Source of the DNA: Trichocoleus desertorum NBK24
GTDB taxonomy: Bacteria; Cyanobacteriota; Cyanobacteriia; FACHB-46
Direction: 5' to 3'
DNA length: 64,000 nucleotides
NCBI RefSeq assembly: GCF_030409055.1
Contig: NZ_CP116619.1
Location: forward strand, 1,583,628 to 1,647,627
Below are positions 1-64,000 of the stretch, piece after piece; within the stretch, counting starts at the first letter, position 1; each line of letters opens with the position of its first letter. The notes beneath the pieces are model-generated. The model had not been told where the DNA came from, ran no database searches, and was given only the letters and a program-made list of their open reading frames with translations. The position numbers were made by a program, and so were the translations under genes.

Positions 1-977
1 ATGGTAAACCTTTAGGCACCTGCTTAAGCGAATCTCGAACAGATGCGCTGGATGAGGATGTGCGGTTCTTCTCTCAAGTCCTGAAGTTGCCTGAAAATCG
101 CTTGCAGCCGACGTTACTTGCGCTGGACGAACAGACGGTGCAAAACCGCTTGCAGGGGCTGGATCGAACGAACTACCGCCAAACCCTCAACCAATACTTA
201 CAGATGCAAGGAGGGGACCTGGTGCTTTTGGAAGGGCCAGGTACTTTAGAGGAGGGGAGTCTATTTGATCTCTCTCTGTCTCAAGTAGCAGAAACCGTTG
301 ATGCGGCTGTGTTGCTGGTGGCTCGTTGTCACTCGTTGTTGCTAGTCGATGGCTTGCTGGCTGCTAAAGAGAAGCTGGGCGATCGCCTGATTGGGGTATT
401 GATTAACGACATTCCCAAGGAGCAGCTAGAGACGGTGGACAAGGTGGTGCGGCCCTTTTTAGCACAACACGAAATTCCCGTACTAGGGCTATTTCCACGC
501 AGTGATTTGCTGCGGAGTGTCAGTGTGCGCGAACTGGTGCATCAGCTCAATGCGGAAGTGCTCTGCCGAGGCGATCGCTTAGATCTGATGGTAGAAAGCC
601 TGACGATCGGGGCGATGAATGTCAGCTCTGCTATGAAGTACTTCCAGAAAGCGCGAAATATGGCAGTAGTAACGGGAGGCGATCGCACGGATATTCAGCT
701 TGCCGCCCTGGAAACCTCGACGCAATGCCTGATTTTGACTGGGCATTTGCCGCCTACTCGCACCATTATTAGTCGGGCAGACGATCTAGAAATTCCTATT
801 CTCTCGGTGGATCTCGATACGCTAACCACGGTAGAAATTATTGACCGCGCTTTTGGTCAGGTACGCCTGCATGAGCCGATCAAGATGCAATACGTTCAGC
901 AAATGGTGGCGGAGCATTTTGACATTGACCAGCTCATGGCGAAACTGAATCTAGAACCCGCTGTAACCGTACAGTAA
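1..977 (+). CDS. BioD-like P-loop / DRTGG-domain protein (phosphotransacetylase family), 5' truncated
   Basis: The reading frame is open from base 3 and the gene starts upstream of the window, so the P-loop end is missing. The first visible residues ([11 protein letters not shown]) match the N-terminal BioD-like module of cyanobacterial phosphotransacetylase-family proteins. The visible part holds the rest of that nucleotide-binding domain ([17 protein letters not shown], then [11 protein letters not shown]) followed by a C-terminal DRTGG domain with the signature TGGDRTD near base 680. DRTGG domains also occur in Pta and are thought to be regulatory or ligand-binding; no acyltransferase domain follows here, so this is not a complete Pta. 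It ends 10 bp from the convergent carotenoid oxygenase gene. Substrate unknown. Confidence 0.85.
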
Positions 978-987
978 GTTTTAAGGT

Positions 988-2448
988 TTAGGCTGGGTTC
1001 CAGGTGCCGTGGAAGCCCAAGGGAATGATGCTAAGCAATGCTAACCGACAAATTGGAGCCTCATTGAGGCGATCTCTAGCGAAAATTTGGACTTCACTGC
1101 GATCTGCTTTGCTATCAAACACCACAGTTAGAATCCAGCCTTGGTCAGGATTCTCGCGATCAGGAGCGTAGATGGGTTCGGTGGGGTAGCAGCGATCGCC
1201 TAAATCTGCGGTCATGAGTTGCCCAGTTTGGTGATCAAAACGAGCGATCGCCCCAAACATTTCTTGGCTAATATCCGCACCAAGATGATGAGCGGAGAGA
1301 TAGGTAAAGCGAGAGGCTTGCCCAACTTCTTGGGGATTCACCACGGGAAATTCGCAGCCGCGATCGAGCAGTTCTGTCATGGCTAAAACCTTACCTGACT
1401 CAGGCTGGAGTCGGAGTTGCCATAAAGTGCCTTGAGCGATCGTGTGGGTCTGTCCAGTTGCGACTTCTTGTAGATACTGATTCGTTCGAAAATCTGCATA
1501 GCGAACCATATCTACGACAACTGCGCCATCGGTATCTACGTAGCCATTGCCAAAGTGCCACTGATACCAAGGATCTGCTTCACCACGGCTCACTACGGCA
1601 AGAGTCTCCCGATCCAGCACTAAAATTTGGGTGCCTAGCTTGGGCTTCCAGGTCAGGGCATCGCTGTAGCTTTGCAGCTTTAGCAAGACAGAGAAGGGAT
1701 TAAGCCGCACAGGAGGGATGCAAAACACCAAATACGGCCCTGCTAGGACAAAGTCGTGAATTAAGGGAAAACCATCCAGGGCGATCGCGTTGTGCTGGCG
1801 AATCTGGCCTGTTTTGTCACTGCGATAAACGTGCAGCATGCCTGTTTTGCCATAACCCACCCCAAAGTTAAAAATCTCGCCAGTTTGTGGGTCACGTTTG
1901 GGGTGAGCCGAATAGCGCTTTTCCCCACCCAATTGACCCAGGCTCTCTATCCCCAGGGTTTCTAGCGTTTGAAGATTTAGGGCATGAGGCTGTCCCCCTT
2001 CCCACAGCGCTAAAAGTTTGTCTGACAGAGCCAGCACCGAGGTATTCGCAGCATTTTTTGTTCCTTGCGTCAGCCGATTCCAGAGGGAACCTGAGGGCAT
2101 GGTGCCATAGCCGCCATAGAGCAAACGGCCTGCTTGAGCTTCTGCTTGGTAATCGGCGGTCTGAACAAAGCGGTAGACTCCGGTCGCTCCCCCATCCCTA
2201 AAATGGACACCGAGAATTGCGCCATCGCCATCAAACCAATGCTGGGCATCGTAGCCACCTCGTTCTAGTCGGGCGGGGCCATTACGATAGAGCGAACCCT
2301 CTAATCCGGGAGGAATGGTGCCCGAAATTACGGTTAAGGGTGTGAGATTAAATTCTTTAACAGGTTGGGCGATCGCATTCGTGCTCGTTGCTGGAATCGC
2401 CTTAGACCAAGATGCTTGAGTTTGCGTCGGTTGGGCCGTACTAACCAT
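988..2448 (-). CDS. Carotenoid oxygenase (apocarotenoid-15,15'-oxygenase type, RPE65 family)
   Basis: 486 residues, close to the length of the Synechocystis apocarotenoid oxygenase. The family cleaves a double bond of (apo)carotenoids with non-heme Fe(II) and O2, producing retinal-type apocarotenals. All four iron-ligand histidines of the seven-bladed propeller can be placed: H182 (SAHPK), H231 (LIHDF), H298 (QWHFGNGY) and H480 (FHGTW). The N-terminal family motif GSLYRNGPARLERGG with WFDGDG is at about residues 51-76. There is no signal peptide, so it is cytosolic or membrane-associated. The ATG at 2448 fits the family start. It stands alone, convergent with the upstream DRTGG gene. Whether it takes apocarotenals or full-length carotenoids cannot be told from sequence. 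Confidence 0.93.
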   Translation of the reverse strand: MVSTAQPTQTQASWSKAIPATSTNAIAQPVKEFNLTPLTVISGTIPPGLEGSLYRNGPARLERGGYDAQHWFDGDGAILGVHFRDGGATGVYRFVQTADYQAEAQAGRLLYGGYGTMPSGSLWNRLTQGTKNAANTSVLALSDKLLALWEGGQPHALNLQTLETLGIESLGQLGGEKRYSAHPKRDPQTGEIFNFGVGYGKTGMLHVYRSDKTGQIRQHNAIALDGFPLIHDFVLAGPYLVFCIPPVRLNPFSVLLKLQSYSDALTWKPKLGTQILVLDRETLAVVSRGEADPWYQWHFGNGYVDTDGAVVVDMVRYADFRTNQYLQEVATGQTHTIAQGTLWQLRLQPESGKVLAMTELLDRGCEFPVVNPQEVGQASRFTYLSAHHLGADISQEMFGAIARFDHQTGQLMTADLGDRCYPTEPIYAPDRENPDQGWILTVVFDSKADRSEVQIFARDRLNEAPICRLALLSIIPLGFHGTWNPA

Positions 2449-2698
2449 AAGACAGTTACTCCGGGGTTGAAATGGCTGAAACCTGAGCTTCGGGCTTTAA
2501 GGGTAACGGATTCGCGGGTTGATTGCATTCATGCGATCGCGCCTAAATTGACTCCAGATATATCTTCGCAAAAGCATTGGACTAGGAGGCAGATCGGCTG
2601 GCTTAGTGAAAGAAAGCGATGCAGCAACTTAGTTGAGTTATGTACGACTTAGGTGCACAGGCAGCTAAATCAAGGTTCTGTCTGGTAAAATAGCGAGG

Positions 2699-3223
2699 TT
2701 GTTCAGCCTGAGACTGGCTTTGAGTCAATCGATAGATCTGCCTAAAGTAGACGATTTTTTACAAGAGCTGGCGACCATTCAGCAAACAGGGTCTAAACGC
2801 ATCGCCTTGCTGGGGTCACGTCACGTTCCGATTACTCATCAACACTTAATTGAAATGATGAGTTATGCCCTGGTGTTGTCCGGTAATCGTCTCATTACCT
2901 CTGGTGCAACCGGAACCAATTCCGCAGCGATTCGGGGTGCCATGCGGGCTGATCCGAATTTGCTGACAGTCATTCTGCCTCAGAGCTTGGAACGCCAACC
3001 TCGCGAATCTCGCGAACAATTGGCCCAGGTGATGCACCTGGTAGAGAATCCGGAGAATGATAGTTTAACTTTGGCTGAAGCGAGCGCGCTGTGCAACCTG
3101 GAGATTGTTTCTCGCTGCCAGCAGCTCATTTGCTTTGCCTTTCATGACAGCCAAACGTTGCTCAAGACTTGTCAAGACGCTGAAGAGCAGCGCCGAATTA
3201 TCACCCTGTTTTACTTTGACTAA
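2699..3223 (+). CDS. DprA-like protein (cyanobacterial 'DNA recombination-mediator protein A' family)
   Basis: Single Rossmann-like domain of 174 residues, much shorter than true DprA/Smf. Visible DprA-like features are KRIALLGSRHVP (about residues 28-39) and the glycine-rich SGATGTNSAAIRGA (about 65-78), which matches the nucleotide/DNA-binding loop of the family, followed by LTVILPQSLERQPRES. The C terminus ends in FYFD as in cyanobacterial homologues. The frame has no ATG before residue 50, so TTG at 2699 is the best start; the frame is closed by a stop at 2666. The MAPEG gene follows 19 bp downstream, so the two may be co-transcribed. A role in processing incoming DNA is inferred from the family name only. 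Confidence 0.85.
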   Translation: MFSLRLALSQSIDLPKVDDFLQELATIQQTGSKRIALLGSRHVPITHQHLIEMMSYALVLSGNRLITSGATGTNSAAIRGAMRADPNLLTVILPQSLERQPRESREQLAQVMHLVENPENDSLTLAEASALCNLEIVSRCQQLICFAFHDSQTLLKTCQDAEEQRRIITLFYFD

Positions 3224-3242
3224 CGCCTTGTTGAGGTAAACA

Positions 3243-3656
3243 ATGTCTGTGCCATTGCCAGTTGCAGCACTTTTGCTTTATAGCATTGCCGGGGCTGCAT
3301 TGCTTGTCTATGTTCCCTTCCTCGTCGTCGCTTATGGGCGGCTACAGGCTGGGTATGACCAGCGGGCTCCAAGAGCAATATTTGAGAAGTTGCCGCCTTA
3401 CGCGCAGCGAGCAACTTGGGCGCACCAGAACTCATTTGAATCGTTTATGTTGTTTGCGGCAGCAGCATTGATGGCTTATGTGACGCAACAAGATTCAATC
3501 TGGGTGGCGGGAGCGGCGATCGCTTATTTGATGGCACGGTTGCTGTTTTCGGTGTTTTATATTCTAGATATTCCCCTGGCGCGATCGCTGATGTTTGGCA
3601 TTGGTACCCTTTGTATTGCTACATTGATGGGCACGAGCTTGACTTCCCTGCATTAA
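3243..3656 (+). CDS. MAPEG family membrane protein
   Basis: 137 residues with four hydrophobic helices (about 5-30, 66-82, 85-104 and 112-132). The loop after helix 1 carries RAPRAIFEKLP and RATWAHQNSFESF, the conserved region of MAPEG proteins (membrane-associated proteins in eicosanoid and glutathione metabolism), whose Asn/Glu-containing segment binds the thiol cofactor. Bacterial members are often glutathione transferase-like, but the substrate is unknown here. The ATG has a good ribosome site (GAGG, 7 nt upstream). It lies 19 bp after the DprA-like gene and 36 bp before the YajQ gene on the same strand. Confidence 0.88.
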   Translation: MSVPLPVAALLLYSIAGAALLVYVPFLVVAYGRLQAGYDQRAPRAIFEKLPPYAQRATWAHQNSFESFMLFAAAALMAYVTQQDSIWVAGAAIAYLMARLLFSVFYILDIPLARSLMFGIGTLCIATLMGTSLTSLH

Positions 3657-3692
3657 TCTAAAATTTGAACATTTAATATTCTTTGTGGTTCT

Positions 3693-4184
3693 ATGGCTGC
3701 TACCTCTTCATTTGATGTTGTGAGTGATTTCGATCGTCAAGAGCTGGTGAATGCGATCGATCAAACAATTCGTGAGATCAAAAGCCGCTTTGACCTAAAA
3801 GACACCAAGACGACGGTCGAGCTTGGTGAAGACGTAATTACGATTAATACAGATAGCGAGTTTACGCTGGATGCAGTCCATACGTTGCTACAAACGAAAT
3901 CTGCAAAGCGGAATCTGTCGCTGAAAATCTTTGACTATGGCACAGTGGAGTCGGCGAGTGGCAACCGAGTTAGGCAGGAAATTAAGTTGAAGAAGGGAAT
4001 TAGCAAAGAGATTGCAAAACAAATTTCTTTACTGATTCGGGATGAATTTAAGAAGGTGCAAGCATCGATTCAAGGAGACGCGGTGCGGGTGTCTGCGAAG
4101 GATAAGGATGATTTGCAGGCAGTGATCCAACGGCTGAAGCAGGAAGATTTGCCTGTGGCTTTGCAGTTTAATAACTATCGCTAG
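3693..4184 (+). CDS. YajQ family (UPF0234) nucleotide-binding protein
   Basis: 163 residues, full length for the family. The start ([20 protein letters not shown]) and the blocks [24 protein letters not shown] and [12 protein letters not shown] at the C terminus are diagnostic of YajQ, a two-domain ferredoxin-like protein. Some members bind cyclic di-GMP and act as effectors on transcription factors; others were described as RNA- or nucleotide-binding. Cytosolic. Third gene of a probable DprA-like/MAPEG/YajQ run on the plus strand with short gaps. The ATG at 3693 has only a weak ribosome site. Confidence 0.95.
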
Positions 4185-4196
4185 TTGATAGAGTTT

Positions 4197-4589
4197 TTAT
4201 CGTCTGAACCAGTTTAAGGAGTGAACTTGCAAAGCTCCACTTTTGATTTTGCACTGCCCTTGATTTAAGGATGGGTAAAGGGCGCGATCGCTAGACAGCC
4301 TGATTACTTGTCCTAAATTTTGATTAACGTTGATATTTAATGCTTTAGTTACTCTACTGCTGGAGTTGGAAATTTGAATGGCAGTATAAAATTTGTTGGC
4401 TTCTAAAGTGATCGCGGCACTACCATCCCATTAACCTAATTGAATGCAAGCAGGGCCGTTATAGTTACCTGGCAAACCCAGAGATGCTGAGTACCTTAAG
4501 GAATCGTCTGTGGCTTGAGTCAGCGCTGATGGGGCGATCGCTACAACCAAACCACCTGTCAATCCGATCAAAGTACTCAAAAATTTCAC
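4197..4589 (-). pseudogene. Small secreted-protein gene interrupted by one in-frame TAA
   Basis: Reading the minus strand from GTG at 4589 gives 52 codons beginning VKFLSTLIGLTGGLVVAIAP, a clear signal peptide. A TAA at 4433-4431 follows (after ACIQLG), then 77 further codons in the same frame (beginning WDGSAAITLEANKFYTAIQ) to a second TAA at 4199-4197. No other stop occurs in the 131-codon frame. An AGGG ribosome site lies about 9 nt before the GTG. The mature protein would carry one cysteine on each side of the stop (ACIQ and QCKI), which could form a disulfide. I do not recognise the family. Either the gene is recently inactivated, or the TAA is a sequence error or a readthrough site. Confidence 0.6.
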
Positions 4590-4741
4590 GTTGGCACCCT
4601 TAGAAAATTAGCTCATGCAGTAAGATTCCCGAAATCACAACACAAATTTTTGTTTAACAAGAATAAACAATGAACTTTTGATAAAAGCAGCGTAAAGCTC
4701 TAGCGGGGACTCTTTGACTACTTAGTAAATTGGAGCTTGAG

Positions 4742-5128
4742 ATGAAAATCGAGCAATTTCATCACGTAGCAATTATTTGCTCTAACTATCAGAAGTCAAA
4801 GTATTTTTATGTAGAAATTTTAGGATTTCCGATTATTCAAGAAATGTTTCGGGCAGAGCGTAATTCCTATAAATTGGATTTGCGGGTGGGCGATCGCGAC
4901 CAAATCGAGCTGTTTTCCTTTCCCGACCCTCCTGCTAGACCCAGCCGTCCGGAAGCACAGGGGTTGAGGCATCTTGCCTTTGAAGTGACAGATCTAGATC
5001 AAGCGGTTGCACACTTGGAATCCCAGGGAGTCGCTGTGGAAGCGATTCGTCTCGACCACTTAACTGGGAAGCGATTCACATTTTTTCAAGACCCTGATGG
5101 CTTACCTCTAGAACTGTACGAGCGTTAA
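4742..5128 (+). CDS. VOC superfamily (glyoxalase-like) protein, YaeR type
   Basis: A 128-residue single glyoxalase/bleomycin-resistance fold starting MKIEQFHHVAIICSNY. Candidate metal ligands at family positions are the His of FHHVAI near the N terminus, the His of LRHLAFEV mid-protein and the Glu of LPLELYE at the C terminus. The family covers metal-dependent isomerases, dioxygenases and resistance proteins; the substrate is unknown. I start it at ATG 4742 because GGAG lies 6 nt upstream; an in-frame TTG at 4730 would add four residues but puts the ribosome site inside the gene. Its stop overlaps the stop of the opposite-strand EcsC-like gene in the shared tetranucleotide TTAA. Confidence 0.85.
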   Translation: MKIEQFHHVAIICSNYQKSKYFYVEILGFPIIQEMFRAERNSYKLDLRVGDRDQIELFSFPDPPARPSRPEAQGLRHLAFEVTDLDQAVAHLESQGVAVEAIRLDHLTGKRFTFFQDPDGLPLELYER

Positions 5129-6480
5129 CTATCGTCATTTTGACAGGTCACATCAGCAGAGAATGGAAGCTCAAATTTTTCGGCAATACTTTCTAGAATC
5201 TGAGCTTCTTGAGGAGTAACACTTCCGTTCTTACAAGCAATTTTGCGGCTTTGGGTCAAGAGGGGAACCGCAAAATCGGGATTGAGCTGATTAAGCAGTA
5301 GATATAAAGGTTTGGGAGTTTGCAAGTTTTCGCCGATGGTTTTGAGAGAAGAAGGATGCAAATTGAGCGTTTTTAAGGTGGGTAGAATCTCGTCCCAAGA
5401 GCGTTTGTCGGTTCCTGCCAAAATCATATGCACCAAAACTTGATCCATAATCGCTTGCTGAGCGATCGCCACTTGCAGATACTCTTGGCTCGCTTGCTGC
5501 ACTTCAGACAGCTTGGCATCTGAAAGATCTTCGTTGAGTTTGGCTTCGTAAAAGCGGCAAGCCGCATAACCTAGGGAGTAGAGCATGGCGGCATTTGCAC
5601 TCGCGCCTACCAAAGCTCCAGCGATCGGTGTATTCCGCAGTAAGCCCAGCCCTAATTTGATCGCGCGACCACTCCCTAGAGCCACCCCAAAAATTGCTAG
5701 GATTTCCCCTTTACGAGCTGGATCACGGAGATCCAAACCATAGGCTGAGGCAATTTGATAGACCATTTCGGCCTGCAAAGCCATATTGGCTGCCAAGTCC
5801 ACTGTCAATAGCGCTGTAGCAACCCCCGGAATCATACTAGTTGCCAAACCGACCCCACCCGCATACACCGCTTTCTGCACCATGAGGGTATGGGCAATTT
5901 GGCTAGGGGTATGGTCGGGGTGCTGGCGTCGCAAGTCCTGAACAGCAGCCTCGGCTTTCACTAAATCAACCTGATTGGTAGCATCTAGCAACCAACCCCA
6001 ATTGAGACGAGTGCCAACCTTGCGTAACACTGGGTTATTGCCGACAAAAGCTGCGGCTTCTCCTGCCCCTTGCGTTGCCTGAGTCAAGAGCTGCTGAGTT
6101 TGTTTGACTGTGGCTTCACCCAGTTCCACGGCAGCTTTACCCGCCTGTAGGCCCGCTTGTAGGGTAGTGTGGGCGATCGCACCTCCAACTCCAGTTGCCG
6201 TGTTTCGAGCCGCTTTTCCGACTTGCGTGGCTCGGCTACCCACTGTATCTCCTAGATTGTGCAGATTGTGAGTCATAGCTGACCACAGCGAGGACTGCGG
6301 TTGGTTAGGATCTGTCACTTCTTGCCCGTCTATGGGTGATACCTCTACTATCGCTTCAGTTATCGCTTCGGTAGTAGGTAAAGCCTCAGGAGAGTTGGCG
6401 ATCGCTTTCGGTTGAGTGGCTGGGTTCTGAGGAGTAGCATTAATGGGAGGAACAGAAGAATTGGCGGAATGATCAGTCAT
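5125..6480 (-). CDS. EcsC-like protein with long N-terminal low-complexity region
   Basis: About 451 residues. Residues 1-80 are Pro/Ala/Thr-rich and probably disordered. Residues about 80-165 are alanine-rich amphipathic sequence (LQAGLQAGKAAVELGEA). The centre (about 205-320) has glycine- and alanine-rich hydrophobic helices (GGVGLATSMIPGVATALLTV, then LAIFGVALGSG) resembling the EcsC family, whose function is poorly defined. The C-terminal 100 residues are hydrophilic, with helical character. I prefer ATG 6480 over an in-frame TTG at 6501. It converges on the VOC gene with overlapping stop codons. EcsC assignment is by pattern only. Confidence 0.65.
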   Translation of the reverse strand: MTDHSANSSVPPINATPQNPATQPKAIANSPEALPTTEAITEAIVEVSPIDGQEVTDPNQPQSSLWSAMTHNLHNLGDTVGSRATQVGKAARNTATGVGGAIAHTTLQAGLQAGKAAVELGEATVKQTQQLLTQATQGAGEAAAFVGNNPVLRKVGTRLNWGWLLDATNQVDLVKAEAAVQDLRRQHPDHTPSQIAHTLMVQKAVYAGGVGLATSMIPGVATALLTVDLAANMALQAEMVYQIASAYGLDLRDPARKGEILAIFGVALGSGRAIKLGLGLLRNTPIAGALVGASANAAMLYSLGYAACRFYEAKLNEDLSDAKLSEVQQASQEYLQVAIAQQAIMDQVLVHMILAGTDKRSWDEILPTLKTLNLHPSSLKTIGENLQTPKPLYLLLNQLNPDFAVPLLTQSRKIACKNGSVTPQEAQILESIAEKFELPFSADVTCQNDDS

Positions 6481-6592
6481 GATCAAGGGTGCTCCAGACA
6501 ACTAAATACGCAAAACTGAGCATCGCTCTCACGACGGCTAGCTATATCGGCGACTCTCACAGATCTATTAAAGGTTGACACAGACTACCTTT

Positions 6593-7339
6593 TCATCTCC
6601 TTTGAGTCAGAAAAAGTCCCTGGTCTAATACTACTTGCGGTGGCTGGGTCGCTTTAGCAGCTTCTAATACACGACTGTCTAATTTCTGAGCAACTTGATC
6701 CACTGAAATCACAGGCTTGTCATCGTCAAGATACATAATCCATAGAAACGCACCCACTTGGTTTCGTCGGAAGACGACTAGTTCAATGCGGATTGGAATG
6801 CTTTGAATATTGCTCGTAAAGCCTAAACCTGCGATCGCATCCCCAATACCCTCTAAGTTCTTCAAAGCCCCGGTTTTAGAAATCTCAATACCTACCGAAC
6901 CTTGCTGGAACCCTTGGGCAAATTCCTCTAGGAAATTAGCTTGACGGAGTTCGGTATCAAAAGCGGCCTGCGCTTCTGGAGTCGCTAGCAAGGTTGTAAA
7001 GCCCATGATGTATTGAAAATGCTCGTCTTCTTGGAAAACAAATAGGCTCTCAGGTTTATAGTCCCCGTCCGATAAGCTTTGGCTAAACTCAGCCAGGTCT
7101 GGCCCGGAAAGCGGCTGAAACTCAGTCGGCAAGTCCTGCAACATCAGAGTTGGTTTGCTAGTCTGCGCTTGAGTGACAACCACATCGACAGCAGCAAGGA
7201 GCGATCGCGACTGAACGTGGACTGGCAATGGAGTCGAAACTGAAGCTAGAAATGCCTTGTGAGTTTGAGCTTGAGCCGTTTGCCCTAGCCATAGACTGCT
7301 CATTAAAACCCAAACGACCGAGAGGACAGACTTTTGCAT
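6593..7339 (-). CDS. Secreted protein of unknown function
   Basis: 248 residues with a clear Sec signal peptide (hydrophobic VLSVVWVLMSSLWLG, cleavage likely after TAQAQ, about residue 25). The mature part is mixed alpha/beta with two hydrophobic strands (YIMGFTTLLA and VGAFLWIMYLDD) and no cysteines or recognised catalytic motif. The ATG at 7339 is preceded by GGGGAG at a normal distance. It lies upstream of and divergent from the GH57 branching enzyme (226 bp between starts), so the two may share a regulatory region. I do not recognise the family. Confidence 0.7.
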   Translation of the reverse strand: MQKSVLSVVWVLMSSLWLGQTAQAQTHKAFLASVSTPLPVHVQSRSLLAAVDVVVTQAQTSKPTLMLQDLPTEFQPLSGPDLAEFSQSLSDGDYKPESLFVFQEDEHFQYIMGFTTLLATPEAQAAFDTELRQANFLEEFAQGFQQGSVGIEISKTGALKNLEGIGDAIAGLGFTSNIQSIPIRIELVVFRRNQVGAFLWIMYLDDDKPVISVDQVAQKLDSRVLEAAKATQPPQVVLDQGLFLTQRR

Positions 7340-7565
7340 GTGCGGGAAACTCCCCTGCGCTACAACAGGTGGGTGAACAATATAAAAACAGCGATCGCGC
7401 TAAGTGGGTGCTCCTCAACCGCTCAGTTGCTTCTCAAGATACTTTTCTGGGTCTAGGCAGCACAGCCTTTCTTGTAAGCTACCTGTTGTTGTAGTTTCGC
7501 TTTACAATCTTTGCATCCTGTAAGTCCGAATTCAGAATCCAACAACGGTCTATCCCAGAATTTCT

Positions 7566-9155
7566 ATGAGCATCGGATATCTTGCCCTCGTCCTGCACGC
7601 CCACCTACCCTTTGTCAGACACCCCGAAAGTGACTACGTTCTGGAAGAAGAGTGGTTATATGAAGCAATTATTGAAACTTACGTGCCCTTGTTGCGGGTA
7701 TTCGAAGGCTTAAAACGGGATGGAGTTGACTTCAAAATCACCATGAGTATGACACCCCCGCTGGTGTCTATGCTCCGTGACCCCCTGCTACAAGAACGCT
7801 TTGATCACCACCTGGCTCAACTAGAAGAGTTATTACAGAAAGAAATTGACCACAACGAACACAACGGCCATATTCGCTATCTCGCCGAATATTACTCCAA
7901 AGAATTTAAGGAAGTTCGGCAAACCTGGGAGCAATACGATCGCGATTTAGTTAAAGGGTTTAAACAGTTTTTAGATAGCAATAACCTAGAAATCATCACC
8001 TGCGGCGCGACTCACGGCTACTTCCCCCTAATGAAGATGTATCCGCAAGCGGTGTGGTCGCAAATCAAAGTCGCGTGTGAGCATTACGAAGAAAACTTCG
8101 GCCAGCCGCCCAAAGGGATTTGGTTGCCAGAATGTGCCTACTACGAAGGCGTAGAACGGATGCTAGCCGACGCAGGGCTGCGCTACTTCCTCACCGATGG
8201 TCACGGGATTCTCTACGCTCGTCCTCGACCCCGGTTCGGTACTTATGCCCCCATCTTTACTGAAAGTGGGGTTGCTGCTTTTGGGCGTGACCACGAGTCT
8301 TCGCAACAGGTGTGGTCTTCCGAAGTTGGTTATCCTGGTGCAGCAGAATACCGTGAGTTTTACAAAGACTTGGGTTGGGAAGCAGACTACGACTACATCA
8401 AGCCCTACATCATGCCCAACGGCCAACGGAAAAACGTGGGAATTAAGTACCACAAGATCACCGGACGCGGGTTGGGCTTAGGGGATAAAGCCCTGTACGA
8501 CCCCTATTGGGCCAGAGAAAAAGCGGCAGACCATGCCAGCAACTTCATGTTTAACCGTCAGCGCCAGGTGGAGCACTTGCACGGCCTCATGCAACGCCCC
8601 CCTATTATTGTGTCGCCCTACGATGCTGAGTTATTTGGGCATTGGTGGTACGAAGGCCCCTGGTTTATCGACTACTTATTCCGCAAGTCTTGGTACGACC
8701 AGCAGTGCTACGAGATGACCCACTTGGCCGACTACCTGCGCCTAAACCCCACTCAGCAGGTCTGCAAGCCGTCTCAGTCGAGCTGGGGCTACAAAGGCTT
8801 CCATGAGTATTGGCTAAACGAAACCAATGCCTGGATTTACCCGCACTTGCACAAAGCAGCGGAGCGGATGATTGAGTTGGGCAAACGGGAACCTGCAGAC
8901 GAACTAGAGTGGCGTGCCCTCAACCAAGCGGCCCGCGAACTGCTGCTAGCTCAATCCTCTGACTGGGCTTTCATTATGCGGACAGGGACAATGGTGCCCT
9001 ATGCCGTCCGGCGGACGCGATCGCACTTGATGCGCTTTAACAAACTCTACGACGACCTCAACCAAGGCAAAGTTGATTCTGGCTGGTTAGAAAAAGTGGA
9101 GGAGATCGACAACATCTTCCCCAACATCAACTACCGCACCTATCGGCCCCTTTAA
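7566..9155 (+). CDS. GH57 1,4-alpha-glucan branching enzyme
   Basis: 529 residues, the usual length of the GH57/DUF1957 branching-enzyme group. The protein begins with the GH57 block LALVLHAHLPFVRHPE. The predicted catalytic nucleophile is E189 in GIWLPECAYYEG and the acid/base D353 in VSPYDAELFGHWWYEGP, both at the family positions. The C terminus contains the helical domain (DWAFIMRTGTMVPYA) that caps the active site. The family transfers alpha-1,4-glucan segments to alpha-1,6 branches in glycogen synthesis; cyanobacteria often have it beside GlgB. Cytosolic. A strong terminator follows at 9206-9283. Confidence 0.95.
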   Translation: MSIGYLALVLHAHLPFVRHPESDYVLEEEWLYEAIIETYVPLLRVFEGLKRDGVDFKITMSMTPPLVSMLRDPLLQERFDHHLAQLEELLQKEIDHNEHNGHIRYLAEYYSKEFKEVRQTWEQYDRDLVKGFKQFLDSNNLEIITCGATHGYFPLMKMYPQAVWSQIKVACEHYEENFGQPPKGIWLPECAYYEGVERMLADAGLRYFLTDGHGILYARPRPRFGTYAPIFTESGVAAFGRDHESSQQVWSSEVGYPGAAEYREFYKDLGWEADYDYIKPYIMPNGQRKNVGIKYHKITGRGLGLGDKALYDPYWAREKAADHASNFMFNRQRQVEHLHGLMQRPPIIVSPYDAELFGHWWYEGPWFIDYLFRKSWYDQQCYEMTHLADYLRLNPTQQVCKPSQSSWGYKGFHEYWLNETNAWIYPHLHKAAERMIELGKREPADELEWRALNQAARELLLAQSSDWAFIMRTGTMVPYAVRRTRSHLMRFNKLYDDLNQGKVDSGWLEKVEEIDNIFPNINYRTYRPL

Positions 9156-9205
9156 TCAACTCGTGTAATTGAATTGATGTAACGGCCTAAATTCATTTGT
9201 CCTGT

Positions 9206-9283
9206 AGGGGCAGATTTGCTCACAGCTCCCTCGAATGATCAGAAAATGATTAGAGGTCTGTGACCATTTTCTGCCCCTTTTTT
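9206..9283 (+). terminator. Rho-independent terminator of the GH57 gene
   Basis: AGGGGCAGA (9206-9214) pairs perfectly with TCTGCCCCT (9270-9278). An inner TCACAG/CTGTGA pairing strengthens the stem, and a T-run follows at 9278-9283. It lies about 50 bp after the branching-enzyme stop. Confidence 0.75.
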
Positions 9284-9408
9284 AGACAGGTATCCATCAG
9301 GAACTTAGTAATCTCCCTCAGGGTCTGTCTGATGATGGAAAGACAAATTTGTATAATTACGTTAACTTCTACTATTGCAAATTGCTTAGAGTTGGTGCGA
9401 GGCAAGCT

Positions 9409-10677
9409 ATGAAGTTACTACTGGGTGGACTGATTGTCAGTTTGGGGCTATGGACATTGCCAGCGCAAGCGCAAGTTTCTAATGCCCAAGTCGATGCCCT
9501 CGTAGAAGCAATTCGGCAAGCAGCTCCGCAAACAGGAACCTCACAGGATGGTTTGTACAGCGATTGGCAAGTGCTGCCCGGTAATATCCCTCGTTGGGCA
9601 AAATTTTGTACGGGCCGAGAGGTAACACCAGAGCAGTTTGGAGCCAACGCTAGCACAGCACGTAGCATTATTACTTGCATTGTCAAGGATGCTCTACAAG
9701 ATGAGTATCCTGCTAGTGGCAATAGCGAGGCGATCGCGGTGCAACGAGTCGCAGCTTGGTGGATGACAGGCGATCCAACTCGCTATACCAACTCCACCAC
9801 CAGCCCTTATACCAATAAAGTCCTCAGTCTTTATCAGAAACTAAAGTCACCTAACGCCGCCTCTAGACCTGCGGCTGCTTCCACGAATGCGGCTGCTTCT
9901 ACTGCCTCTACTCCTGCTAATGCGGCTTCCCCCGCTTCTCAAAACGAGTATGAGCGCTACATGCAGGCTGGCTACGCCGCAACGAAGAAGGGAGACTACC
10001 CTCTAGCACTGTTGAACTTTAAGCGAGCTGTGGATGAGCGTCCGAATGATGCCTATGCTCAAAAGGCGGTTCAGAATGTGGAGGGATATCTGACCCGGAA
10101 CCGTTCTGGCTCAGCTCCTGCCAACCAAAACTCCTCTCAACCGCCAGCCGCTCAACCTGCGAGAAATCAAAATGGTTCTTCTCCGAAAACCTCAGGCGTG
10201 GTAGTACCCACCCAGACAAGCGCCGCTAGAAGCAGTGCGGCTCTCTCACAAAACCAAGCGGTAGGTCTGATTACAGAATGGCTGGCAGCCAAGTCACGCA
10301 TTTTCGCCCCCCCTTTCGATCGGCAACCTGTGCAGCAGTTCACTACAGGAGAGCTTTATGGTTCTTTGGTTAGAGATGACGGTGCGATCGCTTGGCTCAA
10401 AGACAACGAAGCTTACTACCGCTTTGGTGTCCAGAAAGTAGAGTCGGTCGAACGATTTGTAGCCGATCAAAACAAAGCCACAGTAGAGCTAAAAATCACC
10501 GAAGACCGCACTTTATACCGTGACGGCAAAGTTGATCCGACTCAAACCGATTTTCAAACCAGATTGGTTCGCTATAGCTTGGAATCAATCGATGGAGCCT
10601 GGAAGATTGCCGACTATAAAACTGTGGATGGTTCAGTTTTAGAGCGTGCAGTTGGCACCAACGCCCAGGACAATTAG
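9409..10677 (+). CDS. Secreted TPR/IMS-domain (DUF4101) protein
   Basis: 422 residues from ATG 9409. A signal peptide (MKLLLGGLIVSLGLWTLP, cleavage near AQAQ) is followed by a region with two conserved cysteines (KFCTGRE and IITCIVKD). Then come an Ala/Ser-rich linker, one TPR-like hairpin (YMQAGYAATKKGDYPLALLN, about residues 185-230), a second low-complexity linker, and a C-terminal IMS domain (AVGLITEWLAAKSRIFAPPF to SIDGAWKIADYKTVDG, about 290-410). The IMS domain is shared with the chloroplast division proteins ARC6/CDP1 and with several secreted cyanobacterial proteins. An upstream TTG in frame (9349) would bury the signal peptide and is rejected. The next gene follows 30 bp on. Confidence 0.8.
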   Translation: MKLLLGGLIVSLGLWTLPAQAQVSNAQVDALVEAIRQAAPQTGTSQDGLYSDWQVLPGNIPRWAKFCTGREVTPEQFGANASTARSIITCIVKDALQDEYPASGNSEAIAVQRVAAWWMTGDPTRYTNSTTSPYTNKVLSLYQKLKSPNAASRPAAASTNAAASTASTPANAASPASQNEYERYMQAGYAATKKGDYPLALLNFKRAVDERPNDAYAQKAVQNVEGYLTRNRSGSAPANQNSSQPPAAQPARNQNGSSPKTSGVVVPTQTSAARSSAALSQNQAVGLITEWLAAKSRIFAPPFDRQPVQQFTTGELYGSLVRDDGAIAWLKDNEAYYRFGVQKVESVERFVADQNKATVELKITEDRTLYRDGKVDPTQTDFQTRLVRYSLESIDGAWKIADYKTVDGSVLERAVGTNAQDN

Positions 10678-10707
10678 ACATAGCAGTTCCTGAAAGACTC
10701 AACGCTT

Positions 10708-11133
10708 ATGAGACATTTGCTCAAATTAGCTGTGGCCGCAGCTCTACTAGCTCACGCTCCCGCAGCCTTAGCAGAAAAATGGGTCCAAATCACTGTGAAT
10801 TCAGTGGGCGATCGCTTTCTAGTTGATGCCAGTTCCATTGAGAATCGCAGCGGTAGCGTGTGGTACTGGGAGTATCGCGACTTCAAGCAGCCCAACAACG
10901 TGTTTCTAGATTCCCCAGTCAACCAACCTGTTTACGGCACTGTAATTTACCGCTCTGTAGACTGCAAGGCAGGTACCACTCGACTGCGGCGACTCACAGC
11001 CTACGACAAAAGCCGCAAAGTAATCCAGAAGTTTGACTATAGCGATCGCGGTAGACTCGCTAACCCTGCCACAGGCAGTAGCGCCAAAGCAGTTCTAGAT
11101 TACGTTTGCACCAATGCTCCTCAAGCGGGATAG
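10708..11133 (+). CDS. Small secreted protein, surface-adhesin E-like
   Basis: 141 residues with a signal peptide (MRHLLKLAVAAALLAHAPAALA). The mature domain of about 115 residues (KWVQITVN, DRFLVDASSIE, VWYWEYRDF, VIYRSVDCKAG, VLDYVCTNA) has the strand pattern and the single cysteine pair of the surface-adhesin E-like family, small beta proteins of unclear role in cyanobacteria. It follows the IMS-domain gene by 30 bp and is closed by a terminator at 11176-11207, so the two form a transcription unit. Confidence 0.7.
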   Translation: MRHLLKLAVAAALLAHAPAALAEKWVQITVNSVGDRFLVDASSIENRSGSVWYWEYRDFKQPNNVFLDSPVNQPVYGTVIYRSVDCKAGTTRLRRLTAYDKSRKVIQKFDYSDRGRLANPATGSSAKAVLDYVCTNAPQAG

Positions 11134-11175
11134 CACTTAGAATTTCTGGCTAAAGGGCGATCGCTCACTTAGAAG

Positions 11176-11207
11176 TGGGAGTTGAACTTGATTCAGCTCC
11201 CATTTTT
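11176..11207 (+). terminator. Rho-independent terminator
   Basis: TGGGAGTTGAA (11176-11186) pairs with TTCAGCTCCCA (11192-11202), with one G-T wobble and a 5-nt loop, followed by TTTTT (11203-11207). It ends the IMS-domain/adhesin-E-like unit. The rest of 11134-11497 is AT-rich leader of the SLH gene with no gene visible. Confidence 0.85.
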
Positions 11208-11497
11208 GCATTGGTGCCCGAATTTGGGTCTCAGCACTTGTATCCCTATTTACTAGCGCCCTGAAATTGACCGCTTAAATTCTCCATATTGATGAAACTA
11301 ATTAAGTTCCCTATACGTCCATAACCTAAGAATGTCAAACGTCAACTTAGGCCAGAAATCACGGGATTTTAGGCAATTTGTGATTGAAACCACCAGATTT
11401 CTACCTGTAGATAGTTTTAGGAACAAATTAGCTCCCTTAAGGTCTAGTTGATTAAGATAACGGATTTGCTTCTTGTTTTTTGGAGAACGCCCTCAAT

Positions 11498-12757
11498 ATG
11501 TCTAGCTTCAACCATTGGCAGTCTGGAACCGCTGCATTTTTAGCCCTGACCACCATTGCAGGTGCATCTGCCCCAATGGTCGTGATGATGCCCGCACAGG
11601 CACAAACTACTAGCTTTTCCGACGTTTCTTCTAGCTACTGGGCCGCAAGCTTCATTAGTGAACTAGCCCAGCGCGATGTGATTGCTGGATTCCCCGATGG
11701 CACCTTCCGCCCCAATGACCCTGTAACGCGGGCACAATTCGCCGCCATGATCCGTAAAGCCTTCAACAGGCCCCAAGAGCGCTCTGGCACGAACTTTGTC
11801 GATGTGTCGCAGAACTACTGGGCCTACAGTGCAATTCAGGAAGCCTACACCACAGGTTTCCTATCTGGATACCCCGGTAATATCTTCCAGCCCAACCAAA
11901 ATATTCCTAGAGTTCAAGTTCTAGTTTCCTTGGCAAATGGTTTGGACTACTCCGTCAGCACTGAAGTAGAAACCATCTTGCAGCAGTACTACAGTGATGC
12001 GTCTCAAGTTCCTAGCTACGCTCGCAGTAGCGTGGCAGCAGCTACGGACGAACAGATTGTGGTGAACTACCCCAACATCCGATTGCTGAACCCCAACCAA
12101 GTTGCAACCAGAGCTGAAGTCGCGGCCTTTATCTACCAAGCTTTGGTTAGCTCTGGGCAAGCCACCGCAATTACTTCTCCCTACGTAGTGGGTCAGCGTC
12201 CTCCTGTCACAACGCCAACTCAAGTCAGAATTCCTTCTGGCACCACTCTTCCGGTGAAGTATGACGAAGCTGAGAAAATTCTAGTCACACCGGATGAAAC
12301 TGCGCCCCTGACTCTAACTGTGGCTCAGAACATCACTACTTCTCAAGGCACCATTTTGATCCCTGCGGGTAGCCAAGTGGTAGGTCAGTTGCGGCCTGCT
12401 CAAGGTGGTTCTCAGTTCGTAGCCCAAGAGCTAGTGTTGGCCAACGGTCGACGGATTCAGATGAGCGCTACCTCTGAGGTGATCACCACCACTGAGGACA
12501 TCCGTAAGGGTGCTAGCACAGGCACAATCCTTAAAGATACGGCTTTAGGCGCTGCGGCTGCGGCTGCGGTTGCGGCTGTCACGGGCGACCGGGCGATCGC
12601 TACTGAGGAAGTCTTAGGTGGAGCAGGGATCGGAGCCTTAATTGGACTCTTCCTAGGCCGCGATCGCGTCACCTTAGTGCGGATTGATCCTGACCAAGAT
12701 CTCAACCTGACGCTAGGTTCTGATCTAGTAATCCCCACAGGCTCCACCAATCAGTAA
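11498..12757 (+). CDS. SLH-domain surface protein with C-terminal glycine-zipper region
   Basis: 419 residues. Signal peptide to about residue 36 (ends MPAQAQ). Three S-layer homology repeats follow: FSDVSSSYWAASFISELAQR with IAGFPDGTFRPNDPVTRAQF, then FVDVSQNYWAYSAIQEAY with LSGYPGNIFQPNQNIPR, then a diverged third ending ATRAEVAAFIYQAL. The C-terminal half is a beta domain (GTILIPAGSQVVGQLRPAQG) and an Ala/Gly-rich hydrophobic stretch (ALGAAAAAAVAAVTGD and GGAGIGALIGLFLGRDR). SLH domains bind cell-wall polysaccharide, so it is probably exported to the envelope. ATG 11498 has GGAG 12 nt upstream; a TTG at 11480 is less likely. Confidence 0.88.
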   Translation: MSSFNHWQSGTAAFLALTTIAGASAPMVVMMPAQAQTTSFSDVSSSYWAASFISELAQRDVIAGFPDGTFRPNDPVTRAQFAAMIRKAFNRPQERSGTNFVDVSQNYWAYSAIQEAYTTGFLSGYPGNIFQPNQNIPRVQVLVSLANGLDYSVSTEVETILQQYYSDASQVPSYARSSVAAATDEQIVVNYPNIRLLNPNQVATRAEVAAFIYQALVSSGQATAITSPYVVGQRPPVTTPTQVRIPSGTTLPVKYDEAEKILVTPDETAPLTLTVAQNITTSQGTILIPAGSQVVGQLRPAQGGSQFVAQELVLANGRRIQMSATSEVITTTEDIRKGASTGTILKDTALGAAAAAAVAAVTGDRAIATEEVLGGAGIGALIGLFLGRDRVTLVRIDPDQDLNLTLGSDLVIPTGSTNQ

Positions 12758-12831
12758 GCTCTGTCAGTGAAGTAATTGAAAATAGTTAAACTGTAACCCT
12801 TCAGTTTGACTCAAGCCCTCAAGCTTGACAG

Positions 12832-12864
12832 CGATCGCAACTCTGTAAAGTTGCGATCGTTTTT
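12832..12864 (+). terminator. Terminator built from HIP1 arms
   Basis: CGATCGCAACT (12832-12842) and AGTTGCGATCG (12849-12859) form a perfect 11-bp stem with a 6-nt loop, followed by TTTTT (12860-12864). The stem includes HIP1 sequence on both arms. Its T-run overlaps the stop codon of the convergent histidine kinase gene. Confidence 0.85.
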
Positions 12865-14371
12865 ATTGGTTTATTGGCTGAGCGAGCGGCAACCAAACCA
12901 CAAAAGCAGTTCCTGGGCCTGTCGTAGGGGGCATGGGCAGCACAAAATGAACAATGCTACTCTGCTGGGCGGGACTAAATACCTGAATCTCTCCCTGCAT
13001 TTGCTGCACCAAGTCACGAGCGATCGCTAAGCCTAATCCAGTACCAGGAATCTCTGTCTGAGCCTGCACACCTCGGTAGTGCCGCTCAAAGAGATGGGCT
13101 AAATCTTCGGGCGGAATCCCAGGCCCTGTGTCCCAAACGGCAATACCTAACCAACCCGATTGACTATGAGGCAAGGGTGCAGGCCAACCTATGCTTACTT
13201 CTAAATAGACCTGTCCTAGAGCGGGGGTATATTTCAGCGCGTTATCTAGTAGATTGCTCAGCACCTCTCGCAGCGCTTTAGCATTTGCCTTCACGAGTGG
13301 TAAATTGGACGGCACCTGGGTGTAAAGTGCTAAATCTCGTTCCTGGGCGATCGCGCTAGCTGAAGCCACAAGAGGCTCCAAAATACTGGCGATCGCACAA
13401 GCCTCTAACCTGAGGCTCTCACCTGACAAAAACCCAGAAGCGGGCAGCAAGGGTAGCGGTGATACCACAGTCACAACATCGCCAGCATTGGTCAAAGCAT
13501 CGGGTGTAGGGTCAGATTCGATTGCAGAAGAGGCGGCTAAGGAATTAACTCCTGCCTTGCCAGAGGGATCGGTGGCTGATGGCGTTGACCTGCGTGACCC
13601 AGCCGGAGGAAGCGTCAAGGGAGCTAAATCGCTTCTCCCCACATGAATGGCTTGGTCAAACTGTTGCAACAACTCCTGTAGGCGATCGCTCTCCCGGACA
13701 ATACTAGTTGCCACATCCCGATTCGGGTCTCCAGTTCCGAGTCGCCGCAGCAGCAGTTTGCCGAAAGTTCGCATTGCGGTTAAAGGATTGCGGAGTTGGT
13801 GGAGCAAATTATCAAACAGATTGTATTGCTGAGCTTGGAGTAACCGTCGTTGATGCTGTTCCTGCTCTAACCATTGACCCCGCTGATCTAACACACAGCC
13901 TAGCGCCAAGGTATGAGCCACTCGCTCAATCTGCGATCGCTCTTGTTCACTCCAAGCGCGATCGTCCCGTTCACTCACAAGCAGGCCCATCACCATGCCT
14001 TCATGCATCAGAGGCAGCACGAGTTGGCGTTGGTGCTGCAACCCATCGCTATCCAATCGCTCTGGCTCAGTATCAACTTCGTCCTCTAGCAAAAAGTTTG
14101 GGCCTAAGGCAAACTGAGTGGGCGCAAGGCTAGCATCTGCCGCTCGTAATCGTGGCAACCTTGCTTCTGCCGCAGGCAACAAAAAAGGCTCCTCATCCCA
14201 AGCAGCCACGCTCTCAGGATAAGCAACCACTGGAATCAGCTTGGCCTCAGTACCATCTGCCATTTCCTCTGTCAAGTAAACCACGCTGAGAGACGCTCCC
14301 AACCCCTGGGTCAAGAGTTCTACCTGAGCGCGACAAAGCGCCACAAATTCTGGGCTAGTAGGTATCAACAT
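12863..14371 (-). CDS. GAF-domain sensor histidine kinase, possibly Hik2/CSK type
   Basis: 502 residues without membrane segments. N-terminal GAF-like sensor (about 1-165), then the dimerisation/phosphoacceptor helix with the H-box NLLHQLRNPLTAM (H191), a Ser/Pro/Thr-rich linker (about 235-310) and a HATPase domain (N-box LSNLLDNALKYTP near 370, WDTGPGIPPED and GTGLGLAIARD). The H-box reads HQLRNPL rather than the usual HELRTPL. The short GAF plus this H-box and an early cysteine (C13 in ALCRAQ) resemble cyanobacterial Hik2, relative of the chloroplast sensor kinase, which senses plastoquinone redox state. That identity is tentative; the kinase call is firm. No response regulator gene is adjacent. 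Confidence 0.9.
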   Translation of the reverse strand: MLIPTSPEFVALCRAQVELLTQGLGASLSVVYLTEEMADGTEAKLIPVVAYPESVAAWDEEPFLLPAAEARLPRLRAADASLAPTQFALGPNFLLEDEVDTEPERLDSDGLQHQRQLVLPLMHEGMVMGLLVSERDDRAWSEQERSQIERVAHTLALGCVLDQRGQWLEQEQHQRRLLQAQQYNLFDNLLHQLRNPLTAMRTFGKLLLRRLGTGDPNRDVATSIVRESDRLQELLQQFDQAIHVGRSDLAPLTLPPAGSRRSTPSATDPSGKAGVNSLAASSAIESDPTPDALTNAGDVVTVVSPLPLLPASGFLSGESLRLEACAIASILEPLVASASAIAQERDLALYTQVPSNLPLVKANAKALREVLSNLLDNALKYTPALGQVYLEVSIGWPAPLPHSQSGWLGIAVWDTGPGIPPEDLAHLFERHYRGVQAQTEIPGTGLGLAIARDLVQQMQGEIQVFSPAQQSSIVHFVLPMPPTTGPGTAFVVWLPLAQPINQ

Positions 14372-14720
14372 GCAGACAGTTGCAGATGTTCAAATCAAAA
14401 TGGAGCTTTCTCTAACTCCCAGGGCTGAGAGACTTTTCTCAATCATGGCCCGCTAATTTACACCTTTATCTGCTCTTAGATGAGTTTTTAACCAGATTTT
14501 ATGTATTTAATATTAAGAAATTTGAATTTTTATTAAGATTATTCGAGCTTATCTATTGGCTTAAATGGGACTAAAGGTTTACTAGATATAAGCTTAGGCC
14601 AGTCATGGAGTTTTGTATCAAGGACTTAAAAGAAGTTGAAATTTTGGACTCAAGCCGATATACTTGCGACGGTTTTGTAACTATGAATACACCCGTCAGC
14701 AGAAAGAGGAGGTACCGAGA
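14372..14720. other. Intergenic region between divergent kinase and DUF3155 genes
   Basis: AT-rich 349 bp, with runs such as TTTAATATTAAGAAATTTG near 14505. It must carry promoters for both directions. I see no convincing gene, inverted repeat or RNA in it. Confidence 0.5.
14706..14712 (+). promoter_or_regulatory. Shine-Dalgarno site that sets a TTG start
   Basis: GAGGAGG at 14706-14712, with an 8-nt spacer to TTG 14721. This places the DUF3155 start at the family N terminus (ARRRKRKSRRR) and not at the longer in-frame start at 14664. Confidence 0.75.
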
Positions 14721-15038
14721 TTGGCAAGGAGACGCAAGCGTAAGAGCCGTCGTCGCCTAGAAGGGCGTAGAATTCTGGAGTTAGTGCCTCAGTTTAGCAT
14801 TGAAAGTGGCGAAGAAAAACCAGTCACAGCCGCTCGAAAGTTCATTCAAGCGCAAGCTATTCTTCCGCCCGCTTTGCTACTTGTAAGGCGGAACGAGCAT
14901 ACCACAGACCGTTACTTCTGGGCTGAAAAGGGGCTCTTCAGTGCTCAGTATGTCGAAGAGAACCATTTCTTGTTTCCCAGTCTGAGAGTATTGATTGGTG
15001 ATGCAGAAGATGCACCTGTGGCTGTCACTAGCCGCTAA
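14721..15038 (+). CDS. DUF3155 protein with basic N terminus
   Basis: 105 residues from TTG 14721, chosen because a near-perfect ribosome site precedes it and because the family begins with this Arg/Lys cluster (ARRRKRKSRRRLEGRR). The remainder (QFSIESGEEKPVTAARKFI, LLLVRRNEHTTDRYFWAEKG, VEENHFLFPSLRVL) matches the cyanobacterium-specific DUF3155 family. Function unknown; the strongly basic tail suggests binding to nucleic acid or ribosomes, which is inference. It is read divergently from the kinase and convergently with the CCB gene. Confidence 0.88.
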   Translation: MARRRKRKSRRRLEGRRILELVPQFSIESGEEKPVTAARKFIQAQAILPPALLLVRRNEHTTDRYFWAEKGLFSAQYVEENHFLFPSLRVLIGDAEDAPVAVTSR

Positions 15039-15120
15039 AGCTCGACCGATTGAGCTTGCAAATGAGTCTGTTGGGAACATTTAATACTTTGCTGACTAGG
15101 GAAATCAGGCGAACTGATCT

Positions 15121-15160
15121 AAACAAAAACCCCATTCAAACAACAACGCTTGAATGGGGT
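15121..15160 (-). terminator. Rho-independent terminator (minus strand)
   Basis: CCCCATTCAA (15130-15139) pairs perfectly with TTGAATGGGG (15150-15159). Read on the minus strand the stem is followed by TTTTTGTTT (15129-15121). It lies 65 bp after the CCB gene and fits as its terminator. Confidence 0.85.
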
Positions 15161-15224
15161 CATTTAATCGAACCTTAAAGGATCAAGTACAGCTACAGCA
15201 GAAGCTGCTTACAAGCGGAGTACG

Positions 15225-15758
15225 TTACTCACAAGCCTTGAGGTTGAGGGCTCGCTGTAATTCAGACAACTCATCTCGATGAGCTTTGACAGTCACCAGG
15301 CTCCGGGACGGAGATTCACCGGAGTGAACTGGTTCAATCTTGAGGGAAACTTGTTCTGGACGTTTCGCTTTTTGCCAATAAAAACAGCCTGCTAGGGGTG
15401 CCAGAAGCACTGCTCCTAACAAAAGTTGGGGCAGTCCCGGTAGGACCATTGACAGCACCAAAGCAAGACACAAAATGCCTGCCGCTGCCAACAGTGTTAA
15501 AAACACCGCCAAAAACCAACTAGGCCGCACCACCCCCTGAAACGTTACTTGGTTTTGAGCCGCATCTACTGCTGCAACTTTGTAGGCCCGTTGATCAAAG
15601 TATTGCTGTAGGCGATCGAGTAACGATTCCTCTGCCAGTTCTGCAACCAGTTGCACTTCTTGCGTTCTGTCTTTGACGGAGGCTCGGATGAAAAACATTA
15701 GACCCACCATCATTAGCAAGGTCATCACAAATATAGATGGCAGAATGGCAGCATTCAT
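15225..15758 (-). CDS. Cofactor assembly of complex C subunit B family protein (CCB, CCB1-like)
   Basis: 177 residues. One N-terminal membrane helix (IFVMTLLMMVGLMFFI), a soluble stretch starting RASVKDRTQEVQLVAE and containing QQYFDQRAYKVAAVDA, then a two-helix hairpin (WFLAVFLTLLAAAGILC and LLLGAVLLAPLAGCFYW), and a C-terminal soluble part. This matches the cyanobacterial family related to algal CCB proteins, which attach heme c(i) covalently to cytochrome b6 of the b6f complex. Placing it nearer to CCB1 than CCB2/CCB4 is a judgement from length and topology. Thylakoid membrane expected. Terminator at 15121-15160. Confidence 0.82.
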   Translation of the reverse strand: MNAAILPSIFVMTLLMMVGLMFFIRASVKDRTQEVQLVAELAEESLLDRLQQYFDQRAYKVAAVDAAQNQVTFQGVVRPSWFLAVFLTLLAAAGILCLALVLSMVLPGLPQLLLGAVLLAPLAGCFYWQKAKRPEQVSLKIEPVHSGESPSRSLVTVKAHRDELSELQRALNLKACE

Positions 15759-15926
15759 AAAGGGGTGGCAGAAACGACAAACAGCACTATCTATACTTTA
15801 GTTTACATTTAGTTCACATAAGTACAGAAAGCCTTAATCTACTTGGGGTTGCTAGAGCTGGAACGCTCAAGAACCAATCGCTTGGGTCTGGGTTAGCGCG
15901 ATCGCCTGCAACTGTATAACGCCCCT

Positions 15927-16289
15927 CTAGTTTTTATCACTAGCGGGGAGATTACCAGTTGCATATCCTTGCCAAAGACGAGATAATTCTTGAGCCCGCT
16001 CAGACCACTCTGGACGAATTTGATACATCCGACGTGGTCGCCCCCGTCCTTCTACTTTGCGCCAATACCCCTGGATGGCCCCCTCATCCTCCAGAAATTT
16101 TAGAGCGCTATAAAGGACGGTATCGGAAAGGCGGTAAGTGCGATATTCGTTTTCTAGAAGCTGGATCAATTCTGTCCCGTAAGAGTCCCCTCGTTGCAGC
16201 ACCGACAAGACATAACAAACGGCGAGTTCTTTGTTGAGGTAAATGGGTGGGGGATCTTGGAAAAATTGGTAGATATCTTCAAATCGCAT
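15927..16289 (-). CDS. PadR family transcriptional regulator
   Basis: About 120 residues. The winged-helix core is clear: AVCYVLSVLQRGDSYGTELI, TVLYSALKFLEDEGAIQGYW and the wing GRGRPRRMYQI. The N terminus MRFEDIYQFFQDPPPIYLNKE is the form seen in cyanobacterial PadR proteins, so I start at ATG 16289; an in-frame ATG at 16301 would add four residues. PadR proteins repress nearby or unlinked genes in response to small molecules or unknown cues. No co-oriented partner is close, so the target is unclear. Confidence 0.85.
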   Translation of the reverse strand: MRFEDIYQFFQDPPPIYLNKELAVCYVLSVLQRGDSYGTELIQLLENEYRTYRLSDTVLYSALKFLEDEGAIQGYWRKVEGRGRPRRMYQIRPEWSERAQELSRLWQGYATGNLPASDKN

Positions 16290-16846
16290 GGTTAAACCCA
16301 TAATTAATCAATCCACATTAAAGCTAGGGTGTTGACGTTACCGTCGTGGACAACGGGAACAGAGAGTGAGCGACCATCAATGTAATGAGTCCTCCATGCC
16401 AACTATTTCCCGTCATGATGTAAGCTTGTGCTGCCTAAGCTCGCGGCTAGCCTTTAGAACAGTGAGTTTGGTCTTTACCTAAATGACAGTAGATGCATAC
16501 TCAAAAAGCTCTAGAAGGTGCCGTTAACTCTCACACCGAGTTTAGAGAGCTGATGCTGAATGTTGACTCTGGTGATTGACAGACTAGATGGTCTGCCCTC
16601 AGACTACTCAAGCCAAATAATTAGAGGGCGTAATATTAATTCTAGACATTTAATTCTGACTTCGTCTGCCAGATCTGACAGGGATTTCACGTTTCATCCA
16701 ACTGGGTGATCTGGGTGGATCAGAAGGGTCGGATTGAGGAGTTAGGATTCAACCTAATCAATGGCTGAGCCTGAAGCAATTAAAGTTATGCTTTGAGTTA
16801 GCTTGGATAGATGAATAGCCAGGTAATTACGCCCGTTTAAAGCACC
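16290..16846. other. Intergenic region upstream of PadR and DUF3611 genes
   Basis: 557 bp of divergent intergenic DNA. I found only short open frames (under 30 codons), no terminator and no strong inverted repeat. A non-coding RNA cannot be excluded. Confidence 0.4.
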
Positions 16847-17425
16847 ATGTTGAAGTCAGATTCTTCCGAAATTCCTCCTGCCATTCGTCAGATTGCCACC
16901 TATTTTCGCTGGACTGGCTGGATTAGTTTTTGGTCGCAGTCGGTTCTAGCCGTTGTTTCCACCATCGTCTTGATTGTGGCCAACTTTAGCCGAGAAACTG
17001 GAGGTACAGCGAATACCAGTAGGGTCGGAACTGGCTTTGGTGTCTTTTTCGCAATTTGTGGATTGGTGGTGTTGGGGATCAATATCTACTGGGCTTTTCG
17101 GTATGTTCGTATTGCTCGACAACTGAAAGCCCCCAATACCAGTTTGCGTCCTAGCAAGGCCGATACAATCCAACTCTTACAGTTGGGTATCATATTTAGT
17201 TTAGTTGGCATGCTGCTGACAATTATTGGAGCACAAGCTATTGTAGGTGGCTTGATTGCCCGCTCGATCGCCCAGCCTCAGGCGTATCCTCTTTATGGCA
17301 ATAATGCCATTCCCATTATTCGGCCCCTCGACTTTTTTGTCGTACAAGCTAATACCAATACGATCGCGGGCCACTTTGCGGGATTAGTTTCGTCTTTTTG
17401 GCTTTTGAATCGAGTGAATCGCTAG
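16847..17425 (+). CDS. DUF3611 family membrane protein
   Basis: 192 residues with four hydrophobic helices (about 18-46, 68-90, 110-138 and 168-188). The family block ATYFRWTGWISFWSQ at the N terminus and the loop SIAQPQAYPLYGN before the last helix match DUF3611, a family shared by cyanobacteria and plastids with no known function. Probably in the thylakoid or plasma membrane. Unlinked to its neighbours: divergent from padR, convergent with the fructosamine-kinase-like gene. Confidence 0.85.
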   Translation: MLKSDSSEIPPAIRQIATYFRWTGWISFWSQSVLAVVSTIVLIVANFSRETGGTANTSRVGTGFGVFFAICGLVVLGINIYWAFRYVRIARQLKAPNTSLRPSKADTIQLLQLGIIFSLVGMLLTIIGAQAIVGGLIARSIAQPQAYPLYGNNAIPIIRPLDFFVVQANTNTIAGHFAGLVSSFWLLNRVNR

Positions 17426-17464
17426 GAAATGCCAGAGTAGTAGCAGCGTAGGGATGGGCAGTTC

Positions 17465-18355
17465 CTAAGCTAAGATTTGCTCAATCATGCGGTTAGCTTG
17501 CGATTCGTAGCTGCCGCCAAACAGATTGAAATGATTCAGGATGTGGTAGAGGTTATAGAGATTTTTTCGGCGTGGATAGCCTGCGCCTAAGGGTAGGGCT
17601 TGGTTGTAACCTTGGTAGAACTCAGGTGGAAACCCGCCAAATAGCTCGGTCATGGCAATGTCTACTTCGCAATCGCCAAAATAAGCAGCGGGATCAAAGA
17701 TCACTGGCTCCCCCGCTTGACTCACCGCAGCATTCCCTGACCACAAGTCTCCATGCACTAGAGCGGGCTGAGGGCGGTGATTGGCTAGCAGTTCAGGAAT
17801 GGCGGCAAGTAGCCGATCCTGCTGGGGAAAGTGCCCACCTCGTCTCTGAGCTAGTTTTAGCTGATAGCCAATCCGGTGCTCGGCAAAAAATTCTGCCCAA
17901 TCTTTAGTCCAAGAATTGATTTGGGGTGTGGAGCCAATGGTGTTATGGCGATCCCAGCCGAAACCTGCTGTACTTGTGACTTGGTGCATGGCGGCTAACT
18001 GACGACCCATTGCTTCCCAAGCTTGGCGATCGCCCCGTCCCAGATCAATCCACTCCAAGACGATATAAGCGGAGTTTTCTGCCACACCCCAACAAATCGG
18101 TTCGGGGACGCGAATCGTCGGCTTGGCTCGCATTTGTTGCAACCCCAAAGCCTCTGCCTCAAACATGGCAACTTGAGACGGTTGATTCAGCTTCACAAAG
18201 TAGGTACAAGCTGCATGGTTGCCTTGGTCTCTAGTTTGGCTACCTTGCAGCGCATACCCTTGGTTGATACAGCCTCCACTGACAGCGCGTTGACTGAGAG
18301 CTTGAAATTCACATCCTGTCGCTTGAGTGATATGGGCAGCAATAGTCGTCCACAT
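17465..18355 (-). CDS. Fructosamine kinase family protein
   Basis: 296 residues, full length, with the aminoglycoside-phosphotransferase-like fold. The catalytic loop LVHGDLWSGNAAV (catalytic Asp) and the metal-binding block VIFDPAAYFGDCEVDIAM are intact, and a Lys in YFVKLN fits ATP binding. Family members phosphorylate ketosamines (protein-bound fructosamines or ribulosamines) so that they decompose, a protein-deglycation repair. Cytosolic. It lies 20 bp downstream of the M16 peptidase gene on the same strand, so the two are probably co-transcribed. Confidence 0.92.
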   Translation of the reverse strand: MWTTIAAHITQATGCEFQALSQRAVSGGCINQGYALQGSQTRDQGNHAACTYFVKLNQPSQVAMFEAEALGLQQMRAKPTIRVPEPICWGVAENSAYIVLEWIDLGRGDRQAWEAMGRQLAAMHQVTSTAGFGWDRHNTIGSTPQINSWTKDWAEFFAEHRIGYQLKLAQRRGGHFPQQDRLLAAIPELLANHRPQPALVHGDLWSGNAAVSQAGEPVIFDPAAYFGDCEVDIAMTELFGGFPPEFYQGYNQALPLGAGYPRRKNLYNLYHILNHFNLFGGSYESQANRMIEQILA

Positions 18356-18375
18356 GGAACTGATTAAAGTTTTAT

Positions 18376-19683
18376 TTAGGCAGAAGGTTTGAGGCTTACG
18401 ACTCCATAGGCATCGGTTGAGAGATAGCGTTGGGCTGAGGCTTGCAAACTGGCAGCATCCAAGGCTTGAATGTGAGCGGGGTAGTGGAGGGCTGGGGCTA
18501 GATCTCCCACCATGGCTTGGTAGTAACCGTATAAACTAGCGCGATCGCTCGGTGTCTCATTGCCAAAGATAAACCGATTCGCGACTTGAGTCCGAACGCG
18601 GGCAATTTCTGCTTCTGTGACTGGCTCAGTCTGGATTCTGCGGATATGGTCCACGATCGCGGCTTCTACGACCGGGATATTTTCTGCGGGAAGCTGAGCC
18701 GAGATATAGAAGGCTCCCTGCATTTCGTAAGTGATGTTGCTAGCTGCAATGCTGCTGACAAGTCCTTTCTCTTCTCGCAAGTCGCGAATCAAACGGGCTG
18801 TGCGGCCTTGACCAATAATTGTCGCTAAGATATCCAGCGCATAGGTTTCTTGCAAATCGGCCAATCCGGGAGCACGCCACGCCATAACTAGGCGAGCTTG
18901 CTGCAAGCTGTCATCTACAAACTCTTGCCGCACAATGGTGTCAAAGGCAGGCTCTAGACTGTAGCTAGGCAAATCATGCAGGGAGGATTGAGCTGCGATC
19001 GCCGGACGATTGGCTTGCACTTTTGCCAATGCTGCCTCAACAATCTGAATCAATTCTTCTACAGGTAAATTACCTACCACAGCCGCAGTCATGGAATGCG
19101 GTTGGTAGTGCTGAGCGTGGAAGTCCCGCATTTGCTGAGGGGTGAGTTGCTCGATGACTGAGGTGGGGCCAAGCACCGGACGGCGATAGGGTAGTTTCTC
19201 GAAGGCTACTTCCATCGCTTTAGAAAAGGTACGGCGACGCGGATTATCGTCTGAGCGACGAATTTCTTCTAGAATCACCGAGCGCTCTCGTTCAAAGGCT
19301 TCATCAGCAATTTCTGCGTTCAGCACTACGTCCATTTGCAAAGGGGCTAGCTCTGCGAAGTCTTTGGGAGCAGTGGTGATGTAGTAGTGAGTGTAGTCTT
19401 GGCTAGTGGCAGCGTTCGTGACTGCGCCCCGCTCCTCAATCAAGCGCTCAAATTCTCCACTCGCCAGTTGTGCGGTTCCTTTGAAAACCATGTGCTCCAG
19501 AAAGTGAGCCATCCCATTAATGGCATCGGTTTCAACTGCGGAACCTACATTCAACCAAAGGTTAAGGTTGACCGCTTCGATCGGGAGCTGCTCTGCAACA
19601 ATCGTCAGGCCATTGGCTAAGCGACGAACCGTGGGCGCGTTCAGTCGGGGAGCATGGGGCGATTTGATCAGGGTTGGGGTCAT
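18376..19683 (-). CDS. M16 family zinc metallopeptidase (processing-peptidase-like)
   Basis: 435 residues, the size of a single mitochondrial-processing-peptidase-like subunit. The inverted zinc motif HFLEH lies at residues 60-64, with the downstream glutamate in the RSVILEEIRRS helix (about 130-142). The C-terminal half contains the R/Y pair region typical of M16B peptidases. No signal peptide, so it is cytosolic, unlike the two M16 proteins at 54.7-58.0 kb. Upstream of the fructosamine-kinase-like gene by 20 bp. Confidence 0.92.
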   Translation of the reverse strand: MTPTLIKSPHAPRLNAPTVRRLANGLTIVAEQLPIEAVNLNLWLNVGSAVETDAINGMAHFLEHMVFKGTAQLASGEFERLIEERGAVTNAATSQDYTHYYITTAPKDFAELAPLQMDVVLNAEIADEAFERERSVILEEIRRSDDNPRRRTFSKAMEVAFEKLPYRRPVLGPTSVIEQLTPQQMRDFHAQHYQPHSMTAAVVGNLPVEELIQIVEAALAKVQANRPAIAAQSSLHDLPSYSLEPAFDTIVRQEFVDDSLQQARLVMAWRAPGLADLQETYALDILATIIGQGRTARLIRDLREEKGLVSSIAASNITYEMQGAFYISAQLPAENIPVVEAAIVDHIRRIQTEPVTEAEIARVRTQVANRFIFGNETPSDRASLYGYYQAMVGDLAPALHYPAHIQALDAASLQASAQRYLSTDAYGVVSLKPSA

Positions 19684-20196
19684 GGATCTTCCGAACAGGC
19701 TGAGTTCTTAATCTATCTTAGTAAGCGTAGGAGTACTGTTAGCTAAATGATTACAAGTCCACAACAATTCGTGAAATTGCTGGTGGAACTAAAGCGATCG
19801 CCAAGCGGCACCCATCCAACGCCCACGCAACTGAGTAAACAACAATATTGCATCGGCTAAGCAGCCAAAACCACGACGGTGAGGAGATGCGATGGCTGTC
19901 TGAGCGATCGGTGTGAGTCTAGCAAACCCTTAGTTTAATGGGGGCACCGATTTCTACCGCCACTATAGTCTGAGAGACGCTGAGGAACTGCGCTGTTTCT
20001 TCAAGATTCGATGTAGGAATGATTTCTATTTGTTGAAGCTAGTCAGCCTCGACACCTCTAAGGCAGTGTTAGCCAAGCGATCGCTGGTTTTAAGCCAAGT
20101 TCAAAACAGCAATTCAAAACCACCTTTCGTTTAGGGAAAAGCAGCATCCGTCTATAATTTATTAAGAAATATAAAGAAGTTAAGAATTTAGCGTTT
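19684..20196. other. Intergenic region upstream of crtD and the M16 gene
   Basis: 513 bp between divergent genes. It contains three HIP1-type sites (near 19796, 19906 and 20080) and an AT-rich stretch at 20150-20190 that probably includes the crtD promoter. I see no gene or RNA motif. Confidence 0.45.
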
Positions 20197-21711
20197 ATGG
20201 GCAGCAAAGGCGATCGCGTCGTCGTGGGAGGAGCAGGAATTGGGGGCCTGACCGCAGCCGCATTACTGGCTCATCGCGGTTATCAAGTTTTAGTTTTAGA
20301 TCAAGCTTTATTGCCGGGGGGTTGTGCCTCTACGTTCAAGCGACGTGGCTTTACCTTTGATGTAGGGGCCACTCAAGTTGCGGGGTTAGAACCGGGTGGC
20401 ATTCACCATCGGATTTTTAGCGAGTTGGAGATTGAGCTACCGGAAGCGACTCCCTGCGACCCTGCCTGTGCGGTCTATCTTCCAGGTGAAAGCGACCCCA
20501 TCAGTGTTTGGCGCGATCGCGATCAGTGGCAAGCCGAGCGCCAACAACAATTTCCTGGGAGTGAGCCATTTTGGCAGCTTTTAGCAGATTTATTTCGCTA
20601 CAGTTGGGCGTTTCAAGGTCGCGATCCCATTCTGCCGCCACGCAGTATCTGGGATTTTTGGCAGTTAACCAAAGCGGTGCGTCCCGATACGCTTCTAACG
20701 CTGCCCCACACCTTTTCAACTGTGGGGGATGCGTTGCGTGGCTATCGCCTCGCCGATAACCTACGGCTGCGCACCTTCTTAGACTTGCAACTGAAGCTGT
20801 ACTCTCAAGTCGATGCGGAAAATACGGCTCTCCTTTATGCGGCCACAGCCTTGGGAGTTTCTCAAGCGCCCCACGGGTTGTATCACTTGCAGGGCAGTAT
20901 GCAGGTGTTGAGCGATCGCCTGGTGCAAGCCCTAGAGCGTGATGGGGGGCGTTTGCTAATGCGCCATAGTGTCGAGCAGATTCATGTAGAAGCAGGCGTG
21001 GTAAAGGCGGTCACAATTCGCAACCAGAAAACAGATGAGACCTGGACAGAACCCGCTGATCAGGTGGTGGCAAATGTGACCGTACAAAACTTGGTGCCCT
21101 TGCTAGGCACAGCCATGCCCTCTGGTTATCAGCAACGAGTCCATAAATTGCCTCAAGCTTCTGGAGCTTTTGTAATTTATCTCGGTGTGGATCAAAGTGC
21201 CATTCCTGCGGGCTGCCCGCCCCATCTCCAGTTTCTCTACGATTACGATGGGCCAATTGGGGAAAATAACTCGTTGTTTGTTTCAGTCAGTCATCCGGGT
21301 GATGGGCGCGCTCCTGAGGGTCAGGCGACGATTGTAGCTTCTTCTTTTACCAATCCGACGCTGTGGTGGCAGTGTCCTGACTATGAAAGTTTGAAGCAAC
21401 AGTACACCGAAACTGCGATCGCTCGACTGGGGCAATTCTTCCACCTCACTCCAGAAACCATCTTGCACCAGGAAGCAGCGACACCCCGAACTTTTGCTCA
21501 CTACACCGGACGCGAGCAAGGCATTGTGGGCGGGATTGGGCAACGAGTCAGCACCTTCGGCCCCTTTGGGTTCGCCAACCGCACGCCGATTCAGAAGCTC
21601 TGGTTGGTGGGCGACTCGACTCATCCTGGTGAAGGTACTGCGGGAGTTAGTTACTCAGCCCTGACAGTTGTTCGACAAATTGAGGCACACTCAAAGGAGG
21701 GCAGGTCATAG
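20197..21711 (+). CDS. crtD: Carotenoid 3',4'-desaturase CrtD
   Basis: 504 residues. FAD-binding motif at the N terminus (VVVGGAGIGGLTAAALLA, then VLDQ), followed by PGGCASTFKRRGFTFDVGA, typical of carotenoid desaturases. C-terminal FAD-contact block LWLVGDSTHPGEGTAGVSYS. Overall sequence fits the cyanobacterial CrtD group, which desaturates the C-3',4' bond on the way to myxol glycosides (myxoxanthophyll). Membrane-associated. A GT41 gene follows after 35 bp on the same strand, so crtD may be the first gene of a four-gene operon reaching 30717. Confidence 0.9.
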   Translation: MGSKGDRVVVGGAGIGGLTAAALLAHRGYQVLVLDQALLPGGCASTFKRRGFTFDVGATQVAGLEPGGIHHRIFSELEIELPEATPCDPACAVYLPGESDPISVWRDRDQWQAERQQQFPGSEPFWQLLADLFRYSWAFQGRDPILPPRSIWDFWQLTKAVRPDTLLTLPHTFSTVGDALRGYRLADNLRLRTFLDLQLKLYSQVDAENTALLYAATALGVSQAPHGLYHLQGSMQVLSDRLVQALERDGGRLLMRHSVEQIHVEAGVVKAVTIRNQKTDETWTEPADQVVANVTVQNLVPLLGTAMPSGYQQRVHKLPQASGAFVIYLGVDQSAIPAGCPPHLQFLYDYDGPIGENNSLFVSVSHPGDGRAPEGQATIVASSFTNPTLWWQCPDYESLKQQYTETAIARLGQFFHLTPETILHQEAATPRTFAHYTGREQGIVGGIGQRVSTFGPFGFANRTPIQKLWLVGDSTHPGEGTAGVSYSALTVVRQIEAHSKEGRS

Positions 21712-21746
21712 GCTTGTCATGATTTCTCCGGCGATCGCAAATTCTT

Positions 21747-24074
21747 ATGGGGACAACTTGGGCAGCGCTGCATCGTGAGGCAGGTTCCCTCCAAGCACAG
21801 GGACGCTTTCAGGAAGCAGAGCAGCAATATCAAGCTATTTTGCAAGCACAGAGTCAGGCAGACTCAGTTTGGCAGGACTTAGGCTGGCTCTACTACCAAA
21901 TGGGGCAATACCCATTAGCCGCCCAAGCTCTGCTGAAAGCTCTAGAACTCAATCGACTGCAAGCCAACTATCACTACAAGTTGGGGTTAGTTTGGGAAAA
22001 ACTGGGCGATCGCACTCAGGCCATGCAAGCCCACCGCAACGCGATTCAATTGGATGAACAACTGAGTGACGCCTACAGCGAGCTAGGACGGTTATTAGTG
22101 GCATCCGGCAAGCTGGATGAAGCCGAGCAAGTGTATCAGCAAGCGATCGCCGTTCATCCCCAGCAAGCTCAGAGCTATTTTCAGCTAGGTCAAGTTTTAG
22201 GGGCTAAGGCCCAACTGCCAGAAGCGATTAAAGCCTATGAGGTCGCTCACCAACTCAATCCTGCGGACTCTCGGATTTTGCAGGAATTGGGTCAAGCTCT
22301 GGAACTGCAAGCCAGCCGCTACCAAGCACGAGCCGCTTTTTACTTGGGGGCCAGTTTCTACTGCCAAGAAAAATATGCAGCCGCCGCAGAGCAATACCAA
22401 GAATTTATCCACATCCCCAATCCAGAAGCAGCAGCGGCAACGATGCAGCGGGCCTATAAATATTTGGGAGAGTGCTTTCAAAAACTAGAGCAGCCTACTG
22501 AGGCGATCGCTCTCTATGAACAAGGCATTCAACGCTACCCGGAAGCTGAGGCGTTTTACTACGAGCTGATAGCGCTGCTGCAAAATTCTGGGCAAGTTGA
22601 GCAGGCAATCGTGGTTGCAACTCAAGGCTTACAACAGTTGCCCGACGATCTGCATTTGCTCCGAGCCAAGCACTTGATGCTACCCATTTTGTATCGAAAT
22701 TCCGCAGAAATTGAGCAATGGAGAAAGCATTTTATTTCAGGATTAAATCACTTAGCTCAAACTCTCAGCTTAGACACTCCTGAAGCTCAGAAAAAAGCTC
22801 TTTTAGGGATTGGCTACCAAACCAATTTTTACCTCCAATATCAAGGAAAAGATGATTTAGCGCTACAGGTTCAGTATGGGCAACTAATGCACCAAATCAT
22901 GGCTGTCAACTATCCAGATTGGGTAAAACCAATTCCAATTCAAAGCCCCAGGCCAGAGACAAATCGACCACAAAAAATTCGAGTGGGTTATATTTCTATC
23001 TTGTTGTGGCAGCATACAGTAGGCAAACTCTTTATCAATTGGATTCGCTACCATGACCCAGAGAGATTCGAGCTGTACTGCTATCACCTAGGTCAGCCAG
23101 TTGACCAAGCAACAGAACAAATTCGGCAACATAGCCATCAATTTCATCACCTACCCCTACAAGAAGTTTTAGACACAGATTTCCAAACGGTAGGTAGAAA
23201 AATTCGGGCCGATCAACTCGACATCTTGGTATTTCTAGATATTGGCATGCATCCCTTTGTGACCTCACTTGCTGGATTGCGACTGGCTCCGATTCAATGC
23301 GTAACTTGGGGGCATCCCATTACATCCGGTTCCCCCACCATCGATTATTTCCTCTCTAGCGATTTGATGGAACCAGAAGCAGCAGAAGCTCACTATTCAG
23401 AAAAGTTAGTTCGTCTACCCAATATTGGCATTAGTTACAGCAAACCAGAACTGCCACCTTTATCCAAATCACGGGCAGATTTCCAGATTCGACCAGACGC
23501 GATCGCCTATTTGTGTTGCCAATCCTTATTCAAATATCTACCTCAATACGACTATATTTTTCCAGTCATCGCTCAGCGAGTCCCACAAGCCCAATTTATT
23601 TTTATTACTAGTTTTAATCCTGCACTCACTCAGCAATTTGAACAACGCTTAGAAACCGCCTTTACTCAATGTCAACTTAACTACCGATCGCATTGCCTCA
23701 TTTTGCCAAAGCAGAGCCAAACAGACTACTGGCAAATCAATCTGCTCTCCGATATTTTTCTAGATACTTTTTCCTGGTCGGGGGGCAATACCACCTTAGA
23801 GGCGATCCCTTGCAGCTTACCCATCGTGACTTGCCCAGGCGAGTTTATGCGGGGACGACATTCTTACGCAATTTTGCAGATGCTGGGTGTAACTGCAACA
23901 ATTGCTAAAGACGAAGCAACATACATCGAAATTGCCGTTAAATTAGGTTTGGATTGCGATTGGCGAAATAAGATTATTCGGGAAATGCGCGATCGCCAAC
24001 CCTTTCTTTATGATGATTTAGCTTGTGTCAAGGCTTTAGAAAATTTCTATCGACGAGTCATTGAGAATCACTAA
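21747..24074 (+). CDS. TPR-GT41 glycosyltransferase (SPINDLY/OGT-like), first of three
   Basis: 775 residues. Residues about 1-300 are TPRs (ADSVWQDLGWLYYQMGQYPLA and similar 34-residue units). A helical connector follows, then a GT41 domain (about 410-775) starting KIRVGYISILLWQHTVGKLF. Markers: His codon at 23013-23015 in WQHTVG, PIQCVTWGHPITSG, the UDP-contacting Lys in QSLFKYLPQYD and the Asp in FLDTFSWSGGNTTLEA. Eukaryotic and some bacterial relatives transfer GlcNAc or fucose to Ser/Thr or glucose to Asn; donor and acceptor are unknown here. Cytosolic. Paralogous to the next two genes over most of its length; it lies 35 bp after crtD and 66 bp before the second copy. Confidence 0.9.
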   Translation: MGTTWAALHREAGSLQAQGRFQEAEQQYQAILQAQSQADSVWQDLGWLYYQMGQYPLAAQALLKALELNRLQANYHYKLGLVWEKLGDRTQAMQAHRNAIQLDEQLSDAYSELGRLLVASGKLDEAEQVYQQAIAVHPQQAQSYFQLGQVLGAKAQLPEAIKAYEVAHQLNPADSRILQELGQALELQASRYQARAAFYLGASFYCQEKYAAAAEQYQEFIHIPNPEAAAATMQRAYKYLGECFQKLEQPTEAIALYEQGIQRYPEAEAFYYELIALLQNSGQVEQAIVVATQGLQQLPDDLHLLRAKHLMLPILYRNSAEIEQWRKHFISGLNHLAQTLSLDTPEAQKKALLGIGYQTNFYLQYQGKDDLALQVQYGQLMHQIMAVNYPDWVKPIPIQSPRPETNRPQKIRVGYISILLWQHTVGKLFINWIRYHDPERFELYCYHLGQPVDQATEQIRQHSHQFHHLPLQEVLDTDFQTVGRKIRADQLDILVFLDIGMHPFVTSLAGLRLAPIQCVTWGHPITSGSPTIDYFLSSDLMEPEAAEAHYSEKLVRLPNIGISYSKPELPPLSKSRADFQIRPDAIAYLCCQSLFKYLPQYDYIFPVIAQRVPQAQFIFITSFNPALTQQFEQRLETAFTQCQLNYRSHCLILPKQSQTDYWQINLLSDIFLDTFSWSGGNTTLEAIPCSLPIVTCPGEFMRGRHSYAILQMLGVTATIAKDEATYIEIAVKLGLDCDWRNKIIREMRDRQPFLYDDLACVKALENFYRRVIENH

Positions 24075-24140
24075 AGCAGTGAGCCATTTTCACTCTATAT
24101 AACTACTTCTGTTCAGGCATAGCCGAGGTACAAAAACAGC

Positions 24141-26411
24141 ATGGGAACTTGGCAAAATTTATACCAAGAAGCAACGGCTCTACAAAAGCAAAACTCCTTT
24201 ACAGAAGCAGAAAAAAAATATCGACAAGCTCTACAATTAGACCCAAAACAGGGAGAAATTTGGAGTGATTTAGGGCATCTTTATTATCAAATTAGTCGCT
24301 CTCAAGATGCTTTATCAATGCTCTTACAAGCACTAGAAGTAAGCCGTTTTGTCCCTCTCTATCACTACCGCTTGGGGCTTGTGTTTGAGCAACTTCAGCA
24401 AATCGAGCCAGCGATTCAAGCTTATCAAAATACAATCAAACTAGATGCTAAATGGATAGAAGCTTACTTAGCATTAGGGCGCATCTTTTTAGCACAAGCT
24501 CAATATGATCCTGCAATTCATAACTACCTGATCGCTCATGATCTCAATCCTCGTGACGCCAAAATCCTGGTTGAATTAGGGCAAGCTTACGAATCGAAAG
24601 CCCATGACTCAGAGCTAAAATCTGCCTTCTACTTAGGCTTTAGTTATTACCGCCAGGGCAATTATCTAGCAGCCAGTGAACAGTATCAGAAGTTTTTAGA
24701 TTCCCCTACACCTGGAATTGCATCGGAAGCAATCCAGCGGGTTTATCGTTATCTGGGCGACTCGCTGCAACACCTGAATCAACCGGAGCGTACTGCCGAA
24801 GTCTACCAGGCTGCGACCCAACTTTACCCTCAAAGTGCTGACTTTCACATTAATTTGATTGCGGCCTTACGGACTAGCGGCAACACCTCAGCTGCGATCG
24901 CCGCCGCCAATACAGCGGCCCAATTTTTTCCGGATATGGTACTGTTCGAGCGCGATCGCCACCTCATTTTGCCTATTCTTTATGAGTCAACCGGAGAAAT
25001 CCAAGTTTATCGCCAGCAATTTACCCAGGGTTTGGCTCAACTGATTCAACAAATTCAGTCAAGTCCTAATACTAATAGTAAAGAAGTTCGCGCCAATCTC
25101 TTAAAAAGCCTAGGGGCACAAACCAATTTTTATTTACATTATCAAGGCCAGAATGATGTTGAATTGCAAGTTCAATTCTCTCAGCTATTACACGAATTAA
25201 TGTCTGCTCAGTATCCTCAATGGGCAAAATCTTTAACAACTAAGTCATTAGATAGCAACAGAAAAATTCGTGTCGGATATATTTCCACTTGTATGTGGAA
25301 GCAAACGGTTGGAGTGCTATTTTCTGGCTGGCTACGATATTGCGATCGCCAGAAATTTGAGGTTTATTCCTATCACTTACATCCCCATTCAGATGAGTAT
25401 ACAGAAAAGTTCAAGGCTTCTAGTGATGTTTTTCGCCACTTGCCTGTAAAGGAAGCGATCGAGTTGGATTATATCCAAGGGGTTGATGAACAAATCAGAA
25501 AAGATGAGCTTGATATTTTGGTATTTCTGGATGTGGGAATGCATCCTTATATGAGTTTATTTTCTAGTTTACGTCTGGCCCCAGTTCAGTGTGTTACTTG
25601 GGGGCATCCAGTGACTACAGGTTCTCCCAGCATCGACTATTTCCTATCGAGTGAATTGATGGAGCCTGAAGATGCAGACGAACATTATTCAGAAAAGCTT
25701 ATACGTCTACCTAATATTAGTATTGCTTACAGTCCACCTAACTTGAGCGAAGTCACAAAAACTCGTGCAGACTTTGGCTTAAGAGAGGATGCAGTTCTAT
25801 ACCTATCCTGCCAAACTCTATTCAAATATTTGCCTCAGTATGATTATATTTTTGCTGCGATCGCTCAACAGGTGCCACAAGCCCAATTTGCATTTATCGC
25901 CCACAAAAGTGCCGCAATTACTAATAAATTCTCTCAACGTTTAGAGCGAGCCTTTACAGAGTATGGCCTTAAAAGTACTGATTATTGCGTCATTTTACCC
26001 CGCCAGGGACACAGTAGCTACTTAAGTTTAAATCGTATTGCAGATGTATTTCTAGATACCTTTAGTTGGTCGGGAGGTAATACGGCACTAGAGGCGATTG
26101 CTTGTCATTTACCTATTGTGACTTGCCCCGGACAAATGATGCGGAGTCGTCATTCTTTTGGCATCTTAAAGCAGTTGGGAATCAGCGAAACAACTGCTGC
26201 TTCCGAAGCAGAATACATTGAAATTGCCGCTCGTTTAGGCTTGGAACCAAAATGGCGTCATCAAATTTCCCAAAGAATCCATGCTGTCCACCCGCGTTTG
26301 TATGACGATATTACCTGTGTAAAGGCATTGGAAAATTTTTATCAGCAGGTTGTTCATCAAGCTCTTATAGGTAAGTCTCCAAACAATTTTGAATTCAAAA
26401 ACAATGACTAA
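24141..26411 (+). CDS. TPR-GT41 glycosyltransferase, second of three, with an active-site His replaced
   Basis: 756 residues, same plan as the preceding gene: TPRs (about 1-280), connector, GT41 domain (about 372-745). The Lys of QTLFKYLPQYD and the Asp of FLDTFSWSGGNTALEA are kept. The motif read WQHTVGKLF in the first copy is here WKQTVGVLF, so Gln (codon 25302-25304) stands where the other two have His. That His aligns by eye with the conserved active-site His of OGT-like enzymes, so this copy may be altered in activity or specificity. The gene looks AT-richer than its neighbours. Its last 8 bases overlap the start of the fusion gene (ATGACTAA), which suggests translational coupling. Confidence 0.9.
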   Translation: MGTWQNLYQEATALQKQNSFTEAEKKYRQALQLDPKQGEIWSDLGHLYYQISRSQDALSMLLQALEVSRFVPLYHYRLGLVFEQLQQIEPAIQAYQNTIKLDAKWIEAYLALGRIFLAQAQYDPAIHNYLIAHDLNPRDAKILVELGQAYESKAHDSELKSAFYLGFSYYRQGNYLAASEQYQKFLDSPTPGIASEAIQRVYRYLGDSLQHLNQPERTAEVYQAATQLYPQSADFHINLIAALRTSGNTSAAIAAANTAAQFFPDMVLFERDRHLILPILYESTGEIQVYRQQFTQGLAQLIQQIQSSPNTNSKEVRANLLKSLGAQTNFYLHYQGQNDVELQVQFSQLLHELMSAQYPQWAKSLTTKSLDSNRKIRVGYISTCMWKQTVGVLFSGWLRYCDRQKFEVYSYHLHPHSDEYTEKFKASSDVFRHLPVKEAIELDYIQGVDEQIRKDELDILVFLDVGMHPYMSLFSSLRLAPVQCVTWGHPVTTGSPSIDYFLSSELMEPEDADEHYSEKLIRLPNISIAYSPPNLSEVTKTRADFGLREDAVLYLSCQTLFKYLPQYDYIFAAIAQQVPQAQFAFIAHKSAAITNKFSQRLERAFTEYGLKSTDYCVILPRQGHSSYLSLNRIADVFLDTFSWSGGNTALEAIACHLPIVTCPGQMMRSRHSFGILKQLGISETTAASEAEYIEIAARLGLEPKWRHQISQRIHAVHPRLYDDITCVKALENFYQQVVHQALIGKSPNNFEFKNND

Positions 26412-29400
26412 TCAGTTCATTCAGCAAACAGCAAATCCCTTAAAGCTATATCTAGGCTGTGGTCGTAAAATCAAACCAGGATATATCAATGTTGATCAAT
26501 ATTTAGTAGGTCCAAACATTACCCAAATGGATGTTTTTAATCTGCCATTTGGCCCGAATAGCGTGGATGAAATTTTTACCGAGCACATGCTAGAGCATCT
26601 CAGTAAGCACGAGGTACCTCTAGTATTAAAGGAGTGGGCTAGAGTCCTCAAGGCAGAGGGCCAGCTCGTAATGAATTTGCCCAACTTAGAATGGTGCTTG
26701 CGGCAATGGCTTGACAAACCAGAATCAGAGCGCTGGGGCTGGCAGCTTGATACTATTTTTGGTCTTCAAAGCCATCCGGGTGAGTTTCATAAAACTGGTT
26801 TTACCGCTCCTCGATTACGTCAATTACTCGCAAAAGCTGGCTTTCGTGACATTAGTATTGCAGATTGTTGGTCCCACGAACAAAGCTGTTTTTGGATAGA
26901 AGCTAGTAAAGCTCCTAAAAATATAAGTTCCTTAGACAAAGTGGCTTATTCCACTAGTATCGTTGTACCCTGGTGGGATCACGGTGAGCTATTAGAAATT
27001 TGGGAACGCAACTTAAAGCATTTGTCTAACATTGAAATTATTTTTGTTGACAACGGTAGTCAAACCCCCACTAGAGATGCCTTAAAGAAATTTTGTCAAA
27101 CTCATAATATTAAGCTAATTCGCAATTCTGAGAACCGAGGTTTTGCCGCAGCAAACAATCAAGGTATTCAAGTCGCCAGCAATGAGTATATTCTATTTCT
27201 TAATAACGACATTGAGGTGCTAACTGCTCCAGTTCCCTACCTATGTCAGCTTGCTGGAGAAGGAGTGGCAGGCCCAGGTCCTAAACAAACTGAAACCGGA
27301 GAAGTTTATTTAGAAGGCTGGGCTTTGTGTGTCAAAAAACAGGTTTTAGAAAGCTTTTGTGGCTGGTGCGAAGACTATGGACCAGGATATTGGGATGATG
27401 TTGACTTCTGCCATCGCGCTAAATCCAGTGGGTATTCCCTCACTCCAATTCCTGAAGATATTAAACATCAATTATTTACTCACAGCCAAAATACAACAGG
27501 TCGAGATGGGCGACTTAATCAATTAAAATTACATGTCCGTAATCGCGGCCTTTTTATTCAAAAGTATTACATGAATAAAATGCCTAAGATTGTCATTGAC
27601 GGCATGTTTTTCCAGTTTTCCCATACTGGTATTGCTCGTGTTTGGTCAACTTTATTAACAGAATGGTCTAGGAGCAATTTTGCTGATTATCTTTTAGTGT
27701 TAGACCGCAATGGTTCTGCACCGAGAGTGCCTGGCATTCGCTACCGTCTCATCCCACCCTATAGCTATAGCAATGCGGCTCTCGATCGCGCCATCCTCCA
27801 GCAAATTTGTGATGAGGAGCAGGCCAGCTTATTCATTTCCACTTATTACACAACTCCGATTTCAACGCCTTCGGTATTCATGGCTTACGATATGATTCCG
27901 GAGCAGATTGGGTGGAATGTAGATGAGTTTATGTGGCGGGCAAAACATTATGCTATTCAACATGCCGATCGCTACATTGCAATTTCGCAAAATACTGCGC
28001 GAGACTTAGTTAAGCTCTTTCCCTACATTTCTCCGGAAGCGATTGCCGTTGCACCTTGTGGAGTACAACCCAGCTTTGTCCCGGCTGATGATATAGAAGT
28101 GGATGGATTTAAGCAGAAACACCAGATTACGCGGCCCTATTTCTTGATGGTCGGCACGAGAAACGGCTACAAGAATACTATTTTGTTCTGTAAAGCCTTT
28201 GCGAAACTCACGAATGCTGCCGACTTCAGTATTGTTTGTACGGGCGGCAACCCTACTCTAGAGCCTGAGCTGAGTGCTTGCTTACCTGTGAGTACGAGAG
28301 TTCACCTTCTGCAACTCAATGATGCCGAATTACGAACTGCCTATGCTGGGGCGATCGCGCTCGTATACCCCTCTCAGTATGAAGGCTTTGGGCTACCTAT
28401 CTTAGAAGCAATGGCTTGTGGTTGCCCTGTCATTACTTGCCCTAATAGCTCCATCCCAGAGGTAGCAGGTCAAGCTGCCCTCTACGTGAATGACTCGGAT
28501 GTTGCAGGGCTAACGGCTGCTCTGCAAAATGTGCAGAATTCAGCTTTACGTAACTCCTTGACCAAAGCAGGCTTAGAGCAGGCTAAACAATTCTCCTGGC
28601 TCCAAATGGCGAAAACTGTGAGTGAGACGTTGATGATAGCGGCTCAGAAAGTAACTCCCTTGACACCCTACAGCGCTCCAATGACGATCGCAGCGGTGGA
28701 CAATCGACGCTTGATTGCTTTAGATAATGACTCTGATAGCAATGATAGTGGCCCTAATAACAGCCCTAGCAACCAAGCGACTCCGCCATCTCAGCCTGTA
28801 GCGCTCCCTTTACCCACTCCACCAGACAGCCGCGAAGCTTATGAGCAGTATCAACAGATGGGCAGAAGCTTGTTAGCCGAGCACCAACTCGAAGATGCGA
28901 TTCAAGCTTTTGACAAAGCCCATCAGTTAAGCCCGCGCGATCCAGTGGCTTTGCATGATTTAGGCAGAGCTTACAAAGCCAAGGCAAATGAATCTCGCAT
29001 GCGGGCTGACTTTTACCTAGGGTTTGCTTTATATCGTCAAGGCAAATATCAAGCTGCGATCGAGCGGTACCAGAAATTCTTAGCAAGCGACAAAGTAGGG
29101 GTTGCCCCGGAGTTGATTCAGCGAGTTTACAAGTGCTTGGGTGACTGCTTCCAGCGCTTGGGCCAGTACGACGCAGCCATTCAGGTTTACCAGGAAGCGG
29201 TACAGGCTTACCCGATCGCCAAGCTTTATTTTGACCTCATTTCTGCCCTGCGAGACAACGGCCAAACTGAAGCCGCGATCGCCACTGCCACTCAAGCCTT
29301 GAGCTTAATCCCCAACGATTTTTCGCTCAAGTTAGCTCAGCAGCTTACCTTGCCAATTCTGTACGAAAGTGTGGCAGAAATTGCCGAGACTCGGCGGTAC

Positions 29401-30717
29401 TTTACTCAAGGTTTAGCCAAGATTAGCGCTGAACTCGATCTATCCACCCCAGAAGCCAGCCAAAATGCTCTCACCGGGATTAGCCGTTACGCTAACTTCT
29501 ATCTGGCGTACCAAGGTGAGAACGATCGCCCGCTGCAACAAGAATATGGGCTGCTGGTGCATCAAATTATGGCGACCAACTACCCACAGTGGGTGCAAGA
29601 TCGAGCCATGCCAGCTTTAAGCCCTAGTGGCAAAATTCGCATTGGCTATCTCTCCGACTGCCTCCGACAGCACACGGTAGGCAAATTATTTTTGGGCTGG
29701 TTGCGCCATTGCGATCGCCAAAAGTTTGAAATCTATTGCTACTCGCTGAATCGAGAACAGGACGCGATCGCCCAGGAAATTCAACGCCATAGCGATGCCT
29801 TTCATCAAATTTCTGGGGATTTAGAGGGCATGTGTCAGCAGATTTTGAACGATGAGTTGCATGTGCTGACGTTTCTCGATATTGGCATGCACCCGAAAGC
29901 TAGCCAGATTGCCAGTTTACGCTTGGCTCCAGTGCAGTGTATGACTTGGGGGCATCCGGTGACATCGGGCCTACCCACGGTTGACTACTTTCTTTCTAGC
30001 GAGCTGATGGAGCCAGAAAACGGTGAGGAACACTACTCCGAGCAATTGGTGCGGCTACCACAAATTGGCATTGCTTACGCCAAGCCCTCTATCCCAGAAC
30101 TAACCAAAACCAGAGCCGATTTTGGGTTGCACCCCGATGCGGTGGTGTATTTGTCTTGCCAGTCGCTGTTCAAGTACTTGCCACAGTATGATTTTGTGTT
30201 TGCCGCAATCGCGCAACAAGTTCCCCAGGCCCAGTTTGCTTTTCTGGCTCACTTTAGCGCTGCTGTCACCGACAAGTTTCGCCAGCGCTTACAACGAGCT
30301 TTCGCAGCGGTGGGCTTAAATAGCGAGGACTATTGCATAATTTTGTCTCGACAAAACCAAGCGGGTTATTTGCAGCTCAATCTATTGTCCGACATCTTTT
30401 TGGATACTTTTGCCTGGTCCGGCGGCAACACCACCTTAGAGGCGATCGCTTGCAACTTACCCGTTGTCACTTGTCCCAGCGAATTTATGCGCGGGCGACA
30501 TGCGGCGGGAATTCTACAAGCTTTGGGCATCCCTGAAGCGATCGCAGCCAACCCAGAGGATTATGTAGCGATCGCCGTGAAGTTAGGGCTGGATTCTGCG
30601 TGGCGGCAGGAGATGAGACAGCGCGTCACCCAAGGCCATGCTCAGCTTTTTGATGATCCAGGCTGTGTCAGAGCGCTAGAAGCGTTTTATCAGCAGGTGG
30701 TACAGGCAGAAGCTTAA
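26404..30717 (+). CDS. Giant fusion: SAM methyltransferase, GT2, GT4, TPR, GT41
   Basis: 1437 residues from ATG 26404, inside the end of the previous gene. Modules in order: class I methyltransferase (about 10-170; LYLGCGRKIKPGYINVD, then DEIFTEHMLEHL); GT2-type glycosyltransferase (about 180-390; SIVVPWWDHGELLEIW, IIFVDNGS, ENRGFAAANNQGI, LFLNNDIEV); GT4-type glycosyltransferase (about 393-745; FLMVGTRNGYKN, YPSQYEGFGLPILEAMACG); an Asn/Ser/Pro-rich linker (about 775-810); TPRs (about 812-985); GT41 (about 1075-1437; RQHTVGKLF with His, LFKYLPQYD, FLDTFAWSGGNT). Three transferases and a methyltransferase in one chain suggest stepwise building of a capped, possibly methylated glycan. No signal peptide. 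The methyltransferase-GT2 part lacks HIP1 sites, unlike the 3' half, suggesting a composite origin. Confidence 0.9.
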   Translation: MTNQFIQQTANPLKLYLGCGRKIKPGYINVDQYLVGPNITQMDVFNLPFGPNSVDEIFTEHMLEHLSKHEVPLVLKEWARVLKAEGQLVMNLPNLEWCLRQWLDKPESERWGWQLDTIFGLQSHPGEFHKTGFTAPRLRQLLAKAGFRDISIADCWSHEQSCFWIEASKAPKNISSLDKVAYSTSIVVPWWDHGELLEIWERNLKHLSNIEIIFVDNGSQTPTRDALKKFCQTHNIKLIRNSENRGFAAANNQGIQVASNEYILFLNNDIEVLTAPVPYLCQLAGEGVAGPGPKQTETGEVYLEGWALCVKKQVLESFCGWCEDYGPGYWDDVDFCHRAKSSGYSLTPIPEDIKHQLFTHSQNTTGRDGRLNQLKLHVRNRGLFIQKYYMNKMPKIVIDGMFFQFSHTGIARVWSTLLTEWSRSNFADYLLVLDRNGSAPRVPGIRYRLIPPYSYSNAALDRAILQQICDEEQASLFISTYYTTPISTPSVFMAYDMIPEQIGWNVDEFMWRAKHYAIQHADRYIAISQNTARDLVKLFPYISPEAIAVAPCGVQPSFVPADDIEVDGFKQKHQITRPYFLMVGTRNGYKNTILFCKAFAKLTNAADFSIVCTGGNPTLEPELSACLPVSTRVHLLQLNDAELRTAYAGAIALVYPSQYEGFGLPILEAMACGCPVITCPNSSIPEVAGQAALYVNDSDVAGLTAALQNVQNSALRNSLTKAGLEQAKQFSWLQMAKTVSETLMIAAQKVTPLTPYSAPMTIAAVDNRRLIALDNDSDSNDSGPNNSPSNQATPPSQPVALPLPTPPDSREAYEQYQQMGRSLLAEHQLEDAIQAFDKAHQLSPRDPVALHDLGRAYKAKANESRMRADFYLGFALYRQGKYQAAIERYQKFLASDKVGVAPELIQRVYKCLGDCFQRLGQYDAAIQVYQEAVQAYPIAKLYFDLISALRDNGQTEAAIATATQALSLIPNDFSLKLAQQLTLPILYESVAEIAETRRYFTQGLAKISAELDLSTPEASQNALTGISRYANFYLAYQGENDRPLQQEYGLLVHQIMATNYPQWVQDRAMPALSPSGKIRIGYLSDCLRQHTVGKLFLGWLRHCDRQKFEIYCYSLNREQDAIAQEIQRHSDAFHQISGDLEGMCQQILNDELHVLTFLDIGMHPKASQIASLRLAPVQCMTWGHPVTSGLPTVDYFLSSELMEPENGEEHYSEQLVRLPQIGIAYAKPSIPELTKTRADFGLHPDAVVYLSCQSLFKYLPQYDFVFAAIAQQVPQAQFAFLAHFSAAVTDKFRQRLQRAFAAVGLNSEDYCIILSRQNQAGYLQLNLLSDIFLDTFAWSGGNTTLEAIACNLPVVTCPSEFMRGRHAAGILQALGIPEAIAANPEDYVAIAVKLGLDSAWRQEMRQRVTQGHAQLFDDPGCVRALEAFYQQVVQAEA

Positions 30718-30768
30718 GACGATCGCACATCCTAAACAATTTCGTACCAATCCCTAGCGACCCAGACC

Positions 30769-32865
30769 CTAACGCCCCGGATCTATAGGGCGAATTTGCG
30801 GGGGACTGGGTTCTAGGAGAACTCTAGGTGGTTCGGGGGGCTGGAGAGCCTTCCGCCACTCGCCAATTTGAAGTTGGGCTGGGGCATAGGCTTCGGTGCG
30901 AGGGGGAACCTTTTGGGCGATCGCGATCGCGCTGGGCAAGTTGTAATTCGCTTGATTTTGCGCCAAGACTAAAATGGATTGGCTCCACTGATTGATGGCC
31001 GCTTCGGCATCAACTCGCAAAGAACTAGAGGCAGGAATTTGATCCGCTTTTTGAATGGCTGCGGCTAGGGCATCTGGGGTCGCGGCAGTCGCTAAGCTCT
31101 GGGCTTCCTGCCAATTTTGCTCTGCCTGAATTTGCCCCCGCCAAGAGCGAATTTCATCTTGGGCTTCACCATAGAGAGAACGATTAGAAGTAATTTGTTC
31201 AGCCGTGGCGATCGCACTGGGCAGATCTCCAGCACTTGCGAAAGCGCGAGCTTGGTCTAGGTAGGGTTGGTCTTGCTGCCGTTGTATCTCTCGCGTCCAC
31301 TGACCAATCTTGTCTTGAGCTTCTCTGTAAAGGGCACGACCTGGCCCCACTTGGCTCGCCTCATTGATCGCGGATTGCAGAGAATTGGCATCTCCAGCGA
31401 GGGCATATTCATCGGCTCGATCTAGGTAAGGCCGATCTTCTGTGGTTTCAACTTGACCGCGCCAACGTCCAATTTCCTTCTGGGCTTCATCCCAGCGAGG
31501 ATTCGAGCGATTGACCAAGCTGGCCTCAGCGATCGCCGCGCCTAAGGCATTGGGAGTCCCCCCTTGCGCCAATTGACGCGCCCGCTCCAGATGAGCGACG
31601 CCCTCAATTTCTCGTTGCCAGCGGGTAATCAACTGCTGGGCTCTGGCGTACATGGGACGCTTGGAATCAAGTTTTTGCGCTTGAGCGATCGCTGCTTCTA
31701 GATCTACGACTGTGCCTTGCCATGCCTGAGCTTGAGCATCCGCTAGATCAATAAAGTCTTGGGCTTCTGCTTCTAAGTTGGCACTTTCAGGGATCTTGCG
31801 GGCAATGGCGATCGCTTCTGTGGCATTGCGCTGCTCTAGGGTGGCTTGAGCCAAGTTCAACATTTTGCGACCAAACTTGCCAATCGCCGTTTGCGCCTCT
31901 TTGTAAATGTAGCTGTTAGGGCCAATAGACTCAGCCAACTTCACAGCTTTGAGCAAGTTGTCAAGACCGCCAATATCCGCCAGTTCTTCGGCTTTGGCTA
32001 ACTTGTTGCCTTCTTCCCTAGCGACCCGAATCCGTTCATTCAGTTCTTGATATTTTGTGGTTTCCCAATAGGTATTACCCACATAAAGCAGTCGCACCGC
32101 TTCAGTAAATGCTTGGTGCCACTTGCGCTCTCGTAGGGCTAATTCCGATTTTTGATAAATCGCCTCTGCATTCTGCCAGACCGATTGCCAGCGATCGATG
32201 CGTTCATTCACCAGAGCATGAGCTGCTGTGTTTTCTGGAATCTTGCGGGCAGTCGCGATCGCCTCGTCAAGCTTGCCCGCATTGAAAGAAGTTTCGGCCA
32301 AGTTCAAAATATCCGATGACCACTGTTGAATCGAGCGGTCAATATCGGAGCGCAATGGGTGATCGCTAGGCAAACTATTCACGAGCGCGATCGCTTCTAG
32401 CAAGTTCTTCACCGTTTGCTTATTAGCTGCAACTTGGGCGCAGTAGAGCCGCATGGAGGCAGAAGCCATCGGCCAGAAAATCGAAGGGCAATTGGGTAGC
32501 GCCGGCGATCGCACCAATAGCGCCACAGAGAAAGCTGCTGCTCCTCCCGTCAAGAGCAGGGTAGTTAGGCCCCAAAACCGTAAACTGGTGGGTAGTTTTA
32601 ATCCTTTGCGATCGCGAGAAGTGGGTGACTTAGCCAGCGGTGGAGTGGCAGGCCCTGATACTGCATAGACAGGTTGCTCCGTCTGGCCCAAGGACGAAAC
32701 GACAGGCCGAACTGAGTCTGGAGGCACAGCTCTGACTACAGGACGCGGCAGCGGATTAGATGAGGGACGAGGAGCAGGCGGGCGATCTGGCAAATTGCTT
32801 GAATTCTTCCTCCGGGGAGGCCGATCGGCTGGCCTACGGTCTGGAGTTCCACGATCTCTGGTCAT
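30769..32865 (-). CDS. Single-pass membrane protein with tandem helical repeats
   Basis: 698 residues from ATG 32865 (AGGTGG just upstream; a GTG at 32886 is an alternative). Residues 1-90 are Arg/Pro-rich and cytosolic by charge. One membrane helix (WGLTTLLLTGGAAAFSVALL, about 100-120) follows. The rest, about 570 residues, is built of roughly ten repeats of 45-50 residues with the pattern L..AI..A..IP..S..Y..AQ..I..W (for example LPSAIATAEQITSNRSLYGE and NLPSAIAIAQKVPPRTEAYA), a TPR-like solenoid. The C terminus is Pro-rich. Some cyanobacterial homologues carry the label 'chromosome segregation ATPase', but no P-loop is visible. Probably a scaffold; function unknown. Confidence 0.75.
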   Translation of the reverse strand: MTRDRGTPDRRPADRPPRRKNSSNLPDRPPAPRPSSNPLPRPVVRAVPPDSVRPVVSSLGQTEQPVYAVSGPATPPLAKSPTSRDRKGLKLPTSLRFWGLTTLLLTGGAAAFSVALLVRSPALPNCPSIFWPMASASMRLYCAQVAANKQTVKNLLEAIALVNSLPSDHPLRSDIDRSIQQWSSDILNLAETSFNAGKLDEAIATARKIPENTAAHALVNERIDRWQSVWQNAEAIYQKSELALRERKWHQAFTEAVRLLYVGNTYWETTKYQELNERIRVAREEGNKLAKAEELADIGGLDNLLKAVKLAESIGPNSYIYKEAQTAIGKFGRKMLNLAQATLEQRNATEAIAIARKIPESANLEAEAQDFIDLADAQAQAWQGTVVDLEAAIAQAQKLDSKRPMYARAQQLITRWQREIEGVAHLERARQLAQGGTPNALGAAIAEASLVNRSNPRWDEAQKEIGRWRGQVETTEDRPYLDRADEYALAGDANSLQSAINEASQVGPGRALYREAQDKIGQWTREIQRQQDQPYLDQARAFASAGDLPSAIATAEQITSNRSLYGEAQDEIRSWRGQIQAEQNWQEAQSLATAATPDALAAAIQKADQIPASSSLRVDAEAAINQWSQSILVLAQNQANYNLPSAIAIAQKVPPRTEAYAPAQLQIGEWRKALQPPEPPRVLLEPSPPQIRPIDPGR

Positions 32866-33069
32866 AGCCCACCTACCAACTCCCACCTAACAACTCGTAG
32901 CGCAACGGCTCTGGCTACCCCAAAGCAAATGCAGTAGTTGCCATCCTACCCTCCTCAAGCCCTAAAAAGTCAAATTTTTAGTTTTAGATGACCCTAACAC
33001 TTAAATGATACGCGGCCTGATAACCCTTCTAAAGTAATTCAAACCTCCTCATCCATCACCAGGATGCTA

Positions 33070-33966
33070 CTAAGATTCTGCTCGCAATTCTAAAATTAGT
33101 TGAGCTAGATGATCGCTGCTGGCTTGATAAACCTCGTTGCAGAAGTGGCAAGTCGCTTCAGCGCCATCGTCTTTTTCGATCATGTCTTGCAGTTCTGTTT
33201 CTCCCAGAATCTTGAGCGCGCCTAACATGCGATCGAAGGAGCAACCACAATGAAACCGCACCAACTGAGTTTCTGGGAAGATTTCTAATCCCATATCACC
33301 CAGCAGTTGCTCGAACATTTCTGGCAGCGTTTTGCCTGCTTGCAACAGGGGGGTAAACCCAGCAAGCTGACCAATGCGAGACTCTAGAGTTGCCACTAGT
33401 TCTTCGTCGCGAGCCGCTTTAGGCAGAACTTGGATCAGTAATCCACCTGATGCAGTCACCCCTTCTGCACCGACAAACACACCCACAACCAAGGCTGAGG
33501 GGGTTTGCTCGGAAGTAACTAAATAATTGGCAATATCCTCCCCAACCTCACCAGACACAATCTCTACAGTGCTGGAGTAGGGATAGCCGTAACCCACATC
33601 CCGAACCACGTACACGTAACCTTCGTGACCGACAGCCCCGCCAACATCCAATTTGCCTTTGGCATTAGGAGGTAGCTCAATCTCTGGATTATCTACATAT
33701 CCCCGCACTGTACCGTCTAAGCCCGCATCCACTAAAACGCCACCCAAAGGCCCATTGCCTCGAATGCGAATGTTGATTCGCGATCCAGGCCGTTTCATAC
33801 TTGATGCCAACAGCAAACCAGATGACATGGTACGCCCAAGAGCCGCTGTCGCCACATAGGAAAGCTGATGCCGCTGTCTAGCTTCCTCGGTAAGACGAGT
33901 GGTGATGACCCCTACCGCCCGAATGCCTCCATCAGCCGCAGTTGCCCGCATTAACTGATCCGCCAT
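33070..33966 (-). CDS. hslO: Hsp33 redox-regulated chaperone
   Basis: 298 residues, full length. The N-terminal domain has the family blocks RGNGPLGGVLVDA and VGHEGYVYVVRD, and the YSSTVEIVSGEVGEDIANYL helix. The C-terminal zinc redox switch is intact: C-x-C in FHCGCSFDR (about 240-242) and CxxC in ATCHFCNEVY (about 272-275). Under oxidation the cysteines form disulfides, zinc is released and the chaperone becomes active. Cytosolic. Monocistronic by position, 204 bp from the divergent SRPBCC-like gene. Confidence 0.97.
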   Translation of the reverse strand: MADQLMRATAADGGIRAVGVITTRLTEEARQRHQLSYVATAALGRTMSSGLLLASSMKRPGSRINIRIRGNGPLGGVLVDAGLDGTVRGYVDNPEIELPPNAKGKLDVGGAVGHEGYVYVVRDVGYGYPYSSTVEIVSGEVGEDIANYLVTSEQTPSALVVGVFVGAEGVTASGGLLIQVLPKAARDEELVATLESRIGQLAGFTPLLQAGKTLPEMFEQLLGDMGLEIFPETQLVRFHCGCSFDRMLGALKILGETELQDMIEKDDGAEATCHFCNEVYQASSDHLAQLILELRAES

Positions 33967-34170
33967 GAAAAAACCTTACATTTCTTAATTCACTATTTCT
34001 ATTCTAAGTTTCTAAGTTATGGGTTGATGGGCTTGAAAGCGATCGCCAATGATTCGAGCGGGGTTGCACGAGGCGATCGCGTTTCGCACGGCTCGGCTAA
34101 GAACTGCCTGAACTTGGCATACTGAAAGAATTAGAGAACCAACTGATCTGCGGAGCCGCCATTCAAGCTT

Positions 34171-34560
34171 ATGTGGGGTACTTTTCAACAAAGTAATTTG
34201 CGAATTGAGGTGAATGCCTCAGCTACTACCATTCGGGATAGTTTGCTTCAACCCATTCAACTGCAAAAGTGGTTGTGGCCAGAGCGCATCTCCCCCGGAT
34301 TGCCAGAACAGTTGCATGCTGGGCTATCCTTCACCAGTTGGCTAGGTCCGATCGCCATTCAGCATCAGGTAGATGTGGCAGAACCGAATTGTCTGCGCTT
34401 GCTCTTAAGCCAAGGCGTTGATGGCTTCCATGAGTGGTGTTGGGGTGACGGCTGGCTGCAATCGCGGCTAGAAGGGGTTTCGCTCTTACCGCTAAATGCG
34501 GGGCAAACAGTGGCGCTTTTGAGTTTGCGGCAATTCTTAGCCAGACAGTCTGATAGCTAA
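34171..34560 (+). CDS. SRPBCC-like small protein
   Basis: 129 residues. The order of elements (LRIEVNASATTIRDSL, LQKWLWPERI, GLSFTSWLGPIAIQHQVDV, LRLLLSQGVDGFHEWCWGDG) fits the START/Bet v1 fold of cyanobacterial SRPBCC proteins: a strand, a helix pair with LQKW, then a curved sheet and a trailing helix. Such proteins bind hydrophobic ligands; nothing here shows the ligand. The GNAT gene follows 65 bp later on the same strand. Family assignment is moderate. Confidence 0.65.
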   Translation: MWGTFQQSNLRIEVNASATTIRDSLLQPIQLQKWLWPERISPGLPEQLHAGLSFTSWLGPIAIQHQVDVAEPNCLRLLLSQGVDGFHEWCWGDGWLQSRLEGVSLLPLNAGQTVALLSLRQFLARQSDS

Positions 34561-34625
34561 TGCCTTTAAGTTACACGGTTATAGAGCCAGTGACAGAACG
34601 GGTAGGCAGCGGAGTGTGGTGATTC

Positions 34626-35210
34626 ATGCTAGCTAAAACTTCGCTGTCTGGAAGCCGAGTCCGATTAACTAGTTGGACGCCCCAGGATTTACCTGTTTTG
34701 GTACATTGGTATCAACAATCTGACTTTTTGCGCTTGTTGGACGCTCAGCCTGCTTACCCCTACTCTGAAGCGTTTTTAAGCCAATGGTTAGAAGAACGCC
34801 AAAAATCTAATCATGCTTTCATCTTTGCGGTGCGTCCTGCCACCCCAACCGAACCTGCGACCCCAGCTGCCGATGCCCCACTCCTAGGCTATGTAGAACT
34901 GGACAGCATTCTGTGGAATCACCAAGTAAGCTGGATCAGTATTGCCATTGGGGAGGAGCACTGGGGCCACGGTTATGGCTTTGAAGCGATGCAACTGGCG
35001 CTAACCTTTGCCTTTGAGGAACTCAATCTGCACCGTATCCAGCTCACCGTTTTTAGCTACAACGATCGCGCGATCGCCCTATACGAAAAACTTGGGTTTC
35101 AGCGCGAAGGGGTCTATCGAGAGTTTGTCCAGCGCAGCGGCGATCGCCACGATATGTACCTTTACGGTCTCCTCCGTCCCGAATGGAAAGCTAAGTTTGG
35201 CGCACTGTAA
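34626..35210 (+). CDS. GNAT family N-acetyltransferase (RimJ/RimL type)
   Basis: 194 residues. The GNAT core is visible: VRLTSWTPQDLPVLVHWYQ (motif C), LGYVELDSI, then the acetyl-CoA-binding segment AIGEEHWGHGYGFEAMQLAL (motif A) and LNLHRIQLTVFSYNDRAIAL with YEKLGFQREGVYREF (motif B), the layout of RimJ/RimL-like enzymes. It acetylates a protein N terminus or a small amine; substrate unknown. Ends 18 bp from the convergent six-PAS kinase gene. Confidence 0.9.
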   Translation: MLAKTSLSGSRVRLTSWTPQDLPVLVHWYQQSDFLRLLDAQPAYPYSEAFLSQWLEERQKSNHAFIFAVRPATPTEPATPAADAPLLGYVELDSILWNHQVSWISIAIGEEHWGHGYGFEAMQLALTFAFEELNLHRIQLTVFSYNDRAIALYEKLGFQREGVYREFVQRSGDRHDMYLYGLLRPEWKAKFGAL

Positions 35211-35228
35211 CTGTCCGAGTAGCGTCGT

Positions 35229-38200
35229 TCAGTTAAGGTGAGCGGCTTGGTGCAGCGGAATGGTAATGATAAATTCAGTTTCTTGGCCCAGTTCGGAAAT
35301 ACAAGCCAGAGAACCACCGTGCTTTTCGGTGACGATTTGATAGCTAATCGATAGCCCCATGCCTGTGCCTTTGCCCACCTCTTTAGTGGTAAAGAAGGGA
35401 TCGAATAGTCGCTGCTTGATGGCGGCAGGAATGCCTAAACCATTATCTGTAATCCGAATGATTGCCTCCTGAGGAGTCAGTTCGGTCTGAATTTGAATTG
35501 TGGGAGTAAACTGTTTCCCCTGCTCTAGCGCCTCTTCTAGAGCATCGATCGCATTACTCAGGATATTCATGAATACCTGATTCAGTTGGCCGACGTAGCA
35601 CTCCACCCGTGGCAAATCGCCGTAACGCTTAATCACGGGAATTTCAACGCGATCGCTCTTAGCTTTGAGGCGATGCTGCAAAATCATCACGGTGCTGTCG
35701 ATGCCGTCGTGTAGGTCTACCGCTTTCACTTCCGCCTCATCCATGCGTGAGAAGGTTCGGAGGGAAGTCACAATCTTTTGAATCCGCTCAGCTCCCACCT
35801 GCATCGAATCGAGAATCTTGGGCAAATCCTCTAACAGAAACTCTAAGTCAATGGCCTCAGCTTCAGCGGCGATCGCCGGAACTGGCGTGGTGTAATGTTC
35901 CTGATAAAGCTGCACTAAGCCCAGTAGATCTTGCGTGTAGGTGCGAGCGTGACTCAGGTTGCCATAAATAAAGTTGACTGGGTTATTAATTTCATGGGCG
36001 ACCCCTGCCACCAACTGCCCCAAGCTCGACATCTTTTCGCTTTGCACCATTTGGGCCTGGGTGCGCTGGAGTTCTTGCAATGCGGCTGCGAGATCGGCAG
36101 TTTGCTGTTGTAATTGCGCTTCTGCTTGCTTGCGCTCATCTTCAACCAGCTTCCGTTCACTAATATCTGTCACAGTGCCCACATAACCCACCACTTCGCC
36201 CTCAATGCCCTTCTCTGCCACTGCCTGAGCAAAGACCCAAGAAATGGAGCCATCAGGACGCTGAAAGCGATACTCCAAACGGAAGGCTTGTTTAGCTTGG
36301 ATAGATTGTTGCCATACGAGCGAGACGCGATCGCTGTCTTCGGGATGAATCGCGCCCACCCAACCGCTACCCTTAGCTGTTGAGGGAGTCAGACCTGTAA
36401 TCTGGCACCAGCGCTGATTGACGTAGATACAGTATCCCTCTGCATCAGTCCGAAAGATGCCCACTGGAACGGTGGCTGCCAAAGTGGCATAGCGTTTCTG
36501 GCTCTGGCGCAAAGCTTCTTCCGTCTGTTTACGCTCGGTCGCATCCGTTCCCACCGACAAGATTTCTACGAGTTGATTGTGTTCATTCAGAATTGGCTTG
36601 TTGGCCCAGGCAATCCACACCCGTCGTCCATCTTGGCAACGGTTCTCATTTTCGTTGTAGGCGTAGTCTTCGGGGTGCTGATGAATAGCAATCATCAACA
36701 TTTGCAGATCCCGACCAGAAGTTTCGGTTTCAGGAACGATCGTGCCAACGACATTCTGACCAACCAGTTCGCCTGTGGCAAAGCCAAAAAAGCGGGCTCC
36801 GTAATCATTAATAAACCGAATTGTGCCAGTTGTATCCCAGCGGAGAATGATACAGTTAGCAGTCTGTACTAGGTCACGATATTGCGCTTCACTGGCTTTG
36901 AGGGCTTCTTCGGTTTGCTTGCGCTCGGTAATATCGCGAGCCGTGGCGTAGATCAACCCTTCTTGTGCATAGGGTGTGGAAGTCCAGGAGAGCCAACGGT
37001 AGGAGCCATCTTTGCAACGGTAGCGGTTCTCGAAGGAAATACTGCCTTTGCCATTGAGAAGTTGGGCCGCCTCAGCAGCGGTCGTCGATTGATCTTCAGG
37101 ATGGACAAAATCAATGAATGGCTGAGCCGTCAACTCCTCAGTTGTGTAACCCAGCGTCTGCTCGAAAGCGGGGTTGATCCGCTTGAAGTAGCCATCCACT
37201 CCAGCAATGCCCAACATATCGCCAGCTAGGGTAAAAAAGCGATCGCGCTCTGATTCTGCTTGCTGGCGTTCATCTTCTGCCCGTTTGCGCTCGGTAATGT
37301 CCTCGACCATCGCCACAAAGAATTGAAACTCCCCCTTGGCATCTCGAATGGCTGAAACGGTTAAGTTAGCCCAGACTAAGGTGCTGTCGGCACAAAGAAA
37401 ACGGCGCTCTCGCTGGAAGCTGTCCCTGGTGCCCGCAATGCAAGCCAGACACAACGGTGCTTCGATCGCCCAATCTTCCGGCAAGGTCAGGTCTTGGGGG
37501 GTCATGCTGGGTAGTTCTAGTTCGTTGTAGCCCAGCAGTCGTTGCCAGCAAGAATTAGCTTGGCGAAACTTCAGGTCTGGGCCAACGACCGCAATTCCCA
37601 GGCCAGAGTTTTCAAAGATGGCTCGGAAGCGTTCTTCACTGGCTTCGCGATCGCAAATTTCTTGCTGGAGCCGAGCGACGAGCTGCTGCAATTTGGCGGT
37701 TCGGACTTCTACGCGAAACTCTAGTTCTTCGTTGGCTTGTTGCAGAGCCAATTCTGCCTGTTTGCGCTTGGTGATGACTTGGGTAAACATGATCAAGCCG
37801 CCCACTTCTCCAGCGCGGTCATACCAAGGCCGCACTTCCCACTTCAGCCAATCTGCGGTGCCATCAGCTCGGAGAAATGCTTCTTCATCACAACACTCCA
37901 CCATCCCACCGAGACAACGCTGGTGAATCTGCTTCCAGCGATCGGGAACTTCTGGGAAGAGGTCGTAGTGGCAACAACCTTGAATGTCACGATCGCCTAA
38001 ATCGTAGTCTTCTAGCCAGCGACGGCTCACCATCAGGTAGCGCATCTCTCGATCGAGCATCGCCACTGCCGCCGGAGTATGTTCGATGAATAATCGCACC
38101 TGCTCCTCGCGCTGTTGCAGAGCATCGACCGATTGTTGGCGTTCTGCTTCGATCTGCTTGCGAACAACCTCGTCGCGCTTCGCTTTGCTGATGTCGCGAA

Positions 38201-38558
38201 TGGTACCAATCAGCAGCGTGTTGCCTGTGTCGTCCACAAAGACCGATTTCTTCGTAGCAATGATGTAGGTTTCTCCACGGGTATTGGTGAAGTTTTCTTC
38301 GTTTTCCTGAGGAATACCTGTCGTGAAGGTCAGCTCATCTTGTTGCCAAAAGACCTCTGCTTGCTGTTGCGGGAAGAAATCGTAATCTGATCTACCCAGC
38401 AAAATCTCGCGGCTATGACCTAAAAATTCGCAGAAGGCATCATTGAGAAAGAGCCATCGGTGTTGACGATCCTTGATGAAAATGGGGTCAGGCATCCCAT
38501 TAATCACTTTCATCAGAAAGCTTTGGGACAAGGTTAAATCGTTTACCGAAGTCTGCAT
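35229..38558 (-). CDS. Six-PAS-domain sensor histidine kinase
   Basis: 1109 residues with no membrane segment. Six PAS/PAC units in series, starting near residues 10, 150, 310, 445, 570 and 695, several ending in D(I/A)(S/T)ERK linkers. A coiled stretch leads to the H-box LGQLVAGVAHEINNPVNFIY (His about 855), then HATPase with N-box MNILSNAIDALEEAL, DNGLGIP and GTGMGLSISYQIV. The HEINNP box and long spacer class it with light- or redox-type cyanobacterial PAS kinases. No receiver domain is fused or adjacent, so its partner is elsewhere. The sensed signal is unknown; no Cys or His marks a flavin or heme site with confidence. Confidence 0.95.
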   Translation of the reverse strand: MQTSVNDLTLSQSFLMKVINGMPDPIFIKDRQHRWLFLNDAFCEFLGHSREILLGRSDYDFFPQQQAEVFWQQDELTFTTGIPQENEENFTNTRGETYIIATKKSVFVDDTGNTLLIGTIRDISKAKRDEVVRKQIEAERQQSVDALQQREEQVRLFIEHTPAAVAMLDREMRYLMVSRRWLEDYDLGDRDIQGCCHYDLFPEVPDRWKQIHQRCLGGMVECCDEEAFLRADGTADWLKWEVRPWYDRAGEVGGLIMFTQVITKRKQAELALQQANEELEFRVEVRTAKLQQLVARLQQEICDREASEERFRAIFENSGLGIAVVGPDLKFRQANSCWQRLLGYNELELPSMTPQDLTLPEDWAIEAPLCLACIAGTRDSFQRERRFLCADSTLVWANLTVSAIRDAKGEFQFFVAMVEDITERKRAEDERQQAESERDRFFTLAGDMLGIAGVDGYFKRINPAFEQTLGYTTEELTAQPFIDFVHPEDQSTTAAEAAQLLNGKGSISFENRYRCKDGSYRWLSWTSTPYAQEGLIYATARDITERKQTEEALKASEAQYRDLVQTANCIILRWDTTGTIRFINDYGARFFGFATGELVGQNVVGTIVPETETSGRDLQMLMIAIHQHPEDYAYNENENRCQDGRRVWIAWANKPILNEHNQLVEILSVGTDATERKQTEEALRQSQKRYATLAATVPVGIFRTDAEGYCIYVNQRWCQITGLTPSTAKGSGWVGAIHPEDSDRVSLVWQQSIQAKQAFRLEYRFQRPDGSISWVFAQAVAEKGIEGEVVGYVGTVTDISERKLVEDERKQAEAQLQQQTADLAAALQELQRTQAQMVQSEKMSSLGQLVAGVAHEINNPVNFIYGNLSHARTYTQDLLGLVQLYQEHYTTPVPAIAAEAEAIDLEFLLEDLPKILDSMQVGAERIQKIVTSLRTFSRMDEAEVKAVDLHDGIDSTVMILQHRLKAKSDRVEIPVIKRYGDLPRVECYVGQLNQVFMNILSNAIDALEEALEQGKQFTPTIQIQTELTPQEAIIRITDNGLGIPAAIKQRLFDPFFTTKEVGKGTGMGLSISYQIVTEKHGGSLACISELGQETEFIITIPLHQAAHLN

Positions 38559-38705
38559 GGTTGGTAGTGCCGAGAAATCGCTAGGCGGATACTATCTCCA
38601 TAATTCCCCCTAAGTTCAAATCGGCTTACATACAGCCAAAAGAGGTAAAAAAAGCTACCCACTCATCTACTCAGAACAGCACTCCCAGTTTTTCCTACAA
38701 CAGGA

Positions 38706-39077
38706 TTAACTAGTAATCGACAAACAGTGCCAATGCTCTACACAACTCTCCCCAGTAATTTGTAAGCTCAGCAGTTGCGCTAATTGTTCGGCTTTGACCT
38801 GGTTGCCTTGCTCAAAATCGCAAACATGAATGTCAACCGTGACCTTGGCTTTCTCGGGCCAGAAGTGCAGGGCGACATGGGATTCTGCTAGCATGGCGAT
38901 CGCAGAAACGCCGTGGGGCTGAAAGGTAAACGCCAGCTCTCCCACTATCGTTAACCCGACTTGACCAACCACGCTTTGCAGCAAGCTAAGAAAATCAGCT
39001 TCTGTCCATTGGTACACAGCAGCAGCAGCCGGAAGAATTGCAGAGAGATGGTGAGAGCTAAGTGTGGAGGTGGTCAT
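38706..39077 (-). CDS. speD: S-adenosylmethionine decarboxylase (SpeD, prokaryotic type)
   Basis: 123 residues, the usual size of the small prokaryotic proenzyme. The self-cleavage site E65-S66 lies in MLAESHVALHFWPE; S66, H71 and C86 (VDIHVCDF) have the same spacing as S63, H68 and C83 of the Thermotoga enzyme. After cleavage S66 becomes the pyruvoyl cofactor and the product decarboxylated AdoMet donates aminopropyl groups in polyamine synthesis. It is the last gene of the minus-strand run 42641 to 38706 and lies 62 bp after the DUF4178 gene; the spermidine synthase-like partner is two genes upstream. Confidence 0.9.
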   Translation of the reverse strand: MTTSTLSSHHLSAILPAAAAVYQWTEADFLSLLQSVVGQVGLTIVGELAFTFQPHGVSAIAMLAESHVALHFWPEKAKVTVDIHVCDFEQGNQVKAEQLAQLLSLQITGESCVEHWHCLSITS

Positions 39078-39139
39078 GAGCGATCGCCAATCATCTATAA
39101 AAATTGGAAAAATCGAAGAAACCTAAAAACGGAAGAAAT

Positions 39140-39745
39140 CTAGACACCATAAACTCGGCGGCCATCTCCAGGTAGCAGAGTCAGAGCCGTAGGACGAATC
39201 CGAGTGCCCACTGTGATTTCCAGATCTCCTTCCCAATCTTCAACGGAGAGTACTTGATGATCAGAGGCGTCATCAGAGGCGGCGTAGTCAAAGTAACGGC
39301 ATTGTTCGGCTTGGCGATTCAGAGTAGTTCCCACACGAGTCATCCGGGCTGTGCCTGCTTCCACTTGCCGATAAGCGACACCGCCAAACGTCAGATGAGT
39401 GGGAGGAGTGCTAGGAATATCTAACCCTTGGGTTGGCTCCAAGAAATTCACTTCCACCTGATCGTCTTCTTCCACCGAGAGCCAGCGGAGGCGATCGCCG
39501 TCTTGCAGCAGGTATTCTAACCAGGTGTAGCCGTTGCTGTCGTAGGTGAGCTTGCCTTCTACGACCCAGTCGGTGCCCATGTATTGCACAATATCTCCGA
39601 CCTCTAAGGTGAAGATGGTACGAGCCAGGGAGGGTAGTTGAGCGCGATCGCCTTGGTTGGTTAAACGTCCTTGCGACTGGCGCACGACCAAAACTACACC
39701 AACTACCACCACTGCAATAACACCCAGCCAAACTAATGTGATCAT
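39140..39745 (-). CDS. DUF4178 protein with N-terminal membrane anchor
   Basis: 201 residues. One N-terminal helix (VWLGVIAVVVVGVVLVV, about 5-22), then a soluble beta domain with DUF4178 hallmarks: VGDIVQYMGTDWVVEGKLTY, GYTWLEYLLQDGDRLRWLSV and the late WEGDLEITVG block. DUF4178 genes recur beside spermidine synthase and AdoMet decarboxylase homologues in other bacteria, matching the context here. No enzymatic motif is visible. The gene starts 16 bp after the spermidine synthase-like gene, so co-expression is very likely. Confidence 0.85.
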   Translation of the reverse strand: MITLVWLGVIAVVVVGVVLVVRQSQGRLTNQGDRAQLPSLARTIFTLEVGDIVQYMGTDWVVEGKLTYDSNGYTWLEYLLQDGDRLRWLSVEEDDQVEVNFLEPTQGLDIPSTPPTHLTFGGVAYRQVEAGTARMTRVGTTLNRQAEQCRYFDYAASDDASDHQVLSVEDWEGDLEITVGTRIRPTALTLLPGDGRRVYGV

Positions 39746-39761
39746 CCTCCACCTCTCTTCC

Positions 39762-41378
39762 TTAGTGATAAGCGGCCCAACGTGGATCAGCTTGATACTT
39801 CACCAGCACTGGGTTCGCTAAGCGATTGATTTCTACGTTGCCAAGTTGCACATCTTTAGGCAGTTGAAAGAGTTGTTGCAACAGCGGCTCGGTCAAAAAC
39901 TTGGTGTCAACAGGTAACTTTAGAGTTGCCGCTTGCAAGGGGTCACGCATTGCCAAAACAAAGCCCCAAGGCCCGAAGCTGGGGACATCCGTGATGTAAG
40001 GATGCACCGATAAACCAACGGACTCCAGCGTCGCGGCAACACAGGCAAAGGCTCGCGGGGCAAAAAATGGACTCGATGCCTGCGTCACCAATACTCCAGC
40101 AGGCGCTAAGCGGGTTAATAAACGTTGATAAAAGCCTTGAGCATAGAGCTTAGCCAGCGTATCCCGGTCGGGGTCGGGAAAGTCTGCAATAATCACATCA
40201 AAGGTTTCGGGCAGGGTCGGTACGGTTAGGAAAGCATCCGCCTGTCTGACTTCTACACGCGGATCATCCAAAGCATGAGCATTGGCTTGCACGAGAAAGG
40301 GATGTCGTCGCGCCAAATTAATCACTGCTGCATCTAGGTCAACTAACAATACCCGCTCCACTTCGGGCCATTTCAGCACTTCCCGCAATGCCAAACCATC
40401 GCCTGCGCCCATGAGTAAGACCCGACGGCGATCGCGGCTGGCACTCATGGCGGGATGTACCAAGGCTTCGTGGTAGCGATACTCATCTAGAGTGGAGAAC
40501 TGCAAATCTCCATCTAGAAACAGGCGCACGTCTCCCGCTTGACGAGTCAGCACAATCCGCTGGTAAGGCGACTGGATACGGCTGATCACCGGAGCATTGT
40601 AGAGTGTGTTTTCCAAGCGATCGCCCAATGGCACAGTTAGCGGAGCCAAGGCAAAAAGGCCAAAACAAACCACTAGCCCCCAGCGCCGCCAACGTCGTAG
40701 TTGGGGAAACGTTCGACCGAGGGCAAACACCACCAGAGCAGGTAACGCCCCAATCAATGCCGCCGATGGAAACATCCCTACTGTCGGTAACAAAATCACA
40801 GGCAGCGCCAACGACCCCACCAGTGCGCCCAAGTAATCCAGCGCTAAAACCCCAGAGAGAGCATCTCGTACTCCCGCCTCTTGCTCCAAAATTCGAGTCA
40901 GCAGCGGCACTTCCAAACCTGCCAGGGTGCCCAACAGCAACGTCACTAGAAACAAGCCAATCCAGACAGGCCCGTTGACCACAAATAGAATGAACAAGCT
41001 CAGTGGCAACAGCGCACTCAGCGGGGCGATCGCGAGTTCAATCTGAGCAAAAGTATTTAAGAGTTGCTGCTGCTCCTGCCGCAGGCGATCGCTCTCTGCC
41101 TGAACTCCTACTAATTCATTGGCTGAGTCAGGAACAGCAATGAATCGGCTCAAATAAGACCCAACTCCCATTGCGGCTAAAAAGCCACCCACTGCCACCC
41201 CGTAAGCGAGTGCTTGATTGCCAACTAAGTAGCTCGCCAAAGTGCCCAGCAGCAGTTCAATCGCTAAGCCACAACTGGAAGAAATTGCCGTTGCTGCCAA
41301 CAACAAATGCCGCTGCCGCCGACTTAGGCTGAGGTTTTCTGGCTCCCCAGCCTGCATGGTCGCTTGCCCTAATACCAT
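39762..41378 (-). CDS. Membrane-fused spermidine synthase-like aminopropyltransferase
   Basis: 538 residues from ATG 41378, chosen because it begins one base after the stop of the upstream small gene; ATG 41420 would overlap that gene by 41 bp. Residues about 15-240 contain roughly seven hydrophobic helices (LLGTLASYLVGNQALAYGV, LLPLSLFILFVVNGPVWIG and others). The C-terminal half is a SpeE-type Rossmann domain: ILTRQAGDVRLFLDGDLQFS, the AdoMet motif VLLMGAGDGLALREVLKWP, VLLVDLDAAVI and the active-site strand VIIADFPDPDRDTLAKLY. It probably transfers an aminopropyl group from decarboxylated AdoMet at the membrane; the acceptor is unknown. speD lies in the same run. Confidence 0.88.
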   Translation of the reverse strand: MVLGQATMQAGEPENLSLSRRQRHLLLAATAISSSCGLAIELLLGTLASYLVGNQALAYGVAVGGFLAAMGVGSYLSRFIAVPDSANELVGVQAESDRLRQEQQQLLNTFAQIELAIAPLSALLPLSLFILFVVNGPVWIGLFLVTLLLGTLAGLEVPLLTRILEQEAGVRDALSGVLALDYLGALVGSLALPVILLPTVGMFPSAALIGALPALVVFALGRTFPQLRRWRRWGLVVCFGLFALAPLTVPLGDRLENTLYNAPVISRIQSPYQRIVLTRQAGDVRLFLDGDLQFSTLDEYRYHEALVHPAMSASRDRRRVLLMGAGDGLALREVLKWPEVERVLLVDLDAAVINLARRHPFLVQANAHALDDPRVEVRQADAFLTVPTLPETFDVIIADFPDPDRDTLAKLYAQGFYQRLLTRLAPAGVLVTQASSPFFAPRAFACVAATLESVGLSVHPYITDVPSFGPWGFVLAMRDPLQAATLKLPVDTKFLTEPLLQQLFQLPKDVQLGNVEINRLANPVLVKYQADPRWAAYH

Positions 41379-41379
41379 T

Positions 41380-41607
41380 TTATTTGCCTGCTCCAGGTCC
41401 ACCCCCACGAAACTCACCATAGCTAGTGCGTTCGGGGCCAGGAATCCAAGTGCGGTTGTGGTAGCGACCCGATAAACTGGTGCCGTAACGGGGCCAATAC
41501 ATCGGTTGCCGTTCTTCTCGGAGGTGTAGCGAGGAACTTTGGGTGTACCCAGCAGTAAGAGTAATGCCTGTAACTAGGAGAGACGCGATCGCAAATGCAG
41601 GAGTCAT
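41380..41607 (-). CDS. Small secreted protein in the polyamine cluster
   Basis: 75 residues from ATG 41607. Hydrophobic signal-like N terminus (MTPAFAIASLLVTGITLTAG) followed by a Tyr/Arg/Gly-rich tail of about 55 residues containing PMYWPRYGTSLSGRYH and ending GGGPGAGK. No cysteine follows the signal, so it is not an obvious lipoprotein. It sits between the two-TM protein gene (44 bp upstream) and the spermidine synthase-like gene (1 bp downstream). Position argues that it is real and belongs to the operon. Family not recognised; a second frame over the same bases lacks a signal peptide and is rejected. Confidence 0.6.
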   Translation of the reverse strand: MTPAFAIASLLVTGITLTAGYTQSSSLHLREERQPMYWPRYGTSLSGRYHNRTWIPGPERTSYGEFRGGGPGAGK

Positions 41608-41651
41608 AATGCACAATCTCTAACTTGCAAAAAATATCTACAGGAACTCGG

Positions 41652-42641
41652 TCAAGTCGTCTTCAGGTGAATCACCTCAGGCAAGCCCAAAGTTTTGGCT
41701 CCGTCCCTTACCGCTAATGTGGTTTTATCAATCGGGCCGTCGGGAACCACTTCGGCGTAGAAACCATAGGAACTGCGTGGCTCTAGTAGAAAGAACAGGG
41801 TGAGGGTGCCAGTGCCTTCATCTACTTTGCCGTTTTCTTTGGACAAGCTGAGATTGACTGGAAACGAATTGGTATAGATCTGCTCACCATTCTGGTCTTT
41901 GACAAACAACTCGACTTGCAACGCTTCCGGAGAAGTTTCGTCAGAGGTAATGTCCACGGTGACCCGCACCAGGCGATCGCTCCCACCCATCACCCCGCGA
42001 TCGCCCACATCGCTGTCTGGGATAGTTTTTTCGATGACCTGAGCACCTGTAAGCGGAACAGCGATTAGCGACAACAGAGCTAAGCTGGCAGTGCCGATTA
42101 ATCCAGCCCAGAGATAGCGGCCATCCACCACCCCATTCTGTACCGTGACTGTGATCGGCACAGGTTGATCAATTTCTTGCCCAGAGGTGCTGGTATAGTC
42201 CAAAACCTGAATGGCGATCGTAATGGGTTCGGATTGGTTAGGGCGCACATCCAGACCACCTGACAAATCCGACTCTTGCCAAGTACCTGATTCGCCTTCT
42301 TCACTCCAGGTGCCCGACTCATTCCAGGCTTGCTTAATACCGCTCGCAAGTAAGTTACCTTGGCGATCGCGCAGTTGGATTTCGTAAGTAACCCAATGAT
42401 TGTCTGGAACTATAGCTTCGGTCTCGATTCGCAAAGCTCCAATCGGTGTTTTTTCGACCTGAATGGGTTGGAGTTCTGCCGCTTCCTCTGGGTCTACATT
42501 CAGGCTAGTGGCGAGCAACGTCTTGCCGACAAAACCAGCATTGATTAACCCCAGCAACATCACTACCGCTGTCGCCAAGGTTAAGTAAGGCCAAGGGTCT
42601 ATAAAGCGGCCCATCCGCTGGGTTTGTACTTGTACAGACAT
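41652..42641 (-). CDS. Two-TM membrane protein of the polyamine cluster
   Basis: 329 residues. Helix 1 at about 19-40, a beta-rich domain of about 130 residues with the acidic segment GTWSEEGESGTWQESDL, helix 2 at about 176-198, then a second beta domain (RLVRVTVDITSDETSPEALQ to RSSYGFYAEVVPD). The sequence right after helix 2 (PDSDVGDRGVMGGSDRL) looks highly constrained. No enzymatic motif. It is the first gene of the run that continues with the small secreted protein, the spermidine synthase-like enzyme, DUF4178 and SpeD. Function unknown; an envelope component acting with the aminopropyltransferase is inference. Confidence 0.75.
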   Translation of the reverse strand: MSVQVQTQRMGRFIDPWPYLTLATAVVMLLGLINAGFVGKTLLATSLNVDPEEAAELQPIQVEKTPIGALRIETEAIVPDNHWVTYEIQLRDRQGNLLASGIKQAWNESGTWSEEGESGTWQESDLSGGLDVRPNQSEPITIAIQVLDYTSTSGQEIDQPVPITVTVQNGVVDGRYLWAGLIGTASLALLSLIAVPLTGAQVIEKTIPDSDVGDRGVMGGSDRLVRVTVDITSDETSPEALQVELFVKDQNGEQIYTNSFPVNLSLSKENGKVDEGTGTLTLFFLLEPRSSYGFYAEVVPDGPIDKTTLAVRDGAKTLGLPEVIHLKTT

Positions 42642-42820
42642 AAGCTTTCCTCAACTTGCAGTGATTCACCAAGGCCACTCAAGCACTCCACGCTAAAGCA
42701 CCCCAGTAAAATCTAGAGTTCCCAGCCGAAATGCTGCTTACTAATAGTGCCAATACATTTTCAGTAGCCCAATTTCCGCAATTCCCCAGTGAAGCGGAAG
42801 AGAATGCGACTAGCAGCTAG

Positions 42821-43564
42821 CTAAGGAAGGTAATCACTTTTTAGGCTCAATAGGCGACTAAATTCCTTTTTGACTGCCTTGTAACACTCGCAGGCTGATG
42901 CTTCTAGCCGTTCGCGGTCTAGAATCCGAATCTTGCCGCGACTGTAGGTAATCAACTGCTCTTGCTGGAGCTGTAGAGCTGCTTCTGTCACTCCGGAGCG
43001 CCTCACTCCTAACATCGTTGCCAAGAACTCCTGAGTTAAAGCCAACTCGTCTGAACCCACCCCATCACTACTCATCAGTAGCCAGCGACAGAGCCGCGTT
43101 TTTATGGCGTGATGGCGGTTACAAGCGGCTGATTGGGAAGCAACAACCAGGACGGTGTGGGTATAACGGTGAATCAGGTCATAGAAGTCTCCTCGGCGAT
43201 CGAAGGCCGCTTTGGCAATGTCTGACCTAACTCGTATGCCCTGCCCAGGAATCTGGACCATGTTCTGCATCGGAGTGATACCCGCATCCAAGAAGACAGG
43301 TAAACCCACAACGCCTTCACAGCCAACCGAACCAGACTCTATACTTGCTCCATCCTCCAACACTGTCACCAAAGAAGCGAGTGCCGTAGTTGGAAAGTAG
43401 ACGTCGGGAATCGGCTCGTAGGGCAAGATCAGCGGTTGACCATGAGTCAGCTCCACCTCTTCTAGATGAGGACGCAGAAATTCCAGCTCTTCACTGGCTA
43501 ATCTAGCCAACAAGCGATTTTTGATTTGCTGTCCTCTTAATAGTCGATTTGATGTTAAGTCCAT
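42821..43564 (-). CDS. Crp/Fnr family transcriptional regulator
   Basis: 247 residues. N-terminal cyclic-nucleotide-binding-type beta roll (about 20-140; YEPIPDVYFPTTALASLVTV, ESGSVGCEGVVGLPVFL) and a C-terminal HTH (about 165-230; LALTQEFLATMLGVRRSGVT with recognition helix RRSGVTEAALQLQQ). The Fnr iron-sulfur cysteine pattern is absent, and no canonical cAMP-binding Arg-Ser pair is obvious. The C-terminal CECYKAVKKEF tail defines a common subgroup of unknown ligand. It lies upstream of, and co-oriented with, the polyamine cluster (179 bp), so it may control it. An inverted repeat at 43617-43641 precedes the gene. Confidence 0.9.
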   Translation of the reverse strand: MDLTSNRLLRGQQIKNRLLARLASEELEFLRPHLEEVELTHGQPLILPYEPIPDVYFPTTALASLVTVLEDGASIESGSVGCEGVVGLPVFLDAGITPMQNMVQIPGQGIRVRSDIAKAAFDRRGDFYDLIHRYTHTVLVVASQSAACNRHHAIKTRLCRWLLMSSDGVGSDELALTQEFLATMLGVRRSGVTEAALQLQQEQLITYSRGKIRILDRERLEASACECYKAVKKEFSRLLSLKSDYLP

Positions 43565-43616
43565 CTGGCTTTATAGATAGAAGAGTGACAGGCCATTAAA
43601 CGCAGCTAAGTTGAGA

Positions 43617-43641
43617 ACTTTGAACCATTTGAATTCAAAGT
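43617..43641. promoter_or_regulatory. Inverted repeat upstream of the Crp/Fnr gene
   Basis: ACTTTGAA (43617-43624) and TTCAAAGT (43634-43641) are perfect inverted 8-mers with a 9-nt spacer, 53 bp upstream of the start codon. It could be an operator or a leader hairpin. Confidence 0.4.
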
Positions 43642-43841
43642 GGTCTTTAAGCTATCAAACTCTACTGGGAACTAAATAACCCCGCCGAAGCAGGTATTCC
43701 CAACTCTTACTTTAACTAGCTATCACAACAAAACTGGCTCTGGTACGATTGCAGCCTGTGTGATCGCCCATACAGTCTTATAATTAAGTCTACAGCGACT
43801 CAGTAGTTCGATCGACTACTACAGCCCTCCTAGGCACGTCC

Positions 43842-44228
43842 CTAAAATGACCTCGGTTCTATGCAGGAATTTTGGTGCAGAATCAACCGATTACCTTCTG
43901 GATCGTAGGCATAGATTTCACGACCATGAGTAGTCACAATGATTTCACCTGGCGGAGGAGCGGCGATCGCTTCTAGATGAGAAATCGCTGCTTCTAAATC
44001 TTCCACTTCCAGACACAGGCTCATACCACTATGCTCTGGAGATTGAAACTCTGGCTGATGGCTAGTTTTCGGCTGAAAAATTCCTAGTCTTAAGCCAGGA
44101 AGCTGAAACTCGGCGTAGCTATTAGGCAGGTGCAGGTAAGGGCGTTGCTGTAAGAGTTGGCAATAGAACTCCAGCAAGCGATCGAAATTAGTCGCAGCGA
44201 TCGTAACCCAAGCAGTTTGACAACGCAT
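43842..44228 (-). CDS. VOC superfamily (glyoxalase-like) protein
   Basis: 128 residues starting MRCQTAWVTIAATNFDRLLEFY. Two beta-alpha-beta-beta-beta modules are visible (residues about 5-60 and 68-120), the second ending IYAYDPEGNRLILHQ, the usual VOC C-terminal motif. The metal ligands are not all clear: the first-module His position is Thr, so catalysis of the classical kind is uncertain. Not closely similar to the VOC protein at 4742. It stands alone, separated from the hemerythrin gene by a terminator-like hairpin. Confidence 0.8.
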   Translation of the reverse strand: MRCQTAWVTIAATNFDRLLEFYCQLLQQRPYLHLPNSYAEFQLPGLRLGIFQPKTSHQPEFQSPEHSGMSLCLEVEDLEAAISHLEAIAAPPPGEIIVTTHGREIYAYDPEGNRLILHQNSCIEPRSF

Positions 44229-44284
44229 GATACTTTTGTTGATGACCCAAGCTTTGAATCGTATAAGTGCGATCGTGGCTTTTT

Positions 44285-44329
44285 CATAAAATAAACCGCA
44301 CGAGGCGTTAAGTTTAACGCTTCATACGG
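44285..44329 (-). terminator. Probable terminator of the hemerythrin gene (minus strand)
   Basis: GCGTTAA (44305-44311) and TTAACGC (44314-44320), extended by GAG/TTC with one wobble and an outer CCG/CGG pairing. Read on the minus strand it is followed by TTTATTTTAT. It lies about 100 bp after the hemerythrin stop. Confidence 0.6.
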
Positions 44330-44432
44330 CGAACAATATCAAGCTAGATTACTAAACGGCCAAAATCTTTGCTGGGTTTCAGCTCGGATGATTAGCTAAG
44401 CGATCGCCCCTTGAACCAGCAGGCCAGCCGAG

Positions 44433-44909
44433 CTAGAGGGATGCCGCTTCCACAACCTCATCTTCTAATTTAGTTTTAGCTTGCTGAAATTCTTGACCGA
44501 GTTGCTTGAGCTGCTGCTCATCCATGCAGTCTCGCGCCGCCTCAAATATTTCAGACTCTTCTTCCTGCACATGATGCAGAACCGCTTTCTTCAATTCCGC
44601 AATTTTCGCCTTAAATTCAGGTAGGTCAGGGCTGAGGGCTTTAATTTCTTCTAGAAGTGCAGCCGCCTCTCCATGCTCCGATTCCGCTTCCTCAATCATT
44701 TCGTCCGTATCTTCATATTCTCTTAGCCCCGGATAGAAGACGAGTTCCTCAGCGCGAGAATGTAGATTGAGTTCTTTATAGAGTTGGTTAAAGAGTTGGT
44801 ACAACTGCCCTAAATTAGCTGCACTCTCGATTTTAGAAAAGAGCTGCTCAACTTCGCGGTGATCCGTTGCGATCAATTCCAAAATGTCTTGGTTCTTGCC
44901 CTTGGCCAT
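44433..44909 (-). CDS. Hemerythrin HHE-domain protein
   Basis: 158 residues. Four-helix HHE domain with all expected ligands: H17 (ATDHREVEQLF), H50 and E54 (LHSRAEELVFYP), H79 (SEHGEAAALL), and a His with following Glu in LHHVQEEESEIF (about 113-117). It should bind a diiron centre and O2, NO or iron; role unknown. I start at ATG 44909, with AGGAG about 10 nt upstream. A longer start at 44963 would run through the terminator hairpin at 44941-44977 and is rejected. It is 32 bp downstream of that terminator, after the larger hemerythrin gene. Confidence 0.9.
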   Translation of the reverse strand: MAKGKNQDILELIATDHREVEQLFSKIESAANLGQLYQLFNQLYKELNLHSRAEELVFYPGLREYEDTDEMIEEAESEHGEAAALLEEIKALSPDLPEFKAKIAELKKAVLHHVQEEESEIFEAARDCMDEQQLKQLGQEFQQAKTKLEDEVVEAASL

Positions 44910-44940
44910 CGTTTGCAACTCCTTGGGTGTTGCGACTTGC

Positions 44941-44977
44941 AAAATTGAGAAAATTCCCACCACCGGAGTGGTGGGAA
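44941..44977 (-). terminator. Strong rho-independent terminator between hemerythrin genes (minus strand)
   Basis: TTCCCACCAC (44954-44963) and GTGGTGGGAA (44968-44977) form a perfect 10-bp stem with a 4-nt loop. On the minus strand TTTTCTCAATTTTG follows. It lies 54 bp after the 347-residue hemerythrin gene and just before the next hemerythrin start. Confidence 0.85.
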
Positions 44978-45031
44978 CGTTGAGGTTATTGAGGTTTGCT
45001 ATACAGGTGATATTTCAAATGCAACCAATAA

Positions 45032-46075
45032 CTACTTCATAGAAGCAGACATTTGGTCTTGCAGTTGGCTCTTAGCAGACTTGAATTGAGTTGCCAATTG
45101 CTCAGACTGATCGCTGCTAAGGTTATTGCGAATGGCTGCAAACATGGTGCTCTCTTCTTGACGGATGTGGTCGCCCACAGCTTCCATCAGTTGACGCACT
45201 TTATCTTTGAACTCAGAAGAAGCAGGGCTGAGCGCCTTGATTTGATCAAGCATGCGCTTCATCTCAGCTTGCTCGTCATACAATTCCTGAGTGTCATTTT
45301 GACCGTAGAAGGGACGAACCGCAGGATAAACCACGCGCTCTTCTGCTTCAGCATGAACGCTCAAGTCTTTGTAGAGTTGACCGAAGTACTCTTGGATCTT
45401 CTGAGGATCGTTAGAACCCAAGATTTCGGTAAACAGAGTATTGGTCTTGTTATGATCCAGGCGGATAATGTCCTGGATGTTCATGTCATCCTTGCTGGAG
45501 TTTTGGGTGACGACGCTGCCAGCTACACCAGAGAGGGCTGCAACTGCGTCTTGTACCCGTGCCCACAGACCTTGGTCGGCTTCTTGTCCGGTGAGTTCGC
45601 GTACACCCAGCACTTCTAGCACGCCTTTAAGTTGCTCTTGGTGAGCCCGGTTTTCGAAGTTGATGGTGTTGAGGGGAGTAATTGCCATTTCCACGTCAGC
45701 ACCCACTTTCTGGGCTGCTTTGTGGACAATCAGGCCGCTCATGACTTGCTGGTGCTTGAGAAGTTCGTGCTGGAACACTTTCTCAAAAATGCTCAGCTCA
45801 GAACCACCCATTAACTGCTGGAGCTTGTCCACAAACTCACGGATGGTTTGCTTAGGCTCAGCTTTGATCCCGTATTGCACAATCACGGTTTCCAGAACGC
45901 CCATGTTCTTCTGGTCATCCTTGAGCATTTCTTGGAAACGATGGCGAATATCTTGATCATTGATTTCGCTGATGAATCTTTGCTCATTAGCGATGAGCAG
46001 CTCTTGAACAGCTTTAATATCAGCTAGCTTGGTACCAATCATCATCCGCTTTGTATCATCAAGCGTTGTTACCAT
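45032..46075 (-). CDS. Two-domain protein with helical N terminus and degenerate hemerythrin domain
   Basis: 347 residues from ATG 46075, chosen for GAGGAG about 10 nt upstream; longer in-frame starts (46102, 46150, 46219) lack this. Residues 1-195 are all-helical and ferritin-like in character (DDQKNMGVLETVIVQYG, FQHELLKHQQVMSGLIVHKA). Residues about 200-345 form an HHE hemerythrin domain with His in RLDHNKTNTLF, His/Glu in VHAEAEERVVYP and His/Glu in DHIRQEESTMF. The third-helix His, present in the neighbouring gene as SEHGEAAALL, is Gln here (YDEQAEMKRML). The metal site may therefore be altered. The N-terminal domain is not recognised. Terminator at 44941-44977. Confidence 0.85.
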   Translation of the reverse strand: MVTTLDDTKRMMIGTKLADIKAVQELLIANEQRFISEINDQDIRHRFQEMLKDDQKNMGVLETVIVQYGIKAEPKQTIREFVDKLQQLMGGSELSIFEKVFQHELLKHQQVMSGLIVHKAAQKVGADVEMAITPLNTINFENRAHQEQLKGVLEVLGVRELTGQEADQGLWARVQDAVAALSGVAGSVVTQNSSKDDMNIQDIIRLDHNKTNTLFTEILGSNDPQKIQEYFGQLYKDLSVHAEAEERVVYPAVRPFYGQNDTQELYDEQAEMKRMLDQIKALSPASSEFKDKVRQLMEAVGDHIRQEESTMFAAIRNNLSSDQSEQLATQFKSAKSQLQDQMSASMK

Positions 46076-46315
46076 TTTTAGGTTCTCCTCTTCAATAATC
46101 ATAGGATCAGGACTATCCTTGAGATTACTCAGGCGCTTCAATGGCTTCATCCTTCTCTCGACTGAGAAGAATAGTGATTCAATAGGTAGAAGACTAGTTT
46201 TTGGGCCGCACAAAGGCAATTAGATTCTGATAGATTGATAAGAAATAATTAAAGTAATTTGTATAGCTTATTAGTAGTTTTAAGCCTGTATTTTTAAGTT
46301 ACCCTAGCACCCTAG

Positions 46316-46357
46316 AGAATCGTGGTAGCAGCCCTACAGAATCGTGGAGAATCGTGA
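46316..46357. repeat. Three copies of AGAATCGTG
   Basis: AGAATCGTG starts at 46316, 46338 and 46348 on the plus strand. The third copy abuts the second (10-bp period) and the first is 22 bp before the second, about two helical turns. Possible regulator-binding iterons. Confidence 0.5.
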
Positions 46358-46581
46358 AATCATAGGCTAGGTACAAATGATTAATCTGGTTTATCCGTCA
46401 TCTGCCCAAAGGGGTGATATAGACAGAGTAAATCTATATTCTTTTGCTGATACTTCTTTTTAGAGCGATATTCATAAACTATAAAAAGTTATTTTTTGCT
46501 GAACTTAATCCACTTTTTTAGCAACTTCTTAGATTCTGAATTAAACGCCGATTAGATGCTGCATCTTCCCTCAAACTTATT

Positions 46582-46605
46582 AGTTATATAGCTAGCTATA
46601 TAACT
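46582..46605. promoter_or_regulatory. Perfect 24-bp palindrome upstream of crtO
   Basis: The half-site AGTTATATAGCT (46582-46593) is followed directly by its exact reverse complement (46594-46605). There is no spacer and no T-run, so an operator or cruciform is more likely than a terminator. It lies 141 bp before the crtO start. Confidence 0.55.
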
Positions 46606-46746
46606 CGGCTTAAGGAAAGCTTTCGGTTGTTTTTCGCTCGTTTCAAGCAGTGACTCGCGCGATCGCCAAACCAAAGCTACTTCCCATCCCCTCATCTACT
46701 CATCCACTTTAATTGATTTAGGATTACGCCCTCGGAGCCCGATTTC

Positions 46747-48441
46747 ATGGAAATATACGACGTTGTCATTATTGGTGCAGGCCACAACGGTTTGGTCTGT
46801 GCCGCTTACTTACTCAAAGCTGGCTATAGCGTTCTCCTGCTAGAAAAGCGTTCGGTGCCTGGGGGGGCCGCAACCACAGAGGAAGCACTCCCCCAAGAAG
46901 CCCCTGGTTTTCAGTTCAATCTCTGTGCGATCGACCATGAATTTATCCACTTAGGCCCGGTCGTAGAGGAACTGGAACTAGAAAAATATGGCTTGGAATA
47001 CCTTTATTGTGACCCCGTTGTCTTCTGTCCTCACCCTGACGGCAAGTACTTTTTAGGCCACCGCTCGGTCGAAAAGACTTGTGCAGAAATTGCTCGCTAC
47101 AGCGAACGGGATGCCCAGAAGTATGCAGAATACACAGACTTCTGGCAGCGGGTGATTGGCTCGATGGTGCCAATTTTCAATGCGCCACCCAAATCCATCA
47201 TTGATATCGTGGGCAACTACGACATCAAAAAGATGAAAGACCTCTTTTCTGTCATTGGCTCTACCAACAAAACGCTGGACTTTATCCGCACGATGCTCAC
47301 CAGCGCGGAAGACATTCTCAACGAGTGGTTCGATTCTGAGTTTTTGAAGGCTCCTCTGGCTCGATTAGCTGCCGAGTTGGGTACTCCTGTTTCGCAGAAG
47401 ACTAATGCAGTGGGCGCAATCATGATGGCAATGCGCCACAACCCCGGTATGGCTCGGCCCAAAGGCGGCACTGGGGCATTAGTCAAAGCTTTGTTGAATT
47501 TAGTGACTAGCTTGGGCGGTAAAGTCCTGACCGATCAGCATGTAGAAAAAGTCTTGATCGATGACGGGAAAGCGGTGGGCGTTCGGGTGGCGGGTGGCAC
47601 CGAATATAGAGCCACCAAAGGCGTGATTTCCAACATTGACGCTAAGCGGCTGTTCCTGCAATGTATGGATCACTCCGATGTGGATAGTGCTGATCCAGAA
47701 TTACGGGAGCGTCTGGAGCGGCGGATTGTCAACAACAACGAAACGATTCTCAAGATTGACCTCGCGCTCTCGGAACCGCTACGATTCGAGCGCTATAACC
47801 ATCAAGATGAATACTCGATCGGCTCAATTTTGATTGCTGATTCTGTTAGGCATGTAGAAATGGCTCACAGTGAAGCGAGCGTGGGCAATATCCCCGATTC
47901 TGACCCATCCATGTATGTGGTCATGCCCTCGATGCTTGACCCCTCACTAGCTCCTGAAGGCAAGCACACAGTCTGGATCGAGTTCTTTGCCCCTTACCAA
48001 ATTCATGGTGCAGAAGGCACTGGGCTACGCGGTACCGGGTGGACGGATGAGCTAAAAAATAAAGTGGCCGATCGCTGTGTGGAAAAACTGGCAGACTACT
48101 CTCCTAATCTAAAACACTCTGTCATTGCCCGCCGGGTAGAAAGCCCTGCTGAACTGGGAGAGCGCTTAGGCTCTTACAAGGGCAATTACTACCACATCGA
48201 CATGACCCTCGATCAAATGGTGTTCTTCCGCCCGCTTCCAGAACTCGCCAACTACAAAACACCGATTGATGGGCTGTTCCTAACTGGAGCAGGGACGCAT
48301 CCGGGTGGATCTATTTCTGGGATGCCTGGGCGTAACTGTGCCCGTGTCTTTATCCATGCTCAACAGCCGTTTGCCTCAGCCATGTCGGATGCAGGTAATT
48401 CTCTTAAATCGGTTGCGAAATCAGTATTTCGGATGTCTTAA
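46747..48441 (+). CDS. crtO: Beta-carotene ketolase CrtO
   Basis: 564 residues, desaturase-like FAD enzyme of CrtO length. N-terminal dinucleotide motif VVIIGAGHNGLVCAAYLLKA with LLLEKR and PGGAATTEEA; C-terminal FAD block LFLTGAGTHPGGSISGMPGR. Overall it matches Synechocystis CrtO, the monoketolase that converts beta-carotene to echinenone, unrelated to the diiron CrtW. Echinenone-type ketocarotenoids are photoprotective and bind the orange carotenoid protein. Membrane-associated. The start has GGAG 9 nt upstream. It is unlinked to crtD, which lies 25 kb away, and may be controlled through the palindrome in the preceding intergenic region. Confidence 0.9.
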   Translation: MEIYDVVIIGAGHNGLVCAAYLLKAGYSVLLLEKRSVPGGAATTEEALPQEAPGFQFNLCAIDHEFIHLGPVVEELELEKYGLEYLYCDPVVFCPHPDGKYFLGHRSVEKTCAEIARYSERDAQKYAEYTDFWQRVIGSMVPIFNAPPKSIIDIVGNYDIKKMKDLFSVIGSTNKTLDFIRTMLTSAEDILNEWFDSEFLKAPLARLAAELGTPVSQKTNAVGAIMMAMRHNPGMARPKGGTGALVKALLNLVTSLGGKVLTDQHVEKVLIDDGKAVGVRVAGGTEYRATKGVISNIDAKRLFLQCMDHSDVDSADPELRERLERRIVNNNETILKIDLALSEPLRFERYNHQDEYSIGSILIADSVRHVEMAHSEASVGNIPDSDPSMYVVMPSMLDPSLAPEGKHTVWIEFFAPYQIHGAEGTGLRGTGWTDELKNKVADRCVEKLADYSPNLKHSVIARRVESPAELGERLGSYKGNYYHIDMTLDQMVFFRPLPELANYKTPIDGLFLTGAGTHPGGSISGMPGRNCARVFIHAQQPFASAMSDAGNSLKSVAKSVFRMS

Positions 48442-48606
48442 TGCTTAACCTCCAACCCCTTCCTTATTCTTCCTTATCGGGACTGAGATTCAGTCTTTAA
48501 GAGGAGAAAAAGGTCGTTCTCTCTACTGAGGTAGAAACTCGTCGTAGCTGGTGAACTATAAGGGATGGGGTTGCGTACCTCTACTGAGTTGATTTGTGTT
48601 GGGTTG

Positions 48607-49722
48607 ATGACGGAGCAAATTTTAATCTTAGGTGGCAGTGGGCGCATCGGCAGCAGTGTGGCAGCAGACATTGTGGCCCACACCCAGGCGCAGGTGACGA
48701 TTACAGGCCGTGACGCGATCGCTGGGCAAGCGGTAAGCGATCGCTTAAGTTCTCAGGTGCGGTTCTTGGCGCTCGACTTAGCGGAGTCGGATAAACTCCG
48801 AGAAGCGATTAGCCAATCCCAGTTGGTGATTCACTGTGCGGGGCCTTTTCCCTACCGGGATGCCAGTGTGCTCAAAACCTGTATCGACTTGGGTGTGGAT
48901 TACTTGGATGTGAGTGATCACCGCTCTTTTACCTGTCAAGCCGTGGAGTACAAAGCGGAAGCCGCAGCCGCAGGCGTAACCGCGATCGTCAATACAGGAA
49001 TTTTTCCGGGCATCTCGAATAGCATGGTGCGTCGGGATGTGGAGCAACTAGACCAACCGGAGCGGATTCACTTGAGCTATGTGGTCGGTGGCTCTGGTGG
49101 GGCTGGCATTACGGTGATGCGAACCACATTTCTAGGGTTGCGTCGCCCTTTTGATGTCTGGAAGGACAACCAATGGCAGCAGATCAAGCCTTATAGCGAT
49201 CGCGAAGCCATTCAGTTTCCTGCGCCTTATGGTCGCACTGGAGTCTACTGGTTTGATATGCCCGAAGCTTTTACACTGCCTGATACCTTTCCTGAAATCA
49301 AAACCGTAGTGACGAAGTTTGGCACCGTCCCAGATTTTTATAACTATCTCACTTGGAGCGTGGCCCACTGGTGGCCTTCTAGTTGGCTTCGCAATGCTGG
49401 GGTAATTGAGTTTTTATCCCAAGTTAGCCATCGCATGACCGACGTGACTGATCGCTTTAGTGGCATTGGCGTCGCGATTCGCTCGGAGGTGAGTGGGCAG
49501 AAAGCAGGTGAAGCGGTGCGTTGTTGCTCTACCTTGGTGCATGAAAATACAGCGATCGCAGCGGGCTACGGCACAGGTACTCTCGCAGAGTTGATGTTAG
49601 CTGGCAAACTCAAAAAACCAGGCGTTTGGCCTGTAGAACAAGCTCTGCCAACTGACTTATTTGAGCAAGTGATGGCAAGCCGAGGGCTAAAAATTGAGCA
49701 AACTTGGGAGCCGATAAAGTAG
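48607..49722 (+). CDS. Saccharopine dehydrogenase-like NAD(P)-binding oxidoreductase
   Basis: 371 residues from ATG 48607, chosen because homologues begin close to the dinucleotide motif (EQILILGGSGRIGSSVAADI); an ATG at 48565 would add 14 residues. Rossmann domain with LALDLAES and LVIHCAGPFPYRD, then YLDVSDHRSF, the saccharopine-dehydrogenase N-terminal pattern. The C-terminal catalytic-like domain has PEIKTVVTKFGTVPDFY. The substrate is unknown and lysine metabolism should not be assumed. It follows crtO by 165 bp on the same strand; a link to carotenoids is not established. Confidence 0.82.
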   Translation: MTEQILILGGSGRIGSSVAADIVAHTQAQVTITGRDAIAGQAVSDRLSSQVRFLALDLAESDKLREAISQSQLVIHCAGPFPYRDASVLKTCIDLGVDYLDVSDHRSFTCQAVEYKAEAAAAGVTAIVNTGIFPGISNSMVRRDVEQLDQPERIHLSYVVGGSGGAGITVMRTTFLGLRRPFDVWKDNQWQQIKPYSDREAIQFPAPYGRTGVYWFDMPEAFTLPDTFPEIKTVVTKFGTVPDFYNYLTWSVAHWWPSSWLRNAGVIEFLSQVSHRMTDVTDRFSGIGVAIRSEVSGQKAGEAVRCCSTLVHENTAIAAGYGTGTLAELMLAGKLKKPGVWPVEQALPTDLFEQVMASRGLKIEQTWEPIK

Positions 49723-49842
49723 CTCTAGAGGAGGGTGAAAAAGATGGCTGGAGCCAGAATGTTCCCTCTGACAGAAGGCAGCGCGATCGCAGGCTTATAG
49801 GATTCTTTTCAGTTTGAATTAATAGATAGTGAGGGAATTTTA

Positions 49843-50211
49843 ATGCAGCGAATTTTCTTAAAGTTAGGCAAAGCCCTACTGCAAAAAGCACTAGTTCTAG
49901 GATTGATTACATTAATTAGTTTGTCTGGTTTATTTACAGTTTCCCAGCAACCTAGCTACGCTTCTGCTGCCACCAGCAACTCTTTGACCCCGGAAGAAAA
50001 GATAGATCGGGCCTATAGTATTCGGGCTGGCACAGGCATCCGGGAAGAGGAATATCAGCGCCGCCTCCAAGAAGGTGAAAACCCCACCGCCATGAAAGAT
50101 CCTTACACCAGAGAGATCAAGCCCGATAAAGAAGCCGTTTCGCAAACGAGTGGCTTCGAGAAGAAAATCGACCGCACTCGCAATTTAGTTGACAAGGTCA
50201 CAGGTAAATAG
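49843..50211 (+). CDS. Small secreted or membrane-anchored protein
   Basis: 122 residues. Long basic-hydrophobic signal (LGKALLQKALVLGLITLISL, cleavage near SYASA, about residue 41). The mature part is short, charged and helical (LTPEEKIDRAYSIRAGTGIREEEYQRRLQ with GFEKKIDRTRNLVDKVTGK). It resembles small cyanobacterial proteins labelled low-temperature-induced, a weak resemblance only. Good ATG at 49843. A terminator-like hairpin follows at 50283. Confidence 0.65.
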   Translation: MQRIFLKLGKALLQKALVLGLITLISLSGLFTVSQQPSYASAATSNSLTPEEKIDRAYSIRAGTGIREEEYQRRLQEGENPTAMKDPYTREIKPDKEAVSQTSGFEKKIDRTRNLVDKVTGK

Positions 50212-50282
50212 TCACCGCGATCGCCACAATCTCTTGGTTTGCTCTTTGTTTACGTTTGCAATATAGCGTTTTGAATTTGGAG

Positions 50283-50316
50283 GAGGTGCCTGCACAAGGT
50301 GCCTCTTCTGCATTTT
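50283..50316 (+). terminator. Possible terminator
   Basis: GAGGTGCC (50283-50290) pairs with GGTGCCTC (50298-50305), including two G-T wobbles, with a 7-nt loop; the tail TTCTGCATTTT is only moderately T-rich. It lies 72 bp after the small secreted protein gene. Confidence 0.4.
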
Positions 50317-50389
50317 GGTCGCTTTTGTTAGTTTCGGAACAGCCAGTGATAGCTTAGAGACACATATCAGAAGTTACGGGGGGGCTGGC

Positions 50390-50686
50390 ATGGATATCTC
50401 TCGCTTGTTCGTGCAACTGGTCATTGCGATGGTCTGTGCGGGTGCGGGCAACATGCTCATTCCTCGCCAAATTCCTGGCAAGATTTTCGGTTTGCTGATC
50501 ATTGGGTTGGCAGGGGTGTGGCTTGGTGAATGGACTACCAACCTGTTGAAGCGGCAATACAACCTCAGCTTCGGTTTTTTAGAGTGGCGGATTGAAGGCG
50601 TACCCATTATCCCCGCCATTATTGGCTCCGCGATCGTGCTCTATATCGCAACCACCTTACTCAGATGGGGCCGCTACAACAATTAA
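50390..50686 (+). CDS. Small membrane protein, GlsB/YeaQ/YmgE-like
   Basis: 98 residues from ATG 50390 (GGGGGG about 4 nt upstream; a GTG at 50315 would precede the first helix by 25 hydrophilic residues). Three hydrophobic helices: LFVQLVIAMVCAGAGNML, IFGLLIIGLAGVWLGEW and IIPAIIGSAIVLYIATTLL. The glycine-rich first two helices and the GKIFG loop resemble transglycosylase-associated/GlsB stress membrane proteins. The stop overlaps the plsY stop within a shared TTAA. Confidence 0.65.
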   Translation: MDISRLFVQLVIAMVCAGAGNMLIPRQIPGKIFGLLIIGLAGVWLGEWTTNLLKRQYNLSFGFLEWRIEGVPIIPAIIGSAIVLYIATTLLRWGRYNN

Positions 50687-51381
50687 GGGCTGCTTTCTAA
50701 ACTTTGTTCAGGCTCTTGAGACAGCTTTTGCCCAATTCTAGGTTCAGTTCCTGCCAACAGGCGCTGGATATTGGTGCGGTGCCGCAACACGACATATAAG
50801 CCACCCGCGATCGCAAACAACTGGTAAGGCAACGGTTGGCCGAGCAGCAACATGAATACAAACACCGCGATCGCCGCCGTAATGGAGCTGAGCGAGACAA
50901 TCCGCGACACCGCCATCACTACCCCAAATACAGCAAAAGTAGACAGACCCACTTGCCAAGAGAGCGCCAGTAATACCCCCAAACCTGTTGCTACCGATTT
51001 GCCCCCTGTGAAGTTGAGCCAAACCGATTTGCTATGGCCTAGGATAGCGGCTAATCCTGCTAGCGTTACCATCCAATCCAATGCTGCGCCACCTGCGAGT
51101 GTTCCTGCCTCCGTTGCTAAGTCTTGAGTGATTGCCAAAGAGTAGCACCAACGCACCAGCACGATTGCTGAGACTCCTTTCAAGATGTCAATCAGCAAAA
51201 CTGCGATCGCTGGCCCTTTGCCCAACGTGCGTAAGACATTGGTGGCCCCTGTAGAACCAGAACCATGCTCTCTAATATCAATGCCTTTGAGTAACTGACC
51301 CGCCAAATACCCCGGTGGAATTGACCCCAAAAAATAAGCCACCACTAACAGAACTGCGTTTCCCGCTAGCCACAGCGCCAT
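50683..51381 (-). CDS. plsY: Glycerol-3-phosphate acyltransferase PlsY
   Basis: 232 residues with five to six membrane helices. The three catalytic motifs are present: SIPPGYLAGQL with HGSGSTGATNVLRTLG, then GHSKSVWLNFTGGKSVATGLG, and RHRTNIQRLLAGTE near the C terminus. PlsY transfers the acyl group of acyl phosphate to glycerol-3-phosphate, the first step of phospholipid synthesis, in the plasma membrane. It is 36 bp downstream of the DUF3086 gene on the same strand, so it may belong to the DUF3119/DUF3086 unit. A hydrophilic C-terminal tail of about 25 residues extends the usual length. Confidence 0.95.
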   Translation of the reverse strand: MALWLAGNAVLLVVAYFLGSIPPGYLAGQLLKGIDIREHGSGSTGATNVLRTLGKGPAIAVLLIDILKGVSAIVLVRWCYSLAITQDLATEAGTLAGGAALDWMVTLAGLAAILGHSKSVWLNFTGGKSVATGLGVLLALSWQVGLSTFAVFGVVMAVSRIVSLSSITAAIAVFVFMLLLGQPLPYQLFAIAGGLYVVLRHRTNIQRLLAGTEPRIGQKLSQEPEQSLESSP

Positions 51382-51417
51382 GCCCGTTTCCCCTCATCTA
51401 TTTGCATAATTCAGTCT

Positions 51418-52494
51418 CTAGAAAAATCTTGGCATCTGAGGGTCTGGTGCAAAAGCCAACCACAGCGAAAACTGCAATAAAGACAGGCTAATTTGGTCTT
51501 CTGTATCATCCACAATGATCAGCGGCAGTTGATTCTCTTGCACCAAGCGATCGGCCTTTTGAATCAGCGGCTCTGGCGCTTCAAATAGCACAATTCCTTG
51601 CTCTGGGCCAAAGTCGGCGCGAGAGATGCCTAAGCAGTCTTGCAAACCACGTCGCCACTCGCCCAATCGTTCCGGGGTATTCGCCAAGATGAGAGTGCGT
51701 AAGCGATTGCCATACAGCCGCCGCAAAATGGAAACGATCGCAGCAGAAACCAAAATATTTTGCAATCGGCTCCCCATTGTCCGTAGTGCCCCCCGTCCCC
51801 CTTGGGTAAAGAACCAGTTGGACACGCGCTCGGCATGGACAGGCTCAAAAGTGCGCCGCAACTGCCAGGGAGCGCCGTAGTAGTCGGGTGAGTTGCGATA
51901 GCGATCGAGCAAGCTACGAATTTGCTTGGTTTGGTCTTGAAAAGATTGCTCGGCAAATTGTGGATTTGGGGCAGCTTGGCGCTCTGCGGGTCTAGCTTCC
52001 GTCACTGCTACAGGGGTTTCCGCTTCCTCGGCTTCAGGCACTAGTTCCAGTTCTTCCGCTGCATTGACTAAATCTTGCAGGCTACCCACTAAGTAGTCCT
52101 TAAAACCTTGGACGCGAATTGCTAAGTCCTGCGAAACGCCCGCAAACGTAGTCCGCATTTCCGTCCGAATCCGCTCTTGGCGGCGCTCTAGCTGCTCTAC
52201 GGCAATTTGTAGCGTTTGCTTGCGCTGCTCCAGTTCCCGCAACCCTTCTTGTACCAACCGCCCCATCGTGGCTTGGGTTTCTGCTAGTTGGTCTTGTTGC
52301 TGCTTCAAGGTCACTTGCAGAGCTTGGATTTCCTGCTGCAACGCTTGCTCCTGACGCTCCAACTCGGCCACCCGTTGAGCGGGGTCTGCAATGCCATTCG
52401 GCGCTGGGTCTGTAACGTTGTCTCCAAGGTTGGGCAATGGGGATAGCTTGACTTCAAAGGTGGACTTCGGCGTTGGCAGTTCGTCTGAATTCAT
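51418..52494 (-). CDS. DUF3086 protein with coiled coil
   Basis: 358 residues. N-terminal 35 residues disordered; a long coiled coil (about 38-130; EQALQQEIQALQVTLKQQQD) follows, then GVSQDLAIRVQGFKDYLVGS, an acidic linker, and a C-terminal globular domain (about 190-358; WQLRRTFEPVHAERVSNWFF, RLQNILVSAAIVSILRRLYG, LPLIIVDDTEDQISLSLLQF). This is the cyanobacterial DUF3086 family, function unknown. The final domain has a Rossmann-like strand-helix pattern. It lies between DUF3119 (55 bp upstream) and plsY. Confidence 0.88.
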   Translation of the reverse strand: MNSDELPTPKSTFEVKLSPLPNLGDNVTDPAPNGIADPAQRVAELERQEQALQQEIQALQVTLKQQQDQLAETQATMGRLVQEGLRELEQRKQTLQIAVEQLERRQERIRTEMRTTFAGVSQDLAIRVQGFKDYLVGSLQDLVNAAEELELVPEAEEAETPVAVTEARPAERQAAPNPQFAEQSFQDQTKQIRSLLDRYRNSPDYYGAPWQLRRTFEPVHAERVSNWFFTQGGRGALRTMGSRLQNILVSAAIVSILRRLYGNRLRTLILANTPERLGEWRRGLQDCLGISRADFGPEQGIVLFEAPEPLIQKADRLVQENQLPLIIVDDTEDQISLSLLQFSLWLAFAPDPQMPRFF

Positions 52495-52549
52495 AGGAAA
52501 TTACAAGAAACTAATAACTTTATCTAATCTTTGATTTAATTCATATTCC

Positions 52550-52981
52550 TTAGTTGGAATCAACTCTAGAGCAATGTTGTTCTAGACAAGTTTGCAGCAT
52601 TTTGGCATCAAACAAGATAGGCAGAAAATGAATACTCTTGACTTCTTTGAAGTAAAACAAAATGGGAATTTGGGGCCAAAATATCCGCCAGTTTTGCCAA
52701 TCTTGGTAAGGAAAACGGCGAATCAATGTTTCACCCCGATGAATCTCTAAATCAGTCGCGGTAAAACGTAAGCGCAGGGTTGCGGCTTGGAACAGCAAAA
52801 AGAAGCCAAGTAGCGCGATCGCCAAACTAGCCCAAACCTGAACTAGCAAAAGCGGCACTGCACCCAAAACCAGTACCACTGGCAAGACATAACTAGGTGA
52901 CAGTTCTACAACGGGAGTCGATTGGGTGGAAGCAGGAGTGGCAGTCACAGGTGCTAACCCTCTTGTTGAGTGCATTCCCAT
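52550..52981 (-). CDS. DUF3119 membrane protein
   Basis: 143 residues. Two helices (VLPVVLVLGAVPLLLVQVW and ASLAIALLGFFLLFQAA, about 28-65), then a PH-like beta domain (LRLRFTATDLEIHRGETLIR, RRFPYQDWQNWRIFWPQI) ending in a short amphipathic helix. The family is cyanobacterial/plastid and often lies next to the MlaE-like permease, as here (17 bp). A part in membrane lipid transport is therefore suggested by context but not shown. Confidence 0.85.
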   Translation of the reverse strand: MGMHSTRGLAPVTATPASTQSTPVVELSPSYVLPVVLVLGAVPLLLVQVWASLAIALLGFFLLFQAATLRLRFTATDLEIHRGETLIRRFPYQDWQNWRIFWPQIPILFYFKEVKSIHFLPILFDAKMLQTCLEQHCSRVDSN

Positions 52982-52998
52982 TCTAAAGGGTCACGGCT

Positions 52999-53796
52999 TT
53001 ACAACCCTTCTAGAACTGCGCTACCTGTGCCACGAAACAACAGCCACGACAGGAAAAAGTTAGAGATAAATATAGCCAATAGCGCCGTCACGACAGCAGT
53101 CGTCGTAGATTGGCCGACTCCTTTAGCACCACCTGTGGTCGTTAGTCCCCAACTCGTACCAATGACTGCAATCAGGGCTCCAAACACAACTGACTTAATC
53201 ACCGCACTCAACAAATCTCCTACATCTAGGAAATTACGGGCCGAGTTCAGAAAGGTGGATTGTGAGAGATCATATAGATTCGTCGCAATCAATAACCCGC
53301 CTGCCATGCCTGTCACAAAAGACATAATGGTCAAAATTGGCAGCATCAAACAGCAGGCAATCACTCGCGGAATGACTAAATAATCGATGGGGTCAGTCTT
53401 GAGGACGTAAAGCGCGTCGATCTGCTCAGTGACTTGCATCGTGCCAATTTCTGCGGCAAAGGCAGACCCAACCCGCCCTGCTAATACCACCGCAGTCAAG
53501 ACAGGGGCAAGTTCGCGAGCTAGAGATAAGGCCAAGACGCCTCCCACCGCATTCGTTGCGCCAAAGGTAATAAACTCGCGCGCTACCTGAATTGTGAACA
53601 CCATCCCGACAAAAGCAGCGGTCACGAGAGCAATCATCAATGACTCTGGACCCGCCACTGCCATTTGATCGAAGGTGTTGCGGCGGTGAATTTTACCTGC
53701 TAGGAGATGGATCAGCACTTGTCCACCTAACAGAATCGCTGCCAGCAATCGCTGACTCCATAAACCAAGACTGGAACCGGGTGTCGTTTCGCTCAA
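52999..53796 (-). CDS. MlaE/TGD1-like ABC transporter permease
   Basis: 265 residues. Characteristic sequence of the MlaE/TGD1 family: VTAAFVGMVFTIQVAREFIT, LSLARELAPVLTAVVLAGRV, GSAFAAEIGTMQVTEQIDAL, PRVIACCLMLPILTI and the C-terminal GLTTTGGAKGVGQSTTTAVV. Five to six membrane helices. The permease moves glycerolipids across the inner membrane with an MlaF-type ATPase and an MCE (MlaD-type) substrate-binding protein; neither is next to it here. The only start in frame is TTG 53796 without a clear ribosome site, so the true N terminus is uncertain by a few residues. Directly upstream of DUF3119. Confidence 0.93.
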   Translation of the reverse strand: MSETTPGSSLGLWSQRLLAAILLGGQVLIHLLAGKIHRRNTFDQMAVAGPESLMIALVTAAFVGMVFTIQVAREFITFGATNAVGGVLALSLARELAPVLTAVVLAGRVGSAFAAEIGTMQVTEQIDALYVLKTDPIDYLVIPRVIACCLMLPILTIMSFVTGMAGGLLIATNLYDLSQSTFLNSARNFLDVGDLLSAVIKSVVFGALIAVIGTSWGLTTTGGAKGVGQSTTTAVVTALLAIFISNFFLSWLLFRGTGSAVLEGL

Positions 53797-54126
53797 AGGG
53801 AAGAGGTAACAGGCAACAACCTTATCCAGAATAAGCGGAGAACGCCGATTCGGATAGAGACTGCTTCAAGTGCTACAGCCGAAGTTGCCTTTCCAGTGGT
53901 AAAAGTCCTTTAGTTTTAGTAAATAATTGTTAAATTCCTCAGCGATCGCCACCCTCGAAATGAATCAAAACAGCGAAATTAGCCACAGATCTTCAAGAAG
54001 CTTTTTAATGTAAATTTAAGATTTTTGAAATCTGCCTTTGAGTCAGGCGATCGCGACTATTGTAGAAACCAGTCAGTATGCTTACCCCATACTCATTGTC
54101 AGTTCAACCGGAGTAACCTTCTCTGC
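53797..54126. other. Intergenic region upstream of MlaE and a small membrane protein
   Basis: 330 bp between divergent genes with two HIP1-type sites (near 53942 and 54049) and an AT-rich stretch at 53920-54020. No gene or clear hairpin seen. Confidence 0.4.
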
Positions 54127-54420
54127 ATGAGTACTTTGCCTCCCTTTCTCCGTTCACTGCTTCTGACAAGCATCTTGAGCTTTACAGCGCCTTTGATTTT
54201 GGTAGGGGCAATTTTAGTCAGCTTTTCTCTACTAGGCTATGTTCCCTTGGTAGGGTCGCTTGGTGAAACTGGAGTGAAGCAAGTTTTACAGTTTCTTGCG
54301 ACCTTTGGCAGTGGACATCCGTTTCAAGGGCTAGTAATTATCGGCTTTGCTTGTGGCTTGGTCGGCGGTTTGTTCGACACTTTCAATTTTTACCGCTACC
54401 AAAACTTGCGCAATCACTAA
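54127..54420 (+). CDS. Small membrane protein of unknown function
   Basis: 97 residues from ATG 54127. Two hydrophobic helices (LTSILSFTAPLILVGAILVS and GLVIIGFACGLVGGLFDTF) separated by a short loop with GYVPLVGSLGETG, ending in a basic tail. The 34-residue extension from an earlier in-frame ATG (54025) is Cys/Asn/Arg-rich and unlike a protein N terminus, so it is excluded. No recognised family. Confidence 0.6.
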   Translation: MSTLPPFLRSLLLTSILSFTAPLILVGAILVSFSLLGYVPLVGSLGETGVKQVLQFLATFGSGHPFQGLVIIGFACGLVGGLFDTFNFYRYQNLRNH

Positions 54421-54736
54421 GCCTGGTCATCGCCGCTCAGTCATCGCTGCCCAACAGAAAGCCCAACCATAGGGCTGGGCGGGACGTCACGCAAACTTAA
54501 TTGCTATTTCTAGCTTCCCTTGATCTCAACGAAATTGTGAAGTTCACCGCTGTAAGTTATTAAATCTTTTCGGAGCCATCTTCGCCGCTACTTTGCAGCA
54601 GAAAACTTAGATTTTGTCGCAGGAAGCTTAGATTTTGCCGCAGGAAACTGAGATTTGAATTGCTAAGAGGATTGCTAAGAGAGGAGGGGCTGCGGAAACG
54701 AGCGGGATAGCTGAGCAGTCTCTATCCTGGAGATCA
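54421..54736. other. Intergenic region upstream of the M16 pair
   Basis: 316 bp without a gene. It contains a GC-rich hairpin near 54465-54485 (AGCCC/GGGCT, no T-run) and the tandem repeats listed separately. The M16 gene promoter probably lies here. Confidence 0.45.
54599..54682 (+). repeat. Two adjacent short tandem repeats
   Basis: Three 21-bp units (54599-54619, 54620-54640, 54641-54661; consensus starts CAGGAA and contains CTTAGATTTTG) degrade progressively, then two 12-bp units ATTGCTAAGAGG/ATTGCTAAGAGA at 54659-54670 and 54671-54682. They end 55 bp before the M16 gene start. Confidence 0.75.
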
Positions 54737-56389
54737 GTGCTGTTTGCTTCAAAGTTCATGATTCAGTTCCATCAAATTCTTCGAGTTTTTAGGTTGCTCG
54801 TAAAACCACAGGCGATCGCAGGCTTAAGACTGCAAAAGTGGCCCCAAGCGATCGCGATCGGTTTGGCAATATTGTTAAGCTGGACCACGCTACCCAGCGG
54901 AGTCTTAGCTGCTACGCCTCAAGCGCCCCCAGCAAAGGCTAAAGCGCCTGCTGCTCCTTCCATTCAGCCCTACCTAGACCGAGTTATGGATCGGGTGACT
55001 GAATTCCGTCTCGACAATGGCTTAAAGTTTATTGTGCTAGAGCGGCATCAAGCTCCGGTAGTCTCCTTTCTTACCTACGCCGATGTGGGGGGAGCCGATG
55101 AACCCGAAGGCCAAACTGGAGTGGCTCATTTTCTGGAGCACTTAGCCTTTAAAGGCACTCGGCGGATCGGCACGAAGAACTACCGAGCGGAAAAAGTCGT
55201 CCTCGATCGCTTAGACACTTTAGCCAAGCAAATCGTCATAACAGAAGCCGCAGGCAACTCAGCTCAAGTGGCTCAGCTCAAGCAAGCGTTTGAGAAAGCG
55301 GAGGCAGAAGCAGTCAGCTATATTCAACAAAACGAATATGGTCGGATTGTTGAGCAAGCGGGAGGCGTTGGCCTCAATGCCACCACTTCTTCCGATGCCA
55401 CTCGCTATTTCTACAGTTTCCCTTCTAACAAGCTGGAGCTGTGGATGTCCCTGGAGTCCGAGCGCTTTCTAGAGCCTGTGTTTCGCGAGTTCTACAAAGA
55501 AAAAGATGTGATTTTGGAAGAGCGGCGGATGCGGGTGGACAACTCTCCGATCGGCCAAATGATCGAGACTTTTCTAGATGCCGCCTACGACAAGCACCCC
55601 TATCGTCGGCCTGTGATTGGTTATCCAGAAGATCTAAAAAACCTCACACGTCAAGATATTGCTGATTTTTTTGACACTTACTATGTCCCCAACAACCTGA
55701 GCATTGCGGTGGTGGGAGATGTCAATCCGCAGGAAGTCAAACGCTTAGCCCAAACTTATTTTGGTCGCTACAAAGCTGGTTCGGTTCCACCCAAGCTAGC
55801 AGTAGTGGAGCCACCCCAAACCAAAACCAAAGAAGTGACGGTACGGCTACCGACGCAGCCTTGGTATTTAGAGGGCTATCATCAACCTGCGATGAACCAT
55901 CCCGATCATGTGGTGTATCAGATGATCGGCAGCATTCTGAGCGACGGTCGGACTTCGCGGCTGTATAAGTCATTGGTAGAAAAACAGCAAATTGCTCTCT
56001 CAGCTCAAGGCTTTAGTGGTTTTCCTGGGGATAAATATCCCAGCATCATGCTGTTCTACGCCCTCACCGCCCCCAACCATACCGTCGATGAAGTGGCAAC
56101 AAGTTTGCGCTCCGAAATTGAACGACTAAAAACAGAGCCCGTGTCTGCGGAAGAACTCGATCGCGTTAAAACTCAATCTCGTGCTGGCTTATTGCGATCG
56201 CTCAGCTCTAACTCAGGCATGGCTAGTTTGCTGTTGGAGTACGAAGCCAAAACAGGCAGTTGGCGAAATTTATTCAAGGAATTGGATGCGATCGCCGCAG
56301 TCACTCCTGCCGATATTCAGCGGGTAGCGCGAGAAACCTTCCGGCCAGAAAATCGCACCATTGGGCGGCTACTTCCTCAAGCTTCATAG
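54737..56389 (+). CDS. Secreted/periplasmic M16 zinc peptidase, active subunit
   Basis: 550 residues. An N-terminal hydrophobic segment (IAIGLAILLSWTTLPSGVLA, about 39-58) acts as signal or anchor. The zinc motif HFLEH is at about 131-135, with the third ligand Glu in VILEERRMRVD. Between them is a charged helical insertion of about 50 residues (LKQAFEKAEAEAVSYIQQNE) not present in the 18376 peptidase. I start at GTG 54737 because GGAG lies 4 nt upstream; ATG 54758 is an alternative. The downstream gene encodes a zinc-motif-less M16 partner, so the two are expected to form a heterodimer, as in mitochondrial processing peptidase. Confidence 0.92.
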   Translation: MLFASKFMIQFHQILRVFRLLVKPQAIAGLRLQKWPQAIAIGLAILLSWTTLPSGVLAATPQAPPAKAKAPAAPSIQPYLDRVMDRVTEFRLDNGLKFIVLERHQAPVVSFLTYADVGGADEPEGQTGVAHFLEHLAFKGTRRIGTKNYRAEKVVLDRLDTLAKQIVITEAAGNSAQVAQLKQAFEKAEAEAVSYIQQNEYGRIVEQAGGVGLNATTSSDATRYFYSFPSNKLELWMSLESERFLEPVFREFYKEKDVILEERRMRVDNSPIGQMIETFLDAAYDKHPYRRPVIGYPEDLKNLTRQDIADFFDTYYVPNNLSIAVVGDVNPQEVKRLAQTYFGRYKAGSVPPKLAVVEPPQTKTKEVTVRLPTQPWYLEGYHQPAMNHPDHVVYQMIGSILSDGRTSRLYKSLVEKQQIALSAQGFSGFPGDKYPSIMLFYALTAPNHTVDEVATSLRSEIERLKTEPVSAEELDRVKTQSRAGLLRSLSSNSGMASLLLEYEAKTGSWRNLFKELDAIAAVTPADIQRVARETFRPENRTIGRLLPQAS

Positions 56390-56449
56390 CTACTCTATGG
56401 CCCTTTTTATCTCACTGTTCATTACTATGCATAGCCACAGGAGGCTCGA

Positions 56450-57964
56450 TTGATCGTGCGGCAGTTTCCATTGCCCAAGGCAAAGCTGGGCAGAAAATTA
56501 GTGCGTCGTTTGTCGGTGGGGTTCGCTGTCCTAGCGTTACTGATTTTGGCTTTGCGGCCTGCTCCTGCATCAGCTCTCACTCCCAAGCATTATACTGAGC
56601 TGACTTTTCCACCCTTACCAGAAGTTCAAATTCCCAAGTACAACCGCTTTCAGCTCAAAAACGGCATGATTGTGTACTTGATGGAAGACCATGAGTTACC
56701 CCTGGTGAGTGGCACTGCTCTGATTCGTACAGGCGATCGCTTAGAGCCTGGTGATCAAGTCGGTTTAGCAGGATTGACCGGAACTGTGTTGCGGATGGGG
56801 GGGACTCAGCAACGCTCTGCCGATGAACTCAACCAACTATTAGAGCAGCGGGCTGCTTCCGTAGAAACCAGTATAGGGAGTGCCTCTGGTAGCGCTAGCT
56901 TTAATGCCTTAACAGAAGACTTAGGAGACGTGTTTGGCTTGTTTGCGGAGGTGATTCGCCAACCCGCCTTTGCTCCAGAAAAGCTAGACCTAGCTAAAAC
57001 TCAAACCACAGGCGGCATCGCTCGCCGCAATGACAGCCCAGATGATATTGCAGGACGCGAGTTTAGGCAGCTACTTTATGGAGAAAACAGTCCCTACGCC
57101 CGCATTGTAGAGTACGCCACTCTCGACAATATTTCACGGGATGATGTGGTCAAGTTTTACCAAACCTATTTCCACCCCAACCACATGATTTTGGGGATTG
57201 TGGGAGACTTCGACAGTCAGAAAATGCGATCGCTGATTCAAGCGAAGTTTGGTGACTGGCAACCCACTAAGCCCATCTCGCCTGCCTTACCAACCGTCAC
57301 GCAAGCGAATCAGAGCGGGGTCTTCCTAGTCGATCAACCCCAATTGACACAAAGTTACGTCCAAGTGGGTCATTTGGGCGGTCAATTCAATAACCCCGAC
57401 TACCCAGCCCTCACCGTGATGGATGGAGTGCTCAACGGCTTTGGCGGACGCTTGTTCAACCAAGTGCGATCGCGTCAAGGCTTAGCTTATTCGGTATATT
57501 CGGCTTGGAGTGCGCGGCACGATTATCCTGGTGTGTTTATCGCCGGGGGCCAAACGCGATCGGATGCGACTGTCCCCTTTATTCGCTCTGTATTCGCGGA
57601 GATCGAACGCATTCGCACCACCCCAATATCATCGGCAGAGCTGGCTTATGCCAAAGACTCGGTGCTGAACTCTTTTGTGTTCAACTTCGAAGACCCAGAG
57701 CAAACCCTGGGGCGGCTGATGCGCTATGAATACTACGGCTACCCAGCCGACTTCATCTTTCGCTATCAGCGAGGCGTGGAAGCAGCCACCGTTGCAGATG
57801 TACAGCAAGTGGCCCAGAAGTATCTCAAACCAGAGAATATTGTGACCTTGGTCGTGGGCAACGCCAAAGCGATCGACCCACCTCTGACCAGTCTAAGCCC
57901 CAAGATCAAAGTCACTCCTGTAGACATCACCATTCCAGAACCCCAAGCTCCAAGCCGCACCTAA
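56450..57964 (+). CDS. M16 family protein lacking the zinc motif (regulatory partner)
   Basis: 504 residues with a signal-like helix (VGFAVLALLILALRPAPASA, about 23-42). Sequence follows the M16 fold (FQLKNGMIVYLMEDHELPLV, FYQTYFHPNHMILGIVGDF, GGRLFNQVRSRQGLAYSVYS), but the position of HxxEH reads GLAGLTGTVLRMGG (about 105-118), so no zinc site. Such subunits bind peptide and support the active partner. The TTG start at 56450 is set by AGGAGG 5 nt upstream. It follows the active M16 gene after 60 bp. The R/Y motif region near the C terminus (RSRQGLAYSVYSAW) is kept. Confidence 0.92.
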   Translation: MIVRQFPLPKAKLGRKLVRRLSVGFAVLALLILALRPAPASALTPKHYTELTFPPLPEVQIPKYNRFQLKNGMIVYLMEDHELPLVSGTALIRTGDRLEPGDQVGLAGLTGTVLRMGGTQQRSADELNQLLEQRAASVETSIGSASGSASFNALTEDLGDVFGLFAEVIRQPAFAPEKLDLAKTQTTGGIARRNDSPDDIAGREFRQLLYGENSPYARIVEYATLDNISRDDVVKFYQTYFHPNHMILGIVGDFDSQKMRSLIQAKFGDWQPTKPISPALPTVTQANQSGVFLVDQPQLTQSYVQVGHLGGQFNNPDYPALTVMDGVLNGFGGRLFNQVRSRQGLAYSVYSAWSARHDYPGVFIAGGQTRSDATVPFIRSVFAEIERIRTTPISSAELAYAKDSVLNSFVFNFEDPEQTLGRLMRYEYYGYPADFIFRYQRGVEAATVADVQQVAQKYLKPENIVTLVVGNAKAIDPPLTSLSPKIKVTPVDITIPEPQAPSRT

Positions 57965-58169
57965 ATAAAGTGATCGGTAGGGGCATTGGTAGGAGTAAAG
58001 CATTCAGCAGTTGAACTAGAAGCAAAGACCATCAAACTCAATCTGAATGCTTTACCCAGTGCATTGAATTTTTTACCCTTGACTTCCGAACCAGCAGCAA
58101 AATTTGTTGTAGGTAAAACCTGGCTGGGAAAAATAAGACAAATCTTTCCGAAAGGGGGCAGTCGCCAGG

Positions 58170-58916
58170 ATGTTTACGCAGATATTAGGGCCAGTCGGTC
58201 TGTTCACAACTGCTTTCTGGGTTTGGATGATTTACGACTGCGTCCAGTACGAGCGCGATCGCCAAACTTGGCTCTGGCTCTTGATCTTCCTAAACTTCCC
58301 TGGCGCTTTCGTCTACTTTATTGCTCGCTGGCTACCCCGTGCTTCATTTCCTCTACCCAGCTTCTTAAACCGTTGGACTCGTAAAGATCAACTGTGGCAA
58401 GCTGAAGCCGCTGCCATGAATATCGGCAAAGCTCACCAGTTCGTCACCCTAGGCAACATCCGCTGTGAAATGGGCGATTTTGACAAAGCCGCCCAAGCCT
58501 ACGAGCAAGCGATCGCGTAGGAGCCAAACAACCCTCAAGCCCTCTGGGGAGCAGCATCTTTAGCCATCTGCAACAAAGACTTTGCAGTTGCCAAAGACTA
58601 TCTGGAGAAACTCATTCAGGTTGATCCAGAACATAAGTATGGAGATGCTTCTCTAGCTTACGGACGAGTTCTGTTTGAACTGGCAGAACATGAACTAGCC
58701 CAAAGCCACTTAGAATCACACCTGCGAAACTGGGGTACACCGGAAGCTTACGTCCTGATGGCTAAAATCCTACAAAAGCAGGGAAATATTCCAGCAGCAC
58801 GGGAGTACTTGGAAAAACTGATCATGAAAGTGCGAGGAGCACCGCCTTACCACTACCGCAAAAATCGCCACTTTGTCGGGCAAGCGGAAAAGATGCTTCG
58901 CACCTTGGGACGCTAA
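58170..58916 (+). pseudogene. TPR membrane-protein gene interrupted by an in-frame amber codon
   Basis: Reading from ATG 58170: two hydrophobic helices (GPVGLFTTAFWVWMIYDCV, TWLWLLIFLNFPGAFVYFI), then TPR sequence (HQFVTLGNIRCEMGDFDKAA). TAG stands at 58518-58520, right after a HIP1 octamer (GCGATCGCG-TAG). The same frame continues with EPNNPQALWGAASLAICN and two more TPR-like units to a TAA at 58914-58916. No other stop occurs in the 249 codons. A Lys or Gln codon is one base away from TAG and would fit the repeat (AIA-K/Q-EPNNPQA). If real, only a 116-residue product with one TPR is made. Role: probably a membrane-anchored TPR scaffold. Confidence 0.75.
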
Positions 58917-58947
58917 GGTGAGACGACTGGATCTGCTCACCTAAACC

Positions 58948-60063
58948 CTAGCCACGACAAGGCTTGCCGCTGGGTGTGGCATCTGGATAAAAGGTGACAA
59001 TAGCGTTGCGATCTTTCACAAACACTGCTTGGTAAGACTTGCCCGTGGGTTGATCTCGAACCGGATATAAGCAAGCGCCTTGAGCGTTGCCTTGGGCTTT
59101 CAGTGCTTTCGTCGCATCCAACAACATCTCTTGAGCATTGGTGATCAGAGGGTAGCCTTTGAGGGTATCAGTCCAGGTTTGGTTGCCTCGCTTGATGACC
59201 ACTCCCAAGGTATAAAGCACTCCAGGCTCTACTTCTTCACGGTTGAGATTGTTAGCTAAGCGGCCCCCCATCTTCTCATTTTGCAACTGTAGATAGCGAC
59301 CGACAAAGTGCAACCCACCAATTTTCTGAGGGCCTTCTAGCTCACCGCAAAAGATATGTTCAAACCCACCCCGATCTGACCAGGCTGCTGTGAGATCAGC
59401 GAGAAATTCTGCTTGCGTCTTCCGCCCTGGCAAGAGTTCACCCCCCACAGCAGATTGAATTTGGCGCAGAACCTCAGGATGATTTGCCATTAGCTGTTTG
59501 AAATCGCTCGCATTGACTGTGCTGCCAATGGGGCCGCAAGTTTGCAACACGGCTAGGTCAAATGCGGTCAAGCTGGGAGTAGGTGGCGTAATATCGACTG
59601 GGCGACCTGCGGGAAAACGATGCACTTCCAGGTTGTTGGCTTGATCAAAGAATGGAAGCAACGTGGTACTGCTAGGAGTTGCGGGGCGAGTTCTGGCTTC
59701 ACTGGCATTGCCATTTGTAGGACTACTGTTTGCAGGAGAGCCTGCCTGGAACGTACCGCAGTTGACACTAACCCAACGACGCTCAGGGGTAGCATTGGGA
59801 ACTTTGATTAAGGCAAATCGCCGCTCGGCGCTATTAAACCCAATCACTTCGTAGCGCTGATTCTTCGTCACTCGGATATTGCCAGGATTAGGCCCATTGA
59901 TGGCTCGTGTAGCTGGACAAGTCTGAGTAACAGTGAGAGTTCCGGGTTGCAGCAATTGAGCTTGGGCTGGAGCGATCGCCGGATGACTGAGCACCAAACC
60001 AAACAGAACCGATCCGAGAGCCAGACTAGCGGTAGAGGAAAGCCAACGGGTACGTTGTTTCAT
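58948..60063 (-). CDS. Secreted protein with EndoU-like C-terminal domain
   Basis: 371 residues. Signal peptide (SLALGSVLFGLVLSHPAIAP, cleavage near AQAQ, about 36). An N-terminal SH3-like domain (about 40-105; KNQRYEVIGFNSAERRFALI, RWVSVNCG), a Ser/Thr/Pro linker (about 108-135), then a C-terminal domain (about 165-371) with GGFEHIFCGE (H236), GGLHFVGRYLQ (H252) and SYQAVFVKDRNAIVTFYP (K350). That His-His-Lys order and the GFEH/GxH motifs fit EndoU endoribonucleases, which cut single-stranded RNA. Secreted cyanobacterial EndoU proteins are poorly studied; no immunity gene is evident next to it. Assignment by motif, moderate. Confidence 0.7.
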   Translation of the reverse strand: MKQRTRWLSSTASLALGSVLFGLVLSHPAIAPAQAQLLQPGTLTVTQTCPATRAINGPNPGNIRVTKNQRYEVIGFNSAERRFALIKVPNATPERRWVSVNCGTFQAGSPANSSPTNGNASEARTRPATPSSTTLLPFFDQANNLEVHRFPAGRPVDITPPTPSLTAFDLAVLQTCGPIGSTVNASDFKQLMANHPEVLRQIQSAVGGELLPGRKTQAEFLADLTAAWSDRGGFEHIFCGELEGPQKIGGLHFVGRYLQLQNEKMGGRLANNLNREEVEPGVLYTLGVVIKRGNQTWTDTLKGYPLITNAQEMLLDATKALKAQGNAQGACLYPVRDQPTGKSYQAVFVKDRNAIVTFYPDATPSGKPCRG

Positions 60064-60382
60064 AAACTTTAAAGGGCCATTAGAAGCAAGCAGAAGAATT
60101 TTGCCCGCAATTCTCCCTCCACTTGCGAATTGCTGTTGGGAGCATTATCGAGCCAACCTTCCGGAAGCATAACCAAACTAGCTCAAAAATTGGCTGGGTC
60201 AACTCATTCCCTTGGATGAAGCGATAGAGTGAGGTGCGATCGCTATCCTGGGTCTAGAGTAGAAAAAGTTAGGTAATTCCTTCTCTAGAAGATTCAATCT
60301 TTACTGAACATTCAAAAACTTGCTAACTTAGGGATATCAGGAAATTACTCAACCTCACCTAACGCTGGTTCATGCCTAACGC
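60064..60382. other. Intergenic region between EndoU-like and MarR/GbsR genes
   Basis: 319 bp between divergent genes with no ORF of note and no clear hairpin. It must hold both promoters. Confidence 0.4.
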
Positions 60383-60853
60383 TTGCCCGTGAAAGAACAA
60401 CGCCAGTTTGAAGAGAAGCACTTTATTGAAGAAAGCGGCATCCTATTCGAGATGGTGGGGTTACCACGGATGGCAGGGCGTATCTTCGGTTGGCTCCTGA
60501 TCTCAGACCCACCGCACCAATCTCCGGGTGAATTAGCTGAGGTGTTACAAGCCAGCAAAGGCTCAATCAGCACGATTACTCGTTTATTGATGCAAATCGG
60601 CTTAATCGAACGGATCAGTTTGCCAGGTCAGCGGCGCGACTACTTCCGCATTAAACCAGATGCTTGGTCACAACTCACTAGGCAACGAGTGGCTCAAATG
60701 ACTGCCTTTCGCCAACTAGCAGAGCGGGGTCTGCAACTGATGGCAGGGCAAGAGATAGAACTCCAGCAACGCCTCGAAGAAATGCGAGATATGCACGCCT
60801 TCTGCGAGCAAGAACTACCGAAGATGCTGGAACGCTGGGAAACGATGCACTGA
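60383..60853 (+). CDS. MarR/GbsR family transcriptional regulator
   Basis: 156 residues. Winged helix in the order SGILFEMVGLPRMAGRIFGW, SPGELAEVLQASKGSISTIT (recognition helix), LLMQIGLIERISLPGQRRDY (wing), then a C-terminal dimerisation helix pair (about 105-156). The GLPRMAGRIFGWLL block is the GbsR signature. GbsR/MarR members repress efflux or osmolyte genes and respond to small ligands. It is followed, after 212 bp, by an RND/MacA-type adaptor gene on the same strand, a plausible target. Start TTG 60383 or GTG 60389; neither has a strong ribosome site. Confidence 0.87.
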   Translation: MPVKEQRQFEEKHFIEESGILFEMVGLPRMAGRIFGWLLISDPPHQSPGELAEVLQASKGSISTITRLLMQIGLIERISLPGQRRDYFRIKPDAWSQLTRQRVAQMTAFRQLAERGLQLMAGQEIELQQRLEEMRDMHAFCEQELPKMLERWETMH

Positions 60854-61065
60854 AACCCAACCTGCTCAGCCAGATGCCCAACCCTGAGCCTGCGGATTTA
60901 CTCCCTTCAGTGGCCCTTAAGTGGGATGAAGTGAAGATCCCCTCAATGCCAGACTAGAACATGTCACACTTCGTCATATTTCGCTTTGTCATCTTCGCTA
61001 TCTCTGCGTTGGGCACGGCACTACATCTGTATTCATTTTGAGCGGCAGAATCTTAGGAGCACTTC

Positions 61066-62415
61066 ATGCAACTTCCCATGATTGGCAAAGTTGAAAAACC
61101 TACCCCCTGGATCATTGGGCTACTTGTGGCTGGAGTGCTTGGTGTTTCAGGGACTGCGGTCCTCATTAATCGAGCCACGGCCCCACGAGAAGATCTTGCC
61201 GAGTTGACCATCCCCGTTCAGTCCCAAGATTTGCGGGTCCGGATCACTGCAAATGGCACGGTGGTACCAATTCAAAGCGTCAACCTCAGCCCCAAATCGG
61301 CAGGAATCGTGAAGGAACTGTACGTTGAGCAAGGCGATCGCGTGGAAGCAGGTGATGTGGTCGCCCGGATGGACAACAGCACCTTCAAAGCGGAGCTGAC
61401 TCAAGCCCAAGCCAATTTAGCGCAAGCGCAAGCCAATCTAGCAAAGGCAAAAGCGGGCAATACGACTGCTGCAATTGGTCAGATCCAAGCCAGTGTGTCC
61501 CAGGCAGAAGCTCAGGTGCGCGAAGCAGAAGCCCGCTTAGCTCTGGCGAACGATCGCGTCCGCCGCAACGAAACTTTGGCTACAGAAGGAGCAATTTCTC
61601 GCGATCGCCTGGATGAGGTGATCAGCGAAGCCAATCGTGCCAGAGCCAGCGTGGAACAAGCCCAAGCAGGGGTGCGAGAAGCCAGAAGACGGCTAGAAGA
61701 TTCACAAAATGGCTCCCGCCCAGAAGACATTGCCGTAGCAGAGGCGCGCGTCAAGGAAGCAGAGGGTCGAGTCCAAGCAGTGCAAACCCAGATTGAAGAC
61801 ACTTCTGTGCGGGCTCCTTTCGCAGGCATTATCACGCAGAAGTATGCCACGGAGGGAGCATTCGTTACCCCGACCACTTCAGCTTCGACTAACTCTTCTG
61901 CCACCTCTACTTCCGTGGTCGCCCTCGCCAGTGGATTGGAAGTACTAGCTGAAGTGCCCGAAGTAGATATTAACCAAGTGGCGGAAGGACAGGCTGTAGA
62001 AATTGTGGCTGATGCTTTTCCTGATCAAGTGTTTCAGGGCAAAGTTCGCCTAATTGCTCCTGCGGCGGTCGAGGAGCAAAATGTCACCTCCTTTCAAGTG
62101 CGGGTGGCTCTGGTGACGGGTAAAGATAAGCTGCGATCGGGCATGAATGTCGATCTCACTTTTCTAGGCAAGCAGTTGGATCAAGCCTTGGTCGTTCCGA
62201 CAGTGGCGATCGTCACCAAGGAAGGTGAAACGGGAGTCTTAGTCACCGATGACAAAAACCAACCCACCTTTAAGCCTGTCACCATTGGCCCTACCATTGG
62301 CAACCAAACTCAAGTGCTGGAAGGGTTAGAAGCAGGGGAAAAAGTGTTTGTTGAGTTGCCAGAAAATAAGAAGCTGGAAGACTTTACCCAACCTAAAGGC
62401 GAAAAGAAGCCATAA
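61066..62415 (+). CDS. HlyD/MacA-type periplasmic adaptor of an efflux pump
   Basis: 449 residues. One N-terminal membrane helix (WIIGLLVAGVLGVSGTAVLI, about 15-34). A split lipoyl domain (GIVKELYVEQGDRVEAGDVV and DTSVRAPFAGIITQKYATEG) flanks a long alpha-helical hairpin rich in Ala/Gln/Glu (about 100-245). Beta-barrel and membrane-proximal domains follow (VEIVADAFPDQVFQGKVRLI, VLVTDDKNQPTFKPVTIGPT). A Ser/Thr-rich insertion (TTSASTNSSATSTSVV) is in the second lipoyl half. The inner-membrane transporter and outer-membrane channel are not encoded in the next 24 bp; the following gene is on the other strand. AGGAG lies 6 nt before ATG 61066. Possibly controlled by the upstream GbsR-type regulator. 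Confidence 0.92.
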   Translation: MQLPMIGKVEKPTPWIIGLLVAGVLGVSGTAVLINRATAPREDLAELTIPVQSQDLRVRITANGTVVPIQSVNLSPKSAGIVKELYVEQGDRVEAGDVVARMDNSTFKAELTQAQANLAQAQANLAKAKAGNTTAAIGQIQASVSQAEAQVREAEARLALANDRVRRNETLATEGAISRDRLDEVISEANRARASVEQAQAGVREARRRLEDSQNGSRPEDIAVAEARVKEAEGRVQAVQTQIEDTSVRAPFAGIITQKYATEGAFVTPTTSASTNSSATSTSVVALASGLEVLAEVPEVDINQVAEGQAVEIVADAFPDQVFQGKVRLIAPAAVEEQNVTSFQVRVALVTGKDKLRSGMNVDLTFLGKQLDQALVVPTVAIVTKEGETGVLVTDDKNQPTFKPVTIGPTIGNQTQVLEGLEAGEKVFVELPENKKLEDFTQPKGEKKP

Positions 62416-62438
62416 CCAACGCAGCTTCAATTAAACCA

Positions 62439-63431
62439 TCAACTAAACCAACTCAGCCACAGCGGTAGTACGAGCAGCAACCCGATAAAACTTAGAGCAA
62501 TGCTACCTGTGAGCAATTCGCGATCGAGATTGTAGACCTCTGCCAGAATCAACACTGACAAACCTGTGGGCGTCCCAGACATCAGCACCAAGACTAATCG
62601 AGGTACGCCTGTCACGCCAAGGCATGTAGCCCCTACTCCCACCAGCCCAGGTACGATCAAAACTTTGAGCAGGGTGGGCAAGACCGCACGCTGGAGACTG
62701 CGCCAGCCTTTAATCGAGCCAAGGCGTAAGCCCACTAGTAACAAAGCACTCGCCATCACGACCCAGACCGCTTGATTCAGCCCAGTTTCGATCGCCTCTG
62801 ATAAAGCGATCGCGCGAGTACTAAATCCTAAAAGAAAGGCCCAAGTACTTGGAACAGTTACTACGTCCCGTAACTGCACCCACCAGTGATTCTTGGTTGC
62901 ACTATGACCAAAATAGCTAGCAATAAACACAGCAATGCCATAGTTGCCCACCACGTTGCTAGTGACGCTAAAAAGGACTGCCCAGCCTAAATCATCTATG
63001 CCAAACAACACTTGAGCCAAGGCCAAGCCGACAAAGCCTGTATTCCCCAACATTGCCGCCAGAATAAAGCTGCCTAGCGTGGCTCGCTGGGAGACAGGGG
63101 GGCTGCTCGATCCCAAGTTTATAGGAAGTTGAGAGGAGTCAGCGATCGCCACTGGAGTTGGTTCAAACTGCTTCTGGAACCCCCACCAAAAAACTAAGGA
63201 CAAAAACAGGCTCAGCACGAGCACCCCGACTGCCACGGCTGGAATAAAGCCCACGCGATCGGACAGCTCGGTTTGACGTCCTAGCACCAAGAGTTGTAAA
63301 GGGACTCCAACCCAATACAGTGCTTGTCCCAGCAACCGGGGGAACCGATTGGGTACCCACCGTAGGAGCAATAGCCCTAACCCTGGCCAGATCAGCAGAG
63401 GAGTGTAAGCACGGAACAGGGTATCCAGCAT
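62439..63431 (-). CDS. AEC (auxin efflux carrier) family transporter
   Basis: 330 residues with about ten hydrophobic helices in two five-helix halves. Typical AEC features: MLGNTGFVGLALAQVLFG (helix 4 with N-x-G), WAVLFSVTSNVVGNYGIAVF, and the late VLMSGTPTGLSVLILAEVYN with the Pro crossover. Bacterial AEC proteins carry organic acids such as malate; the substrate is unknown here. Plasma membrane. Separated by 23 bp from the convergent adaptor gene and by 66 bp from the HtrA-like gene upstream. Confidence 0.92.
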   Translation of the reverse strand: MLDTLFRAYTPLLIWPGLGLLLLRWVPNRFPRLLGQALYWVGVPLQLLVLGRQTELSDRVGFIPAVAVGVLVLSLFLSLVFWWGFQKQFEPTPVAIADSSQLPINLGSSSPPVSQRATLGSFILAAMLGNTGFVGLALAQVLFGIDDLGWAVLFSVTSNVVGNYGIAVFIASYFGHSATKNHWWVQLRDVVTVPSTWAFLLGFSTRAIALSEAIETGLNQAVWVVMASALLLVGLRLGSIKGWRSLQRAVLPTLLKVLIVPGLVGVGATCLGVTGVPRLVLVLMSGTPTGLSVLILAEVYNLDRELLTGSIALSFIGLLLVLPLWLSWFS

Positions 63432-63497
63432 CAGAGGACTCGGTAGGGCTATTAATCAAGCGAAGCCGCCTTAAAAGACGTCTGAATGGACTTAAAA

Positions 63498-64000
63498 CTA
63501 GCGCTCTAGCTTAGGACGAGGCACATCTTGTAAATCACCAGGTCGAATGGACAGTTGCTGAGTTTGTTCTCCCCGTTGGGTTTGCAATTGCAAAGGCTGA
63601 TTGACTCGGCTTTGTTCTACTGCCCGCTGCAATTGCTCAGCAGTTTTGACAGACTTGCCTTCGACCGCAGTAATCACATCACCTCGACGCAAACCTGCCG
63701 CTGCTGCTGGGCTATTGGGCATTACCTGCATCACCAAAACGCCATTCACTTCTGGGACAGCGAAGGGGGAATTGGGGTTGTTGTTAGATTCCTGGGCTAG
63801 TTCTGGGGTCAGGGTGAGCAATCGAACGCCAATATAAGGATGGGGAACTTTGCCGCCTCGAATTAGCACATCTTTGATTGCCTTGGCTTTATCGATGGGA
63901 ATGGCGAAACCAATCCCTTGAGCATCAGCTCGGATAGCAGTGTTGATTCCAATTACTTCACCGCGATCGCTCAACAACGGCCCCCCAGAGTTGCCAGGGT
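63498..64000 (-). CDS. HtrA/Deg-family serine protease, C-terminal part (cut by window end)
   Basis: The frame runs off the right edge, so the start and the His/Asp of the catalytic triad lie outside. Visible on the minus strand: PGNSGGPLLSDRGEVIGINT with the catalytic serine (GNSGG), the loop GIGFAIPIDKAKAIKDVLIR, then one PDZ domain (PYIGVRLLTLTPELAQ, VLVMQVMPNSPAAAAGLRRG, DVITAVEGKSVKTAEQL). Cyanobacteria have three such proteases (HtrA, HhoA, HhoB) in the periplasm or thylakoid lumen for protein quality control; which one this is cannot be decided from the fragment. Confidence 0.92.
   Translation of the reverse strand, partial: PGNSGGPLLSDRGEVIGINTAIRADAQGIGFAIPIDKAKAIKDVLIRGGKVPHPYIGVRLLTLTPELAQESNNNPNSPFAVPEVNGVLVMQVMPNSPAAAAGLRRGDVITAVEGKSVKTAEQLQRAVEQSRVNQPLQLQTQRGEQTQQLSIRPGDLQDVPRPKLER

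Follow-up and report, generated by a model that had tools for sequence, protein, structure and literature searches.

Introduction

In many cyanobacteria the ogt gene lies beside pilA, and a review reports that Ogt acts in the glycosylation of PilA (PMC12288463). Single chains that join an N-terminal methyltransferase to two glycosyltransferase modules have been described elsewhere, as WsaE of Geobacillus stearothermophilus and ORF6-O7 of Klebsiella pneumoniae, and according to the accounts cited both act on lipid-linked chains and the methyl group forms the chain end (PMC2943079, PMC11231755). Here we describe a gene that has features of both kinds. It lies in a 64,000-nucleotide stretch of the genome of Trichocoleus desertorum NBK24 (the window) and encodes a 1437-residue protein in which a methyltransferase (MT), a GT2 module, a GT4 module, a linker, TPR repeats and a GT41 domain follow one another. 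Like OGT, XcOGT, TtOGT and SPINDLY, it has TPR repeats followed by a GT41 domain of GT-B fold and keeps the catalytic lysine, but it is only about 20-24% identical to them, carries three more catalytic modules in front, and has GGNTT-E at the donor site where OGT-type enzymes have HTTG-D. The cyanobacterial Ogt/OgtA enzymes are also GT41 proteins, located in the cytosol, and GT4-core enzymes related to the window GT4 module adjoin OgtA-like genes, whereas the window GT41 domain belongs to another clade, sits in the crtD slot and is joined to MT, GT2 and GT4 modules. WsaE and ORF6-O7 share with it one MT and two glycosyltransferase modules in a single chain, a likeness of module layout; they work on lipid-linked chains, and their descriptions mention no GT41 or TPR parts. 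The HMW1C-like NGT enzymes are also GT41 proteins (Z 34.4 with AaNGT, rmsd 4.4, 503 residues aligned), but at 14-16% identity, and the window enzyme differs from them in having TPR repeats.

We tentatively propose, with a confidence a little short of an even chance, that the window enzyme is a cytosolic assembly line for a protein glycan contained in one chain, that its front cassette is exchangeable, and that its acceptor may be a pilin or a different surface protein that is exported.

An intact modular gene between crtD and hsp33

Positions 26404-30717 (+) of the window form a single reading frame of 1437 codons plus a stop, with no internal stop. With its ATG at 26404 the gene has an overlap of 8 nt with the end of the preceding gene, and a TTG five codons earlier is an alternative start. 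The preliminary description had read MT, GT2, GT4, TPR and GT41 modules in this one frame, and Pfam bears this out by placing each of them above its curated cut-off, the GT2 and GT4 modules included. It had also raised frameshifts or assembly joins at the module boundaries. The frame could then be an artefact of assembly or a fusion in decay, yet a separate assembly from the same genus (G001) encodes a protein that matches residues 1-1435 at 90% identity, and the dN/dS values between the two genes (MT 0.069, GT2 0.065, GT4 0.066, TPR 0.053, GT41 0.043, against 0.56 in the linker) indicate purifying selection on all modules and relaxed constraint on the linker. We therefore reject an artefact, which is refuted as far as sequence can do so and retains a vanishingly small probability. 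The G+C content of the MT-GT2 part is low (0.41-0.44), which is no proof of foreign origin because the preceding tandem gene is equally low (0.39-0.48). An Rfam search across the window gave no match, and among the viral contigs searched no relative was confirmed.

The gene is the last of three same-strand tandem TPR-GT41 genes that follow crtD, in a slot that ends at hsp33. The left border, crtD (20197-21711, +), encodes a carotenoid C-3',4' desaturase (NCBIfam TIGR02733, 786.9 bits against a cut-off of 549.7) and is syntenic in G001, in the third species of the genus (G002) and in a member of another family (G020). The first and second tandem genes, both assigned by Pfam, encode TPR-GT41 proteins of 775 residues (21747-24074, +) and 756 residues (24141-26411, +), the latter overlapping the start of the modular gene. 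To the right lie a gene for a 705-residue protein (30769-32886, -), kept in G001, G002 and G020, and hsp33 (33070-33966, -), identified by Pfam, NCBIfam and synteny. The 705-residue protein has no Pfam or NCBIfam match, and in each of the four genomes compared for synteny its gene lies next to the GT41 genes. The host genome (5.46 Mb, one contig) encodes five GT41 proteins, seen as ten matches of two lobes each.

The same neighbours enclose a GT41 array in G001 and G002 and one plain TPR-GT41 gene, for a protein of 767 residues, in G020. In an 85-row GT41 tree, the domain from the window groups with the copies of its genus, with G020 and with one row from G007, a five-row set with support 98/92. 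On this synteny and this tree, the TPR-GT41 part is probably old at the crtD-hsp33 slot and the front modules an addition of this lineage.

The TPR-GT41 half

The TPR repeats (residues 813-985; 28840-29358, +) match Pfam TPR families, with TPR_2 at 57.2 bits against a cut-off of 27, and form helical repeats in the predicted structure. The GT41 catalytic domain (residues 1070-1435; 29611-30708, +) scores 137.1 bits with Glyco_transf_41 (PF13844, cut-off 25) in two stretches that correspond to the two lobes, and has the OGT fold. The model of residues 785-1437 has a mean pLDDT of 93.6 and aligns with XcOGT (2xgm_B: Z 38.5, rmsd 6.4, 527 residues aligned), TtOGT (5djs_A: Z 37.4, rmsd 4.0, 500 residues aligned) and SPY (Z 35.2). 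Its K1257 is the equivalent of the catalytic Lys842 of human OGT and is a lysine in all 58 aligned GT41 proteins, these being the 58 of 74 listed rows that the structure alignment took in. With both lobes above cut-off and the catalytic lysine in place, the domain belongs to CAZy family GT41 (PF13844).

Assignment within the family is narrower. Gly1341-Asn1342-Thr1343 stands where the oxyanion-hole run of OGT has His920-Thr921-Thr922, and as this run is absent we do not file the enzyme as an OGT; since the equivalents of His920-Thr921 are Gly-Asn, the donor may not be UDP-GlcNAc. TtOGT is reported also to depart at the oxyanion hole, with Cys in place of His920 (PMC4683255). Membership of the HMW1C-like NGT group was rejected too, as NCBIfam NF049992 gave 55.6 bits and its cut-off is 1000.

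The front modules

The predicted class I MT module (residues 1-175, YLGCG...INVD; 26404-26928, +) matches Methyltransf_11 at 36.8 bits (cut-off 21.2), the match being confined to the second half of the profile. The predicted structure is poor here, with ten-residue means of 25-49 over residues 1-180, and three of the 22 alignment rows reach the MT; as the fold is not confidently predicted, the assignment is one of sequence. The module is 68% identical to the MT of a 1643-residue enzyme in G117.

GT4-family enzymes are retaining and GT2-family enzymes inverting. The GT2 module (residues 180-392; 26941-27579, +) matches Glycos_transf_2 over residues 186-275 (65.3 bits, cut-off 23.3), and its acidic motif, DDVDF, is read from the sequence only. 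It is 57% identical to the GT2 modules of G362 and of G011, and BLAST at 1e-5 gave no match to it in the 1643-residue enzyme of G117. The GT4 module (residues 393-750; 27580-28653, +) matches Glyco_trans_1_4 (89.1 bits, cut-off 27) and Glyco_transf_4 (31.9 bits, cut-off 28.5) and has an MshA-like fold (MshA 3c4q, E 1.1e-17). Its E-x7-E pair is kept in the family alignment, E668 being invariant and E660 present in at least 90%. In the GT4 tree it groups with G117 and G098 (support 86/95, not one of the starred branches).

Cassette exchange within the genus

The G001 protein has all five modules, with identities of 92% in MT, 95% in GT2 and 92% in GT4. The G002 protein, of 1974 residues, begins with different front modules and continues with GT4 (78% identical), TPR (93%) and GT41 (91%). 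By the synonymous divergence of the flanking genes the window lies nearer to G002 (dS 0.24-0.57) than to G001 (dS 0.64-1.09). To the left of about residue 800 of the modular protein the window is near G001 (dS 0.22-1.00) and far from G002 (dS at least 1.01 or saturated, or no homologous columns), and to the right the order is reversed to that of the flanks (dS 0.13-0.80 with G002, 0.54-2.27 with G001). The flip falls at the fast-evolving linker (residues 751-812; 28654-28839, +), which is 65% identical to that of G001 and 27% identical, with 22 gaps, to that of G002. Because synonymous divergence changes over at this point, the comparison indicates that the front cassette has been exchanged at the linker. 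The dS values of MT (0.53) and GT2 (0.34) against G001 are below those of the flanking genes, which suggests that the exchange came after the species had parted, slower synonymous change being the alternative. For each of the three front modules of G002 the best relatives belong to GT4-bearing enzymes of other genomes, at 71% identity (G051), 50% (G019) and, for the third, 64-68%; the 64% match of this third module is to the pilin-locus enzyme of our own host.

Distribution of the architecture

The MT and GT2 modules of the window occur in full length in two of 388 genomes of the class, the host and G001. Relatives of the GT4 module are more widespread (55 matches in 45 of 292 genomes of the phylum) and mostly lie in long reading frames, of at least 700 residues in 46 of the 55 and at least 1400 in 21, and P0001 has matches at E 1e-100 or better in 120 of the 388 class genomes. 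The longest such frame, 3268 residues, is at G540:C1:3145359-3146438. Module orders akin to that of the window enzyme include MT11-GT2-GT4-GT41 with no TPR found (G117), Methyltransf_24-Methyltransf_23-GT2-GT4-TPR-GT41 (MT24 and MT23; G362, the TPR being detected by a custom profile and not by Pfam at 1e-5) and FkbM-GT4-TPR-GT41 (G086). The same modules that are fused in L086 and L087 occur as adjacent genes in L090 and L145, and GT4 and TPR-GT41 are adjacent genes in G170 and G128.

A single origin of the joining of GT4 to GT41 was considered and rejected, since an AU test rejects a clade that unites the three window-type with the seven Nostocales-type rows (p 1.6e-5). These groups were defined with the tree already in view, and two of the seven Nostocales-type rows, L086 and L087, are fused, the others adjacent. 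The tree and test thus indicate that the joining arose more than once. A third, long-branched GT41 group (L088, L092-L096) is joined to GT4 in five of its six rows, its position in the tree being uncertain.

Pilin neighbourhood of the GT4 family

Of the 30 GT4 frames that score at least 560 bits, 21 have both a pilin gene no more than 17 kb away and an OgtA-like GT41 gene no more than 14 kb away (21 of all 38 frames of at least 480 bits, the 560-bit cut having been set after the scores were seen). The 30 come from stretches picked for their resemblance to P0001 and are not a random sample; in stretches picked by the GT4 match alone (L147, L149-L162) a pilin is present in 6 of 15. None of the eight frames scoring from 480 up to 560 bits has a pilin nearby, and of the 27 stretches used as controls, 380 kb in which no such GT4 or GT41 gene occurs, one contains a pilin. 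Pilins were recognised from a motif pattern, the three checked by Pfam being Pilin_GH, and "OgtA-like" denotes similarity to the GT41 protein of the host's own pilin locus, the published OgtA sequence not being the yardstick. Of the nine high-scoring frames without a near pilin, three belong to the genus's own crtD slots and two lie on short contigs (L050, L064); L065 has an OgtA-like GT41 gene 340 bp from GT4 with no pilin called, and L088, L094 and L155 have neither gene near GT4. The MT-GT2-GT4-GT41 enzyme of G117 and the TPR-bearing enzyme of G362 each adjoin an OgtA-like GT41 gene and a pilin, at 5.7 kb and 3.1 kb, respectively.

It counts against the reading proposed here that the window gene itself does not stand beside a pilin as in a pilA-ogt locus, whereas most of its high-scoring GT4 relatives do; the nearest pilin found is 0.9 Mb away, which leaves the gene outside the 21. 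The host moreover already has a separate pilin locus with OgtA-like GT41 and GT4 genes (L062), in which the pilin is 44 bp from the GT41 gene. The pilin loci of the host, G001 and G002 each encode an 856-residue Wzy_C protein, and that of G001 also a Bac_transf protein. The host's Wzy_C gene (L062:2817-5387, +) lies near the pilin, OgtA-like GT41 and GT4 genes, and its product is possibly an O-oligosaccharyltransferase.

Wzy_C and, in G001, Bac_transf proteins are usual parts of a lipid-linked route and count against an assembly line on protein. The window chain could instead be two enzymes in one chain with separate substrates, the MT-GT2-GT4 part extending a polyprenol-linked glycan that a PglL-like Wzy_C ligase moves to pilin or another target, and the TPR-GT41 part adding single sugars to cytosolic proteins. 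This is a serious rival because of the Wzy_C protein in the pilin locus of the genus and because WsaE and ORF6-O7, the best-known chains that combine MT and glycosyltransferase modules, are reported to use lipid carriers (PMC2943079, PMC11231755); it also agrees with the occurrence of the GT4 enzyme and TPR-GT41 as separate genes in several genomes (L090, L145, L089). We nevertheless regard it as unlikely, for GT4 and GT41 came together repeatedly and the genus kept the join through the exchange of its cassette. The preliminary description had already suggested an assembly line that begins on a protein or peptide, lengthens a glycan and caps it with a methyl group. That suggestion is supported in part, since the assembly-line reading gains support from the occurrence of the same modules either fused or adjacent and from the pilin and OgtA-like neighbourhood of the GT4 family.

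Proposed mechanism

In the mechanism that we put forward, a protein would dock at the TPR-GT41 end ahead of its export and, in the manner of OGT and cyanobacterial Ogt, receive its first sugar there on Ser or Thr. The tethered GT4 and GT2 modules would then extend the sugar chain, and the methyltransferase would methylate it and perhaps cap it. The TPR-GT41 half would be native to the crtD-hsp33 slot and the MT-GT2-GT4 half the exchangeable cassette that sets the glycan, such that a swap at the linker changes the glycan and keeps the docking end. The likeliest kind of acceptor would be an exported surface protein, whether a type IV pilin or some other. The chemistry, the order of the steps, the sugars and the acceptor are those that we infer.

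Close to this reading is one in which the first sugar does not come from the GT41 module, which instead docks a protein already primed by another GT41 enzyme (a tandem mate or an OgtA-like one), or adds an inner sugar, with the front modules finishing the chain. Two plain TPR-GT41 genes lie directly upstream, OgtA-like GT41 genes adjoin the GT4 enzymes of pilin loci, and the GT41 enzyme ApHMW1C is reported to transfer sugar both onto Asn and onto another sugar (PMC3012730), all of which would suit such a role; the fused GT41 domain, however, is the most constrained module and keeps its catalytic lysine, and we hold a non-initiating role to be rather improbable.

If the assembly-line reading is true, the module order in one gene would predict the glycan of a glycoprotein, which is rare in bacterial glycobiology, and the role of cyanobacterial Ogt would widen from the addition of single sugars to a share in a machine that builds chains. 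A natural swap experiment is at hand within the genus, with the same slot, the same GT41 end and two different front cassettes, and the class is large, since frames with the GT4 module reach 3268 residues. A more general and more speculative proposal, to which we give less credence, is that protein glycans of cyanobacteria are made on template-like assembly lines, each a single chain, which trade modules across species and chromosomal slots as in NRPS/PKS evolution. A fixed TPR-GT41 end for docking the protein would be combined with interchangeable front cassettes, and a single recombination in a linker would rewrite the surface glycan, for example in escape from phages or grazers. The parts are known. 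For the joining of GT41 to modules that build and methylate a chain, for the repeated origin of this joining and for the cassette exchange, our search, limited to the open-access literature, returned no description, nor did it return one of such an enzyme class.

Other GT41 architectures in cyanobacteria

The preliminary description held that GT41 proteins normally consist of TPR repeats and a catalytic domain only. This does not hold in cyanobacteria, where many GT41 frames carry further modules, among them a C-terminal MT, an N-terminal Methyltransf_24-like stretch, a second GT41 domain and a GT4 module in front. TPR-GT41 proteins of about 1180-1220 residues with a C-terminal MT are encoded at L058:6678-10331 (G007), L096:4696-8349 (G122), L098:6990-10520 (G189) and L099:5860-9393 (G141). 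The N-terminal 225 residues of many 1000-residue TPR-GT41 proteins resemble Methyltransf_24 (L068:3841-4515, -; also L051, L052, L053 and L058), which scored above its cut-off in L068 alone of four tested, and L058 reached 33.9 bits in another search. Two GT41 domains share one frame at L091:3389-8881 (1830 residues), L102:4691-9421 (1576 residues) and L151:9317-13843 (1508 residues). In Microcystis, tandem GT41 frames of about 1240-1270 residues lie at L044:1848-9440 and L045:5294-12872, and in one frame of each pair TPR repeats flank the GT41 domain on both sides.
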